64,000 nt of DNA, from assembly GCA_001599295.1 (NCBI GenBank), contig BCGN01000002.1, forward strand, positions 434,001 through 498,000, read 5' to 3'. Shown here in pieces: positions 1 to 64,000 of this stretch (the first letter of the stretch is position 1; each line of letters begins with the position of its first letter). This stretch comes from Sporopachydermia quercuum (taxonomy: Eukaryota; Ascomycota; Sporopachydermiomycetes; Sporopachydermiales; Sporopachydermiaceae). Position numbers and translations under genes: made by a program. The notes below the pieces were generated by a model. That model was not told the DNA's origin, searched no databases, and saw only the letters and a program-made list of their open reading frames with translations.

Positions 1-765
1 TGAAAATGGATAGACACATGGTATCCGGTTTTGCAGTACGATTATTTCCGTTTCACAGAGGACCTTAAATCTCATCTCAGAAACTTTTTTCGTACTATCC
101 GAGATGAGATGTGAAGCGTTAACGTATTTCCGAAGACATAGAACATATTTATTGCCGATTTGGGAAAAAACGATATTAAATTTACCAAACAGGTAACAAC
201 TAAACATTTCGAGGATGCTTCTGACAGAAAAAAAGATGTTTGATGTTTGATTACTTATTACGAAAGGTAGTCAATAAATTGATTAGAAGCCCTGATAAAT
301 AGTAAACTTATTGGAAAGTGGAAAAAGTTCAATTAAACTTCTTGATTTGGTAATTATTGGAGATTAGTATTCATTTACATCAACAAATAACCCTTTTGAG
401 CTTTTCTTTATCCACTCCTGAACTAATTATATGTGGAAAAAGGAAGATATCTTATAATCTTATAATATTCGTTATTATAGAAAGGAGCAAATGGCCTATC
501 ACTTTCTTTGGTCTTTGTCTTTTTTATACAAATTCTTCCGAGACTCAAAGGTACAAGGGTTCTTGATCTTGTTTTCAATACGGAACTATCAATTGCAGAA
601 AGCAAGTCCTCTACTCAATCATTAACAAAAATTACTACCGCCTGGACAATTGGTTATCAATAATCTGGATTGAGCATAAAATTATAATTAGTCAACTACT
701 AAGACTCTAAGTATTATGTCAAATTGACTATCATAATTCCAAGATATCTCTAAATTTTCAACATT
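1..765. other. Upstream region of CDC5
   Basis: No convincing gene is seen; the short open frames here have no recognisable product. Around 182-199 a TTACC-AAACA-GGTAACAA string resembles a joint Mcm1/forkhead site but is one base short in the Mcm1 spacer. The region probably holds the CDC5 promoter. Confidence 0.5.
182..199 (+). promoter_or_regulatory. Near-match to Mcm1/forkhead module upstream of CDC5
   Basis: The string reads TTACC, five bases, then GGTAACAA. The known G2/M (CLB2-cluster) module is CC-N6-GG followed by TAAACAA, and CDC5 belongs to that cluster in S. cerevisiae. Here the spacer is five rather than six and the forkhead core is imperfect, so this is only suggestive. It lies about 570 bases from the start codon. 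Confidence 0.22.
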
Positions 766-3048
766 ATGATTGATCCGAGAATTGATGCATTACGAACAAT
801 AGAGAACCAAGAGTTCAACTCAAAGGCTCATTATGCTATCCCTGATAGCAAGTTCTCAACAAGCAATGTGCGAACTATAGCTACACTTGATCCTTCTGCA
901 AATAATAATGCAAAGGGTATTAATGATAATCATTTTCCTTTCAGGAGCAGACATGGTCAGGATGAAAATGCTCGTCAAGCTGAGAAACCAGCTAAGGCCA
1001 GATCAAGCAAAAGAAAGGAAAAACTTTCTGCTCTTTGTAAAACTCCACCATCGATTGTAAGAAATCCCAAAGGTCAAGACTATCAAAGAGGTATCTTCCT
1101 TGGTGAAGGAGGATTTGCTCGTTGCTTTCAAATGAAAGATGACGAAGGACAAATATATGCTGCTAAGACTGTTGCAAAAGCGTCATTAAAAGGTGAGAAG
1201 ACAAGAACAAAACTGTTATCAGAAATAAAAGTCCATAAGTCTTTACATCACCCTAATATTGTTCAGTTTATTGATTGCTTTGAAGATGACGTTAATGTTT
1301 ATATCTTATTGGAAATTTGTGCCAATCAATCATTAATGGATATGTTGAAAAAGCGTAAGAGACTAACTGAGTCTGAAACCAAATACTTTTTGATTCAGAT
1401 TATTGGCGCAATTAAGTATATGCATAGTCGAAGAGTAATTCATCGTGACTTGAAACTTGGTAATATCTTCTTTGATGATAAGATGAATCTAAAGATTGGT
1501 GATTTTGGTCTTGCAGCTGTTCTTGCAGATGATTCTGATCGTAAAAGAACTATTTGCGGCACGCCTAATTATATTGCTCCGGAAGTTTTATATGGCAAGG
1601 AAAAAGGCCATAGCTACGGAGTGGATATCTGGTCTATTGGTATTATGTTGTACGCTTTGCTCATTGGCAAACCACCTTTTCAATCTAAGGACGTGAATGA
1701 AATCTATGAAAAGATTAAATATAATCAATACACATTCCCAGCAGATATTGAAATCTCAGAAGATGCTGAAGATTTAATCCGAACAATTCTTAGTACCAAA
1801 CCTGAAGATAGACCATCCTTGAATGAAATAATCAACCATAGTTTCTTCAAACATTCTTTCCCTGCAAGAATGTCTACAATTTCTTTGACAGGAACACCGT
1901 CAGCGGTTGATATCAGCAGTCAAGATTCAATAATGAATCTTAACAGAGCGTTAAGAAAAGCTGGTCTTTCATTAACTGATGAAAATTCCAAGGATCCTGT
2001 AAGAATTCTTGATAGAGATCTCCATGCAGAACAACCAAAATCAATCTTACCTCACTCACTATCTCCCGGTAATACTAGCAGCAAATATAAAATGGTCTCA
2101 GTAGATAATGATAAATTTCAACAACAACAGCAGTCATCTCAAGAACCTGAGAATCATAGAATATATGGTATGGAAGAGCAAAATGCCCAAGGTATGAATG
2201 GGCAAGTACGCCTGAGATCGAATTGGAATCGATCAACATCAAAGTTTGGTATGAATGGTTTGGAAAGTCTTGCGAAGGTGAAAATTGCTGTTGGATCATC
2301 AAATCCTGAGGCGCAAACCAGTGTTGATCAAGAGAAAAGACCCCAAGGATTAAAACGATCATTACATCAACATCTGAAAACAAGTGAATCAAAATCCTTA
2401 TCAAGTGTTCCGTCTAAACGTTTACTGATTTCCAAATGGGTTGATTATTCCAATAAGCTTGGTTTCTCCTATCAGTTCTCTAACGGTGAAATTGGTGTAT
2501 TGTTCATTGATGGCTCCACCATTGTAGTTCCTGGAACAGCTCATATTGAAGGATTTCGTTACATTGGACCTAAATCCTCTGGTTACCCTAACAAGTGGTA
2601 TAATATAAGCGATGTTGACACTGAATCACGTTCCATAGGTAAGAAGCTGAACATCATTCAGTTTTTCTCTAATTACATGAAAGCAAACTTGAGAAAAGTT
2701 ACCGAGGAAGAAGCTTCATCAGACAGCTCATCAATTTGTAGTGTCTTTGTCTTAGGATTTCAGAGAAGCTCTGATTATACTATGTTTAAAATGAGTGATG
2801 GCTCATATCAATTCAACTTTGCTGATCATAAGAAAATGTGGATATCAGATGATGGTATGAACATTACTTTCATTGCTTTGAACAAAACACTGCATTCTTT
2901 CAAAATGTCAGAGTTTGATAAACTACAAAATATCCCTGATGTCTTGGATAAGAATGATTTGAACAAAAAGCTGGATGTTATTTGTCAAAAACTGAAGGAA
3001 GATCTGGAAGAAACACACGAATCAGGCGTCAAGCAAATGTATCGATAA
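766..3048 (+). CDS. CDC5: Polo-like kinase Cdc5
   Basis: A single-exon gene of 760 residues (S. cerevisiae Cdc5 is 705) encoding the mitotic serine/threonine polo kinase. It promotes mitotic exit, cohesin removal and cytokinesis at spindle poles and the nucleus. The kinase domain spans about residues 106-365: glycine loop LGEGGFA at 112-118, lysine K134, HRDLK at 226-230, DFG at 246-248 and an activation-loop threonine near T262 in RTICGTPNY. The C-terminal polo-box region (about 545-760) binds phosphopeptides. It has the conserved tryptophan W558 (KWVDYSNKLGFSYQ) and the phosphate-gripping H688-x-K690. The linker is rich in glutamine and serine. The start is the first ATG of the open frame, preceded by an A/T-rich leader. 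Identification is very secure. Confidence 0.97.
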   Translation: MIDPRIDALRTIENQEFNSKAHYAIPDSKFSTSNVRTIATLDPSANNNAKGINDNHFPFRSRHGQDENARQAEKPAKARSSKRKEKLSALCKTPPSIVRNPKGQDYQRGIFLGEGGFARCFQMKDDEGQIYAAKTVAKASLKGEKTRTKLLSEIKVHKSLHHPNIVQFIDCFEDDVNVYILLEICANQSLMDMLKKRKRLTESETKYFLIQIIGAIKYMHSRRVIHRDLKLGNIFFDDKMNLKIGDFGLAAVLADDSDRKRTICGTPNYIAPEVLYGKEKGHSYGVDIWSIGIMLYALLIGKPPFQSKDVNEIYEKIKYNQYTFPADIEISEDAEDLIRTILSTKPEDRPSLNEIINHSFFKHSFPARMSTISLTGTPSAVDISSQDSIMNLNRALRKAGLSLTDENSKDPVRILDRDLHAEQPKSILPHSLSPGNTSSKYKMVSVDNDKFQQQQQSSQEPENHRIYGMEEQNAQGMNGQVRLRSNWNRSTSKFGMNGLESLAKVKIAVGSSNPEAQTSVDQEKRPQGLKRSLHQHLKTSESKSLSSVPSKRLLISKWVDYSNKLGFSYQFSNGEIGVLFIDGSTIVVPGTAHIEGFRYIGPKSSGYPNKWYNISDVDTESRSIGKKLNIIQFFSNYMKANLRKVTEEEASSDSSSICSVFVLGFQRSSDYTMFKMSDGSYQFNFADHKKMWISDDGMNITFIALNKTLHSFKMSEFDKLQNIPDVLDKNDLNKKLDVICQKLKEDLEETHESGVKQMYR

Positions 3049-3868
3049 GAAGTCTAGGAAATTTGTCATCAGTTGCTTTAATTGAGAATTCAAAACCGTG
3101 ACTAATAATGTTAGGCTCGCTCAAATAAATTCTGCTGTTAACATTCAAGAATTTACAAGGTAATAGATAACCAAATTATCGGATAGTTTGAGCAATCAAT
3201 ACTCGAAGCAACTGATAACTTAGGCTCTACACATCGACAACAATTCAATCGACCATGTACAATCTAAACTCATATTTGACTAGGGGTTTCTCATCAGGGA
3301 AAAACAACTCCTCTTATTAAAAATAGATCACCAATTCTCATTTCGCAAACAATCGCTTCTTTGATTATACTTAGTACTTATACCTGCAGAATTGGATCAA
3401 GAAATTGTTTTTCTTAACATATATAAGCATCATTATAAATAAACTCTGTTGTTTTCGTTATACAAAATTTCGGTAAACCGTATTACCATTTCTATGCAAT
3501 TTTTAGTAGTAGGATCAAAAAAAAAAATAATAAACGCGAGAAGAACAAAAGGAATAACACAGGAAACGAAAAACAAGAAAGGATCTGAATCACTGATAGT
3601 CTTAGTGATCAGAAATCACCCGATAGGAAATAAGGACTCTCCAACCAGACTTCGAGTTATTCTTTGAATCCATCTTTATCAACAATGAGAGGATTAAAAT
3701 ATAATACAGTTTCAGAAGATAAAAGCTCAAACAATCCAAAGGAGCAAAACTAACATGAGTAGTATGTTTCAAAGAATGTCTTGAATCTCCTGATGCTTTT
3801 CATAGTTTTAAAAGCTAAGATATAAATGTCTCCGCATGGCTACGACATGATTAATGATACTAAACTAT
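3049..3868. other. Intergenic, CDC5-RPB11 (convergent)
   Basis: Spacer between the ends of CDC5 and RPB11. It is A/T-rich, with a purine-rich A-tract near 3520. The 72-residue open frame at 3449-3667 is low-complexity and matches nothing I recognise. Probably only 3' UTRs and terminators. Confidence 0.5.
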
Positions 3869-4381
3869 TCAGATATCATCAAATTCTTCATTAGCTACCA
3901 AACCCTTAAGATTCCATTCGGCTTCAAATCTATTTGCTAATTTATCCAAAGTAAGACTGATAGCGTCGCATGCATTTCTAACAGCTAATCGTGGAGCGTA
4001 ACCTTCTTCTGTTTGAACTCGCATTACAAGGTTAGGAAATAAAGGATGTTCTATTTTATATGCAGCAAATAGAACTTTCTCATCCTTTAATAGTTGGGCT
4101 CTTAGTAGATTAGCTAATGTGTGATCTTCTCTTTCAATGCGAATTATGGAAGTTGAAGGTGTTCTTGAATCCTGTTCAATAGTGATTCTAAGGTAGTTGG
4201 TTAGTGATGAGTGTGGAGTAAACAAGAAAAACGTTCAAGCCCCGTCGATTATGCCCCCCACTGAGATCAAGATAACTAGCAAATCACCTAAAGGTATATG
4301 GAATTATCAATTACATATCAATACTTACTTGCTCACTCCATCAGGAAGCAGAAACAATTCAAATCTGTCTGGGGCGTTCAT
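3869..4381 (-). CDS. RPB11: RNA polymerase II subunit Rpb11 (one intron)
   Basis: Two exons, 4329-4381 and 3869-4187, joined across a 141-base intron (4188-4328), give 123 residues (S. cerevisiae Rpb11 is 120). Exon 1 encodes MNAPDRFELFLLPDGVS plus two bases and matches the Rpb11 N-terminus closely. The donor is GTAAGT and the acceptor CCTTAG, with a CACTAAC branch site just upstream. Exon 2 holds the alpha-like dimerisation motif (REDHTLANLLRAQLL, VLFAAYKIEHPLFPN) and ends EWNLKGLVANEEFDDI. Rpb11 pairs with Rpb3 as the assembly platform of Pol II. Without splicing, the frame would begin at an unrelated ATG inside the intron. The gene diverges from SIN3, as in S. cerevisiae (YOL005C/YOL004W). 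Confidence 0.95.
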
Positions 4382-5442
4382 ACTGATTAAGAGATTCTGC
4401 CTCGAAAACTTTCCAATTCAACCAGAATTTCTCTCTATTATTCACCGATTGCTTACCTCCCAACTTCTAAGCTAGGTTTATAATAACAACAAGAACAACA
4501 AGAAATAAAAATTGGTATCTTCTCTCCCTCTATTCACCACCATTCACAATATACATTATTATCATCATCTTGTATTAATGCTCTTTCACCGCATAAACTT
4601 CATAAGAAATTCCACTTTAATCATATCGTTCATGTTGAGACTTTGTTACCCGGATGTATGAGTTAGCTCACAGGAATCTTTTTTGATGACATAATTATTG
4701 ATCAACGGCCAACCAAGACCACACATCCTCCAAGTTAGGAAATACAAAGGGGTATCCGGCTGATCGAGAATTATTGGAACTCACTTCACTACTCATCTGG
4801 TTATTCAATCATGAAGCAAAAACATTACCCGGATAAACTTCTTAGCTTGCGAGAACTTCTTGAAAATCGGGGTTTATCACCTGTAATCAATGATTAATAG
4901 AACCTAGGGAGGTTTATCATCTCAAGAAACTACAAACAATGAGAAGTGTAAAGAGGAAATAATAATTATTAAGTAAAGGGTTTTGACAAAAACAGCAATC
5001 AAAAGTTGAATTTCACTTAGAGAAATTGAAAAGACTTTAACTCTTCTTCCATTATCAAACTTGTCAAGAATTTACTTCTGAGCGAAGGTTTGTTTGGTTT
5101 GACTTAGTGAAGCATTTTTTTGGCTATCTTCCATTTAGAATTGATTGATTGAGATTGCTTTCTCTGAGATCGGCGACTAATCCCGCTATGAATAATAATT
5201 TTTTGGTCAAATTGAACTAAAGAAATCAACATTTGAAATAGTGAATGGTCAACTTGTTCAACTGTTGCTTTAATTTATCTCTACACAGTGTCTAGTCTAG
5301 ATTTGGGTTCGAAGCTCAGTTAATGTCATCATACAAGATTCCGTGAAGTAATTCATTGAAATCAAAAAATCCTTAGAAAAACAATCGACAACCAGTTACA
5401 TTCGATATCAGAAAACTTCAATTCGCAGTTTTATTTCTGATA
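4382..5442. other. Divergent promoter region RPB11/SIN3
   Basis: About 1.06 kb between two divergent starts. There are A/T-rich stretches and no credible open frame. It must carry both promoters; I did not find a clear factor site. Confidence 0.6.
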
Positions 5443-8400
5443 ATGTCTGCTCCTAACCAAATTCCCAACCCAGGCAGAATGAACACGGCCTATAAGCCCT
5501 TGAATGTCAAGGACGCTTTGTCCTACTTAGACCAAGTGAAAATTCAATTTTCGCACGCGCCTGATGTTTATAACAACTTCCTTGACATTATGAAGGACTT
5601 CAAATCTCAAACGTATGTGTTAAATTTGTGTTTTTATCATTGTTAGCTTATCTTTTCTTCGCCTGTCTCAACTCGTCTCTTATCCTACCTGCTCCTATTC
5701 ATGCCTCTCTTCTCACCTCATTCATCAAATATTCTTTCCTCACTGGGAAATATGCTTAACTTGATGCTTGCACATAACCTACAGTCTCACTCTGATAAAC
5801 GTGCAATCAGGGTAATTACACATGTCCAAATTGGGAGAGCGATGAGGTGAAGATTGCATAATTGAACGAGAGGAGACTCAAAGTGTAAAACGAGATGTGA
5901 AGTGAGAGTAGTTCGATTGTGGTTATCTCTCTGTCATCAACAACTTAGGTAGCAAAAGAGCATATACTATACTATTCTTAAGCCTAAAAACAATGCTCAT
6001 CTAAACAGCTATTTGGAAATATCACCGGCTTTTTAGCATTGTTTCTTAGGAACATCTGAGTAGCGTATTAGGGAGGTGTACTTGTACTCTCTGGGTCTTC
6101 TGCTGTCCCTTGGCAGTAAGTGCTCTGGAGGGGGACACCAAAGATCTATAGAAAGAAATGAGATGAGCATGGTAAAACGGGATATTGCTGTGGCAGATCA
6201 AACATAAGCAGAAGAAAGAAAAATTATAGAATAGAATGGAANTAAAATTCCTGTTGAGTAATTATTTGATCTGCGGATTTTGATCCTGTTTTTTCAATCT
6301 TTTCTCTGTCGATTGTTTTGTTTTTCCTGTTGATTCTCATTATGTTTCTCCTACTTATTTATTTGCTTTTTTCGAAGTATATCGAGACATTTCACAGTAC
6401 TAACCGACCGTTTATTTTCATCTAGTATTGATACGCCTGGCGTAATTGACCGCGTTTCACATTTGTTCCAAGGCCATCCAAGCTTGATTCAGGGATTCAA
6501 TACATTCTTACCTCCAGGGTATAGAATTGACTGCTCAATGGATCCTTATGACCCTAACCCAGTAAGAGTTACTACACCAATGGGTACATCTAATATATAT
6601 CACAATGGTCCTCCACCACCAAATACTGGTGCTCCTGGCCAAACTCATGGTTTGCAACGGGCTCAACCAGGTGTTATCGGTCAACCTATCACTGGGCCTC
6701 ATCAGGGCGATGCATTACAACGTGTTAAGAATGAAGAAGCTGCTTATGGAGGTAATGGATTGGATGATGCCCAAAAACAACATTTACATCAAACTTCACA
6801 ACAAGCATTACAACAGGCTCAAGCCCAACAACAGCAAACGCAGGTAGTTCAACAGGGACCTGGTGCTCAAAATCCACAACATCAAGATGTACCGGTATCC
6901 CAGCCATCACAACCAACAACCCTTGCCCCAGGTCAAGTACCTCCTCATCAAGGTGCTCAGAACTACCCCCCAGATGTTGCTGTTATGTATACAGCTGACG
7001 GTCAAGCTTTGACTCACGGAGCTTTGGCCAGTGCTGCCGCTGGTCAACAGCAAACGGGTGTCAAGAGAGCTGGAGGTCCAGTTGAATTCAACCATGCTAT
7101 CAGCTACGTAAACAAAATTAAAACTAGATTTGCTACCCAGCCTGATATTTACAAGCATTTTTTAGAAATTCTTCAAACGTATCAAAGAGAGCAAAAACCA
7201 ATCGGTGAAGTATATGCTCAAGTGACTGTCTTATTTCAGAACGCTCCAGATTTATTGGACGATTTTAAACAGTTTTTGCCCGATACAACTGCTTCTCAAC
7301 AACAGCAACCTGTTACTACTGCAGCAGCAAACCCTGGGTTAACACCTGGTGTAAGCGCTATGCCAGGTACTGCTGCTGGCCAACATGGTTTAGTTGCAAC
7401 TGCTGTAGGGCAAGAGCTATATGGTGGTCAAAACATGCATTTACCTCCAGTTGGTAATTTTGCTGCTCCTACATCTGGTAAAGAACGAAAGAAGAAAGAC
7501 GCCCAAAATGCAATTGCCAACACTGGTGGTTCTGCTTTATCTGTTAGTGATCCAAGCATTCCCCAACCACAAGAAATACCCGTATCTAACTTGCGTTCTT
7601 ATGGTAAAAGTAAAGGTAAAAGCAATATTAAAGGTGAACCAAGTTTAGTACCACCTATTAACGAACCTTTACCGCAGAGCAACAAAAATGGTAGCAATCT
7701 CAGCGAAGAAATTGCATTTTTCGATAAGGTAAAGAAAGCTATTAGTAACAAGCAAACGATGAACGAGTTCTTGAAAGTACTTAATTTATTCTCTCAGCAA
7801 CTAATTGACCGTGATACACTAGTTGAAAGAGTTGAGTCCTATTTAGGTCCTCATAAAGAGCTTTTTGACTGGTTCAAAAAATTTGTTGGCTGGACTGGTA
7901 AACCGTATCATATTGAGAATATCGTCTTCAAGAAGCATCAATTAGAATTATCCTTATGCAAATCATGCGGTCCTAGTTACCGTCAATTACCAAAAGCTGA
8001 GACTTATATGCCCTGCTCTGGTAGAGATGAAATGTGCTGGGAAGTTCTAAATGATGAATGGGTTGGACATCCAATCTGGGCTTCTGAAGATTCTGGGTTC
8101 ATTGCTCATCGTAAGAATCAATACGAAGAGATTTTACATCGAATTGAAGAAGAACGTCATGAGTATGATTTTTATATGGAAGCTAATCTAAGAACGATTC
8201 AAACATTGGAAACTATTGCTAATAGAATTGCAAATATGACTTCTGAAGAAAGATCTAATTTGAAATTGCCTCCAGGTTTGGGTCATACTTCAGTTACTAT
8301 CTATCAGAAGGTTATCCGTAAAGTTTATGACAAGGATAAAGGATTTGAAGTTGTCGACGCGTTACATGAAAATCCTGCTGTGGCTGTTCCCATTGTTTTG

Positions 8401-11226
8401 AAGAGATTGAAGCAGAAAGACGAAGAATGGAAGAGAGCTCATAGAGAATGGAACAAAGTGTGGAGAGAAACTGAAAACATGGTATTTTATAAGTCTTTAG
8501 ATCATTTGGGATTAAATATCAAACAAGCTGATAAGAAATCTCTTACTACCAAACAATTGGTTTCTGAAATAAGTGCTATCAAGACTGAACAAACCAATAA
8601 GAAGATTAATCCATTGACACCAAAACCAAAGAAACAGATTGAATATTCTTTCCGTGATATTTATATTTTCAACGATATCTACCGATTGTTCTTATCAACT
8701 ATTGAACATACTGGAAATTATTCATCAAATGATAAAGATAGGTTAGAAAACTTCTTTAAAGCTTTTCTTACGTTATTCTTTTCATTGCCATCTGGTCATA
8801 TTGACGATTATGTTAAGACTTTGAAAATGAAGAGTTCCTTTGATGACGAGGACAAGGAAGGTCATGAAACCACCAACGGTGATGGTGATGAGAGTAATGG
8901 CAATAATAATGTGAATGGAAATGGCAACGGCAACGGCAATGGCAATGGCAATGGCAATGGCAATGGCAATGGCAATGGTGTATCAAAAAAAAGAAGCCGA
9001 ACTGAAGAAAATAGTTCTTTATCTGATATCCTATACAAATATAAACACTCTAAGAAGAATGATAGTGATGAAGAGAAAGATGAAGCATCATCAAGAGAAG
9101 AACCTGAGTTGCCAGCAGAAATTGAGGAAGCAAGTTCTATTTGGCTTCAAACTGCTGAAGGCACTACTTCTTTAGAAGGTATCAAAGCTACTTTGAATGA
9201 GAAAATTGATCGCCATAGATACAATTTCTTCACCAACACATCAATATATGTTTTCTTCCGTCATTTAACTATCATTTATAGTCGATTGAATGAAGTCAAA
9301 AAGCTTGAAGGTTGGATAGCTAAGGATCTGAAATCAAGAACTGATGTTCAATTTGCTAAAGACTTGGGGCTGATTTCTCATAGATTAGAAGATTTGGGTG
9401 TTAAAATCACTGACGAAAAACCATGCTATGAGCAATTGCTTGATTTAGCTGAAAGAGTTATTCAAGGAGATATTGAATCTCAAATCTATGAGGAAAGTAT
9501 TCGTCAAAGCTATAAAAATAGAGCTTATAAGCTTTATACTATTGACAAATTATTAGCCAACTTAGTTAAACATTTACATACAGTTGTTTCAGATTCTAAA
9601 TCATCAGAAATTGTTTCAATATTTGAAAATGATCGACTGAAACCTCAGTCAACAGCTCGTCAACAAATCATGTGCAGAATGCAAGTTCGATCAATCATTG
9701 GTCCTGATGAAAACATGTTCCGCATTGAATGGAATGAAAAAAACAGATCTATGTGTATTCAATTCCTTGCTCTTGATGATAAAACACTACAAGATCAGAA
9801 GACCATTGAAGAAGAATGGAATTATTATCTCACTACATATATCATGTCTCATCCAACTGAAGGAGTTCCAGCAGACAGAATCTCTATGCCATTCTTGAGG
9901 AGAAATATGCTTGAAATAGATGATGAAGAAAGTGAAAACGAATCAAGTACTCCTGTTTCAACATTGTTAGATGGATATTTAAGGACCAGGTTGAAGGTTA
10001 GAATTTGCATGAATACCTACAAGATATTCTTCGAGCCTGATACCGAAGATGAATATATTAGTAGTAGTGTGTTCAAGAAAGCGCAAAGATTATCACCATC
10101 TTTTATCACTAGTAAAGATGTTAAATTGAAAGAGCTTGTTGATGGTTCTGGTTGTATTTGGAAAGAAGGATTGAGCGAAGAAGCTGTTAAGCAAACAACT
10201 GCTAATTTCCAACGATGGATGGAAAGTGGTGTAGTTGTTAGTGAGGACGCTGATGCCACTATCAATGAGTCTGCTGTCACTGAGATCGAAGAAAAGGAGA
10301 AAAATGGCAATGGTGAAGGGGATGGTGATGTTGATATAACAGATGCCCCAGAAGCTAGTGTTGCTTGTGCTACTATTGGTGCTGTTGATGGTGACGGCGA
10401 TGTTGAAATGGAAGCCGAACCAGAAACTGAAAAAGATGACCAGAAAAATAAAATTGAAAAAGAAACTAGTAAAGAATCAATAGAAGAGAAGGCTGATGTT
10501 GGGACCAGCGTACCTGAGAATAAAGTTGATGTTGCTACAGTTTCTAATTTTCGTGTCAGCACTTCAAGTGCTAGCGAAGTAGTAAAAGCCAAAGAAGCCG
10601 CACCGGTGGCATCAACTGAAGACGATAGCAATAATTTTGATGTTTCGATGGAAGATGTAAAAGCTGATGATGAAAAAGCTTCTACTGAATCTACTGATTT
10701 AATTGAAAATGCCACCGAAGCATCATCTAAATATGAAGCGGATGTTGTCTCTGCTAAAAAAACTGAAATTGAACTGGACGAGAACCAGCCGGCTGCAAAA
10801 GTTGATGATGCTGAACCAGTGACTGAACCAGAGAAAGAGACTTCTCATGAGAATGCTGATGGTAAACCAGAGTCAAAACTGGTAGCTCCGTCGACGACTT
10901 CTGAATCTGGTGAGGCAAATACTACTGCTGATGAGTCCAGTGCCACTGACGTTTCTCCTGGTGAAGCAAATGGTGCCGGCGCAAGTAGTAGTGAAACTAA
11001 AGATATCAAAGATAACGAGGATTCAAAGGAGAATACTATTGTTGATGACAAAAAACCTAAAAAAGCTGTTGTTGAATCCCCTGATGCAGATAAAACGTTA
11101 GCTGAAAGTTCAAATGAAACAGTGACATCCAGCACTAGTGCTACTGCTGTTGGCACCATCGAAACAGATGCAAAGAAAGAATCCACCAAACCAGCAGTTG
11201 ATGATAAAGCTAACGAAAAGTTATGA
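5443..11226 (+). CDS. SIN3: Sin3 histone deacetylase scaffold (one long intron)
   Basis: Exons 5443-5612 and 6426-11226 flank an 813-base intron (donor GTATGT, branch TACTAAC, acceptor TCTAG) and encode 1656 residues. The intron splits PAH1: exon 1 ends in DIMKDFKSQ and exon 2 continues [14 protein letters not shown], so the junction is fixed by homology and frame. PAH1 lies at about residues 20-100, PAH2 near 278-345 ([15 protein letters not shown]) and PAH3 near 484-550 ([13 protein letters not shown]). The conserved HDAC-interaction domain follows, then the Sin3 C-terminal region. Sin3 scaffolds Rpd3L/Rpd3S deacetylase complexes recruited by DNA-bound repressors. Between domains are glutamine-rich tracts and an Asn-Gly repeat. 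The last 400 or so residues are an acidic, low-complexity tail of Glu, Asp, Ala, Ser and Lys. Confidence 0.96.
8917..8980 (+). repeat. Asn-Gly hexanucleotide repeat inside SIN3
   Basis: A run of AATGGC/AACGGC units encodes alternating Asn-Gly in an acidic linker between the deacetylase-binding region and the C-terminal Sin3 domain. The unit length is a multiple of three, so changes in copy number keep the frame. Nothing suggests a function beyond a flexible linker. Confidence 0.8.
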
Positions 11227-11676
11227 ATTTCGATGCGATATAAACCGCTTCCATTTTATATTCTAGGCTTTTAGGCTTTTTACGTTACTAATCATTCTGA
11301 CACCTATTTGTTTAGTTGTTGTTGTACTAGTATTTCTTACATTATACTATACTATATTATATTATATTGTACTTTACGTTACTGAGCAAACGTTTATTTG
11401 TATTTATTCATTTACTCATGTGTTGTGTATGTTTTAATATTAAATACTTTATATTAGTGTACAAGTAGGTTTAATATGCTATTAATTATGTATGGGGTTG
11501 AGATTTACCGAGAACTATCAACTGAATAGTAATTGAATAAATATATACCAAGGGAAGGATTGTCATTACTATGTTGACACTTATGTTTCTTTAAGCTCTT
11601 CGGCAATTCCAGCTAATACTGAAATAGTCTATCCTCTTCGAGATCTTTTCATAGTACATCCTACCATACGGCTTAT
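11227..11676. other. Intergenic, SIN3 to the 208-residue gene (convergent)
   Basis: A/T-rich 3' flank of SIN3, including a short TATTA-type run near 11343-11370. No gene is seen. Confidence 0.5.
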
Positions 11677-12303
11677 CTACTCTGTCTCACAATCGACTCC
11701 AAAATCATCTATTCGTTCACCTTCGAAGTTCCTCCAGTGGTCTCGTTTAAAAAAAGAGGCTTCATTTTCAATACCTCTTCTCCATGTTGGTATACTTTCA
11801 TTATCGTTTCGCTGCACGTTGGTTATAGATGTAGTTGTTGCTGTTGTAATTGCTATTGTTCCTGTTGCTGCTGCTGCATCATCAGTATTACTTTCTTTCC
11901 CGTCGCTTGGATCCTGATTTACATGATCGGCTGGCCAAGGCAAGCAAGGTTCATTCTCATACTCACCATATTCATTCTTCTCAAAATGGATCCCATCACC
12001 AACTGCACGTCCCCACGGCAAAAATAAAGTGGTTATTGGACCCCATGAAGTAACTAAATTATGATATATCGAGATATCGTAAGGAAATCCTATATCTTCT
12101 TCATTGATGTCAGTTTTCTTATAGAAATCCAAATATGCGTCTAAAAACTCTGGCTGGATTCTTTTTTGCAGTAGATTATGTCTTAATTGAGATTCAATTC
12201 TTTCTTCTTCCCAGGATTCTATTTGCGTCATTCCTGATATTATAGTAGTTGAGAATACTCTTATTGTGAGTAGGAACACTGTGAGGAAAACGAATCCATC
12301 CAT
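11677..12303 (-). CDS. Unrecognised 208-residue protein with N-terminal hydrophobic segment
   Basis: I do not recognise the family. The frame opens at an ATG with a hydrophobic stretch (FVFLTVFLLTI, residues 4-14) that could be a signal anchor or signal peptide. A charged helix follows (WEEERIESQLRHNLLQKR), then an aromatic-rich block (GFPYDISIYHN, WGPITTLFLPWGRAVGDG) that looks like a folded conserved core. The middle has an Ala/Thr-rich low-complexity run near residues 140-160, and the C-terminus is acidic. Codon use and composition look coding and no opposite-strand frame competes. The first exon could lie further upstream, but I see no clear splice acceptor before the ATG. It sits between SIN3 and RPL4. 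Confidence 0.6.
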   Translation of the reverse strand: MDGFVFLTVFLLTIRVFSTTIISGMTQIESWEEERIESQLRHNLLQKRIQPEFLDAYLDFYKKTDINEEDIGFPYDISIYHNLVTSWGPITTLFLPWGRAVGDGIHFEKNEYGEYENEPCLPWPADHVNQDPSDGKESNTDDAAAATGTIAITTATTTSITNVQRNDNESIPTWRRGIENEASFFKRDHWRNFEGERIDDFGVDCETE

Positions 12304-13843
12304 AGGAATAAGAATTATTGTGAGTGTTAGCTCAGATTTTGAGATTAGATACTATCTGAAGTGTTAGAAAACCAATGGTGTCATGATATATGTGAGTCTA
12401 AGAAGGAGATGACTTGTGATAGCTCCATTGATCAGTAGTTGGCGAAGTCAATCTCATGATAGAAGAGCAATTTGAACGGTTAAATCAACTATAATAACGT
12501 ACCGATGGTAAATTCCTTTGATGGTAATATCTTAATGCGTTTTTTATCAATTGTATGAAAACATACAATGTAAGAGTGTCAACATATACTAAGAATCTTA
12601 TAAAATGTGGCATATTGTTATGACCAACACAATTATATGTCCATGGACCTTGAAAATTGTTAGATACCAAGAAGAAATTATTCCCAATGATAATTTAACT
12701 GGCATGCATAATTTATTTACGTTGAACTAGTAAATCATTGTCAGGTTCCATGGTTCAATAGAGACAAATACGTACAATGATGATCCATTTTCAATACGCA
12801 TCTAGCGAAATGTATTCAGTTAGTATGGCTTTATCAAACAAAAAGAATTTTGATAGTAGAACCCATTTTTCACCTTGTAGATTCAAGAGGAAAGTATTCT
12901 ATCTAGCAACTCTACCTCTCCCAATTTCAAATTACATGCTTTTTACAGGCCTTACAATGATGACTTCTTTCTGGTTTATAATTCTTACACTTTTTGCACC
13001 ATCTTCTCCATTCCTTTTCGTTAGGTTTATAGTCCTTTGGGACACTTCCAGGGTCAGTGAATATAGCTAGAAAATAGGATATCCATAATAAAATCATGCC
13101 AATTTGAAAGATTAGTTGAGCCCTTTGAGGTGTGTGTTTGACAAGAATGAAATGGTATGCAGTGTTACTAATAAATGCAATTAAACAGCAGGGGATCTGG
13201 ATCTAATGTTAATAATCAATCAAATTATATAAAAGTATCATTTTCTTCCCTGCTCCCATCTTCTGTAATGTAACAATCGATCACATACAATAACACCTAG
13301 TATAGGCCATTTGAATGATACTGCCATCTTGACATTATGTACGGGAATAAGTCTCGAAATATTGTAAATGGTTATACAACTCCATTCTCAGAACTTGGGC
13401 AATAAAACAATATTTGCAATACCCTTTTTCCGTCTCAAAGTGGCTAATCTATCTACTGTATATAAACTGTTGAGGTCCTGATCACAGGGAATATACATGA
13501 CAGTCCAGTGAGCCAAAATGCACAATGCTCAGACCAAAAAGTATATGAGGTAAAAACAATGTTGAGTTAGAACTTTGAGATGGATTTACACTGTGAATAG
13601 TATCAGTATCGAGAAAGTCTCAAAATTTGTAAAATCAAACAAGATCAGACGGTATCGCAATATTCAATGAATTGAGTTGAGTAAACACCGCAATAGATCT
13701 TTGATCTATGAATAAATCCAACCAATAGTCAAAACTGTCAAACGATAACGATTAGATTTAGATGAGACGGATTTACATGCATCATTATGCTCACTGTCCA
13801 GCAACATGCATAATCTGTTCTTGACTCTCAGCCCTTGATAATC

Positions 13844-13851
13844 TCACGTGA
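13844..13851. promoter_or_regulatory. CACGTG (Cbf1-type) site upstream of RPL4
   Basis: A perfect TCACGTGA palindrome lies about 330 bases before the RPL4 start. Cbf1-type CACGTG boxes are known in ribosomal-protein promoters of non-Saccharomyces yeasts. The site is exact, but its use here is inferred. Confidence 0.4.
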
Positions 13852-14093
13852 TACTCATAAGTTGTGGCTTCCTTCCCGTTTGGGGAATGAACGTCTCATT
13901 TTTCCTGAATTCGAAACAAGTTCCGCTTCAAAAATCGACGCAGTAGTTTTAATTTTCAGTAGCACCTACCCAATTCGATTTGTGTGTGAGTGGCAGAATT
14001 CCTAACCATCTACCAAGGATTCTCAGAAGGTTTGCACCACATCCTACTTTTCTGAAATATTGAATCATAGTTAAGCTGGTTTTACATACTTTC

Positions 14094-14147
14094 GTAAGTG
14101 TAATTTGCTGATAAAAATCGTTCAACAAAACTGGTTCATTATTTCAG
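14094..14147 (+). other. Possible 5' UTR intron of RPL4
   Basis: A GTAAGT donor and a TTTCAG acceptor lie 54 bases apart, ending about 30 bases before the RPL4 start. Yeast ribosomal-protein genes often carry introns at this place. No TACTAAC is present (the best is TGCTGAT), and the length is at the lower limit for yeast, so the call is weak. Confidence 0.3.
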
Positions 14148-14177
14148 CATCGAAAGGAATCATTAATCATATCAAAA

Positions 14178-15275
14178 ATGTCTGTTGCTAGACCTACTGT
14201 CACCGTTTTCGGTACCAACGGTAAGGCTTCTGAAGCCACTGTTGCTCTACCTGCTGTCTTTTCTGCTCCTATCAGAACTGATATTGTTCACTCCGTCTTC
14301 ACCAAGGTTAACAAGAACAAGAGACAAGCTTACGCTGTCTCCAAGCATGCCGGTGAACAAACCTCTGCTGAATCATGGGGTACTGGTAGAGCTGTTGCTC
14401 GTATCCCCCGTGTTGGAGGTGGTGGTACCCACAGATCCGGTCAAGCTGCTTTCGGTAACATGTGCCGTGGTGGTCGTATGTTTGCTCCTACCAAGACCTG
14501 GAGAAAATGGCACGTTAAGGTCAACCACAACGAAAAGAGATACGCAACTGTTTCCGCTATTGCTGCCTCTGCCGTTCCTTCTTTACTTTTAGCTAGAGGC
14601 CACAGAATTGAAACCCTTGCTGAAGTTCCTTTAGTTGTCGATAACAGCATTGAATCCATCACCAAGACCAAGGAAGCTATTGCTATCCTCAAGAGCCTCG
14701 GTGCCCACAGAGATGTCATCAAGGTCCTCAAATCCAAGAAGCTCAGAGCTGGTAAGGGTAAATTCAGAGGTAGAAGACACACTCAAAGAAAGGGACCTTT
14801 GGTTGTCTACGGAGAAGACAAGGGTATTGTTAAGGCTTTCAGAAACATTCCTGGTGTTGAAACCTCCAATGTTTCCGCCCTCAACTTATTGCAATTGGCT
14901 CCTGGTGCTCACGTTGGTAGATTCATCATCTGGACCGAATCTGCTATCGCTCAATTAGATTCTATCTATGGTTCCGAATCTACTGAATCTGTCAAGGTTG
15001 GTTACACTTTACCTACCAACATTGTTTCCAACGCTGATATCACTCGTCTCATCAACTCTGCTGAAGTTCAAGCTGTTGTTAGACCTGCTGGTCAAAAGAC
15101 TCAAAAGAGAACTCACGTCCTCAAGAAGAACCCATTGAAGAACAAGCAAGTTTTGTTGAGATTGAATCCTTACGCTAAGGTTTACGCCGAAAAGAAGTTG
15201 GGTTCAGCCAAGATTGAACAATCCAAGGCAAAACCTTCCAAGGGTTCTTTCCTTGAAACTTTGAAACAAGCTTAA
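14178..15275 (+). CDS. RPL4: 60S ribosomal protein L4 (uL4)
   Basis: 365 residues with no coding intron (S. cerevisiae Rpl4 is 362). The protein is nearly colinear with eukaryotic uL4: [12 protein letters not shown], the exit-tunnel loop [20 protein letters not shown] and [17 protein letters not shown], then [18 protein letters not shown] and [21 protein letters not shown]. The fungal/eukaryotic C-terminal extension that runs over the 60S surface is Lys/Ala-rich. Its GC content and codon bias are clearly higher than those of its neighbours, as expected for a highly expressed gene. Only one copy is in the window. It is convergent with HMT1; in S. cerevisiae RPL4A and HMT1 are also near neighbours (YBR031W, YBR034C). 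Confidence 0.98.
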
Positions 15276-15679
15276 ATGTATTTTTGTAAATCAAAGAAAT
15301 AATACTTCTAATATTTTTTTCATACTGCTTTAAATGTTAATGTAGATATATATTGTTATAAGCTCGATGGAACATATTATCAATATGTTGATTTTAAGGG
15401 TTTTAAAACTGAAGATATATCACAGAAAAGAGAACGGTAAATGCTACTTGCGTCGCCTATGCGTAGCACCTTAGGATAAAGTGTCATTAGGTGAATCCAC
15501 TGAAAAGGAATTAACTTAGACAAAACGCTTTACGTTTCTCTCTACAGTTGTTTTGTTTTGAGTNAAATTTGATTGAAAAATAGTTCCCTATTATACAAAT
15601 TAATAGTAAATAGTTGTATATGACCGATTACTAAAATGAAAATTATATTTATGTTTATGATTATTACCTAAAAATTGCT
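15276..15679. other. Intergenic, RPL4-HMT1 (convergent)
   Basis: A/T-rich 3' flanks of two convergent genes, with one N at 15564. No gene is seen. Confidence 0.6.
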
Positions 15680-16729
15680 TTATCTCATAGCATAATGATA
15701 TGAACCTTCTGTTGCATATGATGATTCACTGGGGTACTTCTTAAGAGCCTTCCATTTCACATCAATATCTAAATGTCTGGGATTTGACTCGGCAGGTTTA
15801 CAAGAAATAGTTCCTTCTATAACATCGTCTTGTCTAGCGTCAATATCTTCTTCTAAATAAAAAATTGTTTGCTTCCAATGAGTATAAGGTGCATGTGGTC
15901 CTGTTGAAAACTTAACCTTAGTACATGTTCTTTTATCATCAGCATTCTTAGGAACTGGTTCGAAGTCTGTATCGAACCAAACAACAAGTCCATGTACTAT
16001 ATCATCTCTTGTTAATTTAATATTGAAGTCTGAAGTGAAAGCAAGATCTTCAACCTTGATGGTATAGAGATCAAGGTCAAATATCTTGCAAGCTGTAGAA
16101 ACAACTGATTTATATTCAACGGTATCAACCAATGGTTCAGCCATAGCAATTGGAATAAATGGTGAATAATCAAATCCGTAAACATCTTCCCAGAAGTAAA
16201 TTTTTTCAGCTTTGTAACTACCATCTTCAATTGCAGCTACATGCATTGTCAGATTATTGGGGAAGATCAATCCATCTTCAACCAAGTATCTATCTCTAGC
16301 ATATAGAACAGTATCAAGCATAGATTCATAAAGTAAGAAATATCCCATCCATTCACTGATAATAATGTCAACTTTATCATACGGCAAAACAACCTCTTCC
16401 ATTTTACCTCTCAATAGCGTGATTTTATTAGATAAACCATTAATATCAACTATCTTTGTTGCCATATCGATGATATTTGACATATCAACAGAGATGACAT
16501 GTTTAGCACCTGCTTTAGCTGCAAACATTGACAGAATACCAGTACCACAACCAACATCCAAAACAACTTTATCTTTGAACAAATGTCTGTTTTTTATGAT
16601 AGCGTTTCTGTATGATAACGTACGAACTTGATCTTTTAGCATTTCTTCGTGGATACCAAAATGATCATAGGATTCAAAGTAATGTTTATCCGATGAGGAT
16701 AACTCCTTCTTCTGTTCAGCTTCACTCAT
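15680..16729 (-). CDS. HMT1: Protein arginine methyltransferase Hmt1 (PRMT1 type)
   Basis: 349 residues starting at MSEAEQKKE (S. cerevisiae Hmt1 is 348). The open frame runs a few codons further upstream, but without another ATG. The SAM-binding fold carries VLDVGCGTGILSMFAAKAGA and the acidic end of strand 2 (VISVDMS). The double-E loop SEWMGYFLLYESML carries the two catalytic glutamates. The THW-type motif near the C-terminus (YTHWKQTIFYLEED) completes the family signature. The enzyme makes asymmetric dimethylarginine on RGG-rich RNA-binding proteins and affects mRNA export and silencing. A CTG codon (16532-16534) encodes the invariant leucine of GILSMF, which argues for the standard code. 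Confidence 0.97.
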   Translation of the reverse strand: MSEAEQKKELSSSDKHYFESYDHFGIHEEMLKDQVRTLSYRNAIIKNRHLFKDKVVLDVGCGTGILSMFAAKAGAKHVISVDMSNIIDMATKIVDINGLSNKITLLRGKMEEVVLPYDKVDIIISEWMGYFLLYESMLDTVLYARDRYLVEDGLIFPNNLTMHVAAIEDGSYKAEKIYFWEDVYGFDYSPFIPIAMAEPLVDTVEYKSVVSTACKIFDLDLYTIKVEDLAFTSDFNIKLTRDDIVHGLVVWFDTDFEPVPKNADDKRTCTKVKFSTGPHAPYTHWKQTIFYLEEDIDARQDDVIEGTISCKPAESNPRHLDIDVKWKALKKYPSESSYATEGSYHYAMR

Positions 16730-19700
16730 TGTTGCTATTATGCTGAGATGTAGCTGCTTCAAGTGTATGTATATTTATCCTTCTAAGGAGAAAACAGAAA
16801 TCAATTAAATCTTCAATATGCAAGACAGTGAAATGCTTCAAAACAAATTTTATGCTAATAAATCCCAACAGATGCTAGTTCCACTCTCAGATATGTAAAT
16901 TGTATTGTTATCACTTGATTCTCACCAGCAAATCAACAAGTCACAATGCTTTTAGTATGCTATTACTTGTAGAAATTCCTGAGGTATGCAAAATATCCTC
17001 CAGATTAAAATATTATAATACAGCTATTAAGATTACTAAGATTACTCAACTCTTGGTTCTTTGCTCACTTGGTTAAAATACAGGTTGATTGATAAGCCCA
17101 TAAATGAGAACTGAAAATGTTCTAACAATATGAAATTTTTTTTTATGTGGGAGTTGTCAAATCCAGAGGAAAACGTAGTTGAAATGAGACATGATGTGAG
17201 GATCGCATGTAGGGATACGTGAGGTGTTGTAATAGATGAGAGGAGATGGATACGGAAATGATGAAGCTTAGCTGATTGAATGTGAACTCATTTTGGTAGA
17301 ATAGAAGAACTGCTTCTGCGAAGAAAGATTTGTCCTAATTTTAATAGTTTGAATGTATTTAAGGTACATTGTTCTGTAATCTAGGAAAGTATTGAGAGCC
17401 AGCCGTAGAATCTGTTGTCAAGTATATTAATGTCTCCAGTGAGCCCAACTTATTCCTCAGGTTGTCTCATTTCCCGTGTGCTAACTACTAAATGTCTCCA
17501 GCGACAAAAAAGTTCACTGATTTGCTTAATGCTCCTGGATACTATTGTATTTGACTCTTCAAACAGTTGCACCTTATCTTTAATTCTAGAAGACTTATGG
17601 TTGATAAAGCTATAGTTTTGGAAAATTAACTTACTTTTTCGCTACATGCTGTTCAACGGCTTAACAATGGATGCATCTCATCTTAAAAAAGGTAAATGAA
17701 TGGTTTTGCTGGTCCTATGCGAGCACTGAAAATAAAGCATGAAGAACAAACCAATACTTGCAAGAAAAGAAATTACACGAGGGACTTGAAAGTAAATTAT
17801 CTAGTAATTAGTTAAATTGTAAGAGGTGTTTGATAAGAGGTTCCTTTACAATTGCTACCCAAGAAGGATTGTACAAGGCCCAGACTCCATCTACACATAG
17901 GCATGCAAGTCTCTACAAAGCCCAAGTAAACTACAACTTTATCTCGGCTCCAAGAATGCGGGGAAATCTCTTGTCTTGGAAACAGAGAGCGGATTTTATT
18001 CTATTGAAGAATGTGAGTTTTCACAAGCAGCTTTACTGATTGTTGATTGAGTAGCAATTAAATGGTAAATTTTGAGTATAATTTCATTGGTTCGTATAGA
18101 TTCTTTTGTTTTAGTCTGTTTAACTCATATAAATATTCTATTCTCTTACCTCAAATCATAATCATCATCATACCAAGATCTGAGTTTTTCACTCGCCGTC
18201 ATACAATGAGTAAGAATTAGTATCAATATTGAACTAAGGTAATCTTTTTTTTTTCCAATATAGTTCATTATAGTATTGTCTTAGAATAATAGTTCCTAAA
18301 ATCAAGTTATCTATGAACCTCAAGAATTATGCAGAAGAATTATTAGAATCAGAATTCTGTTCTCTTGTCTTCTTACCTGTTTTATCTCTAATTCCTAGTT
18401 GAGTAATTGAANAAGTCATTTTAAGATAATACGCGGGGAATATCTGGAGCAATGGAGGTTGAGCTATGAGTTCTCAATTTGCTGTAAATCTAAAAGATGT
18501 TTCATATTATTGAAATAAATATAATAATAAAATCTAAGGATGTTGATTTTTTATGTATTTGTAGCTATGCTATATACTTTCCAAATAGATTTGAATTAAT
18601 AACAAAAAACATCTACTGAAGGTTTGAAGATATCCATAAAAATAAGCTCAAACGTTAACCCTCAGCTTCGACCATTAATCACTACTCTAGTAAACTTAAT
18701 TAATAACCCATGAGAGCATCTCAATATGCTACCAATAAGTAACAACTTGAGATAGCGCTCTCAATTACAGATAACCTCCAGATATTCATCTATGATACTA
18801 ACATAGTAATATTCAAAAAGAAAGAAAGGTTAACTTACTAACTTCTCATCCTCAGTACTTGAGAGCTTTGTCAATCTCATCAGATCCTATCTCTCACTCC
18901 AATCTGCGTCCTTGCTGCACTTCAATGTCCCTACTTAACCTAATTTTAAACCTTATTTAAACTTTAGTTTTAATGCATGATTATACATCATTTTCAACCT
19001 AAATGTCATTTTCGTCATAACCCATTTCACGAAGCGAAATGACTTTCTCCAGATTTTCTCATTTCCTCTCTTTAATTTATTTCCTCTCTTCATTTCCTGT
19101 GTTTATTCTGAATCAATAACAGAAGGATGAATACAATGGTTTTCAATGATTATATAACCTATTTTTGGTGAGATATATTTTAAATATTTTGTATGAATAG
19201 CTTTCTATTTGTTAGTCGTTCATATTAAAACAGATACTGTATATGTAGGTAGGTAGTGTGAGGTGTGGAAGAAGAGCTAGCTGATCACAGGTATCAATTA
19301 CTGGCAGATGAAAGAACAGGGAATAATGTCATTAGGAAAAAAATAAGCATAAGGAATAGGAAGCTAATAGGTGAAAGATCAAATTAATGGCATTATCGAA
19401 AGAAAGAAAAAAGAAAAAAGCTGACTTGAACTGAATGAAAAGAAGCGTATAAACTTGATAGCAGTATTGCATTGTATTCTGTCGATTTCATTTGATCACT
19501 TGACTGGCCTCAGGTGTCATAACTATTTATTCCAACATTTGACGTAAAATATTCTACGTTTGAAGACTAGGACCAAAAACTTTTAAAGCTGAATATTCAA
19601 ATAGTATTCACAGCTCTGAAAAAATAAGAACAGGTGTTGATTTTATTGCTCTTCTCTCTACTCACAATCTCATGCTTTAAACTTGTGCCAGAGAATACTG

Positions 19701-19851
19701 AGTTTTGTCTGCAAGCATCGCTTTAGATTATCTTTGATTGGATGTAACATAACATAGGTTAGTTTTGAAATAAATAAATCTACAAGGAGCTCGCTGGCCA
19801 AATGAATGGTTTTATTTGTTAACTCTTGAAGTGAATGTTAATATCATAAAA
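16730..19851. other. Long gene-free region, HMT1-GSM1 (divergent)
   Basis: About 3.1 kb without a gene I can support. The short frames (17415-17615, 17830-18039) look random. An imperfect inverted repeat lies at 18711-18763, and a short CATTTC/GAAATG hairpin near 19023-19041. A long regulatory region or a non-coding RNA is possible. I found no match to U snRNAs, RNase P, SRP RNA or tRNA. Confidence 0.5.
18711..18763. repeat. Imperfect inverted repeat (hairpin)
   Basis: The left arm TGAGAGCATCTCAA (18711-18724) pairs with the right arm TTGAGATAGCGCTCTCA (18747-18763), apart from a three-base bulge. The loop is 22 bases. It sits in the middle of the long HMT1-GSM1 spacer. Confidence 0.7.
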
Positions 19852-22293
19852 ATGGCGAGCGATTTTACGAAACTATACGAAAACAATGAAAGAGGTATTG
19901 AAGAATGTGAAAAATTCAATTCTAGTGCTACTAGGACTAGTAGTGGTATCAACACTGTGAATACTTCTAATAGTCTCAATGCTAACCCNGGTGCTTCTAG
20001 CGACCACAGGGCTACATTAGCACCAATAATTCCTCGTTTTACACCTGGAGAGCCATTTGATGATAATACTTCGAAACAGGCAAATCGAATCAATGAAATT
20101 ATCACATCAAATGCTAATACAAATACTGTCTTGAACAACAGCAATAATTTGACAAGCTCCAGTAAACATATGCCTGTTCTTTTATCTCAAAGAAGAATAT
20201 CTATACAGAAACCGAGGAAAAAGAAAGCTTCCAGAGCATGTGGTCATTGTCAGAAGGCACATATGACTTGTGACGATGGAAGACCTTGTCAAAGCTGTAT
20301 CAGAAAAGGGCTTCAAAGTTCATGTCGTGATGGTAGAAGGAAAGTAGCCAAGTATTTAATGGAAGCTGACAATGACAGTAAAACCAATGACATTACCTAT
20401 GCCAACGATACTAATGGTACCACTAGTACTGCTGGCAATGCAACTAGTACTAAGGTTAGCGATACTGTATCATTAGAAGGAGTACTGCCCCAACAGGAGT
20501 TCATCAGTGTTCGCAATGTTATAAATAACCATCAAACTCATCATGCTCATAACCAGGGCGATAGTAATTATCAGATAGAGGTGAAAACTGAACCTCAGTT
20601 TATATTAGAATCAGGTTCTAGTCCAAGTTCTAGATTCAACTTGGGTACTGATGATAATGATAATAGAAATCATCGAAATAATAACAATAGTATTCATATG
20701 TTCCATAGCATCAGCTATTCTGAACCTCGGAGAACGGATGAAACTGAGCAATTCAGTATATTGTCGCATTCTAATCTGCATGCAAATTCACATTCCAATC
20801 CACGTACACATTCAAATATGAATAATCCTTACCCATCACCAAGTACTTCAACATATTCAACAGGAACCATACAATTACCTGGATCGCTATCTGATACATC
20901 AGCAGATCATATCCAGAATCAAATACAAGAGTCTTTCCGTAATCTAGATCACAGTTTAAANCAGCATAGTCATCTTCTACAAAAGCAATTCAATCAGCAT
21001 CAAAATTACTCATCTAATGACAATAACTCATTGGGAACACTAGACGTTTCTGATGACAGAGGCAACTTTGGATCTGTTTCTGCTAATATGGAATATGACA
21101 TATTATCTAATATCCTGTCAGCAGATTTATTAGGTCAGCATTCACCTTTATCTGATCAGCAGTCAATAATATCTAATCAGGGCTCATATAATGGTTCACA
21201 AGTGGTACCTGGAGTTTCATTATCAGAACAGACGTATAAAGATGAACTCGAGTTTAATCTTCATCTCGATCAGCAACCATTAGATCTTGAAAGCAGGAGT
21301 AATATCGTTCATGATGACAGGCAATTCAATCCAATAGAGTCTAATACGGATTTACTAGATATGCCTATTCCCAATCCTGATGAACAAGTTAGTTCTGTCA
21401 ACAATTCTGGCCATAATACTAGTAATAACAATAATGGTATCACTAACAGTAAATCTAATAACAACAACAACACCAACACTTTCAATATGAGTCCGGCATC
21501 TGGCTATAGAACACCAAATTTGTATGACAAACCTATCAAAACACCTGAGGATGTGTACTCTAAGGTAACCACAGCCCATTCTTACACGTTTGCTTATCAT
21601 CGTCTTATAACGTATCTTAGAGCGAGATTCAGTCGTAAAGAACTATTAACAATTGCTGAATTAATGGCAAGTTATCGTCCGTCGTTCATTGCTGCTACTA
21701 AAACATTGCAAAAAGAAGATCTAGTATTCATGGAAAAATGTTTCCAGAGAACTCTTCTAGAATATGAAAAGTACATTCAGTATTCAGCCACTCCTACTAT
21801 ACTATGGAGACGAACAGGTGAAATAGCAGCTGTAGGTAAAGAGTTCTATATGCTTACAGGATGGACCAGAGCGGATTTGCTTGGCGTTGATGGTAACGAG
21901 CCAAGGTTTATAGTTGAGTTAATGGATGATTCTAGTACTATAGATTATTTCAGAGTGTTTTCTGATATGGCGTTTGGTGATTCTAAAGGTGCAACCATGA
22001 CAGAGTGTGTTTTATTGACTCCAGAAGCAGTTAAAAGAAATGTGGAAGCACGGCGAAGAAATTCAACTGGTGTATCTATTGGAAAAGTGTGGAATAAAAG
22101 AAAGAGAGATTATGAAGGTACTGATAATAATAATAATGTCAATAATGTTAATGTTAGTAGTATTAAAACTATTGGTAATAGTGATGGATTATTTGATGAT
22201 GGTAAACTAAGAACTGCATGTATCTGGACTGTTAAAAGAGATGTGTTCGATATTCCTATGATGATAGTTGGTAATTTTCTCCCTATGTGGTAG
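19852..22293 (+). CDS. GSM1: Zn2Cys6 transcription factor, ERT1/RDS2/GSM1 family
   Basis: 813 residues from the ATG of [12 protein letters not shown]; the open frame extends 12 codons upstream without an ATG. A zinc-cluster DNA-binding domain ([22 protein letters not shown], split here as C-x2-C-x6-C-x5-C-x2-C-x6-C) sits at about residues 120-165, after a basic stretch. A long Asn/Ser/His-rich middle follows. The C-terminal quarter is a PAS-like region: [20 protein letters not shown], then [20 protein letters not shown] at the very end. This layout is shared by Ert1, Rds2 and Gsm1, which regulate gluconeogenic and respiratory metabolism. I choose GSM1 because PAM16, SET and IME2 follow, as beside YJL103C in S. 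cerevisiae. Without synteny ERT1 would be equally possible. Two N positions (19989, 20961) leave unknown residues. Confidence 0.88.
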
Positions 22294-22735
22294 TTTTTTA
22301 CTAGCGGATGGAATGAAAATAATAATAAAAAAAAATATTTATATTTGTCTGAAGAATGAATGAACTTAGAAAATACAATGATTTGGTTGAACTACTAATT
22401 GAAGTAGGAATGGGAATAGGAATAGGAATTAGGTACTAAAGTCTGTAGCTTGGACAGGAACTAAGGATAAACTATTACACATGAAACCATGGTACGTTAT
22501 AGTTATTTATGAAGATAATGATAATGATGTAATATATATGCATATGTTAATATAGGGCCTGATCCGTAGTTTTTTAGATAGAAGATAGTATACTGTGAGA
22601 TAGCATCTTTACGGTAATGTTACTTTGCTTCAAAAAAAACTGAGTGTTCGAACATAAGCACTTTATGTTCATTAAATAGACTTCAGCCCTTCATCCATAA
22701 TATGACACCGTATGATTATTTGTCACCAACTATCC
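22294..22735. other. Intergenic, GSM1-RQT4 (convergent)
   Basis: A/T-rich 3' flanks of two convergent genes, with short GGAATAG-type repeats near 22408. No gene is seen. Confidence 0.55.
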
Positions 22736-24610
22736 TTATAAAGATGGCATTGAAAGCAATCTANCAAAATCCTCAGCTTCATCATCTACTACTTCTAAAT
22801 CTTGAACTCTTGTCCACGAACTATTTAAATGTTTGCTCGTCAATTTATCTTTACTCTTAACATTGCTCTTGCTCTTATCCTTGTTATTTTTATCACTGCT
22901 ATTGTTGTTTTTGTTCTTGTTCTTGTCCTTTTTATCACTCTTAGGTCCTTCCTTGGGGGCTCCATCACTACCATCCATATCTTTACCGCTTTCCTCCTGT
23001 TCAGCATTTTCATCCTTTTTAACATACACAGGTTTGATCAGACCTTGATGGCTGGTACGAGGATCCCAATAACGTTTATAATGTTCTTCCATTTCTTTTT
23101 TCTGTTGTTTCTTCAGTTCCTTCTTTATGGCTTTTACATCTTCTATGTGCTCTTTCGTCTCTGAATCAACTAATCCATTATCACCAGCAAGCTCTCCTAT
23201 TTCATCATCATCGCCTTCTATTTGATCGTAGTCATCAGGAATTAAAGATTTCTCTCTATTGGTCTCATCCTGCAAACTCACTTTACCGTTACTGCCGATT
23301 GATATGCTAACCACGTTTTGAGCTCTTCCAGACGCAGCGGCCTTAGCTTCTTCCATTTTCCTTAATAATCTCTGTTGCTTTTTCAGTTGTAATGCTTTCT
23401 CCAGCGCTGATGCCCATGGATTGACATTTCCATCAGTTGGCAAGTCGAAATCGCCTACTTGATCAATAATTCTTGTTCTCTGGGTTGATGTCTCTTGAAA
23501 GTGTAATAAGTTATTGAGTCTTTTCTTTGCTTCTTCTAAATCTGGGTCAGAGTCCTTGTTTTGGGAAATCAACGACTCTTTTTCAGCTTGCTCGATTTGC
23601 CTTTCCAGTTCTTTGTTCTCAGCAGCTTCTTTCTCTTGTTGTTCTTTATCCTTCTGGTTCTTTGCTGTCACTCTCTCCATTTTTTTAATAGCTTTTTCAG
23701 CTTCCTTGAACGAATTGATTCCGGTATTTCCAAGAGAGAATTTGATTACATCCTTTTTCTTTCTCTGTTGAGAGCTAATTGGGTTCTCTTTCTGTTTGTT
23801 TATATGATTAGAACTCGAAGTGTCTGTTGGTTTGACTCCATCCAATTCATCTCTTTCCTTGTCTAAGATGGTTTTGATACTGTTTTTGTCACTATCCGAA
23901 ATCAGAGGCATTCCGCAGAAGGAACAAGGCCATAGACCTTCTTTGATGCATATTATTTTCCCACAGTTTAAACAGTTGGGAGCCAGCTTTTGTAGAGGGT
24001 GTCTTGTAGCATTGCAATTGCAAGAAACTCTTTCAGTTTCATTAAGGGGGACATCATTATTCTCTATTTCTTTGATTGCGCTTTCTAGNTCTTGCAAAGA
24101 TGTAAGTTTCCTTGATTTCTTGGCGTCTTTTGCTGATGATGACGATGGCAGTGGCATTTTACTGCTGGCCAGTAGGTCTGATGTATTGATGCCTGATTTA
24201 TTAGAAGCCAGTCGGGGTTTGGTAACAATGATACTGTTTTTAGGAACTATTCCCTTAGGTATATTCCATGGTTTCTTGGTAGAGGTAATTTGTTGTGCTG
24301 GTTGATTTTTTAATGATGATTTTTGCTCACCATTTGATTTACTTCCGGTTTTATTGACACTGGTGGTAGACATGGNCTTAGGTGACTTTGATGATGATGA
24401 CGATGAAGCCCTTATGGTGTTCAAGTCAGATATGAATGTCAGAGCTTCTTTGTCGGTACCAAGAAACTGCTGCAGGTGAGCCGTTGATTCTTTAGGAGAA
24501 AGGGTCAGAGTGTATTCTATGATTTGATTGATGGAGTCATCGTCTAAGGGTATTGATTTTGGGAAGTTTCTTAATGCAAACTCTTTGACAAGTTTGAGGT
24601 TTGAAGACAT
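22736..24610 (-). CDS. RQT4: Rqt4, ASC-1/TRIP4-type subunit of the ribosome quality-control trigger complex
   Basis: 624 residues (S. cerevisiae Rqt4/YKR023W is 530). The N-terminus forms a small helical domain (KLVKEFALRNFPKSIPLDDD). The diagnostic zinc finger of the TRIP4/ASC-1 family lies at residues 197-232: CNCNATRHPLQKLAPNC, then LNCGKIICIKEGLWPCSFCG. Downstream is a long charged helical region rich in Lys, Glu and Gln, with the conserved ASC-1 segment WASALEKALQLKKQQRLLRKM. The C-terminus is a Lys/Asp/Asn-rich low-complexity tail. With Slh1 and Cue3, Rqt4 splits stalled, ubiquitinated ribosomes in the cytosol. Three N positions (22764, 24089, 24376) lie in the frame. It is convergent with GSM1 and divergent from the CCCH gene. 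Confidence 0.92.
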   Translation of the reverse strand: MSSNLKLVKEFALRNFPKSIPLDDDSINQIIEYTLTLSPKESTAHLQQFLGTDKEALTFISDLNTIRASSSSSSKSPKXMSTTSVNKTGSKSNGEQKSSLKNQPAQQITSTKKPWNIPKGIVPKNSIIVTKPRLASNKSGINTSDLLASSKMPLPSSSSAKDAKKSRKLTSLQXLESAIKEIENNDVPLNETERVSCNCNATRHPLQKLAPNCLNCGKIICIKEGLWPCSFCGMPLISDSDKNSIKTILDKERDELDGVKPTDTSSSNHINKQKENPISSQQRKKKDVIKFSLGNTGINSFKEAEKAIKKMERVTAKNQKDKEQQEKEAAENKELERQIEQAEKESLISQNKDSDPDLEEAKKRLNNLLHFQETSTQRTRIIDQVGDFDLPTDGNVNPWASALEKALQLKKQQRLLRKMEEAKAAASGRAQNVVSISIGSNGKVSLQDETNREKSLIPDDYDQIEGDDDEIGELAGDNGLVDSETKEHIEDVKAIKKELKKQQKKEMEEHYKRYWDPRTSHQGLIKPVYVKKDENAEQEESGKDMDGSDGAPKEGPKSDKKDKNKNKNNNSSDKNNKDKSKSNVKSKDKLTSKHLNSSWTRVQDLEVVDDEAEDFXRLLSMPSL

Positions 24611-25371
24611 TATTATGTACGATATTCCTTTTCTAATAGGTGGGAGGAGTCGGATGAGTGAATCGTTACGGTCGTTCAGACTTGTAGTCTATTTTTGAAG
24701 AATTGTTTCGTAGCCACCCTGGATGAATGGTCTACGTCTGCTGTCTCTGTAGTACTCTACTACGAAAATTCGATGCATTCGTTTCAGTGGTTGAAGAAAA
24801 ATAAAAAGGTCGATAGCAAGGATAGAACCGAAGGTTGATAAAATAGTAGACTATTGAGAATAAGACTGATTTATCTATGTATCCTACGTATCCTACCAAT
24901 CCTGCTCCGTTTACTCTTGTGATAATTCCTCGCTCTCATTCACTCTCACCCTCAATCAATAAATCATGTTCATATGCAATGATTATTTCACCAGCAACGG
25001 GTCCGGTGGCGCAAGGAAGCGGTTGTGAAAACATGTGCCACAATTATGCATGTCACATGCAGGATTGAATATTAGATCCGGTTTCAGTAAAATGTGGCAA
25101 AGATCACACGAACACCCCCCAAAGTGNTACAAACATATACAAAACATCGCATTTGCTTTTGCTTGTTAACTAACTATTTGACCGTCATTTTACCTTCTCC
25201 GTCTTTGCTACTTGTGTATGGTTAACTGAAGTTGATGCTACTACANGGCGATATTAACTGACGGGAAGTACATCGATGAAGGACGATACTACGATTCTAC
25301 GGTGTGTCTAGAAAGCAAGTTGATATTACTGTAGACGATTTAATACCTGGGTTCTGAACCCATATTATAGG
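24611..25371. other. Divergent promoter region, RQT4 / CCCH gene
   Basis: About 760 bases. The small frame at 24877-25068 has no recognisable product. N positions lie at 25127 and 25246. Presumably it holds both promoters. Confidence 0.5.
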
Positions 25372-27469
25372 ATGTCAGACTCTGAACTAATGAAGCAGAT
25401 TGCCTCCCTAGCAGGTATGTCCGATAAGAAAAGATGAAGAGGGAAGAAAAGGAAATAAATAAACGGTGAGGAATTGAACATTGTCGGTAGAATTGTTGCT
25501 TTGATTACATGACAACGAAATCAGGGAATGAGTTGATCATTTTGTTGAAAGCCAACAACAGCCATTGTCATGTACTGCTCCGCACTATATCTACTCGTTC
25601 GCTCCCGGCGGGCAATAGATGTTTTCTTTTTTTTTTTTTTTTTTTTTTTTCTCGCTGTAAGGTTGCAATTCATATTTAGTCTCATCGACACACGGAATTG
25701 CTATCACGCCAATGTTACATTTAGCTTTAAATACTAACATACTAAACAGGGGCAATCAATCGCCATAAAAACAGCCAACAGCAACCACAACTCAATCAAA
25801 ACTCAACTTATCACCCATTCCACACTAGAGGACGAGGCAGAGGTAGAGGAAAAACAAGAGGTATGCCGTTAATTCTGGTTATAGCTCTACATCATGAAGA
25901 GATTAACTTCATCACTACCATTTATATATGTATACTAACTGCTTTATAAAGGCTTCACAGATGGTAGACATGATTCTGGATCATACAGGGGAAGAATAGG
26001 GAAACCAAATAGAAGTGATTTAGTATATAAACGAGACACCAGCTCAGAGCCCTCAACGAAGGAACAACTAGCGAAACAACGAGAAGAAAGGAAGCAAAAT
26101 GAAAAAGTACCAAAGAAAGTGATCGGTGGGGTTGCATATTCATTAGAAAGAAACGGCACTAAGCTGGTTCCCTTATCCAATGTGAATAGTAATAATCTAC
26201 CAAAATCAGTTTTGGTTGATGGCCATTTATTCAGAAAAAGCAAATCAGGTAGTTACTGGAAAGTAGCAGCTGTCAAAAAGTACGTTTGGGATTTCAGATT
26301 GATATCCAATTATCAGTTGTGAATTTTATTAGTAATTTCTTTCAATTGGAATCGATAAAATATGTCCTTTTGCTTAGGTTGGATAATTCAACAAAATCGA
26401 ACCAGTACAGATCGCGTATTTTAGATGATATACAAATATTTTTGGTTGTACCAGAGAGATTTGATTACTAACAAAGAAGCAAGATTAAAAGGCGAAGCAT
26501 GCAAGTTCTTCACAACAACAGGTTCAGTATTATTTTGTTTTATAATCGATTTATTACTTATTAGCTCAAACTACTTATCTATCAGGCAGTGTAACATTGT
26601 TATTGTTTCCTGTTAGCAGCGATTCACTGTTTGCTACTATGTGATTCGATGCTAATTGGATAGTATCGTTCGGGTGGAAGACGATTATTCAAATGAAGGG
26701 AATAACCAGAGAAAACTATCAACAAATTGCTTACTAGAATAAAAAGAACTAACATTATAGCTAAACAGGTGAATGCTCTAAAGGATTATCATGCCCTTAT
26801 CAACACGATGTAAATACAATCGCACTCTGTAAAGATTACTTACAATCTAACTTCAAAAAGTGCGAGAATCCAGTCTGTACATTATCTCATAAACCAAATG
26901 AACGCAACGCACCTCTTTGCTTACACTTTCTTCGAGGGAATTGTTCCAATGAACACTGCCTTTATACCCATATGACAAATTTAAGTCCTGATTCGAAGAT
27001 ATGTAAAGATTTTGCATTGAATGGGTATTGTAGTGTTGGTGCCAAGTGCAACAACCGTCANGTTTTTGAATGCCCTGATTTTGAAGAAAATGGGTTCTGC
27101 CCAAGAGGTAAAAAATGTAAACTTCGTCATTTGAACAGGGCTGTTCAAAAACGTGATGATACTGCAAACGAGAACAATGTTTTGCTCTCAAACTCTGTAG
27201 ACGATAAAATTAGGAACAAATCAATTAATCTTGCTGAAATAACCAAACAATTAGAAACGAGTGAAGAGGAGGACGAAGAAGATGAAGAGGAAGAAACAGA
27301 GAAAGAGAATAATAAGAAAGATAGACACCATGTCGGTACTCATTTGAATGAACTAACAGTCGATGATCACAATGATGAGGATGAATTATCATCTGAGTTC
27401 GAATCAGACGATGAAATGAATAATCCTAGTGTTTTGAATGATAATGAAGATTTCGTTAGAATTATGTAA
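25372..27469 (+). CDS. Five-finger CCCH zinc-finger protein (ZC3H3/Red5 type), five exons
   Basis: Exons 25372-25414, 25750-25860, 25952-26279, 26484-26521 and 26769-27469 give 406 residues with all phases consistent. Introns 1-3 have GTATGT, GTATGC and GTACGT donors and TACTAAC 11-12 bases before the AG. Intron 4 has an unusual GTTCAG donor, but its junction is fixed because it rebuilds finger 1 (CKFFTTTG|ECSKGLSCPYQH). After an Arg-Gly-rich N-terminus comes the conserved block GGVAYSLERNGTKL...VLVDGHLFRK. Five CCCH fingers follow at residues 167-186, 194-214, 224-241, 252-271 and 275-294; the fourth ends at an N-containing CAN codon, probably His. The tail is acidic. Five fingers in this layout recall human ZC3H3 and S. 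pombe Red5, nuclear poly(A) RNA surveillance and export factors. S. cerevisiae Lee1 may be a reduced relative. The function here is inferred. Confidence 0.85.
25627..25650 (+). repeat. T24 tract in intron 1 of the CCCH gene
   Basis: An uninterrupted run of 24 T lies 99 bases before the intron 1 acceptor. It is too far upstream to be the usual polypyrimidine stretch. It is likely to vary in length or be misread in sequencing. Confidence 0.9.
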
Positions 27470-29050
27470 TAAGAAGTAACAGGGTCAATATACTATAGTA
27501 TCTCCACTGATGACAGTGATGATTATAGTGAAATAGGACTAGATTCACATGTACATACATACAATGAAACAAGAGTGAGTAATCACCAAGAATGTGATAA
27601 AAATGCATACAAAATATAATACAGAAAAGAATAAACAAAGAGGCAGATAATCAAAACAGGACTATTAATTGTATGGTTATCTTGACGTTATTCGTAGGTA
27701 CGTAGTCATTAAAATATCGCTTTACTTTAGGAGTTGAAGGAAAGCTAGTGAAGCAGCAATCATAATAACAACCAGACTACAAGTTGGTTTACCTACAATC
27801 ACCTGCAAGATAACAGGGCAATAAGTCGAAGAACCAAAAGAACATAGTGCATTTCAATATATAACTTTCATTCTTAAAGCTTCACATCAACTCTTATCAC
27901 TATACGCAACATACACAACACTATATATTTACCAATGTCTCAAAGAGATTGATCGCACCTTATCCAAAAGACAAAATGAACTAGCTATCAACTCATTGAT
28001 TTCCTTCACAGGAGCAGGGAACGGAAGGAGATCCACTATTCTCGTTTCATGGAGAATCGAATTCCATCAACTGAAGATCAATTGACCATTCCAACTTATG
28101 AAATGACAATATAGATCAAAGCTCCGCTTATTTGTAATTATATTATCTTGAGATAGTATAACCACTACTGTAAATAGGAAATAAGATTAGTAACGTACTC
28201 TTGAACGACAAATCAAAAAAAAAAAATTTATTAACATGCTCGACCTTATAGGTCACTTCAAACACATACCTGATGATAAGGAAGGGAAAAAAGACTTTTC
28301 TTGTATCGCTTGAAAAGAATAATAAGGAGGAGAAGAACTTTTCTTGAGACAAACCAAATATTTATATGAAAATAAGGAAGTGAAAACTACTGAAGTTCTC
28401 TGGTATGTAAATTACTTCTAATGGTAAATATGAGTATTAATTAGTGCAGATTCTTTTAAGCCAGGGGGTACGAAAGAGACGGAGATTTGATGGTGAAGGG
28501 AAGCTAGTGTTTGTATGGTGGAACGTTTGACCCGGAGGGAGTCATTCTTGAAAAAAAATGGGTTCTAAGTCGGCTCAACGCAAGGTAAGGATGAAGGACC
28601 ATGCATAATAGAACGTGATGACAAATATGCTAAATAAAATAAAACAGTAAAGCATCTACCGATGTGACTTCTTTGCTACAAAGATTATTAAATCAAGAAT
28701 GATCAAATACATTTTATATATACAGGATGACCAATACCAATAGAAGAGATAGAAAAACAGACAATGCAACCAGAAAAGATACGATGGACCAAATGCAAAA
28801 ATACTGTACCAAATGTGAAAAAACTAACAAAAAAGGGACAGCATCCTAAATCAAATACCTCATTAACACCGTAAGCGAATTGGCTTCTAAAATAGTGTTC
28901 GAAATATCCATACTGATATAGTCTATCTAATAAGATTTCAATCTAATAACTCTAAAACATATATCTAATCTCTTCAATCTGTACCAACTAATAGATACCA
29001 CACATCCAACTACAAATCCAACATCAAAGCCAAAGGCTTAGCATACGATT
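27470..29050. other. Intergenic, CCCH gene-PAM16 (convergent)
   Basis: About 1.6 kb. Most is A/T-rich with no gene. The stretch 28558-28849 holds two coding-like pieces, an ATG exon with a GTAAGG donor and a 40-codon frame with a CxxC, which do not join in frame. They are described separately as a candidate. Confidence 0.45.
28727..28849 (+). CDS. Possible 40-residue basic protein with CxxC (doubtful)
   Basis: The frame MTNTNRRDRKTDNATRKD continues to MDQMQKYCTKCEKTNKKGTA and a TAA stop. It is very basic, with one CxxC. Just before the ATG is TATATACAG, a plausible splice acceptor. Upstream at 28558-28584 an ATG exon (MGSKSAQRK) ends in a good GTAAGG donor. Joining these two gives the wrong phase (phase 0 meets phase 2), so either the pieces are unrelated or one junction is misjudged. 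It matches no protein I recognise. Confidence 0.25.
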   Translation: MTNTNRRDRKTDNATRKDTMDQMQKYCTKCEKTNKKGTAS

Positions 29051-29574
29051 CTAGTTAGAAGGGGCCGATTTACTTTGACCTTCACCAGCACCGGCACCAG
29101 CACCAGCACCTTGTTGCTTAGCCTTAGCTGCATCTATCTCACTCTGTAACCTTTCCATCGCCCTGTAAATCTTACTCTGTATATAGAATGAACCACCTTT
29201 CTCCTTTGAATTTATGCTGAAAAGGTAATCATATCGCTGTTTTAATTTATCAGGATTCAAATCTCTAGGGTCCAAATCCAAAATCTTGAATGCTTCATCT
29301 AACCTCACGCCTGAAGGATGTGATTGAGCTGCTGCCGCTTGAGTACTAGTATTGGCTGTAGTTGCTGCAGCTTGCTTCCAAGCTTCTCCAAAGGCTTTAC
29401 CCATAGCTTGGGTGCCTGTAATCATGATTTGGAAAATCAGTCGATAAGCCTACAAATAAATGTTAATATGATGTATTTTNGACTCTTGATTCTTATTTGC
29501 TGATCATTCATGATCGTCACTACGATCTGATCAGTTTATATTGCCTTCCCACACCGTTCTGAACAACTTACCAT
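29051..29574 (-). CDS. PAM16: Pam16/Tim16 of the mitochondrial import motor (first exon is only ATG)
   Basis: Exon 1 codes just the ATG (29572-29574). A 122-base intron follows (29450-29571; donor GTAAGT, TATTAAC branch, acceptor TTGTAG), then exon 2 at 29051-29449. The product is 133 residues (S. cerevisiae Pam16 is 149). The spliced start MAYRLIFQIMITGTQAMGKA matches the Pam16 N-terminus (MAHRAFIQVIITGTQ), which confirms the junction. The J-like domain (LDEAFKILDLD, then YDYLFSINSKEKGGSFYIQSK) lacks the HPD motif, as in all Pam16 proteins. An Ala-rich linker and a Gly-Ala C-terminal tail flank it. Pam16 binds Pam18 and restrains its activation of mtHsp70 at the TIM23 channel, on the matrix side of the inner membrane. 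Confidence 0.94.
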
Positions 29575-31108
29575 GTTGTTACTTTTCTTGATGTGTAAAC
29601 CAAATCTTCAATGGAGTGTATTACTTGTAGCTATAAAGAGCAAACCAAGCGTGTAAAAAAATGCCTTTCTTTCATTTAAAATGCATAAATTTAGTATCAT
29701 CATGATGGAGTTATGTTGTAGAATTAAATGGCAATAGAAATGAGGACTGAGATTTTGCTTCTTTTTCAACTTAAATTCCTATTCAGGACAAATGCATCCA
29801 AACACCGCATATATATACAGAAAACAGCATATTCATGCATACAGATAGGTAACCCAATACCAAAAATAGTACAGTCAACTGAGATGTTTGACATGATAGT
29901 TTACAAGACAATGCATAAAGGTTGATTAGACTAAGGAAGGGTCCATTAGTATCATCACGGTAGTATACAGCTATAATAGAGAGTATGAAGAGCAAGAGAA
30001 AGATTAGAAATATTGATAACGAAGTTTAGTAGAGACCCCACCCAACAGAATGCCTCTCTAGGGCTATATAATCTTCTAAGCTCTACCAATGGGTTAGACA
30101 GTCCCCGGAACATCAAAACATCAATGCTTCTTCCACTTCAGGCTCCACCTCTACCATGGACCAAAAACAGTTTGATCAATACACCTCTCCTATTGCTGCT
30201 ACCTCGAGCTCAAACAAATATACAAAGAAGATACATCACATCACACACTATGTGCCGGTTATTGTATCTATCTGCACAGTAGTAAGTCACTTACCAGACC
30301 CTTANTATGTATGTATATGCAATGTTTGCAGCTTTTACATTTGTCATACAAACGGGGTAACATGTAAGAATACCTTTTGCGTTGAAGGTTTCGAGACACT
30401 CTTCCATCACTACTCCCTGCATCGCTCTCAACTCTGTGTCTATTTATGCACATTCGACATTGAACGATATGCCATAGTATACAGGGAAACTAGTAAACTA
30501 CAAACAAATCTTCACAGCCAATTTAAACACCAACTAATCTCAGGATGATTCCCATTCTAATATCTAGTTCGCACAGTATTCCTTCTAGCTCCATTCTCAT
30601 CTTAATCTCACCACTAGATCCCCTTTCTTGTTTCTCACCCATCCACCCGTCAAGAAGTACATATAAACTTTCCTTAATAAATACACAAATTCCACAATTA
30701 TACAAAAGATGTTTCCCATCTAAAATGACCTCTACACACTGTTATTTTAGTTTCGCATCTTGGTTGCATTCCTTTTGACGATACTGGATATTATAAGTTG
30801 AATATTGTAGTTTAAACAATATAATCAACGCTTTGATAGCAAATAATGGGTGAAAATTGGGTATTCTCATGAATATTAGGCCCTTTGTCTCAGTGATACA
30901 GATTTAAGAGATATCGTCAAGCACAGGTTATAGAAGAGTAACAAGAAGACATAGTTGGTGGAGTAGTAGTGAAACTACCAAAGAGTGAATTAATACTACG
31001 ACTGTATAATAGGAAATGATAAGGCTAATTATAACAGGTTGAAATATACGTTTATAATTAGGATTTACTGTCAAATGAGCTGTAAACCCTGCAGTTATAG
31101 AGACACCC
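29575..31108. other. Divergent region PAM16-SET3
   Basis: About 1.5 kb upstream of both genes. Several short frames (30013-30282, 30156-30548, 30545-30778) overlap on both strands and show no domain or coding bias. I see no RNA gene. One N lies at 30305. Confidence 0.5.
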
Positions 31109-34100
31109 ATGGCAGAAAATTCACTGAACGCCAACGGCAACATAGCTTCAGCAGGGGAAGGAATAAACCAACAGCAGCATCAGCAGCATCCACAACAGCA
31201 TTTGCATCATAATACTCACCAACAGCAGCAGCTGCAGCAAACACTACAGCAGCAACGCATACAGCATACACAACTTCATCAGAAATACGTCTATAATGAT
31301 CCCACCACATCCCAAACAATAACTGCCGATGCTCAAATGCTAGAAGATGCTTCAGCACTTCTTATGCTTTCTGGTGCTGCATTAGGTACGCTTTACCTTC
31401 CCGAAACAGAGGCTCCACAATCCCCTAGACCAAGCCAAGACCCAATAGGCCAAAAAGCACCTATTCTTGGTACTAACTCTTCGAATAGCGAATATCAACA
31501 GAATCGTGTAGCAAATATATCATACACAAACCATGAACCACAAAATATCTCTAACCAGCAAACATATAATCAGAGATATCAGCAAGAAATAACCGATTTA
31601 CCTGCATCTCGGTTTTCTGCTCAATATAAAGCACCACCAACTTATCCTTATAAACCAGAACATTCACAACAAACAATTCACTATCAGCAAACTACATCCC
31701 AACCAATACAGCAATCTACACCACAACTATCACCTCAAATACAGTCACATACTCAGCCATTAATGCAAACGGAGACTCAACCCATTATTGACAGTAAAGT
31801 CACTGGGAATGCAAATAGTAGTATGAATGGCCATTATAGTCATTATAATAACCCTTCATTAACACAACATGACAACAATAGAGGACCACCAAAAGGAACG
31901 TTTCCTTACAACTCGACATCTGCATCAGTATCAAATATTTCAACAACAAAAGTACCTTACTCACAGAAGCTTCCATCTATTTCTTCCATCACAAATCCTG
32001 TACTTGAGAGTCCATCATCATTAACTAGCTTCAATGCTAGTCATGATAACCAAAGCTATGCTAATTTTTCTCCAGCAATTACAAAGCCAACATTGAATGA
32101 ACATAAACTAAGGCCTATTCATGCAATCCATGTCAGTGACATAATAGAGAAAACAGACACTCCTTTCCCATCTGATGCTCATAATGAACCTGTGAAGGAA
32201 AATGGACATGTTCACAAAGCAAATATTAACGAGCTTTTGTCTTCTGGGCCAAGCATATTTCCAGAGTTGAAACAAGAACGTAGTAAGTTATTGTCAGGTT
32301 CAGAGCTTCCAGCTAGAGTTGCGGCCGAGGCAGAAGCATTGGCCGTAGCCAAGGCAGCAGCAGAAGCTAGAGCAGTGGATGCTCGAAAGAAAGCAGAAGA
32401 AGCATTGAAGAAAGCGGAGGAAGCGCGAGTAAAAGCAGAAGAAGAAGCTAGACTGTTGGGAGAGGCTGAGGTAAGGTTATTAGCAGAAGCTCAAGAAAAA
32501 GCTCGGTTGGAAGAAGAAGAACGTCTTTCTAGGGAAATGAAGTCCAAGAAAGCTGAAGCTCAAGCACAAGCTCAAGCAGATACAGACACGGAGACAGAGA
32601 CAGAGTCTCAGGCGGAAACTGAATCAAAAGCACAAGAGCAAGTTGAAGCCAACAAACAGGTGCACAATGCTAGCACAGCTGAAAGTGCTGTTACCGGTAA
32701 TCCAACAATTGCTGCTGATATTTTGAATATACCGGGTTCCCGTATGGGGAATCTGGAGGTAAAATTAGAAACAGAATCCAATGCTGAAACTCAGGCAATA
32801 GAGACTATGCAAGCTATGCAAACTATGAAAGCCATGCAAGCTGTCCAAGCCATTCAGGCTATGCAAAGCATGCCTCCATTGGGAGAAGCTTCTACCAGTC
32901 TATATCAAACTGCGGAAGTGCCGAAGACAACAGAACAAGATGAGGAAGAGAAACAAGAGAAGGACCCGAACCAGACCCAGAACCCAAAGCGACTGAACTT
33001 GGAAATTGAGGCAATCTCTGAATCCTCACTACCAGTAACATCTGCTGTCACTACTTCTGGGGAAATAATAGCCCAAGAAGCCATAGAACAATTCGCTGAA
33101 GACGAAGGAATCATCAAATGTATATGTGGATTTGATCATGATGATGGATTCACTATTCAATGCGAAAAATGTAACCGTTGGGAACATGCTATCTGTGTAG
33201 GTATTGAATCTATTGCCGATGCACCAGATAAGTATTTCTGCGAGAAATGTTCACCAAGAGTGCTAGACGTCGAGAAAGCCATTGAACTACAGCAGCAGCG
33301 ATTGGAGAAAGTAGCGAACACAAGGAAAAGACAACGGAATAATAATAGAGCAGGAAAATCATCCACTTCTACTTCGGATACTCAAACACACAGTGCTTCT
33401 ATCTCAGAAGAAGAGAACAGTAAATCGAATGCTGATCTTAGTACTGGTGTACCTAGTAGCAATACTTCAAACAATAACTCAGCAAATAGCAGTAATGGAA
33501 CAACAAAAAAGAACCAGAAGTCAAAACCTGGTTCTAATGCAGGCTCAATCACGGGAGATACAACAGCAAGCAATGTTCCTTCTGATGCCACTTCATATAA
33601 TAAGAAACAAGAAGAACCTAAGGTACTTGCTCCTTATGAACATTATTATAGACCTATGACGAAAAGTCTGTTTTCTGGTGACATTGAAGTTCAGACAGTT
33701 GCTCAAATGTTGAGAGCAGTAGCAGCAGTGAAAGATGAAAAAGTGATCAAAATGAAAGTGTCAGAATTCAACAAGTTAGAAGCAGCAAAGGTAGCAGTGA
33801 GGTTCTTCCCTCATTCACAGAAACAAAAGTTCAGTGGCATAGAGAAATATGGACTATTTGCTGAACAATCATTGGGAAAAGATCGTTTCGTTGGGGAATG
33901 TTTCGGGAAAATAGTATTGCAAGATGTTTATAAAAGCAACTCTATCAATCAGTATAAACTAGTTGCTTGTCCTAAGCCCCATGTGTTCTTTATTCCAGGA
34001 GTACCTCTAGTGATGGATGCCAGAGGATATGGAAATGAAATGAGATTTATCCGTCGTAGCTGTGAACCAGCATGTGAATTAAGAACGATCTATAGTGGAA

Positions 34101-35047
34101 ACACTCTTCATTTGAGTGTTTACACTGTGAAGTCTGTTAAGAATGGAGCAGAGTTCACATTACCCTGGCAATTTGATCCAAATCATCCTATCTATGAACT
34201 ATACGAAACCGGAGTTACACCTCAAGGTTTGGAAAAGCTTTCAGAACCAGAGAAAGTTGAAGTTGTTAAAATGGTGAATGCTGTTTATCATATCGGAGAA
34301 TGTGGTTGTGGCAATGGACATACCAATGACTGTAGAATGAGTAAGATCAAACGATTTGCAGTCAATTATTCCAATCATTTGACAACTACCAAATACGAAG
34401 ATTCTAAGCAACTCAACAAAAAGATCACGTCTAAAAGGTCTCAATCAACATTGAATTTGATCAACTTGGGTCTAGACCCGTCGGTTCATTTGCCCATCAG
34501 ATCTTTGTTAAAGAAAGCTTCTGAAGTGTCTCGGGTCAAGTTTGGATTTGGGAATGCTAGTGAAAATGAGTCATCACAGGATATAGAGATGAACTCTCCT
34601 TCTCTAAATGAAGAAGAAGATACGGAACAAGAAGTTCAATTACCTGTCCCATTGAAGAAAAGATTGTTAGACCGTTGCAGGCATAGGAAGGCGAACATAT
34701 ATTATAATACAACAGCCATAGCAAATACGACAACACCAATATTAACAGCTGTAGCAACTGCAGCAACAACAGGAATTTATTCTGCTCCACAGCAGTTTTG
34801 TTTAGAGAATTATACGACCCTTGCTAAATCAACCGATGGGGGAAAGGCAACGTCACGAAACGTAAGTCTCAGTGAAAATGAACTCCCCCCTTTACCAATA
34901 GCCACATCTACGTATTTTTCTAAACGAGAGAAAGATAGTCATCGAACATTTTCTAGAGTTGCATCTGAAATACACAATAAGCCTGTGAAGAAGTTCAGTT
35001 TTGCTGATTATAAACGGAAACAGAAGCCTGAGAAAGGGGAATCTTGA
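31109..35047 (+). CDS. SET3: Set3/Set4-type PHD and SET protein
   Basis: 1312 residues, much longer than S. cerevisiae Set3 (751), because of a low-complexity N-terminal half. The N-terminus has Gln/His runs. At about residues 405-475 there is a long Ala/Glu/Lys-rich predicted coiled coil, then an unusual Met-Gln-Ala repeat near 564-590. A PHD finger (CICGFDHDDGFTIQCEKC, then NRWEHAICV and YFCEKC) lies at about 670-715. The SET domain is at about 895-1035 (KYGLFAEQSLGKDRFVGE, DARGYGNEMRFIRRSCEPAC), with no obvious cysteine-rich post-SET. Set3 is the scaffold of the Set3C (Hos2/Hst1) deacetylase complex, which binds H3K4me2 through the PHD and represses early meiotic genes. This gene is pre-duplication, so it corresponds to both SET3 and SET4. 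Confidence 0.92.
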   Translation: MAENSLNANGNIASAGEGINQQQHQQHPQQHLHHNTHQQQQLQQTLQQQRIQHTQLHQKYVYNDPTTSQTITADAQMLEDASALLMLSGAALGTLYLPETEAPQSPRPSQDPIGQKAPILGTNSSNSEYQQNRVANISYTNHEPQNISNQQTYNQRYQQEITDLPASRFSAQYKAPPTYPYKPEHSQQTIHYQQTTSQPIQQSTPQLSPQIQSHTQPLMQTETQPIIDSKVTGNANSSMNGHYSHYNNPSLTQHDNNRGPPKGTFPYNSTSASVSNISTTKVPYSQKLPSISSITNPVLESPSSLTSFNASHDNQSYANFSPAITKPTLNEHKLRPIHAIHVSDIIEKTDTPFPSDAHNEPVKENGHVHKANINELLSSGPSIFPELKQERSKLLSGSELPARVAAEAEALAVAKAAAEARAVDARKKAEEALKKAEEARVKAEEEARLLGEAEVRLLAEAQEKARLEEEERLSREMKSKKAEAQAQAQADTDTETETESQAETESKAQEQVEANKQVHNASTAESAVTGNPTIAADILNIPGSRMGNLEVKLETESNAETQAIETMQAMQTMKAMQAVQAIQAMQSMPPLGEASTSLYQTAEVPKTTEQDEEEKQEKDPNQTQNPKRLNLEIEAISESSLPVTSAVTTSGEIIAQEAIEQFAEDEGIIKCICGFDHDDGFTIQCEKCNRWEHAICVGIESIADAPDKYFCEKCSPRVLDVEKAIELQQQRLEKVANTRKRQRNNNRAGKSSTSTSDTQTHSASISEEENSKSNADLSTGVPSSNTSNNNSANSSNGTTKKNQKSKPGSNAGSITGDTTASNVPSDATSYNKKQEEPKVLAPYEHYYRPMTKSLFSGDIEVQTVAQMLRAVAAVKDEKVIKMKVSEFNKLEAAKVAVRFFPHSQKQKFSGIEKYGLFAEQSLGKDRFVGECFGKIVLQDVYKSNSINQYKLVACPKPHVFFIPGVPLVMDARGYGNEMRFIRRSCEPACELRTIYSGNTLHLSVYTVKSVKNGAEFTLPWQFDPNHPIYELYETGVTPQGLEKLSEPEKVEVVKMVNAVYHIGECGCGNGHTNDCRMSKIKRFAVNYSNHLTTTKYEDSKQLNKKITSKRSQSTLNLINLGLDPSVHLPIRSLLKKASEVSRVKFGFGNASENESSQDIEMNSPSLNEEEDTEQEVQLPVPLKKRLLDRCRHRKANIYYNTTAIANTTTPILTAVATAATTGIYSAPQQFCLENYTTLAKSTDGGKATSRNVSLSENELPPLPIATSTYFSKREKDSHRTFSRVASEIHNKPVKKFSFADYKRKQKPEKGES
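32798..32872 (+). repeat. Met-Gln-Ala repeat in SET3
   Basis: Tandem nine-base-like units encode MQAMQTMKAMQAVQAIQAMQ. They form a short methionine-rich amphipathic or disordered element between the coiled coil and the PHD finger. Confidence 0.75.
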
Positions 35048-35690
35048 GATGATTCGGATTTGATTGAATGATTGATTATTTAATTGGAGTTTTTTAATGA
35101 TTTATATTTATGTTTATAAGGGTTATATTTTATTTTGTTGCATTTGCTTTTGCTTAAATTTTCAATTGTATTGTATCATTCATTAGCTATAGCTGTGTAT
35201 ATGTGTATATTAATGGTTTCGATAATAATGAGATGGGATGTAAAACGTTAATGTAGAATACATTTGTATGATAGGATGACTATGGTGAATGTGAATGTAA
35301 GACAAATTAATATCTATAGTAGTTATTGAAACCTGACCAAATGACAGGAGATTAACATTCGTGGTAGTTAAAACAGATAAGTAGAAGATGTGTATGCCAT
35401 AACACGGTTGAAGCATATAACACACAAATGTAAATAAGATATGGTCGTTTATAATAGCAAGTAAAAAAGCTATTGTGCGGCAATGAGTATCGAATTTCTG
35501 AGGTATTTATTTTCAGGCTCGGTTGCAAATAACACACGCCAACTCCAGATGAATAATTATTCGCAGTATCAGTGAAATTAAGAGTCAATAAGTAGCATTA
35601 AGTATTATGATGTGTTTCTAGTGGTTGGTTCCTTCGGCTTTTCATAGCAGCGCATAGGTATAATCGATGCTACATTACATAATAAGAGCT
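35048..35690. other. Intergenic, SET3-IME2 (convergent)
   Basis: A/T-rich spacer between the ends of SET3 and IME2. The short frames at 35210-35588 lack coding signs. Confidence 0.55.
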
Positions 35691-37898
35691 TCAGAATTGA
35701 CTGCTGTATACTACTAAATTTCGATGATGATATGTCCCTTGGTACCATGACTCTTCTTCAATACGAATGCTGTCTTCACAATTCATAAGATCATATGAGC
35801 GTTCTACTTCAAACGCATTGTTGCATTCAGATGATAATTCATCATTACTATCATCATNCACAATCCTATAATTATTATCTGAATTAGAATCATTGTCATC
35901 ATCTTTACAGGCCGTTGAGCATTGACAATCAAGACTTCCAGGAAGATCTGATGAACCAATAGAATCAATAATGTATTCATTTTCACTCATCAAATCAGAT
36001 GGTAGTTCAAGTGAGTATTCAAGGTCAGCATTCGACAGTTGATTCAAAGTATTCAATCCTTCAATATTCATAATATAATCATTAACATTTTCATCGATAG
36101 ATTTCCCAATCCTTCCTTCATTAGCTCGTGGTATCTCCATTATGTCAAGTGATGAGTCATTATGGGTATTTTCGTTTTCATTCTCTAATGAATTTGAGTA
36201 CCTGTTTGAAGAATTCATTGAATGTTTAGCAAGTTGTTTGGATAAAAAATTCTTGGTACTAAACATAGATGCTTTTCTTGGTATTTTCTGTAATGACGAG
36301 AACTTTGGCTTCATGATTTCAAATGGTTCGTTGCTAATATGCTTTTGTAAATCATTAGAGCTATCAGTGTCAAAATCCTCGACTGCTTTTACATTCTCCG
36401 ACAATGCCTCTTTTCTTTCCAAGTCGATATAAGTCGAAGACTTTTTTGAACTTGATCCGACAAAATATGTTTGACAGGACAGCTCCTGGGCAGTCACTCG
36501 CTTACTGGGATCCCATATGAAGCATAAGGATAACCAATCAGTAAAACTAGGATCATTGAGACTCGGTGTCAAACTACTAATACGCTCTCCTTTGATCTAG
36601 AAAAGATTGGGTTAGTATCAGGTGATTATGCGTGAGCGGGGCATAAAGAATTGGAGATAGAACTATCAATGAGTGACATAAACACATGGCATTGATAGAG
36701 ATAAATCAACTCCATAATCTCAAGCACTAAGTATGACAACACGGTAATTAATACATCTGGAAATCCTATATTCGCCTTTTCGCATAATGTTATAGCTTCT
36801 GGCCATGATTTACCGGTTGATGAAGATGAATCGCTACCAATATTGGCTAATGATTCCAAGATGGATCTGAAAGAAGTTTCACCTTGCTTGGGAAAAGGAG
36901 TGCCTAACACTTTAAAAATTTTCCATATCTGGTCAATTTCATCATTCCCAGGGAATAAAGGGGCTAGATTTACGATTTCAACGGCTAAAGTAGCAAAGGC
37001 CCATATATCCACAGGTTTTCCATAACTATTCTTTCTTAGTAAGATTTCAGGAGATCTATACCACCTTGTTGAAACATATTCCGTGTATTTACTATTATCG
37101 TATATTGTTCTTGAAAGGCCAAAATCACCTAGTTTAATCACCAAATCTTTATTGGTGAACTTTTTCTTCGATTGATAACCCATTGGAGGGACAGTTACTA
37201 GAATATTCTCCGGTTTCAGATCTCTATGGAAAAATCCATTGTCATGAATATGTTTCATACCAGCTAGAATCTGGCTAAGAATGAATTTCACTCTTTTAGA
37301 TGGAAGGGCTTTACCGTTACGACCTTTCATGTACTGATGTAGATTCTGTTGCATGAATTCCATTACAATGTTGAGTCTGAACTGTTCAATGTCAATAAAA
37401 ACTTCAAACACCGATACTAAGTTCTCATGAGGAGGCATATCTCTGATGAATCGAATCTCTCTTTCATTATCGTAATGTCGAACATCCAACACTTTCTTCA
37501 TTGTTTTGATAGCCACCTGAAAATAAACATTAGTAGTAGTTAGAATGTGGCTTTTCAGTAAAGTAGATACAAGAAACTGAGATGAAGGGGTTTGTTCATA
37601 CCATATGTGTATGTTGGGAATATCCTGAGATCAGAGCAAATGAAGAAGACTTTTTATTGGCCGCAGCCGAAGTATTGGCGTTTATATCATTTGATGGTAA
37701 ACTAGATGGTAGCAAACCAGTTCTGAAGTCATTATCTCTGCAAACTTCAGCTAAGATAACAACTCCAAAGCTACCATTGCCTAATGATTGGATACCGGAA
37801 TACCGTTGACAATAGGACCGAAAGGGAATATTGATTCCTGGGGCCTCCCGTCCAGCACGCTGCAATTTTTGCTTTTCATGGTTGTTTCTCTGCTCCAT
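35691..37898 (-). CDS. IME2: Ime2 meiotic CDK-like kinase (two introns)
   Basis: Exons 37602-37898, 36755-37516 and 35691-36596, all joined in phase 0, give 654 residues (S. cerevisiae Ime2 is 645). Intron 1 is 85 bases (GTATGA donor, TACTAAT branch, TTTCAG). Intron 2 is 158 bases (GTATTA donor, TACTAAC branch, TCTAG). The kinase domain has LGNGSFG at 39-45, VAIK with K103, HRDLKPEN from H196, DFG at 230-232 and the RCK-family TEY at 244-246. Exon 3 completes it with DWLSLCFIWDPSKRVTAQEL. The C-terminal tail is Ser/Asp/Asn-rich. The start is the ATG of MEQRNNHEKQ; the open frame extends three codons upstream without ATG. Ime2 drives premeiotic S phase and the meiotic divisions by phosphorylating Sic1, Sum1 and Ndt80. 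Confidence 0.93.
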
Positions 37899-40845
37899 GA
37901 TTGACAATTTTTAGTGCTGCAGAATATGAAATTAATGCCTTCCTACTTAGGCTGTATGGATGATATGGGTATGTGGAATCTTATCAGCTTTCTGAAACCT
38001 GATATAGAGAATCTGAAAACAAAATTCAGGAGCTCTGATTTTGATTAAAGGCAGATTCACTTTCTCATAAACTTCAAAATAACAACAATCTTCATATCAA
38101 TAATAGCTAATCCACTTGATATATGATCTGTCAACTCAAGATTAATAAACTAGAAAACTTTCATCTCAAGAAATCAATCGGCTCTTTCCCTACAGTTCTG
38201 TACTTGATAATGGAGTAGTCCAATGTTCAGATAGGTAACATTCAGCTTATGAGCACTAGAGAAGATCGTCAGTGAGCGATGCATACTACGGATGATCTGT
38301 TCATCAGGCAGTGAAGAACAATAAAGAAAACAAAAGTGGATTTGTAATTTGAGTAAGTGTTTACATGAGCCGCAATAGCAAAACCCAGACAATAATAATC
38401 ACAAACGATAATGCTCAAGGGAAGACAAGATGGGGTATTAAAATATTACATAATCTTCTATGTACAATGAGGAATTTTAGAATAGGAAAAGTGTACACAA
38501 TAGTGCATTGGAATGCATGAGAAAGCCAGCCTAATAGGTGTAAGACAATGGAACGTGCAGCGGTGCACTGAGCAACTAATCAAACAATTAAATGAGGGTG
38601 TTCTATAACCGCTGGCCAAGTCAACAGAGGCGGTGAAACCAAAACTATTTTTACTCAAAATATATCATTCTTACCATCAATTAATTTTGCCTTTCCTCAC
38701 AGTGCATCTTCCTTAGGTCTGGTAAATGGGATGCCCTACGTATTTTTATGGGACATCGATGCCCCACAAGTCTAAGACAGATAGGTGCTTAGGCAGTGTG
38801 TCATATAAGTAATGAAAAGTCAATGCAAACTTGCTCCCAAACCATCGCTACGCTGTCTGATTTGATTCTGCACGTGTTTTTTTTCTTTCATTTCTTACTT
38901 TATAAAATTTCAACTAGTTTATTGAGATGAAAACTTAGATGCCCTTATGTCATTTGAATTGGAGGTACCCAGCGTAAATGATATTTGTGCTATGGAATCG
39001 TAAAGTAGCATTAATTGTGTCCGGATAGGATTTCCCAATGAGGCATTTAGAAATAATGTTGGCTACAATCATTGTCCTTTTATGGCTTATAATGAATATA
39101 GCAAGAATATATGTCTACGATGATGCTTAGTTCCGGATGTTTTACAATTGAAGTTTTAGACTGAAAACCGTTAATAGGATCTTTTAGAAGAAGAGTGGAG
39201 GAGGAAGCAAGCATAGCAAGAGAACTACAGGAGATTCAGTTTGGCAGTATTTGGAATATACGATAATTCACGAAACTTAATGCTGATTCAATCACACTCA
39301 TGTCCGATATCTACCAGGTTTTCAACTACTGTGGTGTGTGTCCGAAGAATATACGAACCGCTTCACTAGATATAAGGGACAGTTGGAAGCTCATCCTGGG
39401 TGACGGTTAGTACAATGATCCGGCTCGAATATTGATTAGAGCGTTGTCGACTGGTGAAGAGTTTGATGCTAACTAGATTGCAGCACATTATTTTCAGTAT
39501 GAATTTAAATATCTTACCTTTCCTCTTTGAACCACTGAAAATCGCTATTTTTTATCACATTATGCCCATGCTTTTCCTATGATCAATCAAAATCATTATA
39601 CATAGATGTCCAATAAGAGGTGCTCGTATGTTTACCAAATACTCATTCATTTTCAACCGGTTCATAAAATGTTTCAAATAGTAACCGGACAACGGTTTTC
39701 ATCCATATGACAAGAACTTCCGTCTTCTATTTACCATACACTCGGAGTATAAACAGAACAGCTTCCAAACCATTTCGGATACTTTCTAGTATTGTCAACA
39801 CTATATTCAAACGAGTACTACGCAGAACTATGTTCTCTCTCTAATGACCATTGTTCCATACTTCTTCCATTCAACTTCCCACAGTTGGGCAATTGACCCA
39901 GGTTTCAAATACACTGTCCGGATAAACAATTGTCCCATATCACACTTATTGTGTCCCAAACAACCGCTATCAAGAATTTTCTCCCATTCACATTGTCATC
40001 TCACTTTTACCGTCCGCAATTTTTCTCTCGCACTCTTTCTCCTGTCCCGAACTTGTTTTCATTCCAATGTATGTAATATGTAGATTCTTCCTGGAGATCG
40101 AGGCTTGGTTTGATAATAGTTACTGATGCAAATATTGTTGATCTGTAGAGCAAACTGAAAAAGTAAGCAAACCGTTTAGAAGGTGCTTGTTAAAGTAAAC
40201 ATTGAGTTGTACACTGTGGAACTGCAAGGTAGATCGGGCGATTGAAGCACTTGAANCAAACACATACCATACCAACTGGAAGTTAGTGAATTGTTTGTCC
40301 AAGTAAACAATACTNCAAAAGAAACGTCTGTTGTTGGTATTGAAAGAACAATAATAATCAAGTCAATTGGCGTTTAGTTGAATTGTAGTGAAGATTTGCA
40401 AAACAATTGGTTGCTGGGTATCAGAGTCAATTAAGTAGCTGATCGGCCGAACAAACAAACAAACAACAGTACTAGATAGTATCTATTGTCCATAATACCA
40501 TTCATACACTATTTACATTAGTCATAACAAAGTATCAAGACGCGAATAGATAAGAATTCTGATATAGGAAATCTCTGTATTGATCGATGGTTGGAAAATA
40601 GACAGAGATATCTGATTCAAATTGAATACCTGGTTAAGAACGTGGAACTTAATGGTGCTTGATATTTTGATGTATCATTGAACGTGGAAGGCTAAACATT
40701 GAGGTTCAACTAAGAGCAAGAAGGATCTATAAAGAATTGGACATTCAAAGGACATTCTCATATTGAATATTTCAAAAACTTATCATCAAACCAATCATTA
40801 ACAGAAGTATACTTCACCCTTACATAACTGAAATCTAACATCACA
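37899..40845. other. Long divergent region, IME2 and pogo-like gene
   Basis: About 2.9 kb with no supportable gene. IME2 promoters are long in other yeasts, so much of this may be regulatory. I saw no clear URS1 (GCCGCC) core; the closest is AGGCGGTGA near 38628. N positions lie at 40256 and 40315. No terminal inverted repeats were noticed next to the pogo-like gene. Confidence 0.5.
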
Positions 40846-42939
40846 ATGAACCAAGATCATCTANCCTCAACAGCACAAGGTGCGCTGACTCAATCATTGA
40901 GCACACACATTATGCTAACGAACACACAAGTTAACTCACAAGTTAATAGCTTGGGAGTGACAAATCAAGGATCACCAGCACAATCGTTACCAAGAAAAAG
41001 AAAAATACCTGATGACCATATTATCTCCCAAGCAATTGCAGAGTATAGGAACCCACAAAATACTAAATCTATCAGAAAGCTTGCTGCTGAATACGGCATA
41101 CCTAAATCAACTCTTCATGGACGTTGCAAAGAACAAGAAAAGTTGCTTTCGTCTCCTGACCAGACTCATTTGAAGGGCAACCGCCGTACTTCGAGATTTT
41201 CAGCGAATTTAACTGCATCACCAGCACATATATCTTCTCACGATGCNTCTAACTTAGCTGGCAATTCCCCAAACAACAGATCTGTTGTTGGAAATACTGG
41301 TATGGTTGGCGGTCCTGGAGGCATGCAACAACAACAACTAAGAAAGCCCAACCGACCAATGAATGCAGATATGGTAGATGGAACATCTTCAGGTGGAGGT
41401 AACACAGGAAGTGGCCAATCTTCCTCAGGACACGTTTCTCAGAACAATAGAGGTGTTCGATCGCGAGGAGGGATAGCTACAGGATTGGTGTCAAACGATG
41501 GAAGTACATTAGGGGCTTTAGGCTTAAATGATGATTTGGACTATCCAGCTATTGTCACATCTACTTCTTCATTGGGAACGATATCAACAGAAGCAAGCAA
41601 AGTGGCCAACCAATTGACAGCTATTGAAGAAAGTCTTTTGGCAATGTTTTTAGAAACCTTGTCAGCACTGTATTTCACACCAACTAGAAAGCTGATTGAG
41701 TCTTATGCTTTGAATATACAAAGCATGAAGTTTCATGACTATATAAGACGTCAGAAATCAAATGGACTCAGTGTACCTATTGTCAATAATTTATTAGGAA
41801 TGGAACGAGGCATTTGCCATATCAGATCACAGTTTGTTTCTCGCCTGTTTAATAGACTCTCTAATAGAAGAGTCGGCAGTACTGCTATTACTTTGACAGA
41901 TTTGCTTGCTTCTTCTATGAATCTCCATCTTAGAAGTGGGCCCATTGGTCAAAATTCAGGACATCACAATAATAGGACAGGAAATAACAATAATAACGGG
42001 TCTAATGCTAAGAATAATAACACTGGTGGTAACTCTGAGACCGGCAATAATGAAGCCAATAACGCTGATCCTGGTAACACTATGTCTCCTGTACTTAGTG
42101 ACATCTATTCAAGTGCCAATGCCTTATCCTTCGGAGGAATTGATCTTCAAATGCGTGATTTCACTGTTTTACTACCAATTTTGATCAACAGACTTAACGT
42201 CGCCATAGATAATGTCTTCTTCCTCAACGAAGTCTCATCTACTGTTTCCTCATCCTTATCGTCCGGAGAAGCAGGAGGNACTATTGAATTCTCAGAAACA
42301 AACACTATCACTCTAGTAGAACTAGTAAGAGGATCAGGTACCCTGGTTAACCCAGGATATTTTATATCTAAATTTGAATCAATAGGTACGGGCTCATTGA
42401 ACTCTCAAGCTTTAGATTTAGCATCAACGAACCCGGAGATGTTTGGATCGCATAATGCAAATCTATTTGCTCTTCAAGAAGACAGTCAGCCACCTAGTAG
42501 CTATCAAAGCATAACATTAAGAACAGGATCATCTTCAGATGGATTTTTCCACTCACGAAATGCTTCAGAATACTTCCAGGATGTTTTTGTATTTGATTCT
42601 CAATACAAAATACTTGTTGTTGATCGTTATATCTCGTTTCTCAATGAAGAGATTTTGGACTTCTTTCGAAGAAACAAGATTATATTATTATTTCTTCCCA
42701 GTATTTATAACAGTCCTTATAATGAAACAAATGGCAGTATTTCTAGCAATGTAATGTTGAATTTAAGCTGCAGTTTCTTAAACCAGGTTCGAGGTATCCG
42801 GAACCAATTGGATTCAATTGTACAGAATTTGGAGCAAGAAACAAGTGACAATACTATCTCTGGTGTTATTCGAGTTAGAAGTAACACGTTCATAAATGAT
42901 TGGATTGCTAAGTATGAAGGTGCACGAGCACGACTATAA
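40846..42939 (+). CDS. Domesticated pogo/CENP-B-like transposase derivative (HTH-psq, CENP-B HTH, DDE_1)
   Basis: 697 residues in one uninterrupted frame. A Pipsqueak helix-turn-helix occupies residues 57-100 (IRKLAAEYGIPKSTLHGRCK). After a Gly/Ser/Asn linker, residues 259-345 resemble the second (CENP-B/Tc5) HTH: EESLLAMFLETLSALYFTPT, then SQFVSRLFNRL. After an Asn-rich insert, residues 440-640 resemble the DDE_1 nuclease core of pogo/Tigger elements. NVFFLNEVSST stands where MDETG is usual, TNTITLVELVRGSGTLVNP follows, then YKILVVDRYISFLNEEILDF and IILLFLP. The first aspartate is N461, the second D593 is kept, and the third position is N629. A cutting enzyme is therefore unlikely; a DNA-binding regulator like S. 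cerevisiae Pdc2 or S. pombe Abp1 is more likely. The specific role is unknown. Three N positions (40864, 41227, 42280) fall in linkers. Confidence 0.82.
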   Translation: MNQDHLXSTAQGALTQSLSTHIMLTNTQVNSQVNSLGVTNQGSPAQSLPRKRKIPDDHIISQAIAEYRNPQNTKSIRKLAAEYGIPKSTLHGRCKEQEKLLSSPDQTHLKGNRRTSRFSANLTASPAHISSHDXSNLAGNSPNNRSVVGNTGMVGGPGGMQQQQLRKPNRPMNADMVDGTSSGGGNTGSGQSSSGHVSQNNRGVRSRGGIATGLVSNDGSTLGALGLNDDLDYPAIVTSTSSLGTISTEASKVANQLTAIEESLLAMFLETLSALYFTPTRKLIESYALNIQSMKFHDYIRRQKSNGLSVPIVNNLLGMERGICHIRSQFVSRLFNRLSNRRVGSTAITLTDLLASSMNLHLRSGPIGQNSGHHNNRTGNNNNNGSNAKNNNTGGNSETGNNEANNADPGNTMSPVLSDIYSSANALSFGGIDLQMRDFTVLLPILINRLNVAIDNVFFLNEVSSTVSSSLSSGEAGXTIEFSETNTITLVELVRGSGTLVNPGYFISKFESIGTGSLNSQALDLASTNPEMFGSHNANLFALQEDSQPPSSYQSITLRTGSSSDGFFHSRNASEYFQDVFVFDSQYKILVVDRYISFLNEEILDFFRRNKIILLFLPSIYNSPYNETNGSISSNVMLNLSCSFLNQVRGIRNQLDSIVQNLEQETSDNTISGVIRVRSNTFINDWIAKYEGARARL

Positions 42940-44152
42940 CTGATCTAGATAATTGAGATGTGGTGAAAGTGCTGAGATAAAATAGTATATTAGTGGTACA
43001 TTAGTTAGTATCTTGGTATCGTTGATGACGGTGCGTTATAGTGTTGCTTATCAATAGCACTATCTACTTAGTGATTTATTATTGTCATTATCTCTTTATT
43101 CTACGGTTGTTCTCTTTGTTCCTTGCCTGTTGGTATATCATTGTTGCTACACTTTTGTCCATTTCCTTTCCTTCTCTTTTGCTATTCCCTGTTCTTTCTT
43201 TTTTATTCATAAACACTGCGCTCATGGAGGATGGTTAACCAGGAGCCCAGTTTATTACGGCTTTATTTTTTCTATCTCTTACGGGGATAGCTGGGACTGG
43301 AGATTTATAACTTTTACCTAACTGACAAAAACAGTTTCACCCTATTTCTAGTATTTTTATTTCATTATCTTATTGACTTTACCTCCCTATTTTTGTATTG
43401 TATGATTGCTCTTTTTCTGTCATCCTGCATCTCATTCTTTTCTTTCAATGGTTCATTGATGGCGATTGACGTCTGCACCACGCTGGGTATCAACGTGACT
43501 ACCTATCTGCTACGGTGTGTTTGGTTGCGGAGGACATATATGTGTTTTTTATATTGCCATTTTGCTATGTGTTGTGTATAGTAGTGTGTATTCTATTTGT
43601 TTGTATATCTACCTGTTTTATATTGTGGAAAAAACTGATTTTTATATACTATAACGGTAAGATTGTAGAAGAAGAACTCGAACCAGTATTTGACATGGAG
43701 CTCAAANACTATTGAAGAACTGGTAGGAGGATATGCACTACTAGTAGATTCTGTGCATAGATGCTCATTATGTATCCTTTGGTGAATTAAACCAAAAAAG
43801 AAGCNATACCTTTTTCTCTTTCTCATAATCACGTTGGAATCTTTCCAGAGGTAGTATCACTCAACGTCTTCTCTCCCTCTAGAAGATTATACAGTGAGAG
43901 CTGATACCAGGGAAGGGTAACTAAACATGAAAGGAGACATGAAGGCCTTGGATCTCAGTCTCATTGGGCAAGCAATGTGAGAATTATTCACTTCTTATTA
44001 GTGTCTGTCCTATCCGATAGTACCAGTCATATAAATAGATACGATGCCATCTATCGCCGTAAACAAAATATCGAGATATTATTCTTATTATCAGCAAATT
44101 GGGTGTTGAATCGAAAACATCAATCATTGTTATAAGCTTTATTTAGTACAAA
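42940..44152. other. Intergenic, pogo-like gene to CPR3
   Basis: About 1.2 kb, T/C-rich at 43080-43640. Overlapping short frames on the plus strand come from that base bias and encode only hydrophobic, low-information peptides. N positions lie at 43707 and 43805. No gene is called. Confidence 0.5.
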
Positions 44153-44847
44153 ATGTTTGCCAGAATTCATACTACAGCTTTCGCTTCCAGCAAGAGATTT
44201 TTCTCTTCCACAGTTGCTGCTAATAAAACCAAAGTGTTCTTCGTACCTGGTGTTTACGAAGGAAAAACTGGTAAGTTCCAATTGGTGTCTGAATGGCTGT
44301 AACCCATGTTTAGATATGGCGAAAGCTTTCAGTTTCGTTCGAAATTGAACAAATGAATCCATTGTATTAACTGAGTACTCTAGCGAAGCCATTACCAAAA
44401 ATCGAATTTGAACTATATGATGACGTTTGTCCTAAGACAGCTGAAAACTTCAGAGCTCTTTGCACTGGTGAAAAGGGATTTGGATATGCCAACAGTCCTT
44501 TCCACAGAATTATTCCCCAATTCATGATTCAAGGCGGTGACTTCACTAATGGCAATGGTACTGGTGGTAAATCTATCTACGGCAACAGGTTCGATGACGA
44601 AGACTTTTCCAAGAAGCATGATAGACCTGGCCTTTTATCTATGGCTAATGCCGGTCCCAATACCAATGGATCTCAGTTTTTCATTACCACTGTTCCTTGC
44701 CCTTGGTTAGATGGAAAGCATGTTGTTTTTGGTGAAGTTACTGAAGGTTATGACACTGTTAAGATTCTCGAGAAGTATGGTTCTTCTTATGGTACTCCCT
44801 CTGCCAAGATTGTTGTTCTTGAAGCTGGTGAAATCAAAGACGAGTAA
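44153..44847 (+). CDS. CPR3: Mitochondrial cyclophilin Cpr3 (one intron)
   Basis: Exons 44153-44270 and 44384-44847 flank a 113-base intron (donor GTAAGT, branch TATTAAC, acceptor CTCTAG) and encode 193 residues (S. cerevisiae Cpr3 is 182). The first 20-25 residues ([20 protein letters not shown]) are basic, Ser/Thr-rich and free of acids, a good matrix-targeting peptide. The cyclophilin fold follows: [34 protein letters not shown] with the catalytic arginine, [20 protein letters not shown] and [12 protein letters not shown]. The enzyme is a peptidyl-prolyl isomerase helping matrix protein folding. A cytosolic Cpr1 would lack this leader. Confidence 0.93.
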
Positions 44848-46027
44848 ATAATTGAGCTTGCTTCTATCTAGTTGTAAGTGCTTAATGATATAATGCTTCT
44901 TGTATATGACTGATGATTTATTCACTGAATTGAATTGAATAGAAGTATTTAATATGAATGCATAGTAGATGCAAGTTTATGCATGTCATGAAATGTATGA
45001 CTTAAGTTGTTTTGATAGTGTAGTATGTCGAAGACGCTGATGGACACGAGCATAGTAAAGCGCGACGTAGCAGGAGCGGTTCCTATAGCCTGGTCAACAT
45101 ACATTATGCAATTATAAAATTAATTTTGGCTACTTAAATAATCCACCTAAATAATCAAACAAATTAAAGCAAATCTCCTAAAATACTAGTAAAATCTATC
45201 AAAAGTATAGATTCTAAAAGTATTTCTAAATCATTTCCACTTGATCTCCCGGCCTCCCCCTTCAATATACAGTCTTTGTCGTATGTCACAAACCTTTCCG
45301 CTTACATCGGGATTTGCTTCACTTTTTCCTTACATTAATCACAGTCACCCCTTTCTTCTACTGAAGATAAGTAAATCGATTGATATCATAATACCTTTTG
45401 ACTATAATCAACCACTTGTGATCGATGACAGAGCACTGTTCTGCTTCATTGTTGTATGGTATGTAAATCTTCGATGGGTATCTCTTGTTTTCTATGATTG
45501 ATGTCACATATACATATTCGTCACCTTGTATCAACGACGCACTGTCGGAGACCGTATGTACTGGATCCGAAGGTTATCAACTACAGGAGTATCAATAACA
45601 CTGCATACAATTACTATACACTTGATACCTGAAACAAATCAGGCGTTTTCATGACACAAAGCGCTCCCAACGGTTTTGCTTGTACCTGTGGGCCAATCAC
45701 ACAGGTCATAGGATCTGATCTATTGTCATGATATGCTGATATAGGTAGTATAGTAAGCAGGGACACATAACTTTTTAAACAGATGGACGCACTTCTACAC
45801 ACTTCCCTGTTAATCGTGAAAAACGGTGATCATCAAAATATTTAAAACCATGCGGGAATATCTAGCTTAACTGATAAGATCGTTGATTTTTACTAACAAA
45901 CATCTGTTCTCGAACAGCATAGAGTAATATTGTCTATTGCTTTTCAACTTTTTTCCATTACTCAGCTACTTCTATAACATCCAATTGACTCAAGCCATTG
46001 GGATTACGTGAGCATTTATAATTCACA
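44848..46027. other. Intergenic, CPR3-ENT3
   Basis: About 1.2 kb. The small frames at 45241-45501 and 45614-45802 look random. It presumably holds the CPR3 terminator and ENT3 promoter. Confidence 0.5.
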
Positions 46028-48138
46028 ATGGATTCCATCAAAGATAAGATCCAGAACATATCATTGTATGATGTGAAGGCTTACGTCCGGAAGGCGCAAA
46101 ATGGTAAGTAGAAATTGGTTGTGGTGGTGAAAAGAGGATCGTTAGAATGTATGGTAAATCCTAATGGAAGTCATTCACAGAGTGCAATGTGACCGGGCAG
46201 AGTAAACATGATAGTTGATGATATAAATGATGGTTTACCTTAAGAGAGAATGATAGAAACTTTTTTGTCAATGCAGAACATAGTTCTTGCTACAGTCTTT
46301 CAATGCCCTCAACGTCTGCTCAATATATTAATAGCTTTTTTTCTTGAACCAACAGCAGTTCGAACTGAAAAAAGATTGATGAGAATGGACCATGCACGAG
46401 GAGTGAGGTTAGATTGACAACTTGGTTGGGGATACAGATTTGCAGTAAAGGTGTCACTGATATCTGGCAATAAGGATAAATCATGTCACTATGCAAATTT
46501 CTAGAGTGAAAATGAAACGAAGTACTTAGAAATGGAAGTCTTGACTAATTGTCATTCTCATGTTTCTTGTTTGCCTGCCTGTTACCTCCTCTCATCAGCN
46601 ACTGCTATGCTGTCATCTTAGCTACCTATTCTATCGGGGGTTTCCAAAAACCCTTGTTTTTCTTCCTATTTGTACACGACAAGTTTTGTCAATGTCACTT
46701 GTTCAATTGTCATGGTAATCAGCTACTTAATGTACTATTGAAGCAATGCAACCCTAGCTATTCTGTCAACCTATCTAACATGATCGATCCTTTATCTTTA
46801 TTTCTCTTGATTCTTCTATTATCACAGCTAACAAAATTTCTAGCCGTTATGAATTACACTGAAACCGAAGCTAAAGTAAGGGAAGCCACCAACAACGAAC
46901 CTTGGGGTGCCAGTTCTACTTTAATGCAAGAAATTGCCCAAGCTACAAATAACTATCAACAACGAGTAGAAGCCTTAAGTTTCATCTTCCGTAGATTTCA
47001 AGATAAGTCAGCCCACGAATGGAGACAGATTTACAAAGCTCTACAATTATTGGAATATCTCATCAAAAATGGTAGTGAAAGAGTAATCGACGATGCTAGA
47101 GCTAACCTAAGTCTTATACAAATGCTCAAATCTTTTCATTATATTGATCAAAATGGTAAAGATCAAGGAATCAATGTTCGAAATAGAGCAAAGGAGTTGA
47201 CTGTTTTACTTAATGATGACTCATTAATACGATCTGAACGGAAAAAGGCAAGAGAAAACTTGCAAAAGTATAAAGGAATGTCGTCAAATGGATTATATGG
47301 TAATAGTTCAATTGGTGGAAGCAGTTATGCTTCAAGTTCTAATTACGGGAATGAAGATTATTACGATGATACCACCGGGGAGTACGGTGGATATTCTGGA
47401 GGGATTTATGGTGATGGAGGAGTTTTTGGTGAAAGGTTTGATGCTGAAGATTCAGGAATAAGAAGTTCTAGAGGAACTGGTAATGGTTTCACTAGTGGAA
47501 GTAGAAGTGAGAAGAAAAGATTTGAGGAGTATGAAGATAGTAGTAGTGAGAGTGTTAATGATAAGGGATATTCACAAGCAGCCACCAGTAAAGTTAATGC
47601 TGCTGGCAGCTCGAGCCGTGCTAGTTCTGGTGCTGGAGCTGGAGCTGGCAGTTTAATGGATTTCCTTGATGCGCCACCTGCAAGTTCCGCAGGTGCTGCA
47701 ACAGAGGACGACGATGAGTTCACCGATTTCCAAACGGCACCTACAGAAACTGCAACTGGCACAGGATCTGCTGTAGCACTAAGTAAAGATATCCTTGCAG
47801 ATTTATTCAGCTCTGGCTCCAGCAACACTGCTNCTAATAATGATTTGAATGTGTTCATGTCAAATGTTCCCCCAGCCAATTCCAATTCGAACTTCAGTGG
47901 CAACTTTGGTTCTAACTCCAATACCTTTGGCTCTTTTGCTACTAATACTGGTAGCACCAATAACACAGCTCAATCTAATGTTTCTTCTGCATCATCAAAA
48001 CCTGACCCTTTTTCTTCATTGTTGTTCTCTGCTAAAACAACCAAAAAGAGTGATCATCATGCAAGAAGTGTTGATGCGGCTAGTACTAGCACCAGTAAAC
48101 CAACTACTGCTGGAAATTCTATGGACTTATTACTATAA
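46028..48138 (+). CDS. ENT3: Epsin-like adaptor Ent3 (one long intron)
   Basis: Exons 46028-46103 and 46844-48138 encode 456 residues across a 740-base intron (donor GTAAGT, GCTAAC branch, TTCTAG). Exon 1 reads MDSIKDKIQNISLYDVKAYV, and the junction joins RKAQN to AVMNYTETEAKVREATNNEP, exactly as in the Ent3 ENTH domain (residues about 1-165). The open frame in exon 2 runs upstream into the intron and would give a false hydrophobic N-terminus. The tail is Ser/Gly/Asn/Tyr-rich. It carries DEFTDFQ near residue 316, which resembles the acidic-phenylalanine motifs that bind gamma-adaptin ears, and a C-terminal leucine cluster. Ent3 binds PtdIns(3,5)P2 and clathrin/GGA/AP-1 for Golgi-endosome sorting. 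One N lies at 47833. Confidence 0.92.
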
Positions 48139-49485
48139 TTGCAGTGTTTATCTACGAACCGAACTGTGAAGAATGACCGTTACTGTGATTATTGGAAGTT
48201 TTACCTGATATTTGAATATGGTATGTGATAATTGGTAGATAGGAGATGATGAAAGCTGTTTTAACAAACATGTTTTATTCGAGTATGAGTAGTATAAACA
48301 CGTAGAAATATGAAGGANAACCTGCTTGATGCTGTAGAATTGAATCGTTAGTATAAGAAACAAGATTTGAGACGTTGAATGAGTAGTTGTAGTTGGGAGT
48401 AGTGAACAATATACACAGAATAAGGTATTNAGCATGGATTAGGTTGCATGATGCATAACGAATATTACTACCACTTGAACAAATAATATTTGTATATTCC
48501 CACAGGGTAAGAAAAATTCAAGCTAGATAAAACAAGTTCATTCAAATATTCCGTTTAACTCTGAAAGACTAAAGAGACCATTTAAAGAAAACTAAAGTAC
48601 GTTTCGTGCTTAGGTGATATTGTCACCAAGATCTTGGAAGCGCAGAATGAGTTTATAGATGAACAAACGAAGAACGACGATCAGACTGGGGCAGTATGTA
48701 GCGAACCAGAAATTGAAATGGATAGCAATACTATAGTATTTTGTGATACTGCTGGTGACATTGGAATTTCTGTTGCTGTCGATCAATTTTCTCTGAAAGA
48801 TAGTAATGAAGTACTAGTTGTGGAAATTATCTTAGTTTGATCTACGGTTGGTATTCATTTCTTCATACAACTAACGCCATAAAATGTCATGTCATACTCA
48901 TAGTACGACATACACCTTATTGGTGCCTGCTGTACATCACGTGTGTGACATGACGCAGAACTCATGCAGACTCATAACTCTTATCCGTATCAACATAGGA
49001 TTGATTATTTGAATGATATGACTGATCCTGAATTAATTATTAAAAAAAGATTGATCCTGATCTTGGCTTGATAGGTTGAAAGTTTAGTATATTATTCTTG
49101 TGTGCTTGTTTGCTATTGAACTAGCTATTGATGATTATTTTTGAAATTGAAGATTAAGCCAAGTAGGAGAGACAGCAAGNAATTAACATAGAACATATTG
49201 TGTTCTATGTCTATCAGCAAAACATACTGCAAGTCATTCATTAACTTGCTTATTTCATACAGTGAATCATCAAAGGACATAGTTATTATTGTCAATTTTA
49301 TTGTCAATATACTGCTTCTGTTCTAGTTGATATATATTTTTTTATTAGGAGGACGTATAAATAAATAATTGCTCCATTAATAGGATATGACATGTGCTGT
49401 ANTAGTGATAGGTACTGTCTTACATTGATTTTAATTAGTGGTATCTCAGGGCACTCCTAACAGCAATTTCTTGGATGTTTTTCTG

Positions 49486-49528
49486 ATTATATTATATTAT
49501 ATTATATTATATTATATTATATTATATT
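49486..49528. repeat. (ATATT)n microsatellite
   Basis: About eight and a half copies of a five-base A/T unit run without interruption, 3' to both ENT3 and GSF2. Confidence 0.9.
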
Positions 49529-49550
49529 GTCATAGTTGCAGAACGTTTAC

Positions 49551-49573
49551 ATCGTCTTTTATAAAAAGACGAT
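49551..49573. terminator. Perfect 10-bp inverted repeat, possible 3'-end hairpin
   Basis: ATCGTCTTTT, three bases, AAAAGACGAT. It lies just beyond the microsatellite and about 190 bases past the GSF2 stop. Hairpins are not needed for yeast Pol II termination, so the role is open. Confidence 0.35.
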
Positions 49574-49762
49574 ATAAATAACGAACCAAATACATTGGAT
49601 CTCTCACTTAGCTTGCCTGATATTCTCAAACAACATAATACATTCAAAAATAATACATTATTAACGTTATTAACACTATTACAACTATCTCAACTTGGTA
49701 TTGGTACTGGTAGTTGGTATATATTANNTTCACTACCTTACTTTATTTCGCTTACTTATTCC

Positions 49763-51586
49763 TTATTCTTTCTCTTCATCAATATCACCATCTCCTAAAG
49801 TCTTTCTTCTATTATAAACATCCTTGACAAAAGCAGATGCCTTGAAAGCACCATACTTTCTAAACTTCTTGATTATCTCACTTCTCTTGGTTAACACTTC
49901 TTTCTCATCTCCTTCAGTTATCGTTTTCAATTCTTCTTCAACTTCATGTGCTTTCTCGTCATACCATCCTAAACAAAGCTTGAATTTCTTGGATTTGCTT
50001 AAGGAGTTAAGAGGAGCAGACATATTGCTCAATGGAGTTTCAAATCCTTCTCCCTTGCCAAGGTAGACTCCTGCTGTAGATAACCCTTTGAGAATGCCTA
50101 GTTCGCTCGCTTTAAGAGCCCCTCCGACTTCTTTCAAAACATGGCTTCTATAGACTTCTCTCCATTCATCAATAGTAGCTCTTCTAACGCCTGCCCAGCC
50201 AATATTAAAGAAAGTCTCTGGTGATAGGTTCTTTTCTCTGTTGCGGATCACTCGGAAGTCAAGAGACAGTGGATTGATAATTCCCAAGGCCAAAACAGCA
50301 TATATAGCCAGGATCTTGAAAACATGGAAAACACAGAAGAAGATCTGGGTCTTGACTGAATAATCCTGGTAGATTTCCTCTATAATTGCTGATTTCATTT
50401 TATCTAGATTAGGATTGGCAATATAGTCAAGGAATCGAATAGCAGCTTTTAGAACCAATGATGTTGGAGAGTGTCCGGGAGTTGGAGACAAGAAATCAGG
50501 TAAGTCCAGATACAACCAGCCTAAAAGAAAGGTTACAACAGCTAACCAACGAGTGTTATTATAAGCCCAGATAGGTACAATGAGCTGTTCTGGCCAGATA
50601 TAATCAAAGATCTTTCCATCTTGCGGGACAGCTTCTACGTATTTATCCTCATGGGCATCATAGTCGAAAAGTAAGGCACCATTAGGGGTCAAGAAGCCGG
50701 GTTTTTTTGATACTGCGAAGCCGAGAGGCTCTGATTGGTGGAAGAAGGAAGGAGAAAGAGAAAGAGGTAAGCAGGTGAAGATTTTGTGCAGTGATTCAAA
50801 AGTGTCTAAAGATGGTAGTTAGTAGGGAAGACGGTAAAAGATGCGATTGTGGAGAATATGATTATTGTTGTGACATGTGTGATAGGTGCAATGTATGATA
50901 GTTGTGGTTGATGAAATGAGAATGTTTATTTGATCTAGGACTCTATTAGAAGCATTTCTAGCATTAATACTAGCACTTATACTAACACAATTCAGTTCAA
51001 ATCAATTCAATTATCACTTCATAAGATGATCCCCCTGGCATAAATATACAATGGATTTTTGTCAGCATTCATTCTCAATTGTTGAAATTCCAAGACCTGA
51101 TAGAGCCTTCGGAACCATTTGGCTTCAAGGGTGCTAATCGTAGTAGTGGAAATCATTCTTGTGAATTGAATATCAATTAATTGTAAAAATACAAGAACAC
51201 TGATACGAGAACAGGGAGACAAAGTCTTAGAAAAGATACCCACGTAGTCAAATCATGGATATCCATTACTTAGCATGCTTATACTGAAAGTGCAACCAGT
51301 TGGTCAGCCCAGAGGCTTCTTCCCCTTTTGTACTCCATATTCACATTCTCAATGAGTCAATTGACCTAACAAACCAAATCAAATCAATCCAAATAATAAA
51401 ATACTAACCTTTATGGCCAACTACAAAACAGTAATCCTTTTCAAAATCATTATTCATACGAATAAACACATCAACAGTTTTACCGAGAGCAAACACAGCA
51501 TTTCCACTACTAGTAACAGGTTCAGGGTTTTCCTCAACGGTATTCTCCTCTGTTTCAACAGAGTTATTATTTTCTGTTTCAGACAT
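49763..51586 (-). CDS. GSF2: Gsf2, ER factor for hexose-transporter export (one intron)
   Basis: Exons 51409-51586 and 49763-50805 flank a 603-base intron (donor GTTAGT, branch TACTAAC, acceptor CTTTAG) and give 406 residues (S. cerevisiae Gsf2 is 403). Exon 1 holds an acidic, Asn-rich leader and VDVFIRMNNDFEKDYCFVVG. Exon 2 continues DTFESLHKIFTCLP, SPSFFHQSEPLGFAVSKKPG and FLTPNGALLFDYDA, all colinear with Gsf2. Two hydrophobic segments (RWLAVVTFLLGWLYL; FFCVFHVFKILAIYAVLALGI) are membrane spans. The conserved RRATIDEWREVY and GEGFETPL blocks follow. Gsf2 sits in the ER and aids exit of Hxt1 and related transporters. The gene is next to RSE1, as in S. cerevisiae. Confidence 0.93.
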
Positions 51587-53187
51587 CCTGTCAATTTTAT
51601 ATGATAGTATTTGCAGTTTGTTGCGATGTCTATTGTATTGTTGCTATAACTGCTCTCTCTGATAGCTTTATCAACGGTATGTATAAATCTACCTGTACAG
51701 ATCAGTCAGCCGAACGACCACTTAAACAATACAATCAATTGGTTACCTTTGACAGAAATTCACTCAATAGCAGCTCACAGCTTAAACAAAAACAATTGAG
51801 TATTTGTTTCCTCCTTACAGTCGTCTGACTGAATTCCTGATATTCACCATGAATAATTGCTGCGCTGTTCACTCTTTTATCAATCATCGAAAAGATGGAA
51901 AGAACAAGTGTACAACACAGTTCATAAGACGGGAGGGATACACACAATCTTTCGCAATGAGAGACAGAATGTCCGGATGGTTTGGGCAAGCTGGTGGCGG
52001 AGATTTTGCACAGGATTGGAACGAAAGGGTCAGGTTGTGGGGATTCTCCAGAAAGAGACTTTTCGCGGGGAGAAAGAAGTATTTTCTTGTTTGCGGACTG
52101 AAGCAGGGTTTAAGAAGCCTGTTGGAGAATTATAGTTGAAATAGAAATGAGACACTTCAGATGGATCAATTAGAAGGGACAAGAATCATATAAGTTGAGT
52201 GAATGTATAAATAAAAAACTGTGAGTAGAAGAAAAGTGTGGGGCGCAGATTATAAACATTGATGAGTAATTGAATTCCTATATAAAAAGATAGATAAAAT
52301 AGCCAGATATATAAGCTATAGAGTGTTTTGGATCACTTCCTCTTGTCGTTCGGGCCAGGAAGGCTGATGGACGGGAATAATCTGACACAGAATTGTCTCA
52401 CATTTCAGATGGCAATAGTACCAGTTAATGGACAACTAAATTGGGGACGTGATAACATAAGATTAACCGAACTTAAATTGTCGGGTACGAAGCGGGTAAA
52501 CAGAGAGATTGCTTCCCTTGTGACAGTTCAAGTCGGGCAGGCACGGCGAATAACTTGGGAATTTAGCTATTGTTGAAGATACTTGTGCAAGGAGATATGA
52601 GATTGGAGACTATTGTTGAAGTTAAATCGAACCTGTCAGGCTGAAGGAGCTATGATATAAAATAATCTCTCTCTACTTTTCGGTGCAATTCCTAAAATTA
52701 CGCTAAATTCTCATTATGGGTAAATATNAGCACAAATAAACCGAAATCCCGTACCCCTGATTTNAGACAATAGTATAATGAGACCCGATGTTCGTAGTAG
52801 TGAAAAACTCCTTCTATACTTGCTCTTCAACTATTATCAGCGAACATACCCAAATGAATTAATAATTGACCACTCAGTCTCATATTTCAAAGCCCATCAA
52901 TACGTTTACTCGTTATTCTGTTCTTTTTTAATTTCCAGAGAGAACAGNTTGTTTGTACAGGCTTCTGCTACAGATTTATTCCGGTATTTATTTTTCTAGT
53001 TTCTGGTTTACGCTAGCAAATAATATACATTCATCAATAGTCACATCAACGTGCAATTGCATTTTATTTTAACTAAGATTTGCCATCCGAAGACTAGGAG
53101 GACATTTTTATAGTATAGAGGGGCTGTGGGTTACTGGATTTCGATTATACATACATACAAACCGGTAGGTGGCTCGTCGTTTCAACA
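51587..53187. other. Divergent region GSF2-RSE1
   Basis: About 1.6 kb. Two relatively G-rich islands (about 51900-52140 and 52330-52580) carry open frames of 80-111 residues, one pair overlapping on the same strand. None matches anything I know. N positions lie at 52728, 52764 and 52949. Confidence 0.45.
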
Positions 53188-56100
53188 ATGCATTTGTATT
53201 CCCTAACATTAAAACCATCCTCTTCAACCTCACAAGCTGTGACTGTTCAATTGATTTCAAAAAAGTCACAGGAGCTTCTTTTGGCACATGGCCAGTTTTT
53301 ATCGCTATACAAACTCGACTCAGACAATAACCAACTAATAAAGCTTCTGACATTCAACACATATGCTGAGGTGAGACACATATCTGGGTTCCGGATCTAT
53401 GGTTCTGATTTGGACTTGGTGCTGGTTACCTCAGACTCAGGAAAGCTAGCTGTGCTTCAATATGATGTGAAAAATAACGCATTTCTGAAAATCCACCTTG
53501 AAACGTTTGGTAAAACAGGTGTAAGAAGAACTGTCCCCGGACAGTACCTAGCGGTAGACCTTAAAGGCAGAGCCTGCTTGATAGCGTCTGTAGAAAAGAA
53601 TAAGCTAGTGTATGTTTTAAATAGGGATACCAATGGGAAAATAACAATATCATCTCCTTTAGAGGCTCATAGACCTAGAACTCTGGTTTATACTATTATT
53701 GGGTTGGATGTGGACTATGATAACCCATTATTTGCTGCTATAGAGACTGATTACAATGATAGTAACAAAACTAGCTCTACTGCTGGTAAAAAACACTTGG
53801 TGTACTATGAACTTGATCTGGGACTAAATCATGTTGTTAGGAAATCTAGTGAGGTAATACCTGACACTTCTAATTACTTGCTATACGTTCCAGGAAGTGT
53901 GATCAATCGTCAGAAATCCAACAAGGCTTTCCCCGGAGGAGTCCTGGTGTGCTCTAAAGGGTTTATTTCCTACTATAAATTGGGATCTAACAGTAAGTTA
54001 CGGATGAGAGTACCGATTCCCAGGAGGTTTGGTACAACTGACAGTTTTATCGTCACTGGAGCTGTCCACATCCTTGCAGATTCGTTTTTCTTCCTGCTGC
54101 AGAACGAGTATGGTGACCTGATCAAACTCACAATGGAAATCGAAGGAGAAGAAGCGGTTGAGATGACCACTTGCTATTTTGATACTGTTCCCCAGGCTGT
54201 AAACCTTAACATTCTGAAAGCCGGCTACCTCTTCATTCCAACTGAAGGAGGTTCCAGTATGCTGTATCAGTTCGAAAGATTGGACCCAGAAAATGCTTTA
54301 ACGTTTTCTTCCGATGATTTTTCTCTTTTCCAAAAGGAATTCTTTCAACAATGCTTTTTCAATCCTTCCGAATTAACAAATCTATCACTAGTAAGTAGTG
54401 TGCCTAACCTAACACCTTTAACGGATAGCTGTATGTCTCACGGGGCATATACAGACATTCCTGAACTTTTGACAGTCTCGGGGAAATCATCGCAAGCTAT
54501 GTTTTCCGTTGTTCGAAATGCACTCCCGAGTTCATTATTAGCATCTTCCGAACTTCCTGGCTATCCAACTGGGGTTTTCACTACTAAGAAAAGCTCCAGT
54601 GACTTATTTGACCAATACATAGTATTATCTTTCACTCATGCTACATTAGTACTGTCTGTGGGAGAATCAGTTGAAGAAGTGTCCGATTCAGGTTTAGATA
54701 CTACTCTGGAAACGATTGGGTTATGGCAGATGGGACACTCAAGCCTAGTTCAAGTCCATAGTAACGCTATAAGACAGGTTAGCGCGAATACGGGACAGTA
54801 CAATGAATGGATCCCAAGCAAAGGCAATAGAATCGTAGCGGCATCAGGAAATTCTCAACAATTAGTTATTGCTTTGTCCAACAGAGAAATCATATATTTT
54901 GAAATAGATGATGAGTCCAACTTGAATGAGCTTTCTACCCATAAGACACTGTCCAGTAACGTGAATTGTTTATCCTTGGGCGATGTGCCATCTGGAAAGC
55001 TGAGATCAGAATCCCTGGTTATTGGTTCTGATGATTTAACTATTAGAGTGTTATCTTTGGCTCCTGAAGATCCTTTAGAGACTCTAAGTGTTCAAAGCTT
55101 ATCGGCAGCACCTAGCGATGTGCGAATATTGTCCATGATTGATCCACTTACTGGCACCAGTTCAAATTATGTCCACATAGGGATGGTCAATGGGTTATAT
55201 GTCCGAACAAGTATTGATACTCAGAACGGGACACTCAGTGATACTAGAACGAAATTTCTTGGTCCCAAAGCTATTCGATTCTCTGATGCTGTAGTTAGAG
55301 GTCGAAAAGTGTTGATAGCATTATGTAGTAAGACCTGGTTGGGTTATATCAACGAGGTTACAGGAGTCTATGAATTATCACCATTGGACAAGCCAAAAGA
55401 TCAGGAAGCAGAGGATTCAGAAGAGACAGAAAACGGAGATGGATCAGAAGAGAATGAGAATAGCGCTTTGGTATCTACATCATCAATAGTTAATAATCAT
55501 TATTCAACACTATCTTTTGCTACATCTTTTACGTCTGAAGATTGTCCGGAAGGTATCATTGGTATTAATGGCGCTGAACTGGAAATAATAAGCTTTCCTT
55601 CTTTAGCGGACAATATCTCCATCAACAGTTTACCTTTACGCTACACACCTAGAAGAATCACCACGAGAACTGTGGTTGACTCAGAAGGAAACGAAACAGT
55701 GGTTGCTTATTGTATCCAGAGCGATAATAACACAGTGTCTCCTTACAGTTCAAGCAATGTGCTCATTGATAGTAAGGAAAGCAGTCATAGAGGCTATACA
55801 AGAAAACAAGGCTCGTGGGCTTCTTGTATCCAAGTAATTGACGTTAGTAATAAGAAAATATTTCAAACGATAGAATTTGATGATAATGAAGCAGCATTCT
55901 TGATGGCTGAGTGTGAATTTACTAGTTCTAATAACAGCTCTGACAGCAGCAGAAGCTCTTACCTAGTAATAGGAACAGCTAAGAACCAAACAATACTACC
56001 AATGACCAGCTCACAGGCCTTTCTGAGGGTGTATAAATACAGCCACAACTCCAGATTACAACTTGTACATATAACAGAAATACCAAGTACTCCAACAGCT

Positions 56101-56916
56101 ATGATTGCTTTCCAAGGGAAGCTCTTAATAGCTATTGGCAATATACTAAGAGTATATGACTTAGGATTGAAACAACTGCTGAGGAAAACAGAAACTGTCG
56201 TTGAAAATTTAGAAGCTATTGTCAGAATGGATTCTCAAGGCTCGAGAGTTGTTGTTGGTGATAACAGAGAGTCTGTTGNGTATTTAGTATACAAGCCAAA
56301 AACTAACACGTTTATTCCATTCTGTGATGATGTCATCCAGCGACATACAACAGGATTGACTATGCTAGACTATGAAACAGTTGCTGGCGGAGATAAATTT
56401 GGTAATTTCTGGATTCTACGGTGTAATGCCCAAGCATCAAATGATTCTGATTATGATAGTCATGGTAGTTTTATTACCAATAAACCAGGATATTTGAATG
56501 GATCCCCATATAGAGTGGATTTGGTTGCAGCTTTCCATACTGGCGATATACCTATTGGAATCCATAAAACGTTTCTGGTAGCAGGTGGTGATGAAGTAAT
56601 ATTATGGACAGGGCTTCAAGGAACCTTGGGTGTATTTATTCCGTTCAAGAGTAAAGAGGACATATTGTTTTTCAATCAACTGCAACCAGAGCTTCGTGAA
56701 GCAGCGTTTGAAGATGAGTTAGGCTTATTAGGAAGAGACCAGTTGAGTTATAGAGGAGCTTATGAACCAGTAAAGAATGTGATTGACGGTGATTTATGTG
56801 AAGGTTTTGGTAGATGTTCACTAGTCAGGAAAATGGATATAGCAAAGAAGCTGGATAGAAGTGTTGCTGAGATTGAGAAGAAGATAATGGAAATGAGAAC
56901 AAGAAATGCATACTAA
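53188..56916 (+). CDS. RSE1: Rse1, SF3b130/SAP130 subunit of the U2 snRNP
   Basis: A single exon of 1242 residues (S. cerevisiae Rse1 is 1361). The protein is built of WD40-like beta-propeller repeats of the DDB1/CPSF160/SF3B3 family. The start MHLYSLTLKPSS and HGQFLSLYKLDS are typical, as is the C-terminal propeller segment with GNFWILRC, VDLVAAFHTGDIPIGIHKTF and the closing helical DGDLCEGFGR. Within SF3b it holds Hsh155 at the intron branch site during prespliceosome assembly in the nucleus. An acidic loop lies near residue 735-760 (EDSEETENGDGSEENEN). The gene itself has no intron. One N lies at 56279. It lies between GSF2 and AIM32, as in S. cerevisiae. Confidence 0.95.
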   Translation: MHLYSLTLKPSSSTSQAVTVQLISKKSQELLLAHGQFLSLYKLDSDNNQLIKLLTFNTYAEVRHISGFRIYGSDLDLVLVTSDSGKLAVLQYDVKNNAFLKIHLETFGKTGVRRTVPGQYLAVDLKGRACLIASVEKNKLVYVLNRDTNGKITISSPLEAHRPRTLVYTIIGLDVDYDNPLFAAIETDYNDSNKTSSTAGKKHLVYYELDLGLNHVVRKSSEVIPDTSNYLLYVPGSVINRQKSNKAFPGGVLVCSKGFISYYKLGSNSKLRMRVPIPRRFGTTDSFIVTGAVHILADSFFFLLQNEYGDLIKLTMEIEGEEAVEMTTCYFDTVPQAVNLNILKAGYLFIPTEGGSSMLYQFERLDPENALTFSSDDFSLFQKEFFQQCFFNPSELTNLSLVSSVPNLTPLTDSCMSHGAYTDIPELLTVSGKSSQAMFSVVRNALPSSLLASSELPGYPTGVFTTKKSSSDLFDQYIVLSFTHATLVLSVGESVEEVSDSGLDTTLETIGLWQMGHSSLVQVHSNAIRQVSANTGQYNEWIPSKGNRIVAASGNSQQLVIALSNREIIYFEIDDESNLNELSTHKTLSSNVNCLSLGDVPSGKLRSESLVIGSDDLTIRVLSLAPEDPLETLSVQSLSAAPSDVRILSMIDPLTGTSSNYVHIGMVNGLYVRTSIDTQNGTLSDTRTKFLGPKAIRFSDAVVRGRKVLIALCSKTWLGYINEVTGVYELSPLDKPKDQEAEDSEETENGDGSEENENSALVSTSSIVNNHYSTLSFATSFTSEDCPEGIIGINGAELEIISFPSLADNISINSLPLRYTPRRITTRTVVDSEGNETVVAYCIQSDNNTVSPYSSSNVLIDSKESSHRGYTRKQGSWASCIQVIDVSNKKIFQTIEFDDNEAAFLMAECEFTSSNNSSDSSRSSYLVIGTAKNQTILPMTSSQAFLRVYKYSHNSRLQLVHITEIPSTPTAMIAFQGKLLIAIGNILRVYDLGLKQLLRKTETVVENLEAIVRMDSQGSRVVVGDNRESVXYLVYKPKTNTFIPFCDDVIQRHTTGLTMLDYETVAGGDKFGNFWILRCNAQASNDSDYDSHGSFITNKPGYLNGSPYRVDLVAAFHTGDIPIGIHKTFLVAGGDEVILWTGLQGTLGVFIPFKSKEDILFFNQLQPELREAAFEDELGLLGRDQLSYRGAYEPVKNVIDGDLCEGFGRCSLVRKMDIAKKLDRSVAEIEKKIMEMRTRNAY

Positions 56917-58278
56917 TGTGAGTTTCTGCTGATTTACTTTCTTTGTTTCTTGCGACACAGTTAGCATTGAGCGCGTAAGAATATAAGATAAGCACTTAAC
57001 AGCGAAAGCCACTGATAGAGTCCACATTTGCATTGAGCTGGAACGTACTAGAAGTGAATATACAGCAAGGAAATACTCACACTATAACGTACAATTCATC
57101 AATAGGATTGTTATCAGAGTTGATTATGATAATGATAATATTATAATAATAATATTATCTATGAAAAATGAACTGACCTTTATTTATTCACTTTCTCTAT
57201 TGATCCCGAACGGCACTCAGTAATGGACGATTATAACTGATTACGTGATCACAAAAGTGTTCATGAAACAGTATAGTTTCCGAAATTTCATTTTCTTCTC
57301 TTTGACATCGTTTCCTTTTTAGAGAAATCTAATGGCTTATTAGCCATTTATTAGATGATGATGAACTATCAGGAACAGTGTTGAGGATTCTGGCTACTAT
57401 AAAACTTGTAAAGACTTGTGCTGATTGTGCTATCAAAAGGAAGATGGTTTAGTTTCAACATCAACATACGGAGCTGATATTGATTGAAGAGCAATTATCA
57501 ATCCAGCAAAGATAAGCCATTGCAAAAAGAGAAACAAAGAGAAGCTCTAAAGCTGTTGAATTGAATGATACCAATCATTGAGGTGGCTTTTTGATTTGCC
57601 TATAAAGATAATGAATCGGAAAGCTCGTATTGTCTAAAGGTTTATCTTCTATGTATTTTTCAATACGTTTGCGCTATGGTTGTTGCACGTATTGAACAGA
57701 ACGAAACAAAATTGCTAGAGAGAGCATTAATCCAACTTTTGTCATTTATCCAGTAAATATCCATCACTTATTCGACATTTATCCTGTATACAAAAATGTG
57801 ATGATGAAGATAATGGGTAGGAATATTCACTATGAATTATTTATCACAATATACTTCTACCACTAGTATTAGTGTGAACTACCATGCATCCTAGACAGGC
57901 TGTACTATACATAACTACAATTTGTAATTAAATAGCAGTTAGACAGGTAATAGAAAGACTTCCATAGAAATTTCAATCAAACTACTAGAACAAATTAATG
58001 GTCAGGGATCTACTGTAGGATTCTGATATAGCTTTATAACATATTATGTGCCTTTGCCTAACTGTATTAACGGTATTTATTCGCTGTTCCGGGCAATTGG
58101 ATGCTTGAGCATTAAAATGAACTCGGATCTGACAAAAATAACCTTGTAGGCAAAGCATATATATACATGAGCTTATGATAGATGTTAGTCTTTTAGATAT
58201 GCTAATCTATCCAAATCTATCCAACATATCTAATCAACTTCCTATTATAACATCTTCAATTCATCATCAGACCGATTT
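56917..58278. other. Intergenic, RSE1-AIM32 (convergent)
   Basis: About 1.4 kb, strongly A/T-rich, with an ATAATAATAT run near 57125-57155. No gene or RNA is seen. Confidence 0.55.
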
Positions 58279-59879
58279 TTAGATATTACCCTTCGCTTGA
58301 ATTCCACGTAATAACTGTTTAATCAATACTTTATTTTCGACAGTTTGTTCAACAATGCCTTGAATGTGTAAAGGCTTCACTCTTCCATACCAAATTCCAA
58401 CACCATTAGTATCGAAATAAATTATGTTTCCAGCAAACTGAAGATTTCATTAGTATTCAGACTTTCATTGAAATGAAGTAAATCAATGATCTATTTCACT
58501 GACTGGAATTAGTAAGAGTTCAAATAATAAAATATACATACCATATGACCTGATAAATGAGATCCAAGCACTACTCTTATACCATTCTTATGTTCATTCC
58601 ATAGTATTCCTTTCTCTTGTAGAACCTTTTCCAGTTCGGCTTTCAATAAAGGACCTGCAATTCCACAACGAATATCTCTTGACCCATGACTACATATCAG
58701 TATCATCCCGTTGTTGTTGATAGGTTCGGGTTTATACATTTGTTTCAATCTATTGATATCCTCTATTGATAAGCCAGGAAAATCTTTTTCATAGTTTGAT
58801 TCAGGTTTTAGAAACAGTTTCATGAATTGAATAATAGATTCTTGATCGTTTGGAATATTGTTGATGAATATGTTATCAGGATAAATAACACCTGAAGTTT
58901 TGCTTGATTTGGAAGGAGTGTCTATAGCTGTGATAGCAACAGGTGCAGTGTTCTAAGAGTGTTAGTAGCGGTAGAGAGAGCCAATCGTCAGGAAGACGGT
59001 GAGGAGAAAGAGAATCAATACTGATGATATGAGATTTATTGACAGTGATTTTGTTGATTGTATTAGTAGTGATAGGAAGGTTGAATTGTATGTTGTGGAA
59101 GACATAAAGCATTTCTTGCTTATAGAATAAAGATATTAGGAATCTACTTGGAAAAAGTTAGTTTGATTCCAGTAGTACAATATCAATGTGCTTATTATTA
59201 GTAGCAATGTTTCTTGAATCAGCGATAAAGTACTCTCTGTTTAGAATCCCTATGGTGTCACTTTGTTCAGTTATACATTACCAGATTATTATTACCGTTG
59301 AACCTATTTCCACTGTTTTGCCTAATTGTTATCCTTTGTTATCTTACCTTTCTTTATTTCTGTCACATTCTACACAATCACCGTGATAAATTCATCCTTC
59401 AACTCTCATCTTATCAACTCATTCGATATTTCAATCTCAGGCTCAAATATACCTCTAAATATACTTACATCTAACACTTTTCGTTTTAAAGAACTCATCG
59501 TACCAATAATAGAACCAGGGATCAGTTCCACTTTATTCGGCCAGTTAGACGTCCCAGAATGTATGATTAAATGTTTGTACAATGGGCCAATACTTCCATT
59601 CAATTCAACATTGTAGTTGATTGGAAACTCAGCTGGGTACTCTGGTTCGCAGTATGTACAGCCTGTATCATGAGACGGCAGTTGGCACTCTTCTGTCATG
59701 GTGTATCCTATTGATGATATGGACACGTTACGAGTTGGGATTCGTATGTGAATGCGCTGGATGTTCATGNTGTGGCCGAAGTTACTGGAAAAGGTTCTAT
59801 TTATGCTGTTGGTGATGTTATTGGATAAATAGTTCCATCTTAGGCNTGTTCGCAATGCTTTGGATTTTGATCTGAACAT
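58279..59879 (-). CDS. AIM32: Aim32, thioredoxin-like mitochondrial protein (three introns)
   Basis: Exons 59469-59879, 59022-59118, 58542-58927 and 58279-58437 give 350 residues (S. cerevisiae Aim32 is 311). Phases 0, 1 and 0 are consistent. Donors are GTAAGT, GTATTG and GTATGT. Exon 1 has a basic mitochondrial leader and a cysteine cluster (DTGCTYCEPEYP), then HLIIHSGTSNWPNKVEL. Exon 3 has CSHGSRDIRCGIAGP, the C-x8-C of the family, and ends GSHLSGHM. Exon 4 begins FAGNIIYF, restoring the H-x3-H-x-FAGN motif. Exon 4 ends with LLRGIQAKGNI. Aim32 is a thioredoxin-like ferredoxin-type protein of the mitochondrial intermembrane space and matrix, linked to import redox control. The acceptor of intron 2 has a nearer alternative AG at 58964-58965, but only the chosen one keeps phase. 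N positions lie at 59770 and 59846. Confidence 0.88.
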
Positions 59880-61089
59880 TGTGACGATAAATAATATACT
59901 GTGTGGAAATTATGCAAATAAACGAATGATTCGAGTATCTTTTCTAGTTATTTAAATATGCTGCAAGATGCTGAAAATCTAATAGCCCAGGCGTAGTCGT
60001 ATTCACTTCAATGATCTGTGATAGTGTAGTTAGTAGGAATAGATGCTTGCACTACTTTTCTTTTCTCTTTCTCTTTTTTCTTTCCTCATTTTTTATTCTA
60101 TTTATATATATCATGAAGTGCCTTTCCTTTTTCTCTCATCAGTCTCTTCTATAATTATTGTTTATTAATATTCTGCTCATATGGACATTTCCATTCAATC
60201 TCGACTATTCGACCGTCTATAACCTGAGTTTTATAGTATTGTTCTCTTACTCATAATCTGATCTGATATCAGTTAATCTTTTTCTACGCCCGTGCTTATT
60301 TAACTTTATATTGACGAATTATTGAATATTCATATTGGATTACACAGCTTCGTTGCTTGAAGGTAGAGACTGTTCCGGTGAGTTATAGTTTGGAGAATCT
60401 GCGTGTTTATGTATGTACAAATGTAAGTATATGCCGAGTGGAAATCTTGTTCTGCTTATGAGATNTAGTAAGATTTGGAATAAGATTGAATTTTTATGGT
60501 CTTTTTCGTTGAGAATTAGAGGATAATAGTGAGATGTGTGTAATTGAATTTTTGTCTCGTATGAGTTATCTGATAGCACTTTCAACTGGATTATTGAGAC
60601 CCATCATAGAGTTGTTCCTGTAAGTGGTACTTGTTTATAGGCAATGTGCATGAAGGTACATCAATTCTGCAGGAGGAGGATTTTCGGACTTAAGTGTTAC
60701 ATGATATTCCTGAATTTCCCTACCTCACAAAACCCCGGAGATAGTATTGTTCTTACTGGAATTTCAGGGCTACTAGAAATCTTGATTTGCATAACGTAGA
60801 TCATTCTTCATTTAACTGCGATGTGAAATTCTTAAATGGATGACATTCTTAGGTTTCACATGCATATGAAAAGGTAGTACTCATGAAATGTACTGAAGGA
60901 TTGATGAATATAAATTAAAGAGAAGAAATAACAATGACGGCAACTGATAAACCGACGTACATATTGAGCTAATAAAGATTTAAAATTCCCCGCTGATTTC
61001 AACTAGAACATATGATGAAAATAAGAACTTGCAAACACTACTATTGATGTATAAACGAAAGAGAGTTTCCACTTCCACTGTTTAACAGC
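59880..61089. other. Intergenic, AIM32 to tRNA-Val
   Basis: About 1.2 kb of A/T-rich DNA. The 81-residue frame at 60340-60585 has no coding signs. One N lies at 60465. Confidence 0.55.
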
Positions 61090-61163
61090 GGTTCGATGGT
61101 CTAGTTGGTCATGGCATCTGCTTAACACGCAGAACGTCCCCAGTTCGATCCTGGGTCGAATCA
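61090..61163 (+). tRNA. tRNA-Val (AAC)
   Basis: 74 bases fold as a canonical cloverleaf. The acceptor stem GGTTCGA pairs with TCGAATC (one G-U), with A as discriminator. The D-arm region has GGTCTAGTTGGTCATGGC. The anticodon stem CTGC/GCAG encloses loop TTAACAC with anticodon AAC at 61124-61126. The T arm is CCCAG TTCGATC CTGGG. There is no intron. The sequence is close to S. cerevisiae tV(AAC). Confidence 0.98.
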
Positions 61164-61490
61164 TTGTTTTATTTTTTCTTATTTTTATTCCTTTTTGCTA
61201 TTATTTTTCTCCTAAATGGCTTACAATGGTCAGGTGGAATTTAAATTTATTCCTTCCTTACTGAAAGTGCCAGCGAATCATACAACTTTTCGGCAACTTG
61301 TCTGACAGACCGACTCGAATATATCGAGCGACTAGTGCCGGAAAACAGTAAATCCACTCATAGAATATGGGACTGTAATTAACTTGTTATTAATTTTTAT
61401 AATCCAATTGAAACGTACTGCCATCAGCAATACAACATCCTAAACAAATATAACATTTATATTAATAAACTATACGTAAATTCAACTCAT
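61164..61490. other. Intergenic, tRNA-Val to FPR gene
   Basis: A/T-rich 327 bases holding the tRNA terminator and the 3' flank of the FPR gene. Nothing else is seen. Confidence 0.6.
61167..61177 (+). terminator. Pol III T-run after tRNA-Val
   Basis: TTTT followed by A and six T begins four bases after the tRNA 3' end. This is the usual RNA polymerase III stop signal. Confidence 0.85.
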
Positions 61491-62825
61491 CTAATTGATG
61501 TTAAGCAACTTAACATCGAAAGTCAATTCACTGTTGGCTGGAATACCAGGAAGTGCCTTCTTTCCATAAGCCATTGGGGCAGGAATGATGATTCGTCTTT
61601 CACCACCAACAGCCATACCTAAAAGACCAACATCCCATCCCTTGATAACTTCACCTTTACCAACAGTGAAAGTAAATGGCTTTCCCTTAGTGTTTTTATC
61701 AAATACATTTCCGTTCTTGAGCTTTCCAACATATCTCAATGAAGCTTTGTTACCTTTCTTCAATTGAGCACCCTTTCCGACAGTTCTGTCTTCGATCTTA
61801 ACTCCACCTTGAATAACCTTAGTGGTAGGAGTAGGCTTAGCAGTAGAGCCAGAAGGGCCTTCTTCAAGCTTAGGAGGGAACTTCACTTCCTTCTTTTCCT
61901 TCTTAGCTTTCTTGGACGATTCCACAGGTTGCTCTTCAGCAGGTCTCTTCTTATCTTCCTTCTTTGACTTCTTAGCAGGCTTCTTTTCAATCTTAACTTC
62001 TTTTTCTTCTTCTTCTTCCTCCTCCTCCTCCTCCTCTTCTTCTTCTTCATCGTCTTCTTCGATTTCTTGAATTTTAGGCTCAACACCAGGAGGAAGGACT
62101 TCGTCTTCATCAGGTGTCAAATCATACTCGTCACTATCGAATTCACCTTCATCAGAGCCATAATCATAATCATCTTCATCGGAGTCATATGGTAAATCAA
62201 CGTAGTTACCAGTAAGGTGGACAGAATGGTCACCAGAAACCATGAAGTAAACTCTTTCATTAGGTGTTATAACAAGATCTAATGGTTGTTGGAAAACAGA
62301 CTTGGTAGACAAAGTGCAAACAGTGTAAGGTGCGTTGTTGAATTCTTCATCGAAATCGAAACCTTCATCATCTTCATCATCATCTTCTTCTTCTTCGTCT
62401 TCATCGGAGTCTTCATCTTCATCATCATCAGAGCCAGCGTCTTCGAATTCATCGGAAACGGTGACTTCTTTGGCTGATCCGTTAGCCTTTTTGCCTTTCT
62501 TACTCTTAGGAGTCTCTTCTTCCTCCTCTTCTTCTTCTTCTTCTTCTTCTTCTTCTTCTTCTTCTTCTTCTTCGATATCCATAATATCAGCTTCGTCATT
62601 ATCATCTTCGCTATCGAAATCATCATCATCGGTATCTACATCGTCAGAAACACGAATTATGCTCAAAGTAGTGGGTTTTTCTTCTTTTTCGTTGAAAGAT
62701 TCAAAATCCAATGCAGCCATAGTGATTCTGACAGCACAAGGAACTCGCAAAGCTGGGACAAGCTCTTGAGGACTCACATCTAAGATGTAAGTACCAATTG
62801 GCACAGCAGTAAATGACTCGGACAT
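61491..62825 (-). CDS. FPR3: Nucleolar FKBP prolyl isomerase Fpr3/Fpr4
   Basis: 444 residues from the ATG of [20 protein letters not shown]; the open frame extends upstream without a homologous start. The N-terminal nucleoplasmin-like domain (residues 1-90, interrupted by acid) is followed by several long Glu and Asp runs. Then comes a Lys-rich nuclear/nucleolar segment ([16 protein letters not shown], then [16 protein letters not shown]). The last 110 residues are a complete FKBP domain: [58 protein letters not shown] and [18 protein letters not shown]. It acts as a histone chaperone and proline isomerase at rDNA and H3 tails. S. cerevisiae has two paralogues, FPR3 and FPR4; this gene is likely their single ancestor. 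Confidence 0.93.
62515..62575. repeat. GAA/GAG (TTC on plus strand) microsatellite in the FPR gene
   Basis: A CTT/TCC trinucleotide run on the plus strand encodes an uninterrupted poly-glutamate of about 19 residues. A second, shorter run lies at about 62010-62055. Acidic tracts are normal in Fpr3/4, but run length may vary. Confidence 0.85.
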
Positions 62826-63755
62826 GATGCTATGTGTGGATAGAGATATTATTGAATTACAGTAAATGACANACAACCAAATCAATATAAACGGTTATTA
62901 TTATGTTTATAGAACAATTGATATATTATTGCTTGAACTAATATTGTTATAATTACTGTAGCAGATTTTATAACATAGCAGTCAAACAGTAAGATAGCAA
63001 GCAAGAAGAATAAATACTGAAGTGCAAACAAAACTCACAGTAAACATCTTTTTTTTTATATTGTGAAAATTTTTTATTACTATGGGAGCTATAGAACAAG
63101 ATATTTCGGAAATGATGTCATTGAATAGGATAGGAGATGTGAAGTTGTCAAGGAGATCATGAGTAGAATATTTCTACAGAAATGTGCGCATAAATAGTGA
63201 AAGAAAGCAAAACGTGCTGGGAAATTAGCTGAGGTACTAGTTTAGACAGAACTACAAAGATTATCTAAGAATGTTGACAGCTGGAATTTCGTTTTGACTG
63301 ACATTACCAGTTATCGAGAGCAAATGCTTTACTATTAGATTTTCAGAGTATTTGTCGTATTATTTCCGATATCCATTCGAGGGAATGTGAATCAAATCAT
63401 AATTTGCACGTGCTAGTCAAGCTTGCATCTGAAGCAATTGAAAAACAAGNACCAGTAAATAGCAGCAATTCCAATTGAAATTTACAGAACTACTAATAGG
63501 TATCATTAGAAATAGTTTCAATACATGAAAATAAATAGTATCTCAAAAAAGCCAATGAAAAAATTGAGAGTAGGAACTATATGACAGAGAATTATTAAAT
63601 GATGACACAATCATGTAAGCCAGAAAAACACATAGTCACGTGTTACCACATGCTCATCTTAACTATTCAGCCCTTGTACTATCATAATTATACAAAACAA
63701 TCCAATAAAGCATCTATAAACATACAAAATGGAACCCAAAAGAAATATCAATAAT
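62826..63755. other. Intergenic, FPR gene to C2-domain gene
   Basis: About 930 bases, A/T-rich, with N positions at 62872 and 63450. It should hold the FPR promoter. No gene is seen; RPL6, which lies here in S. cerevisiae, is absent. Confidence 0.5.
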
Positions 63756-64000
63756 TTATAGCTGCTTGTAGTTGAAATTAGCAATCAAAGAGCCTCCTGT
63801 TCCAGGTATATCAATAGAAACATCCTCATTCACCCTATCCAGTACCACTGACAAAGGTAATGAAGTTTTACCTATTTCATGATGACGACCGAATGATTTA
63901 CTCTCAAATAATCTGAACAACAAGTTGCAATCAGGTGACGCTCTAAAAGGGAATGATTCATTCCAACGAATATTAACTGAACTATTTTCTGAATCGGTAC
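63756..64000 (-). CDS. C-terminal part of a C2-domain protein, possibly a tricalbin (cut by window edge)
   Basis: The last 81 codons of a gene entering from the right edge; the 5' part is outside. NIRWNESFPFRASPDCNLLF matches the N-x-x-W-N-E-x-F turn of C2 domains, and FESKSFGRHHEIGKTSLPLS matches the following strand pair. The end is GTGGSLIANFNYKQL. C2 domains bind membranes, often with calcium. In S. cerevisiae the tricalbin TCB3 (YML072C) lies on the same strand near FPR3 (YML074C), so a tricalbin C-terminal C2 is a reasonable guess from position, not from sequence alone. Confidence 0.6.
   Translation of the reverse strand, partial: TDSENSSVNIRWNESFPFRASPDCNLLFRLFESKSFGRHHEIGKTSLPLSVVLDRVNEDVSIDIPGTGGSLIANFNYKQL

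Follow-up and report, generated by a model that had tools for sequence, protein, structure and literature searches.

In this work, a gene of Sporopachydermia quercuum, here called gene A, was found that is likely to be a host gene of pogo-superfamily transposase descent, with DNA cleavage lost and a regulatory DNA-binding role in its place. Taken part by part, sequence comparison makes descent from a pogo-superfamily transposase highly probable, the protein very probably no longer cleaves DNA, and a putative DNA-binding regulatory role is favoured somewhat less firmly. Descent and loss of cleavage rest together on profiles built from relatives in the same genome, on an Asn-Asp-Asn reading of the catalytic triad, and on the finding of one copy without convincing terminal repeats. 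Gene A lies in the window, the whole stretch of 64,000 nucleotides that was analysed (C2:434001-498000, within a genome of 16.4 Mb in 12 contigs). Its features, in window coordinates, are as follows.

40846-42939, forward strand: gene A, predicted transposase-derived protein; 697 codons, codon usage in frame, one copy found
41011-41133, forward strand: HTH1, Psq-type helix-turn-helix (residues 56-96); Pfam HTH_psq E 1.7e-6, 50% identity to relative B over 40 residues
41134-41631, forward strand: Ser/Gly-rich joint between HTH1 and HTH2, 166 residues, bounds by eye
41617-41889, forward strand: HTH2, CENP-B/Tc5-type (residues 258-348, approximately); begins within the last part of the joint given above
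41926-42117, forward strand: Asn-rich joint before the core, 64 residues, 28% Asn
42184-42711, forward strand: degenerate DDE core, HMM-aligned part (residues 447-622); B/F/C profile made without A, 19.5 bits
42226-42228, forward strand: Asn461 codon, first catalytic Asp position; DDE profile alignment, bases read
42622-42624, forward strand: Asp593 codon, second catalytic position, kept; DDE profile alignment, bases read
42712-42936, forward strand: C-terminal part of the DDE-derived region, beyond the main HMM match and ending W..KY like B; MAFFT alignment
42730-42732, forward strand: Asn629 codon, third catalytic position; ungapped extension and the 35-residue spacing of relative C, bases read

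The frame is undisturbed, as the initial annotation had proposed: 697 residues are read from ATG through the stop in the window translation, and frame 0 has the best codon usage among the six readings (0.201 bits per codon, with an antisense reading as runner-up at 0.103). The reference for this score was 13 window genes, of which those read as RSE1 (0.163) and SET3 (0.286) were scored in the same way, both inside the training set. The motif scan found no GTATGT, GTAAGT, GTACGT or TACTAAC within gene A, so its long joints are without obvious intron character. Three single N bases fall in codons 7, 134 and 478, and the window holds 38 such isolated bases. Over the 13 window and 6 family genes, 18 N bases are divided 5/6/7 among codon positions 1, 2 and 3 without bias, and thus they look like assembly ambiguity and not polymorphism; their treatment as heterozygous sites was set aside, the 5/6/7 split being uninformative. 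CTG was read as leucine because CTG codons occupy apparently conserved leucine sites, and in the GTGILSM motif of a methyltransferase-like window frame the CTG falls at what we take to be such a site.

Nine window proteins were compared with Pfam, and six carried domains, including protein kinase, ENTH, SET/PHD and Gsf2; the nearest domain-bearing tested proteins are the kinase on one side of gene A and the ENTH protein on the other. The kinase gene (35691-37516, reverse strand), presumably Ime2-like, has its Pkinase match on 36626-37516, and a second frame at 35691-36572 seems to continue it; this second frame could be due to an intron, a frameshift or a sequence error, or could be a gene of its own. 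The nearest PDB chains to an RPL4-like window protein are yeast L4 proteins, the best being 7pzy chain l.

The Pipsqueak helix-turn-helix, named in the initial annotation, is the one domain that direct searches recover with confidence. Among 24736 Pfam models, HTH_psq was the sole one over its cut-off in protein A (residues 60-96, E 1.7e-6), and CENP-B_N (0.036, overlapping HTH_psq) and SpoIIID (0.16) lay below theirs; over the genome, CENP-B_N gave two sub-cut-off matches, of which A is the better. Neither HTH_Tnp_Tc5 nor DDE_1 matched the full protein significantly at E<=10, and HTH_ABP1_N was absent from the same list, which is incomplete because the HMMER filters discard most matches above about 0.1. 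An excised 60-residue piece of A gave HTH_Tnp_Tc5 at E 0.23, behind DUF5965 at 0.038, and two excised DDE pieces gave no Pfam match; DDE_1 searched over the whole genome had two matches, genes C and D, and A was not among them. PDB searches returned four matches with the A sequence (best E 0.31) and four with the HTH profile (best E 0.097), and PHROGs returned nothing at E<=0.1. An AlphaFold2 model of the DDE region, made from four sequences, had a pLDDT of 35, too low for the RNase H-like fold expected of such a core to be read from it.

Searches within the same genome gave five further loci, of which E is the more doubtful member.

Gene B: C2, L014:664-2346, reverse strand; 560 aa; psq 4.8e-9, Tc5 7.6e-4, DDE_1 0.0015
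Gene C: C2, L015:664-2553, forward strand; 629 aa; DDE_1 2.1e-7 (over cut-off), psq 0.14
Gene D: C10, L016:535-2298, forward strand; 587 aa; DDE_1 2.3e-29, Tc5 3.6e-7
Gene E: C6, L017:445-4029, reverse strand; 1194 aa; Tc5 0.0014
Gene F: C9, L018:1196-3409, forward strand; 737 aa; only a weak psq match, 0.15

In gene B, psq is over the cut-off and DDE_1 below it, and Tc5 is below in the protein scan and over it in the genome search, as is also the case for the Tc5 match of E. Gene D matches fission-yeast Abp1 faintly (PDB 1iuf, E 0.012). These relatives are distant from A. Pairwise BLAST gave weak, collinear matches (A-B 455-622, E 0.02; A-F 249-299, E 0.008; A-F 534-635, E 0.64) together with one non-collinear A-F match (E 0.64). 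As genome queries, B found F and A, F found B, and C found only itself; one copy of C was found. By tblastn at E<=1e-3, no relative of protein A (P0001) was found in genome_contigs, and none of A, B or D in viral_contigs. Single-sequence hhalign confirmed one link of A, to HTH1 of B (94%), with low values for HTH2 of F (13%) and for C (0.3%), D (0.8%) and E (0.2%).

The CENP-B/Tc5 helix-turn-helix and the DDE_1 core emerge when the relatives are combined into profiles. Whole-length MAFFT of the six proteins misaligned the domains, and alignments of excised segments were used instead. The HTH profile (A4) and the DDE profile (A3) were built from B, F and C, aligned without A, and each is domain-specific, ignoring the other domain. 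A4 scored 33.9 bits on HTH1 and 15.3 bits on HTH2 of A, with shuffle maxima of 7.2 and 10.9, and A3 scored 19.5 bits on residues 425-697, with a shuffle maximum of 14.3. None of 2000 shuffles reached the real score for the psq, HTH2 or DDE segment (1912, 1786 and 1836 shuffles, respectively, were scored at all, the remainder falling below reporting). A set of 375 stop-to-stop frames, each 80 residues or longer, was drawn from the window together with 20 stretches 10 kb long, and in it A ranked first with A4 (42.9 bits, E 9e-13; runner-up 7.2) and with A3 (16.4 bits, E 8.4e-5; runner-up 6.6). An HTH2-only profile also ranks A first (13.9 vs 5.7 bits); its B, C and F rows come from an alignment made with A present, so it is not independent of A. 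When D, visibly misaligned, was added to the A3 set (profile A2), A fell to 7.6 bits, a score reached by 4 of 2000 shuffles, and the separation among the 375 frames was lost (6.1 vs 5.6 bits).

In pairwise comparisons, the DDE score of A was equalled or exceeded by 0 of 1000 shuffles with B, 12 with C, 14 with F and 70 with D. The corresponding counts out of 2000 were 2 (B), 0 (F), 174 (C) and 1611 (D) for HTH2, and 0 (B), 0 (F), 51 (C) and 166 (D) for HTH1. By these scores A groups most clearly with B and F, and its link to DDE_1 runs via B and C. The claim of a Tc5-type helix-turn-helix and a DDE_1 core thus did not stand on Pfam matches to A itself, but both domains are found by profiles that exclude A. 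The initial annotation had named the lack of a Tc5 or DDE_1 match as evidence against it; Pfam indeed gives none for A, and this is outweighed by the leave-A-out profiles from the genome's own relatives.

The A3 alignment spans residues 447-622 of A and places N461 on the first catalytic Asp and D593 on the second. N629 lies outside the HMM-aligned stretch and was assigned through ungapped extension and the equal spacing in C, and with this qualification the triad Asn461, Asp593 and Asn629 proposed earlier holds. So does its spacing: 35 residues lie between the second and third positions in A, as in C and F, compared with 37 in B, 29 in D and 92 in E. The triads of the relatives, picked by eye from the alignments, are D289, D406 and E442 in C; D204, E309 and K347 in B; D198, D310 and D340 in D; Y473, E609 and G645 in F, with the third position doubtful; and D457, D614 and D707 in E, where the choice is doubtful. 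The catalytic residues of B, F and E differ, and these genes have long joints at positions that differ between them. An active transposon is expected to have three acidic residues, of which A has D593, with N461 and N629 at the other two positions. Gene C might retain nuclease activity, judging from its D289-D406-E442 residues and its DDE_1 match over the cut-off.

The Asn-rich linker described before is present in the tabulated 64 residues, and the Ser/Gly-rich joint is unusually long. By bounds set by eye, 166 residues separate HTH1 and HTH2 in A, compared with 14 in B, 15 in F and 19 in C. CENP-B places two helix-turn-helix domains side by side on DNA. Given a gap unlike this adjacent pair, the A protein probably does not bind DNA as a single rigid bipartite unit.

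Near-identical copies with terminal inverted repeats, which would mark an active element, were looked for, and neither a further copy nor convincing repeats were found. A search of the 16.4-Mb assembly with 5 kb around A, which passes over simple repeats and highly frequent words, gave no second DNA copy; it returned A itself and one 65-base flank match on C5. This downstream match was rejected as a repeat, being part of a cyclophilin gene by eye reading. This apparent cyclophilin gene runs from about 44385 to at least 44660 (forward strand), just 3' of A, and is perhaps spliced; it has an 81% identical stretch at C5:1327598-1327696. The interval 38800-45500 contains 20 imperfect inverted pairs (71-93% complementary), none of which makes a convincing terminal inverted repeat. 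Two of them bracket A and do not resemble transposon ends: in one, arms of 16 nt (88%) are separated by 6.2 kb (39045-39060/45216-45231); in the other, arms of 18 nt (78%) are separated by 3.1 kb (40451-40468/43587-43604), and one arm is an AAC-type simple run. Rfam gave no match at E<=0.1 in window positions 38000-46500. Excerpts of one study show the domestication of Dipodascaceae CBT7 being argued from similar grounds, namely that it lacks terminal repeats, occurs once and sits at one locus shared by two strains (PMC10085805).

It was considered whether A could be a Psq-domain transcription factor of fungal type, with a C-terminal part not of transposase origin that resembles DDE only through a chance pattern of hydrophobic strands. 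HTH_psq alone passes the Pfam cut-off, single-sequence hhalign detects only HTH1, the D-containing profile barely separates A and the DDE model is uninformative. However, the leave-A-out HTH and DDE profiles put A first among the 375 frames, with the domains in the expected order and no shuffle reaching the real score; the A-B DDE alignment is likewise unmatched by shuffles, and B and C carry DDE_1 matches of their own, that of C over the cut-off. This reading is quite improbable. A transposon copy in decay, or one that died recently, would fit the loss of the catalytic positions, but it is very improbable in view of 697 stop-free codons with host-like usage, the missing second copy and terminal repeats, and protein relatives that are all distant; a neutral relic so diverged should, we infer, have lost its frame.

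A third reading is that A is domesticated and still nicks or processes DNA, perhaps during a programmed rearrangement, through an active site that has changed. Domesticated transposases are named as acting in K. lactis mating-type switching (PMC10085805, in excerpt), D593 is kept, and relative C retains D-D-E. Two of the three metal-binding positions in A are nevertheless Asn, the third by extension, and we regard continued cutting as very improbable. The reading of a transposase turned host gene, already given in the initial annotation, is supported: descent by the collinear B and F matches (weaker for C) and the profiles. The triad reads N-D-N, and one DNA copy was found, lying between host genes.

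For such a transposase-derived host gene, we hypothesize that the A protein would be unable to cut or join DNA and would contact specific DNA mainly via HTH1, while HTH2, carried on a long and flexible joint, would add a further contact. The former DDE core may then serve as a scaffold, in dimerisation or in partner binding, and the protein may regulate transcription or chromatin, with promoters, or else repeats and centromeres, as possible sites of action. It is more speculative, and improbable, that A, B, F and C, perhaps with E, form a domesticated pogo set, like the fission-yeast Cbp1 set, which jointly binds and silences repeats or marks centromeres, with the helix-turn-helix domains of A as a tethered pair reading two separated sites and the D-D-E nuclease of C still working.

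Domestication within the pogo superfamily has been described for fission yeasts and for Dipodascaceae (PMC10085805) and, with several altered triads, in vertebrates (PMC7386202), and a fungal survey reported a high share of host-transposon fusions in Saccharomycotina (PMC10799480), as far as excerpts of these papers go. Excerpts of the first describe Cbp1/Abp1, Cbh1, Cbh2, Cbt1-6 and Dipodascaceae Cbt7 as being of pogo-superfamily transposase origin like A, most of them with tandem N-terminal helix-turn-helix domains and a DDE/D domain (Cbt2 is without the former), and, as seen here, with often broken triads and several diverged members per genome (PMC10085805). Unlike A, this set is grouped with the Lemi family, and its S. 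pombe members bear an ABP1 N-terminal domain, according to part of the survey (PMC10799480). In A, on the other hand, HTH1 is of the Psq type and HTH_ABP1_N is unlisted, and the faint Abp1 match belongs to D.

Vertebrate CENP-B, TIGD, JRK and POGK are, like A, pogo-derived with helix-turn-helix and DDE_1 parts, and in some the third residue is changed (TIGD7 DD34N, TIGD6 DD30N), as excerpted (PMC7386202). In A the first Asp is also changed, it is Psq and not CENP-B_N that passes the cut-off, and the two helix-turn-helix domains stand 166 residues apart. Fot elements have the order Psq, Tc5 and DDE_1. These Fot-family transposons, widespread in fungi, belong to the same superfamily (PMC7386202, in part), whereas A, with its broken triad, was found once and lacks convincing terminal inverted repeats.

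Pdc2 is a yeast regulator with CENP-B-type helix-turn-helix and DDE_1 parts. Gene D on C10 presumably resembles it, and more closely than A does; the relation of A to D is weak at best. In S. cerevisiae, Pdc2 takes part in the control of THI and PDC genes (PMC11304959, in excerpt). DNA-binding proteins are known to arise by transposase domestication, and few budding-yeast cases surfaced in the open-licence literature; among the matches listed there, no account of gene A or of such a budding-yeast set was found beyond Dipodascaceae Cbt7. The diverged pogo descendants reported here, some of which Pfam overlooks or only just detects, suggest that counts in yeasts may be too low and that profiles of relatives from the same genome can recover such genes. 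Gene A is thus a further case of a well-documented kind of domestication, and what is less usual is the presence of at least four related genes in a small genome and the split helix-turn-helix pair.
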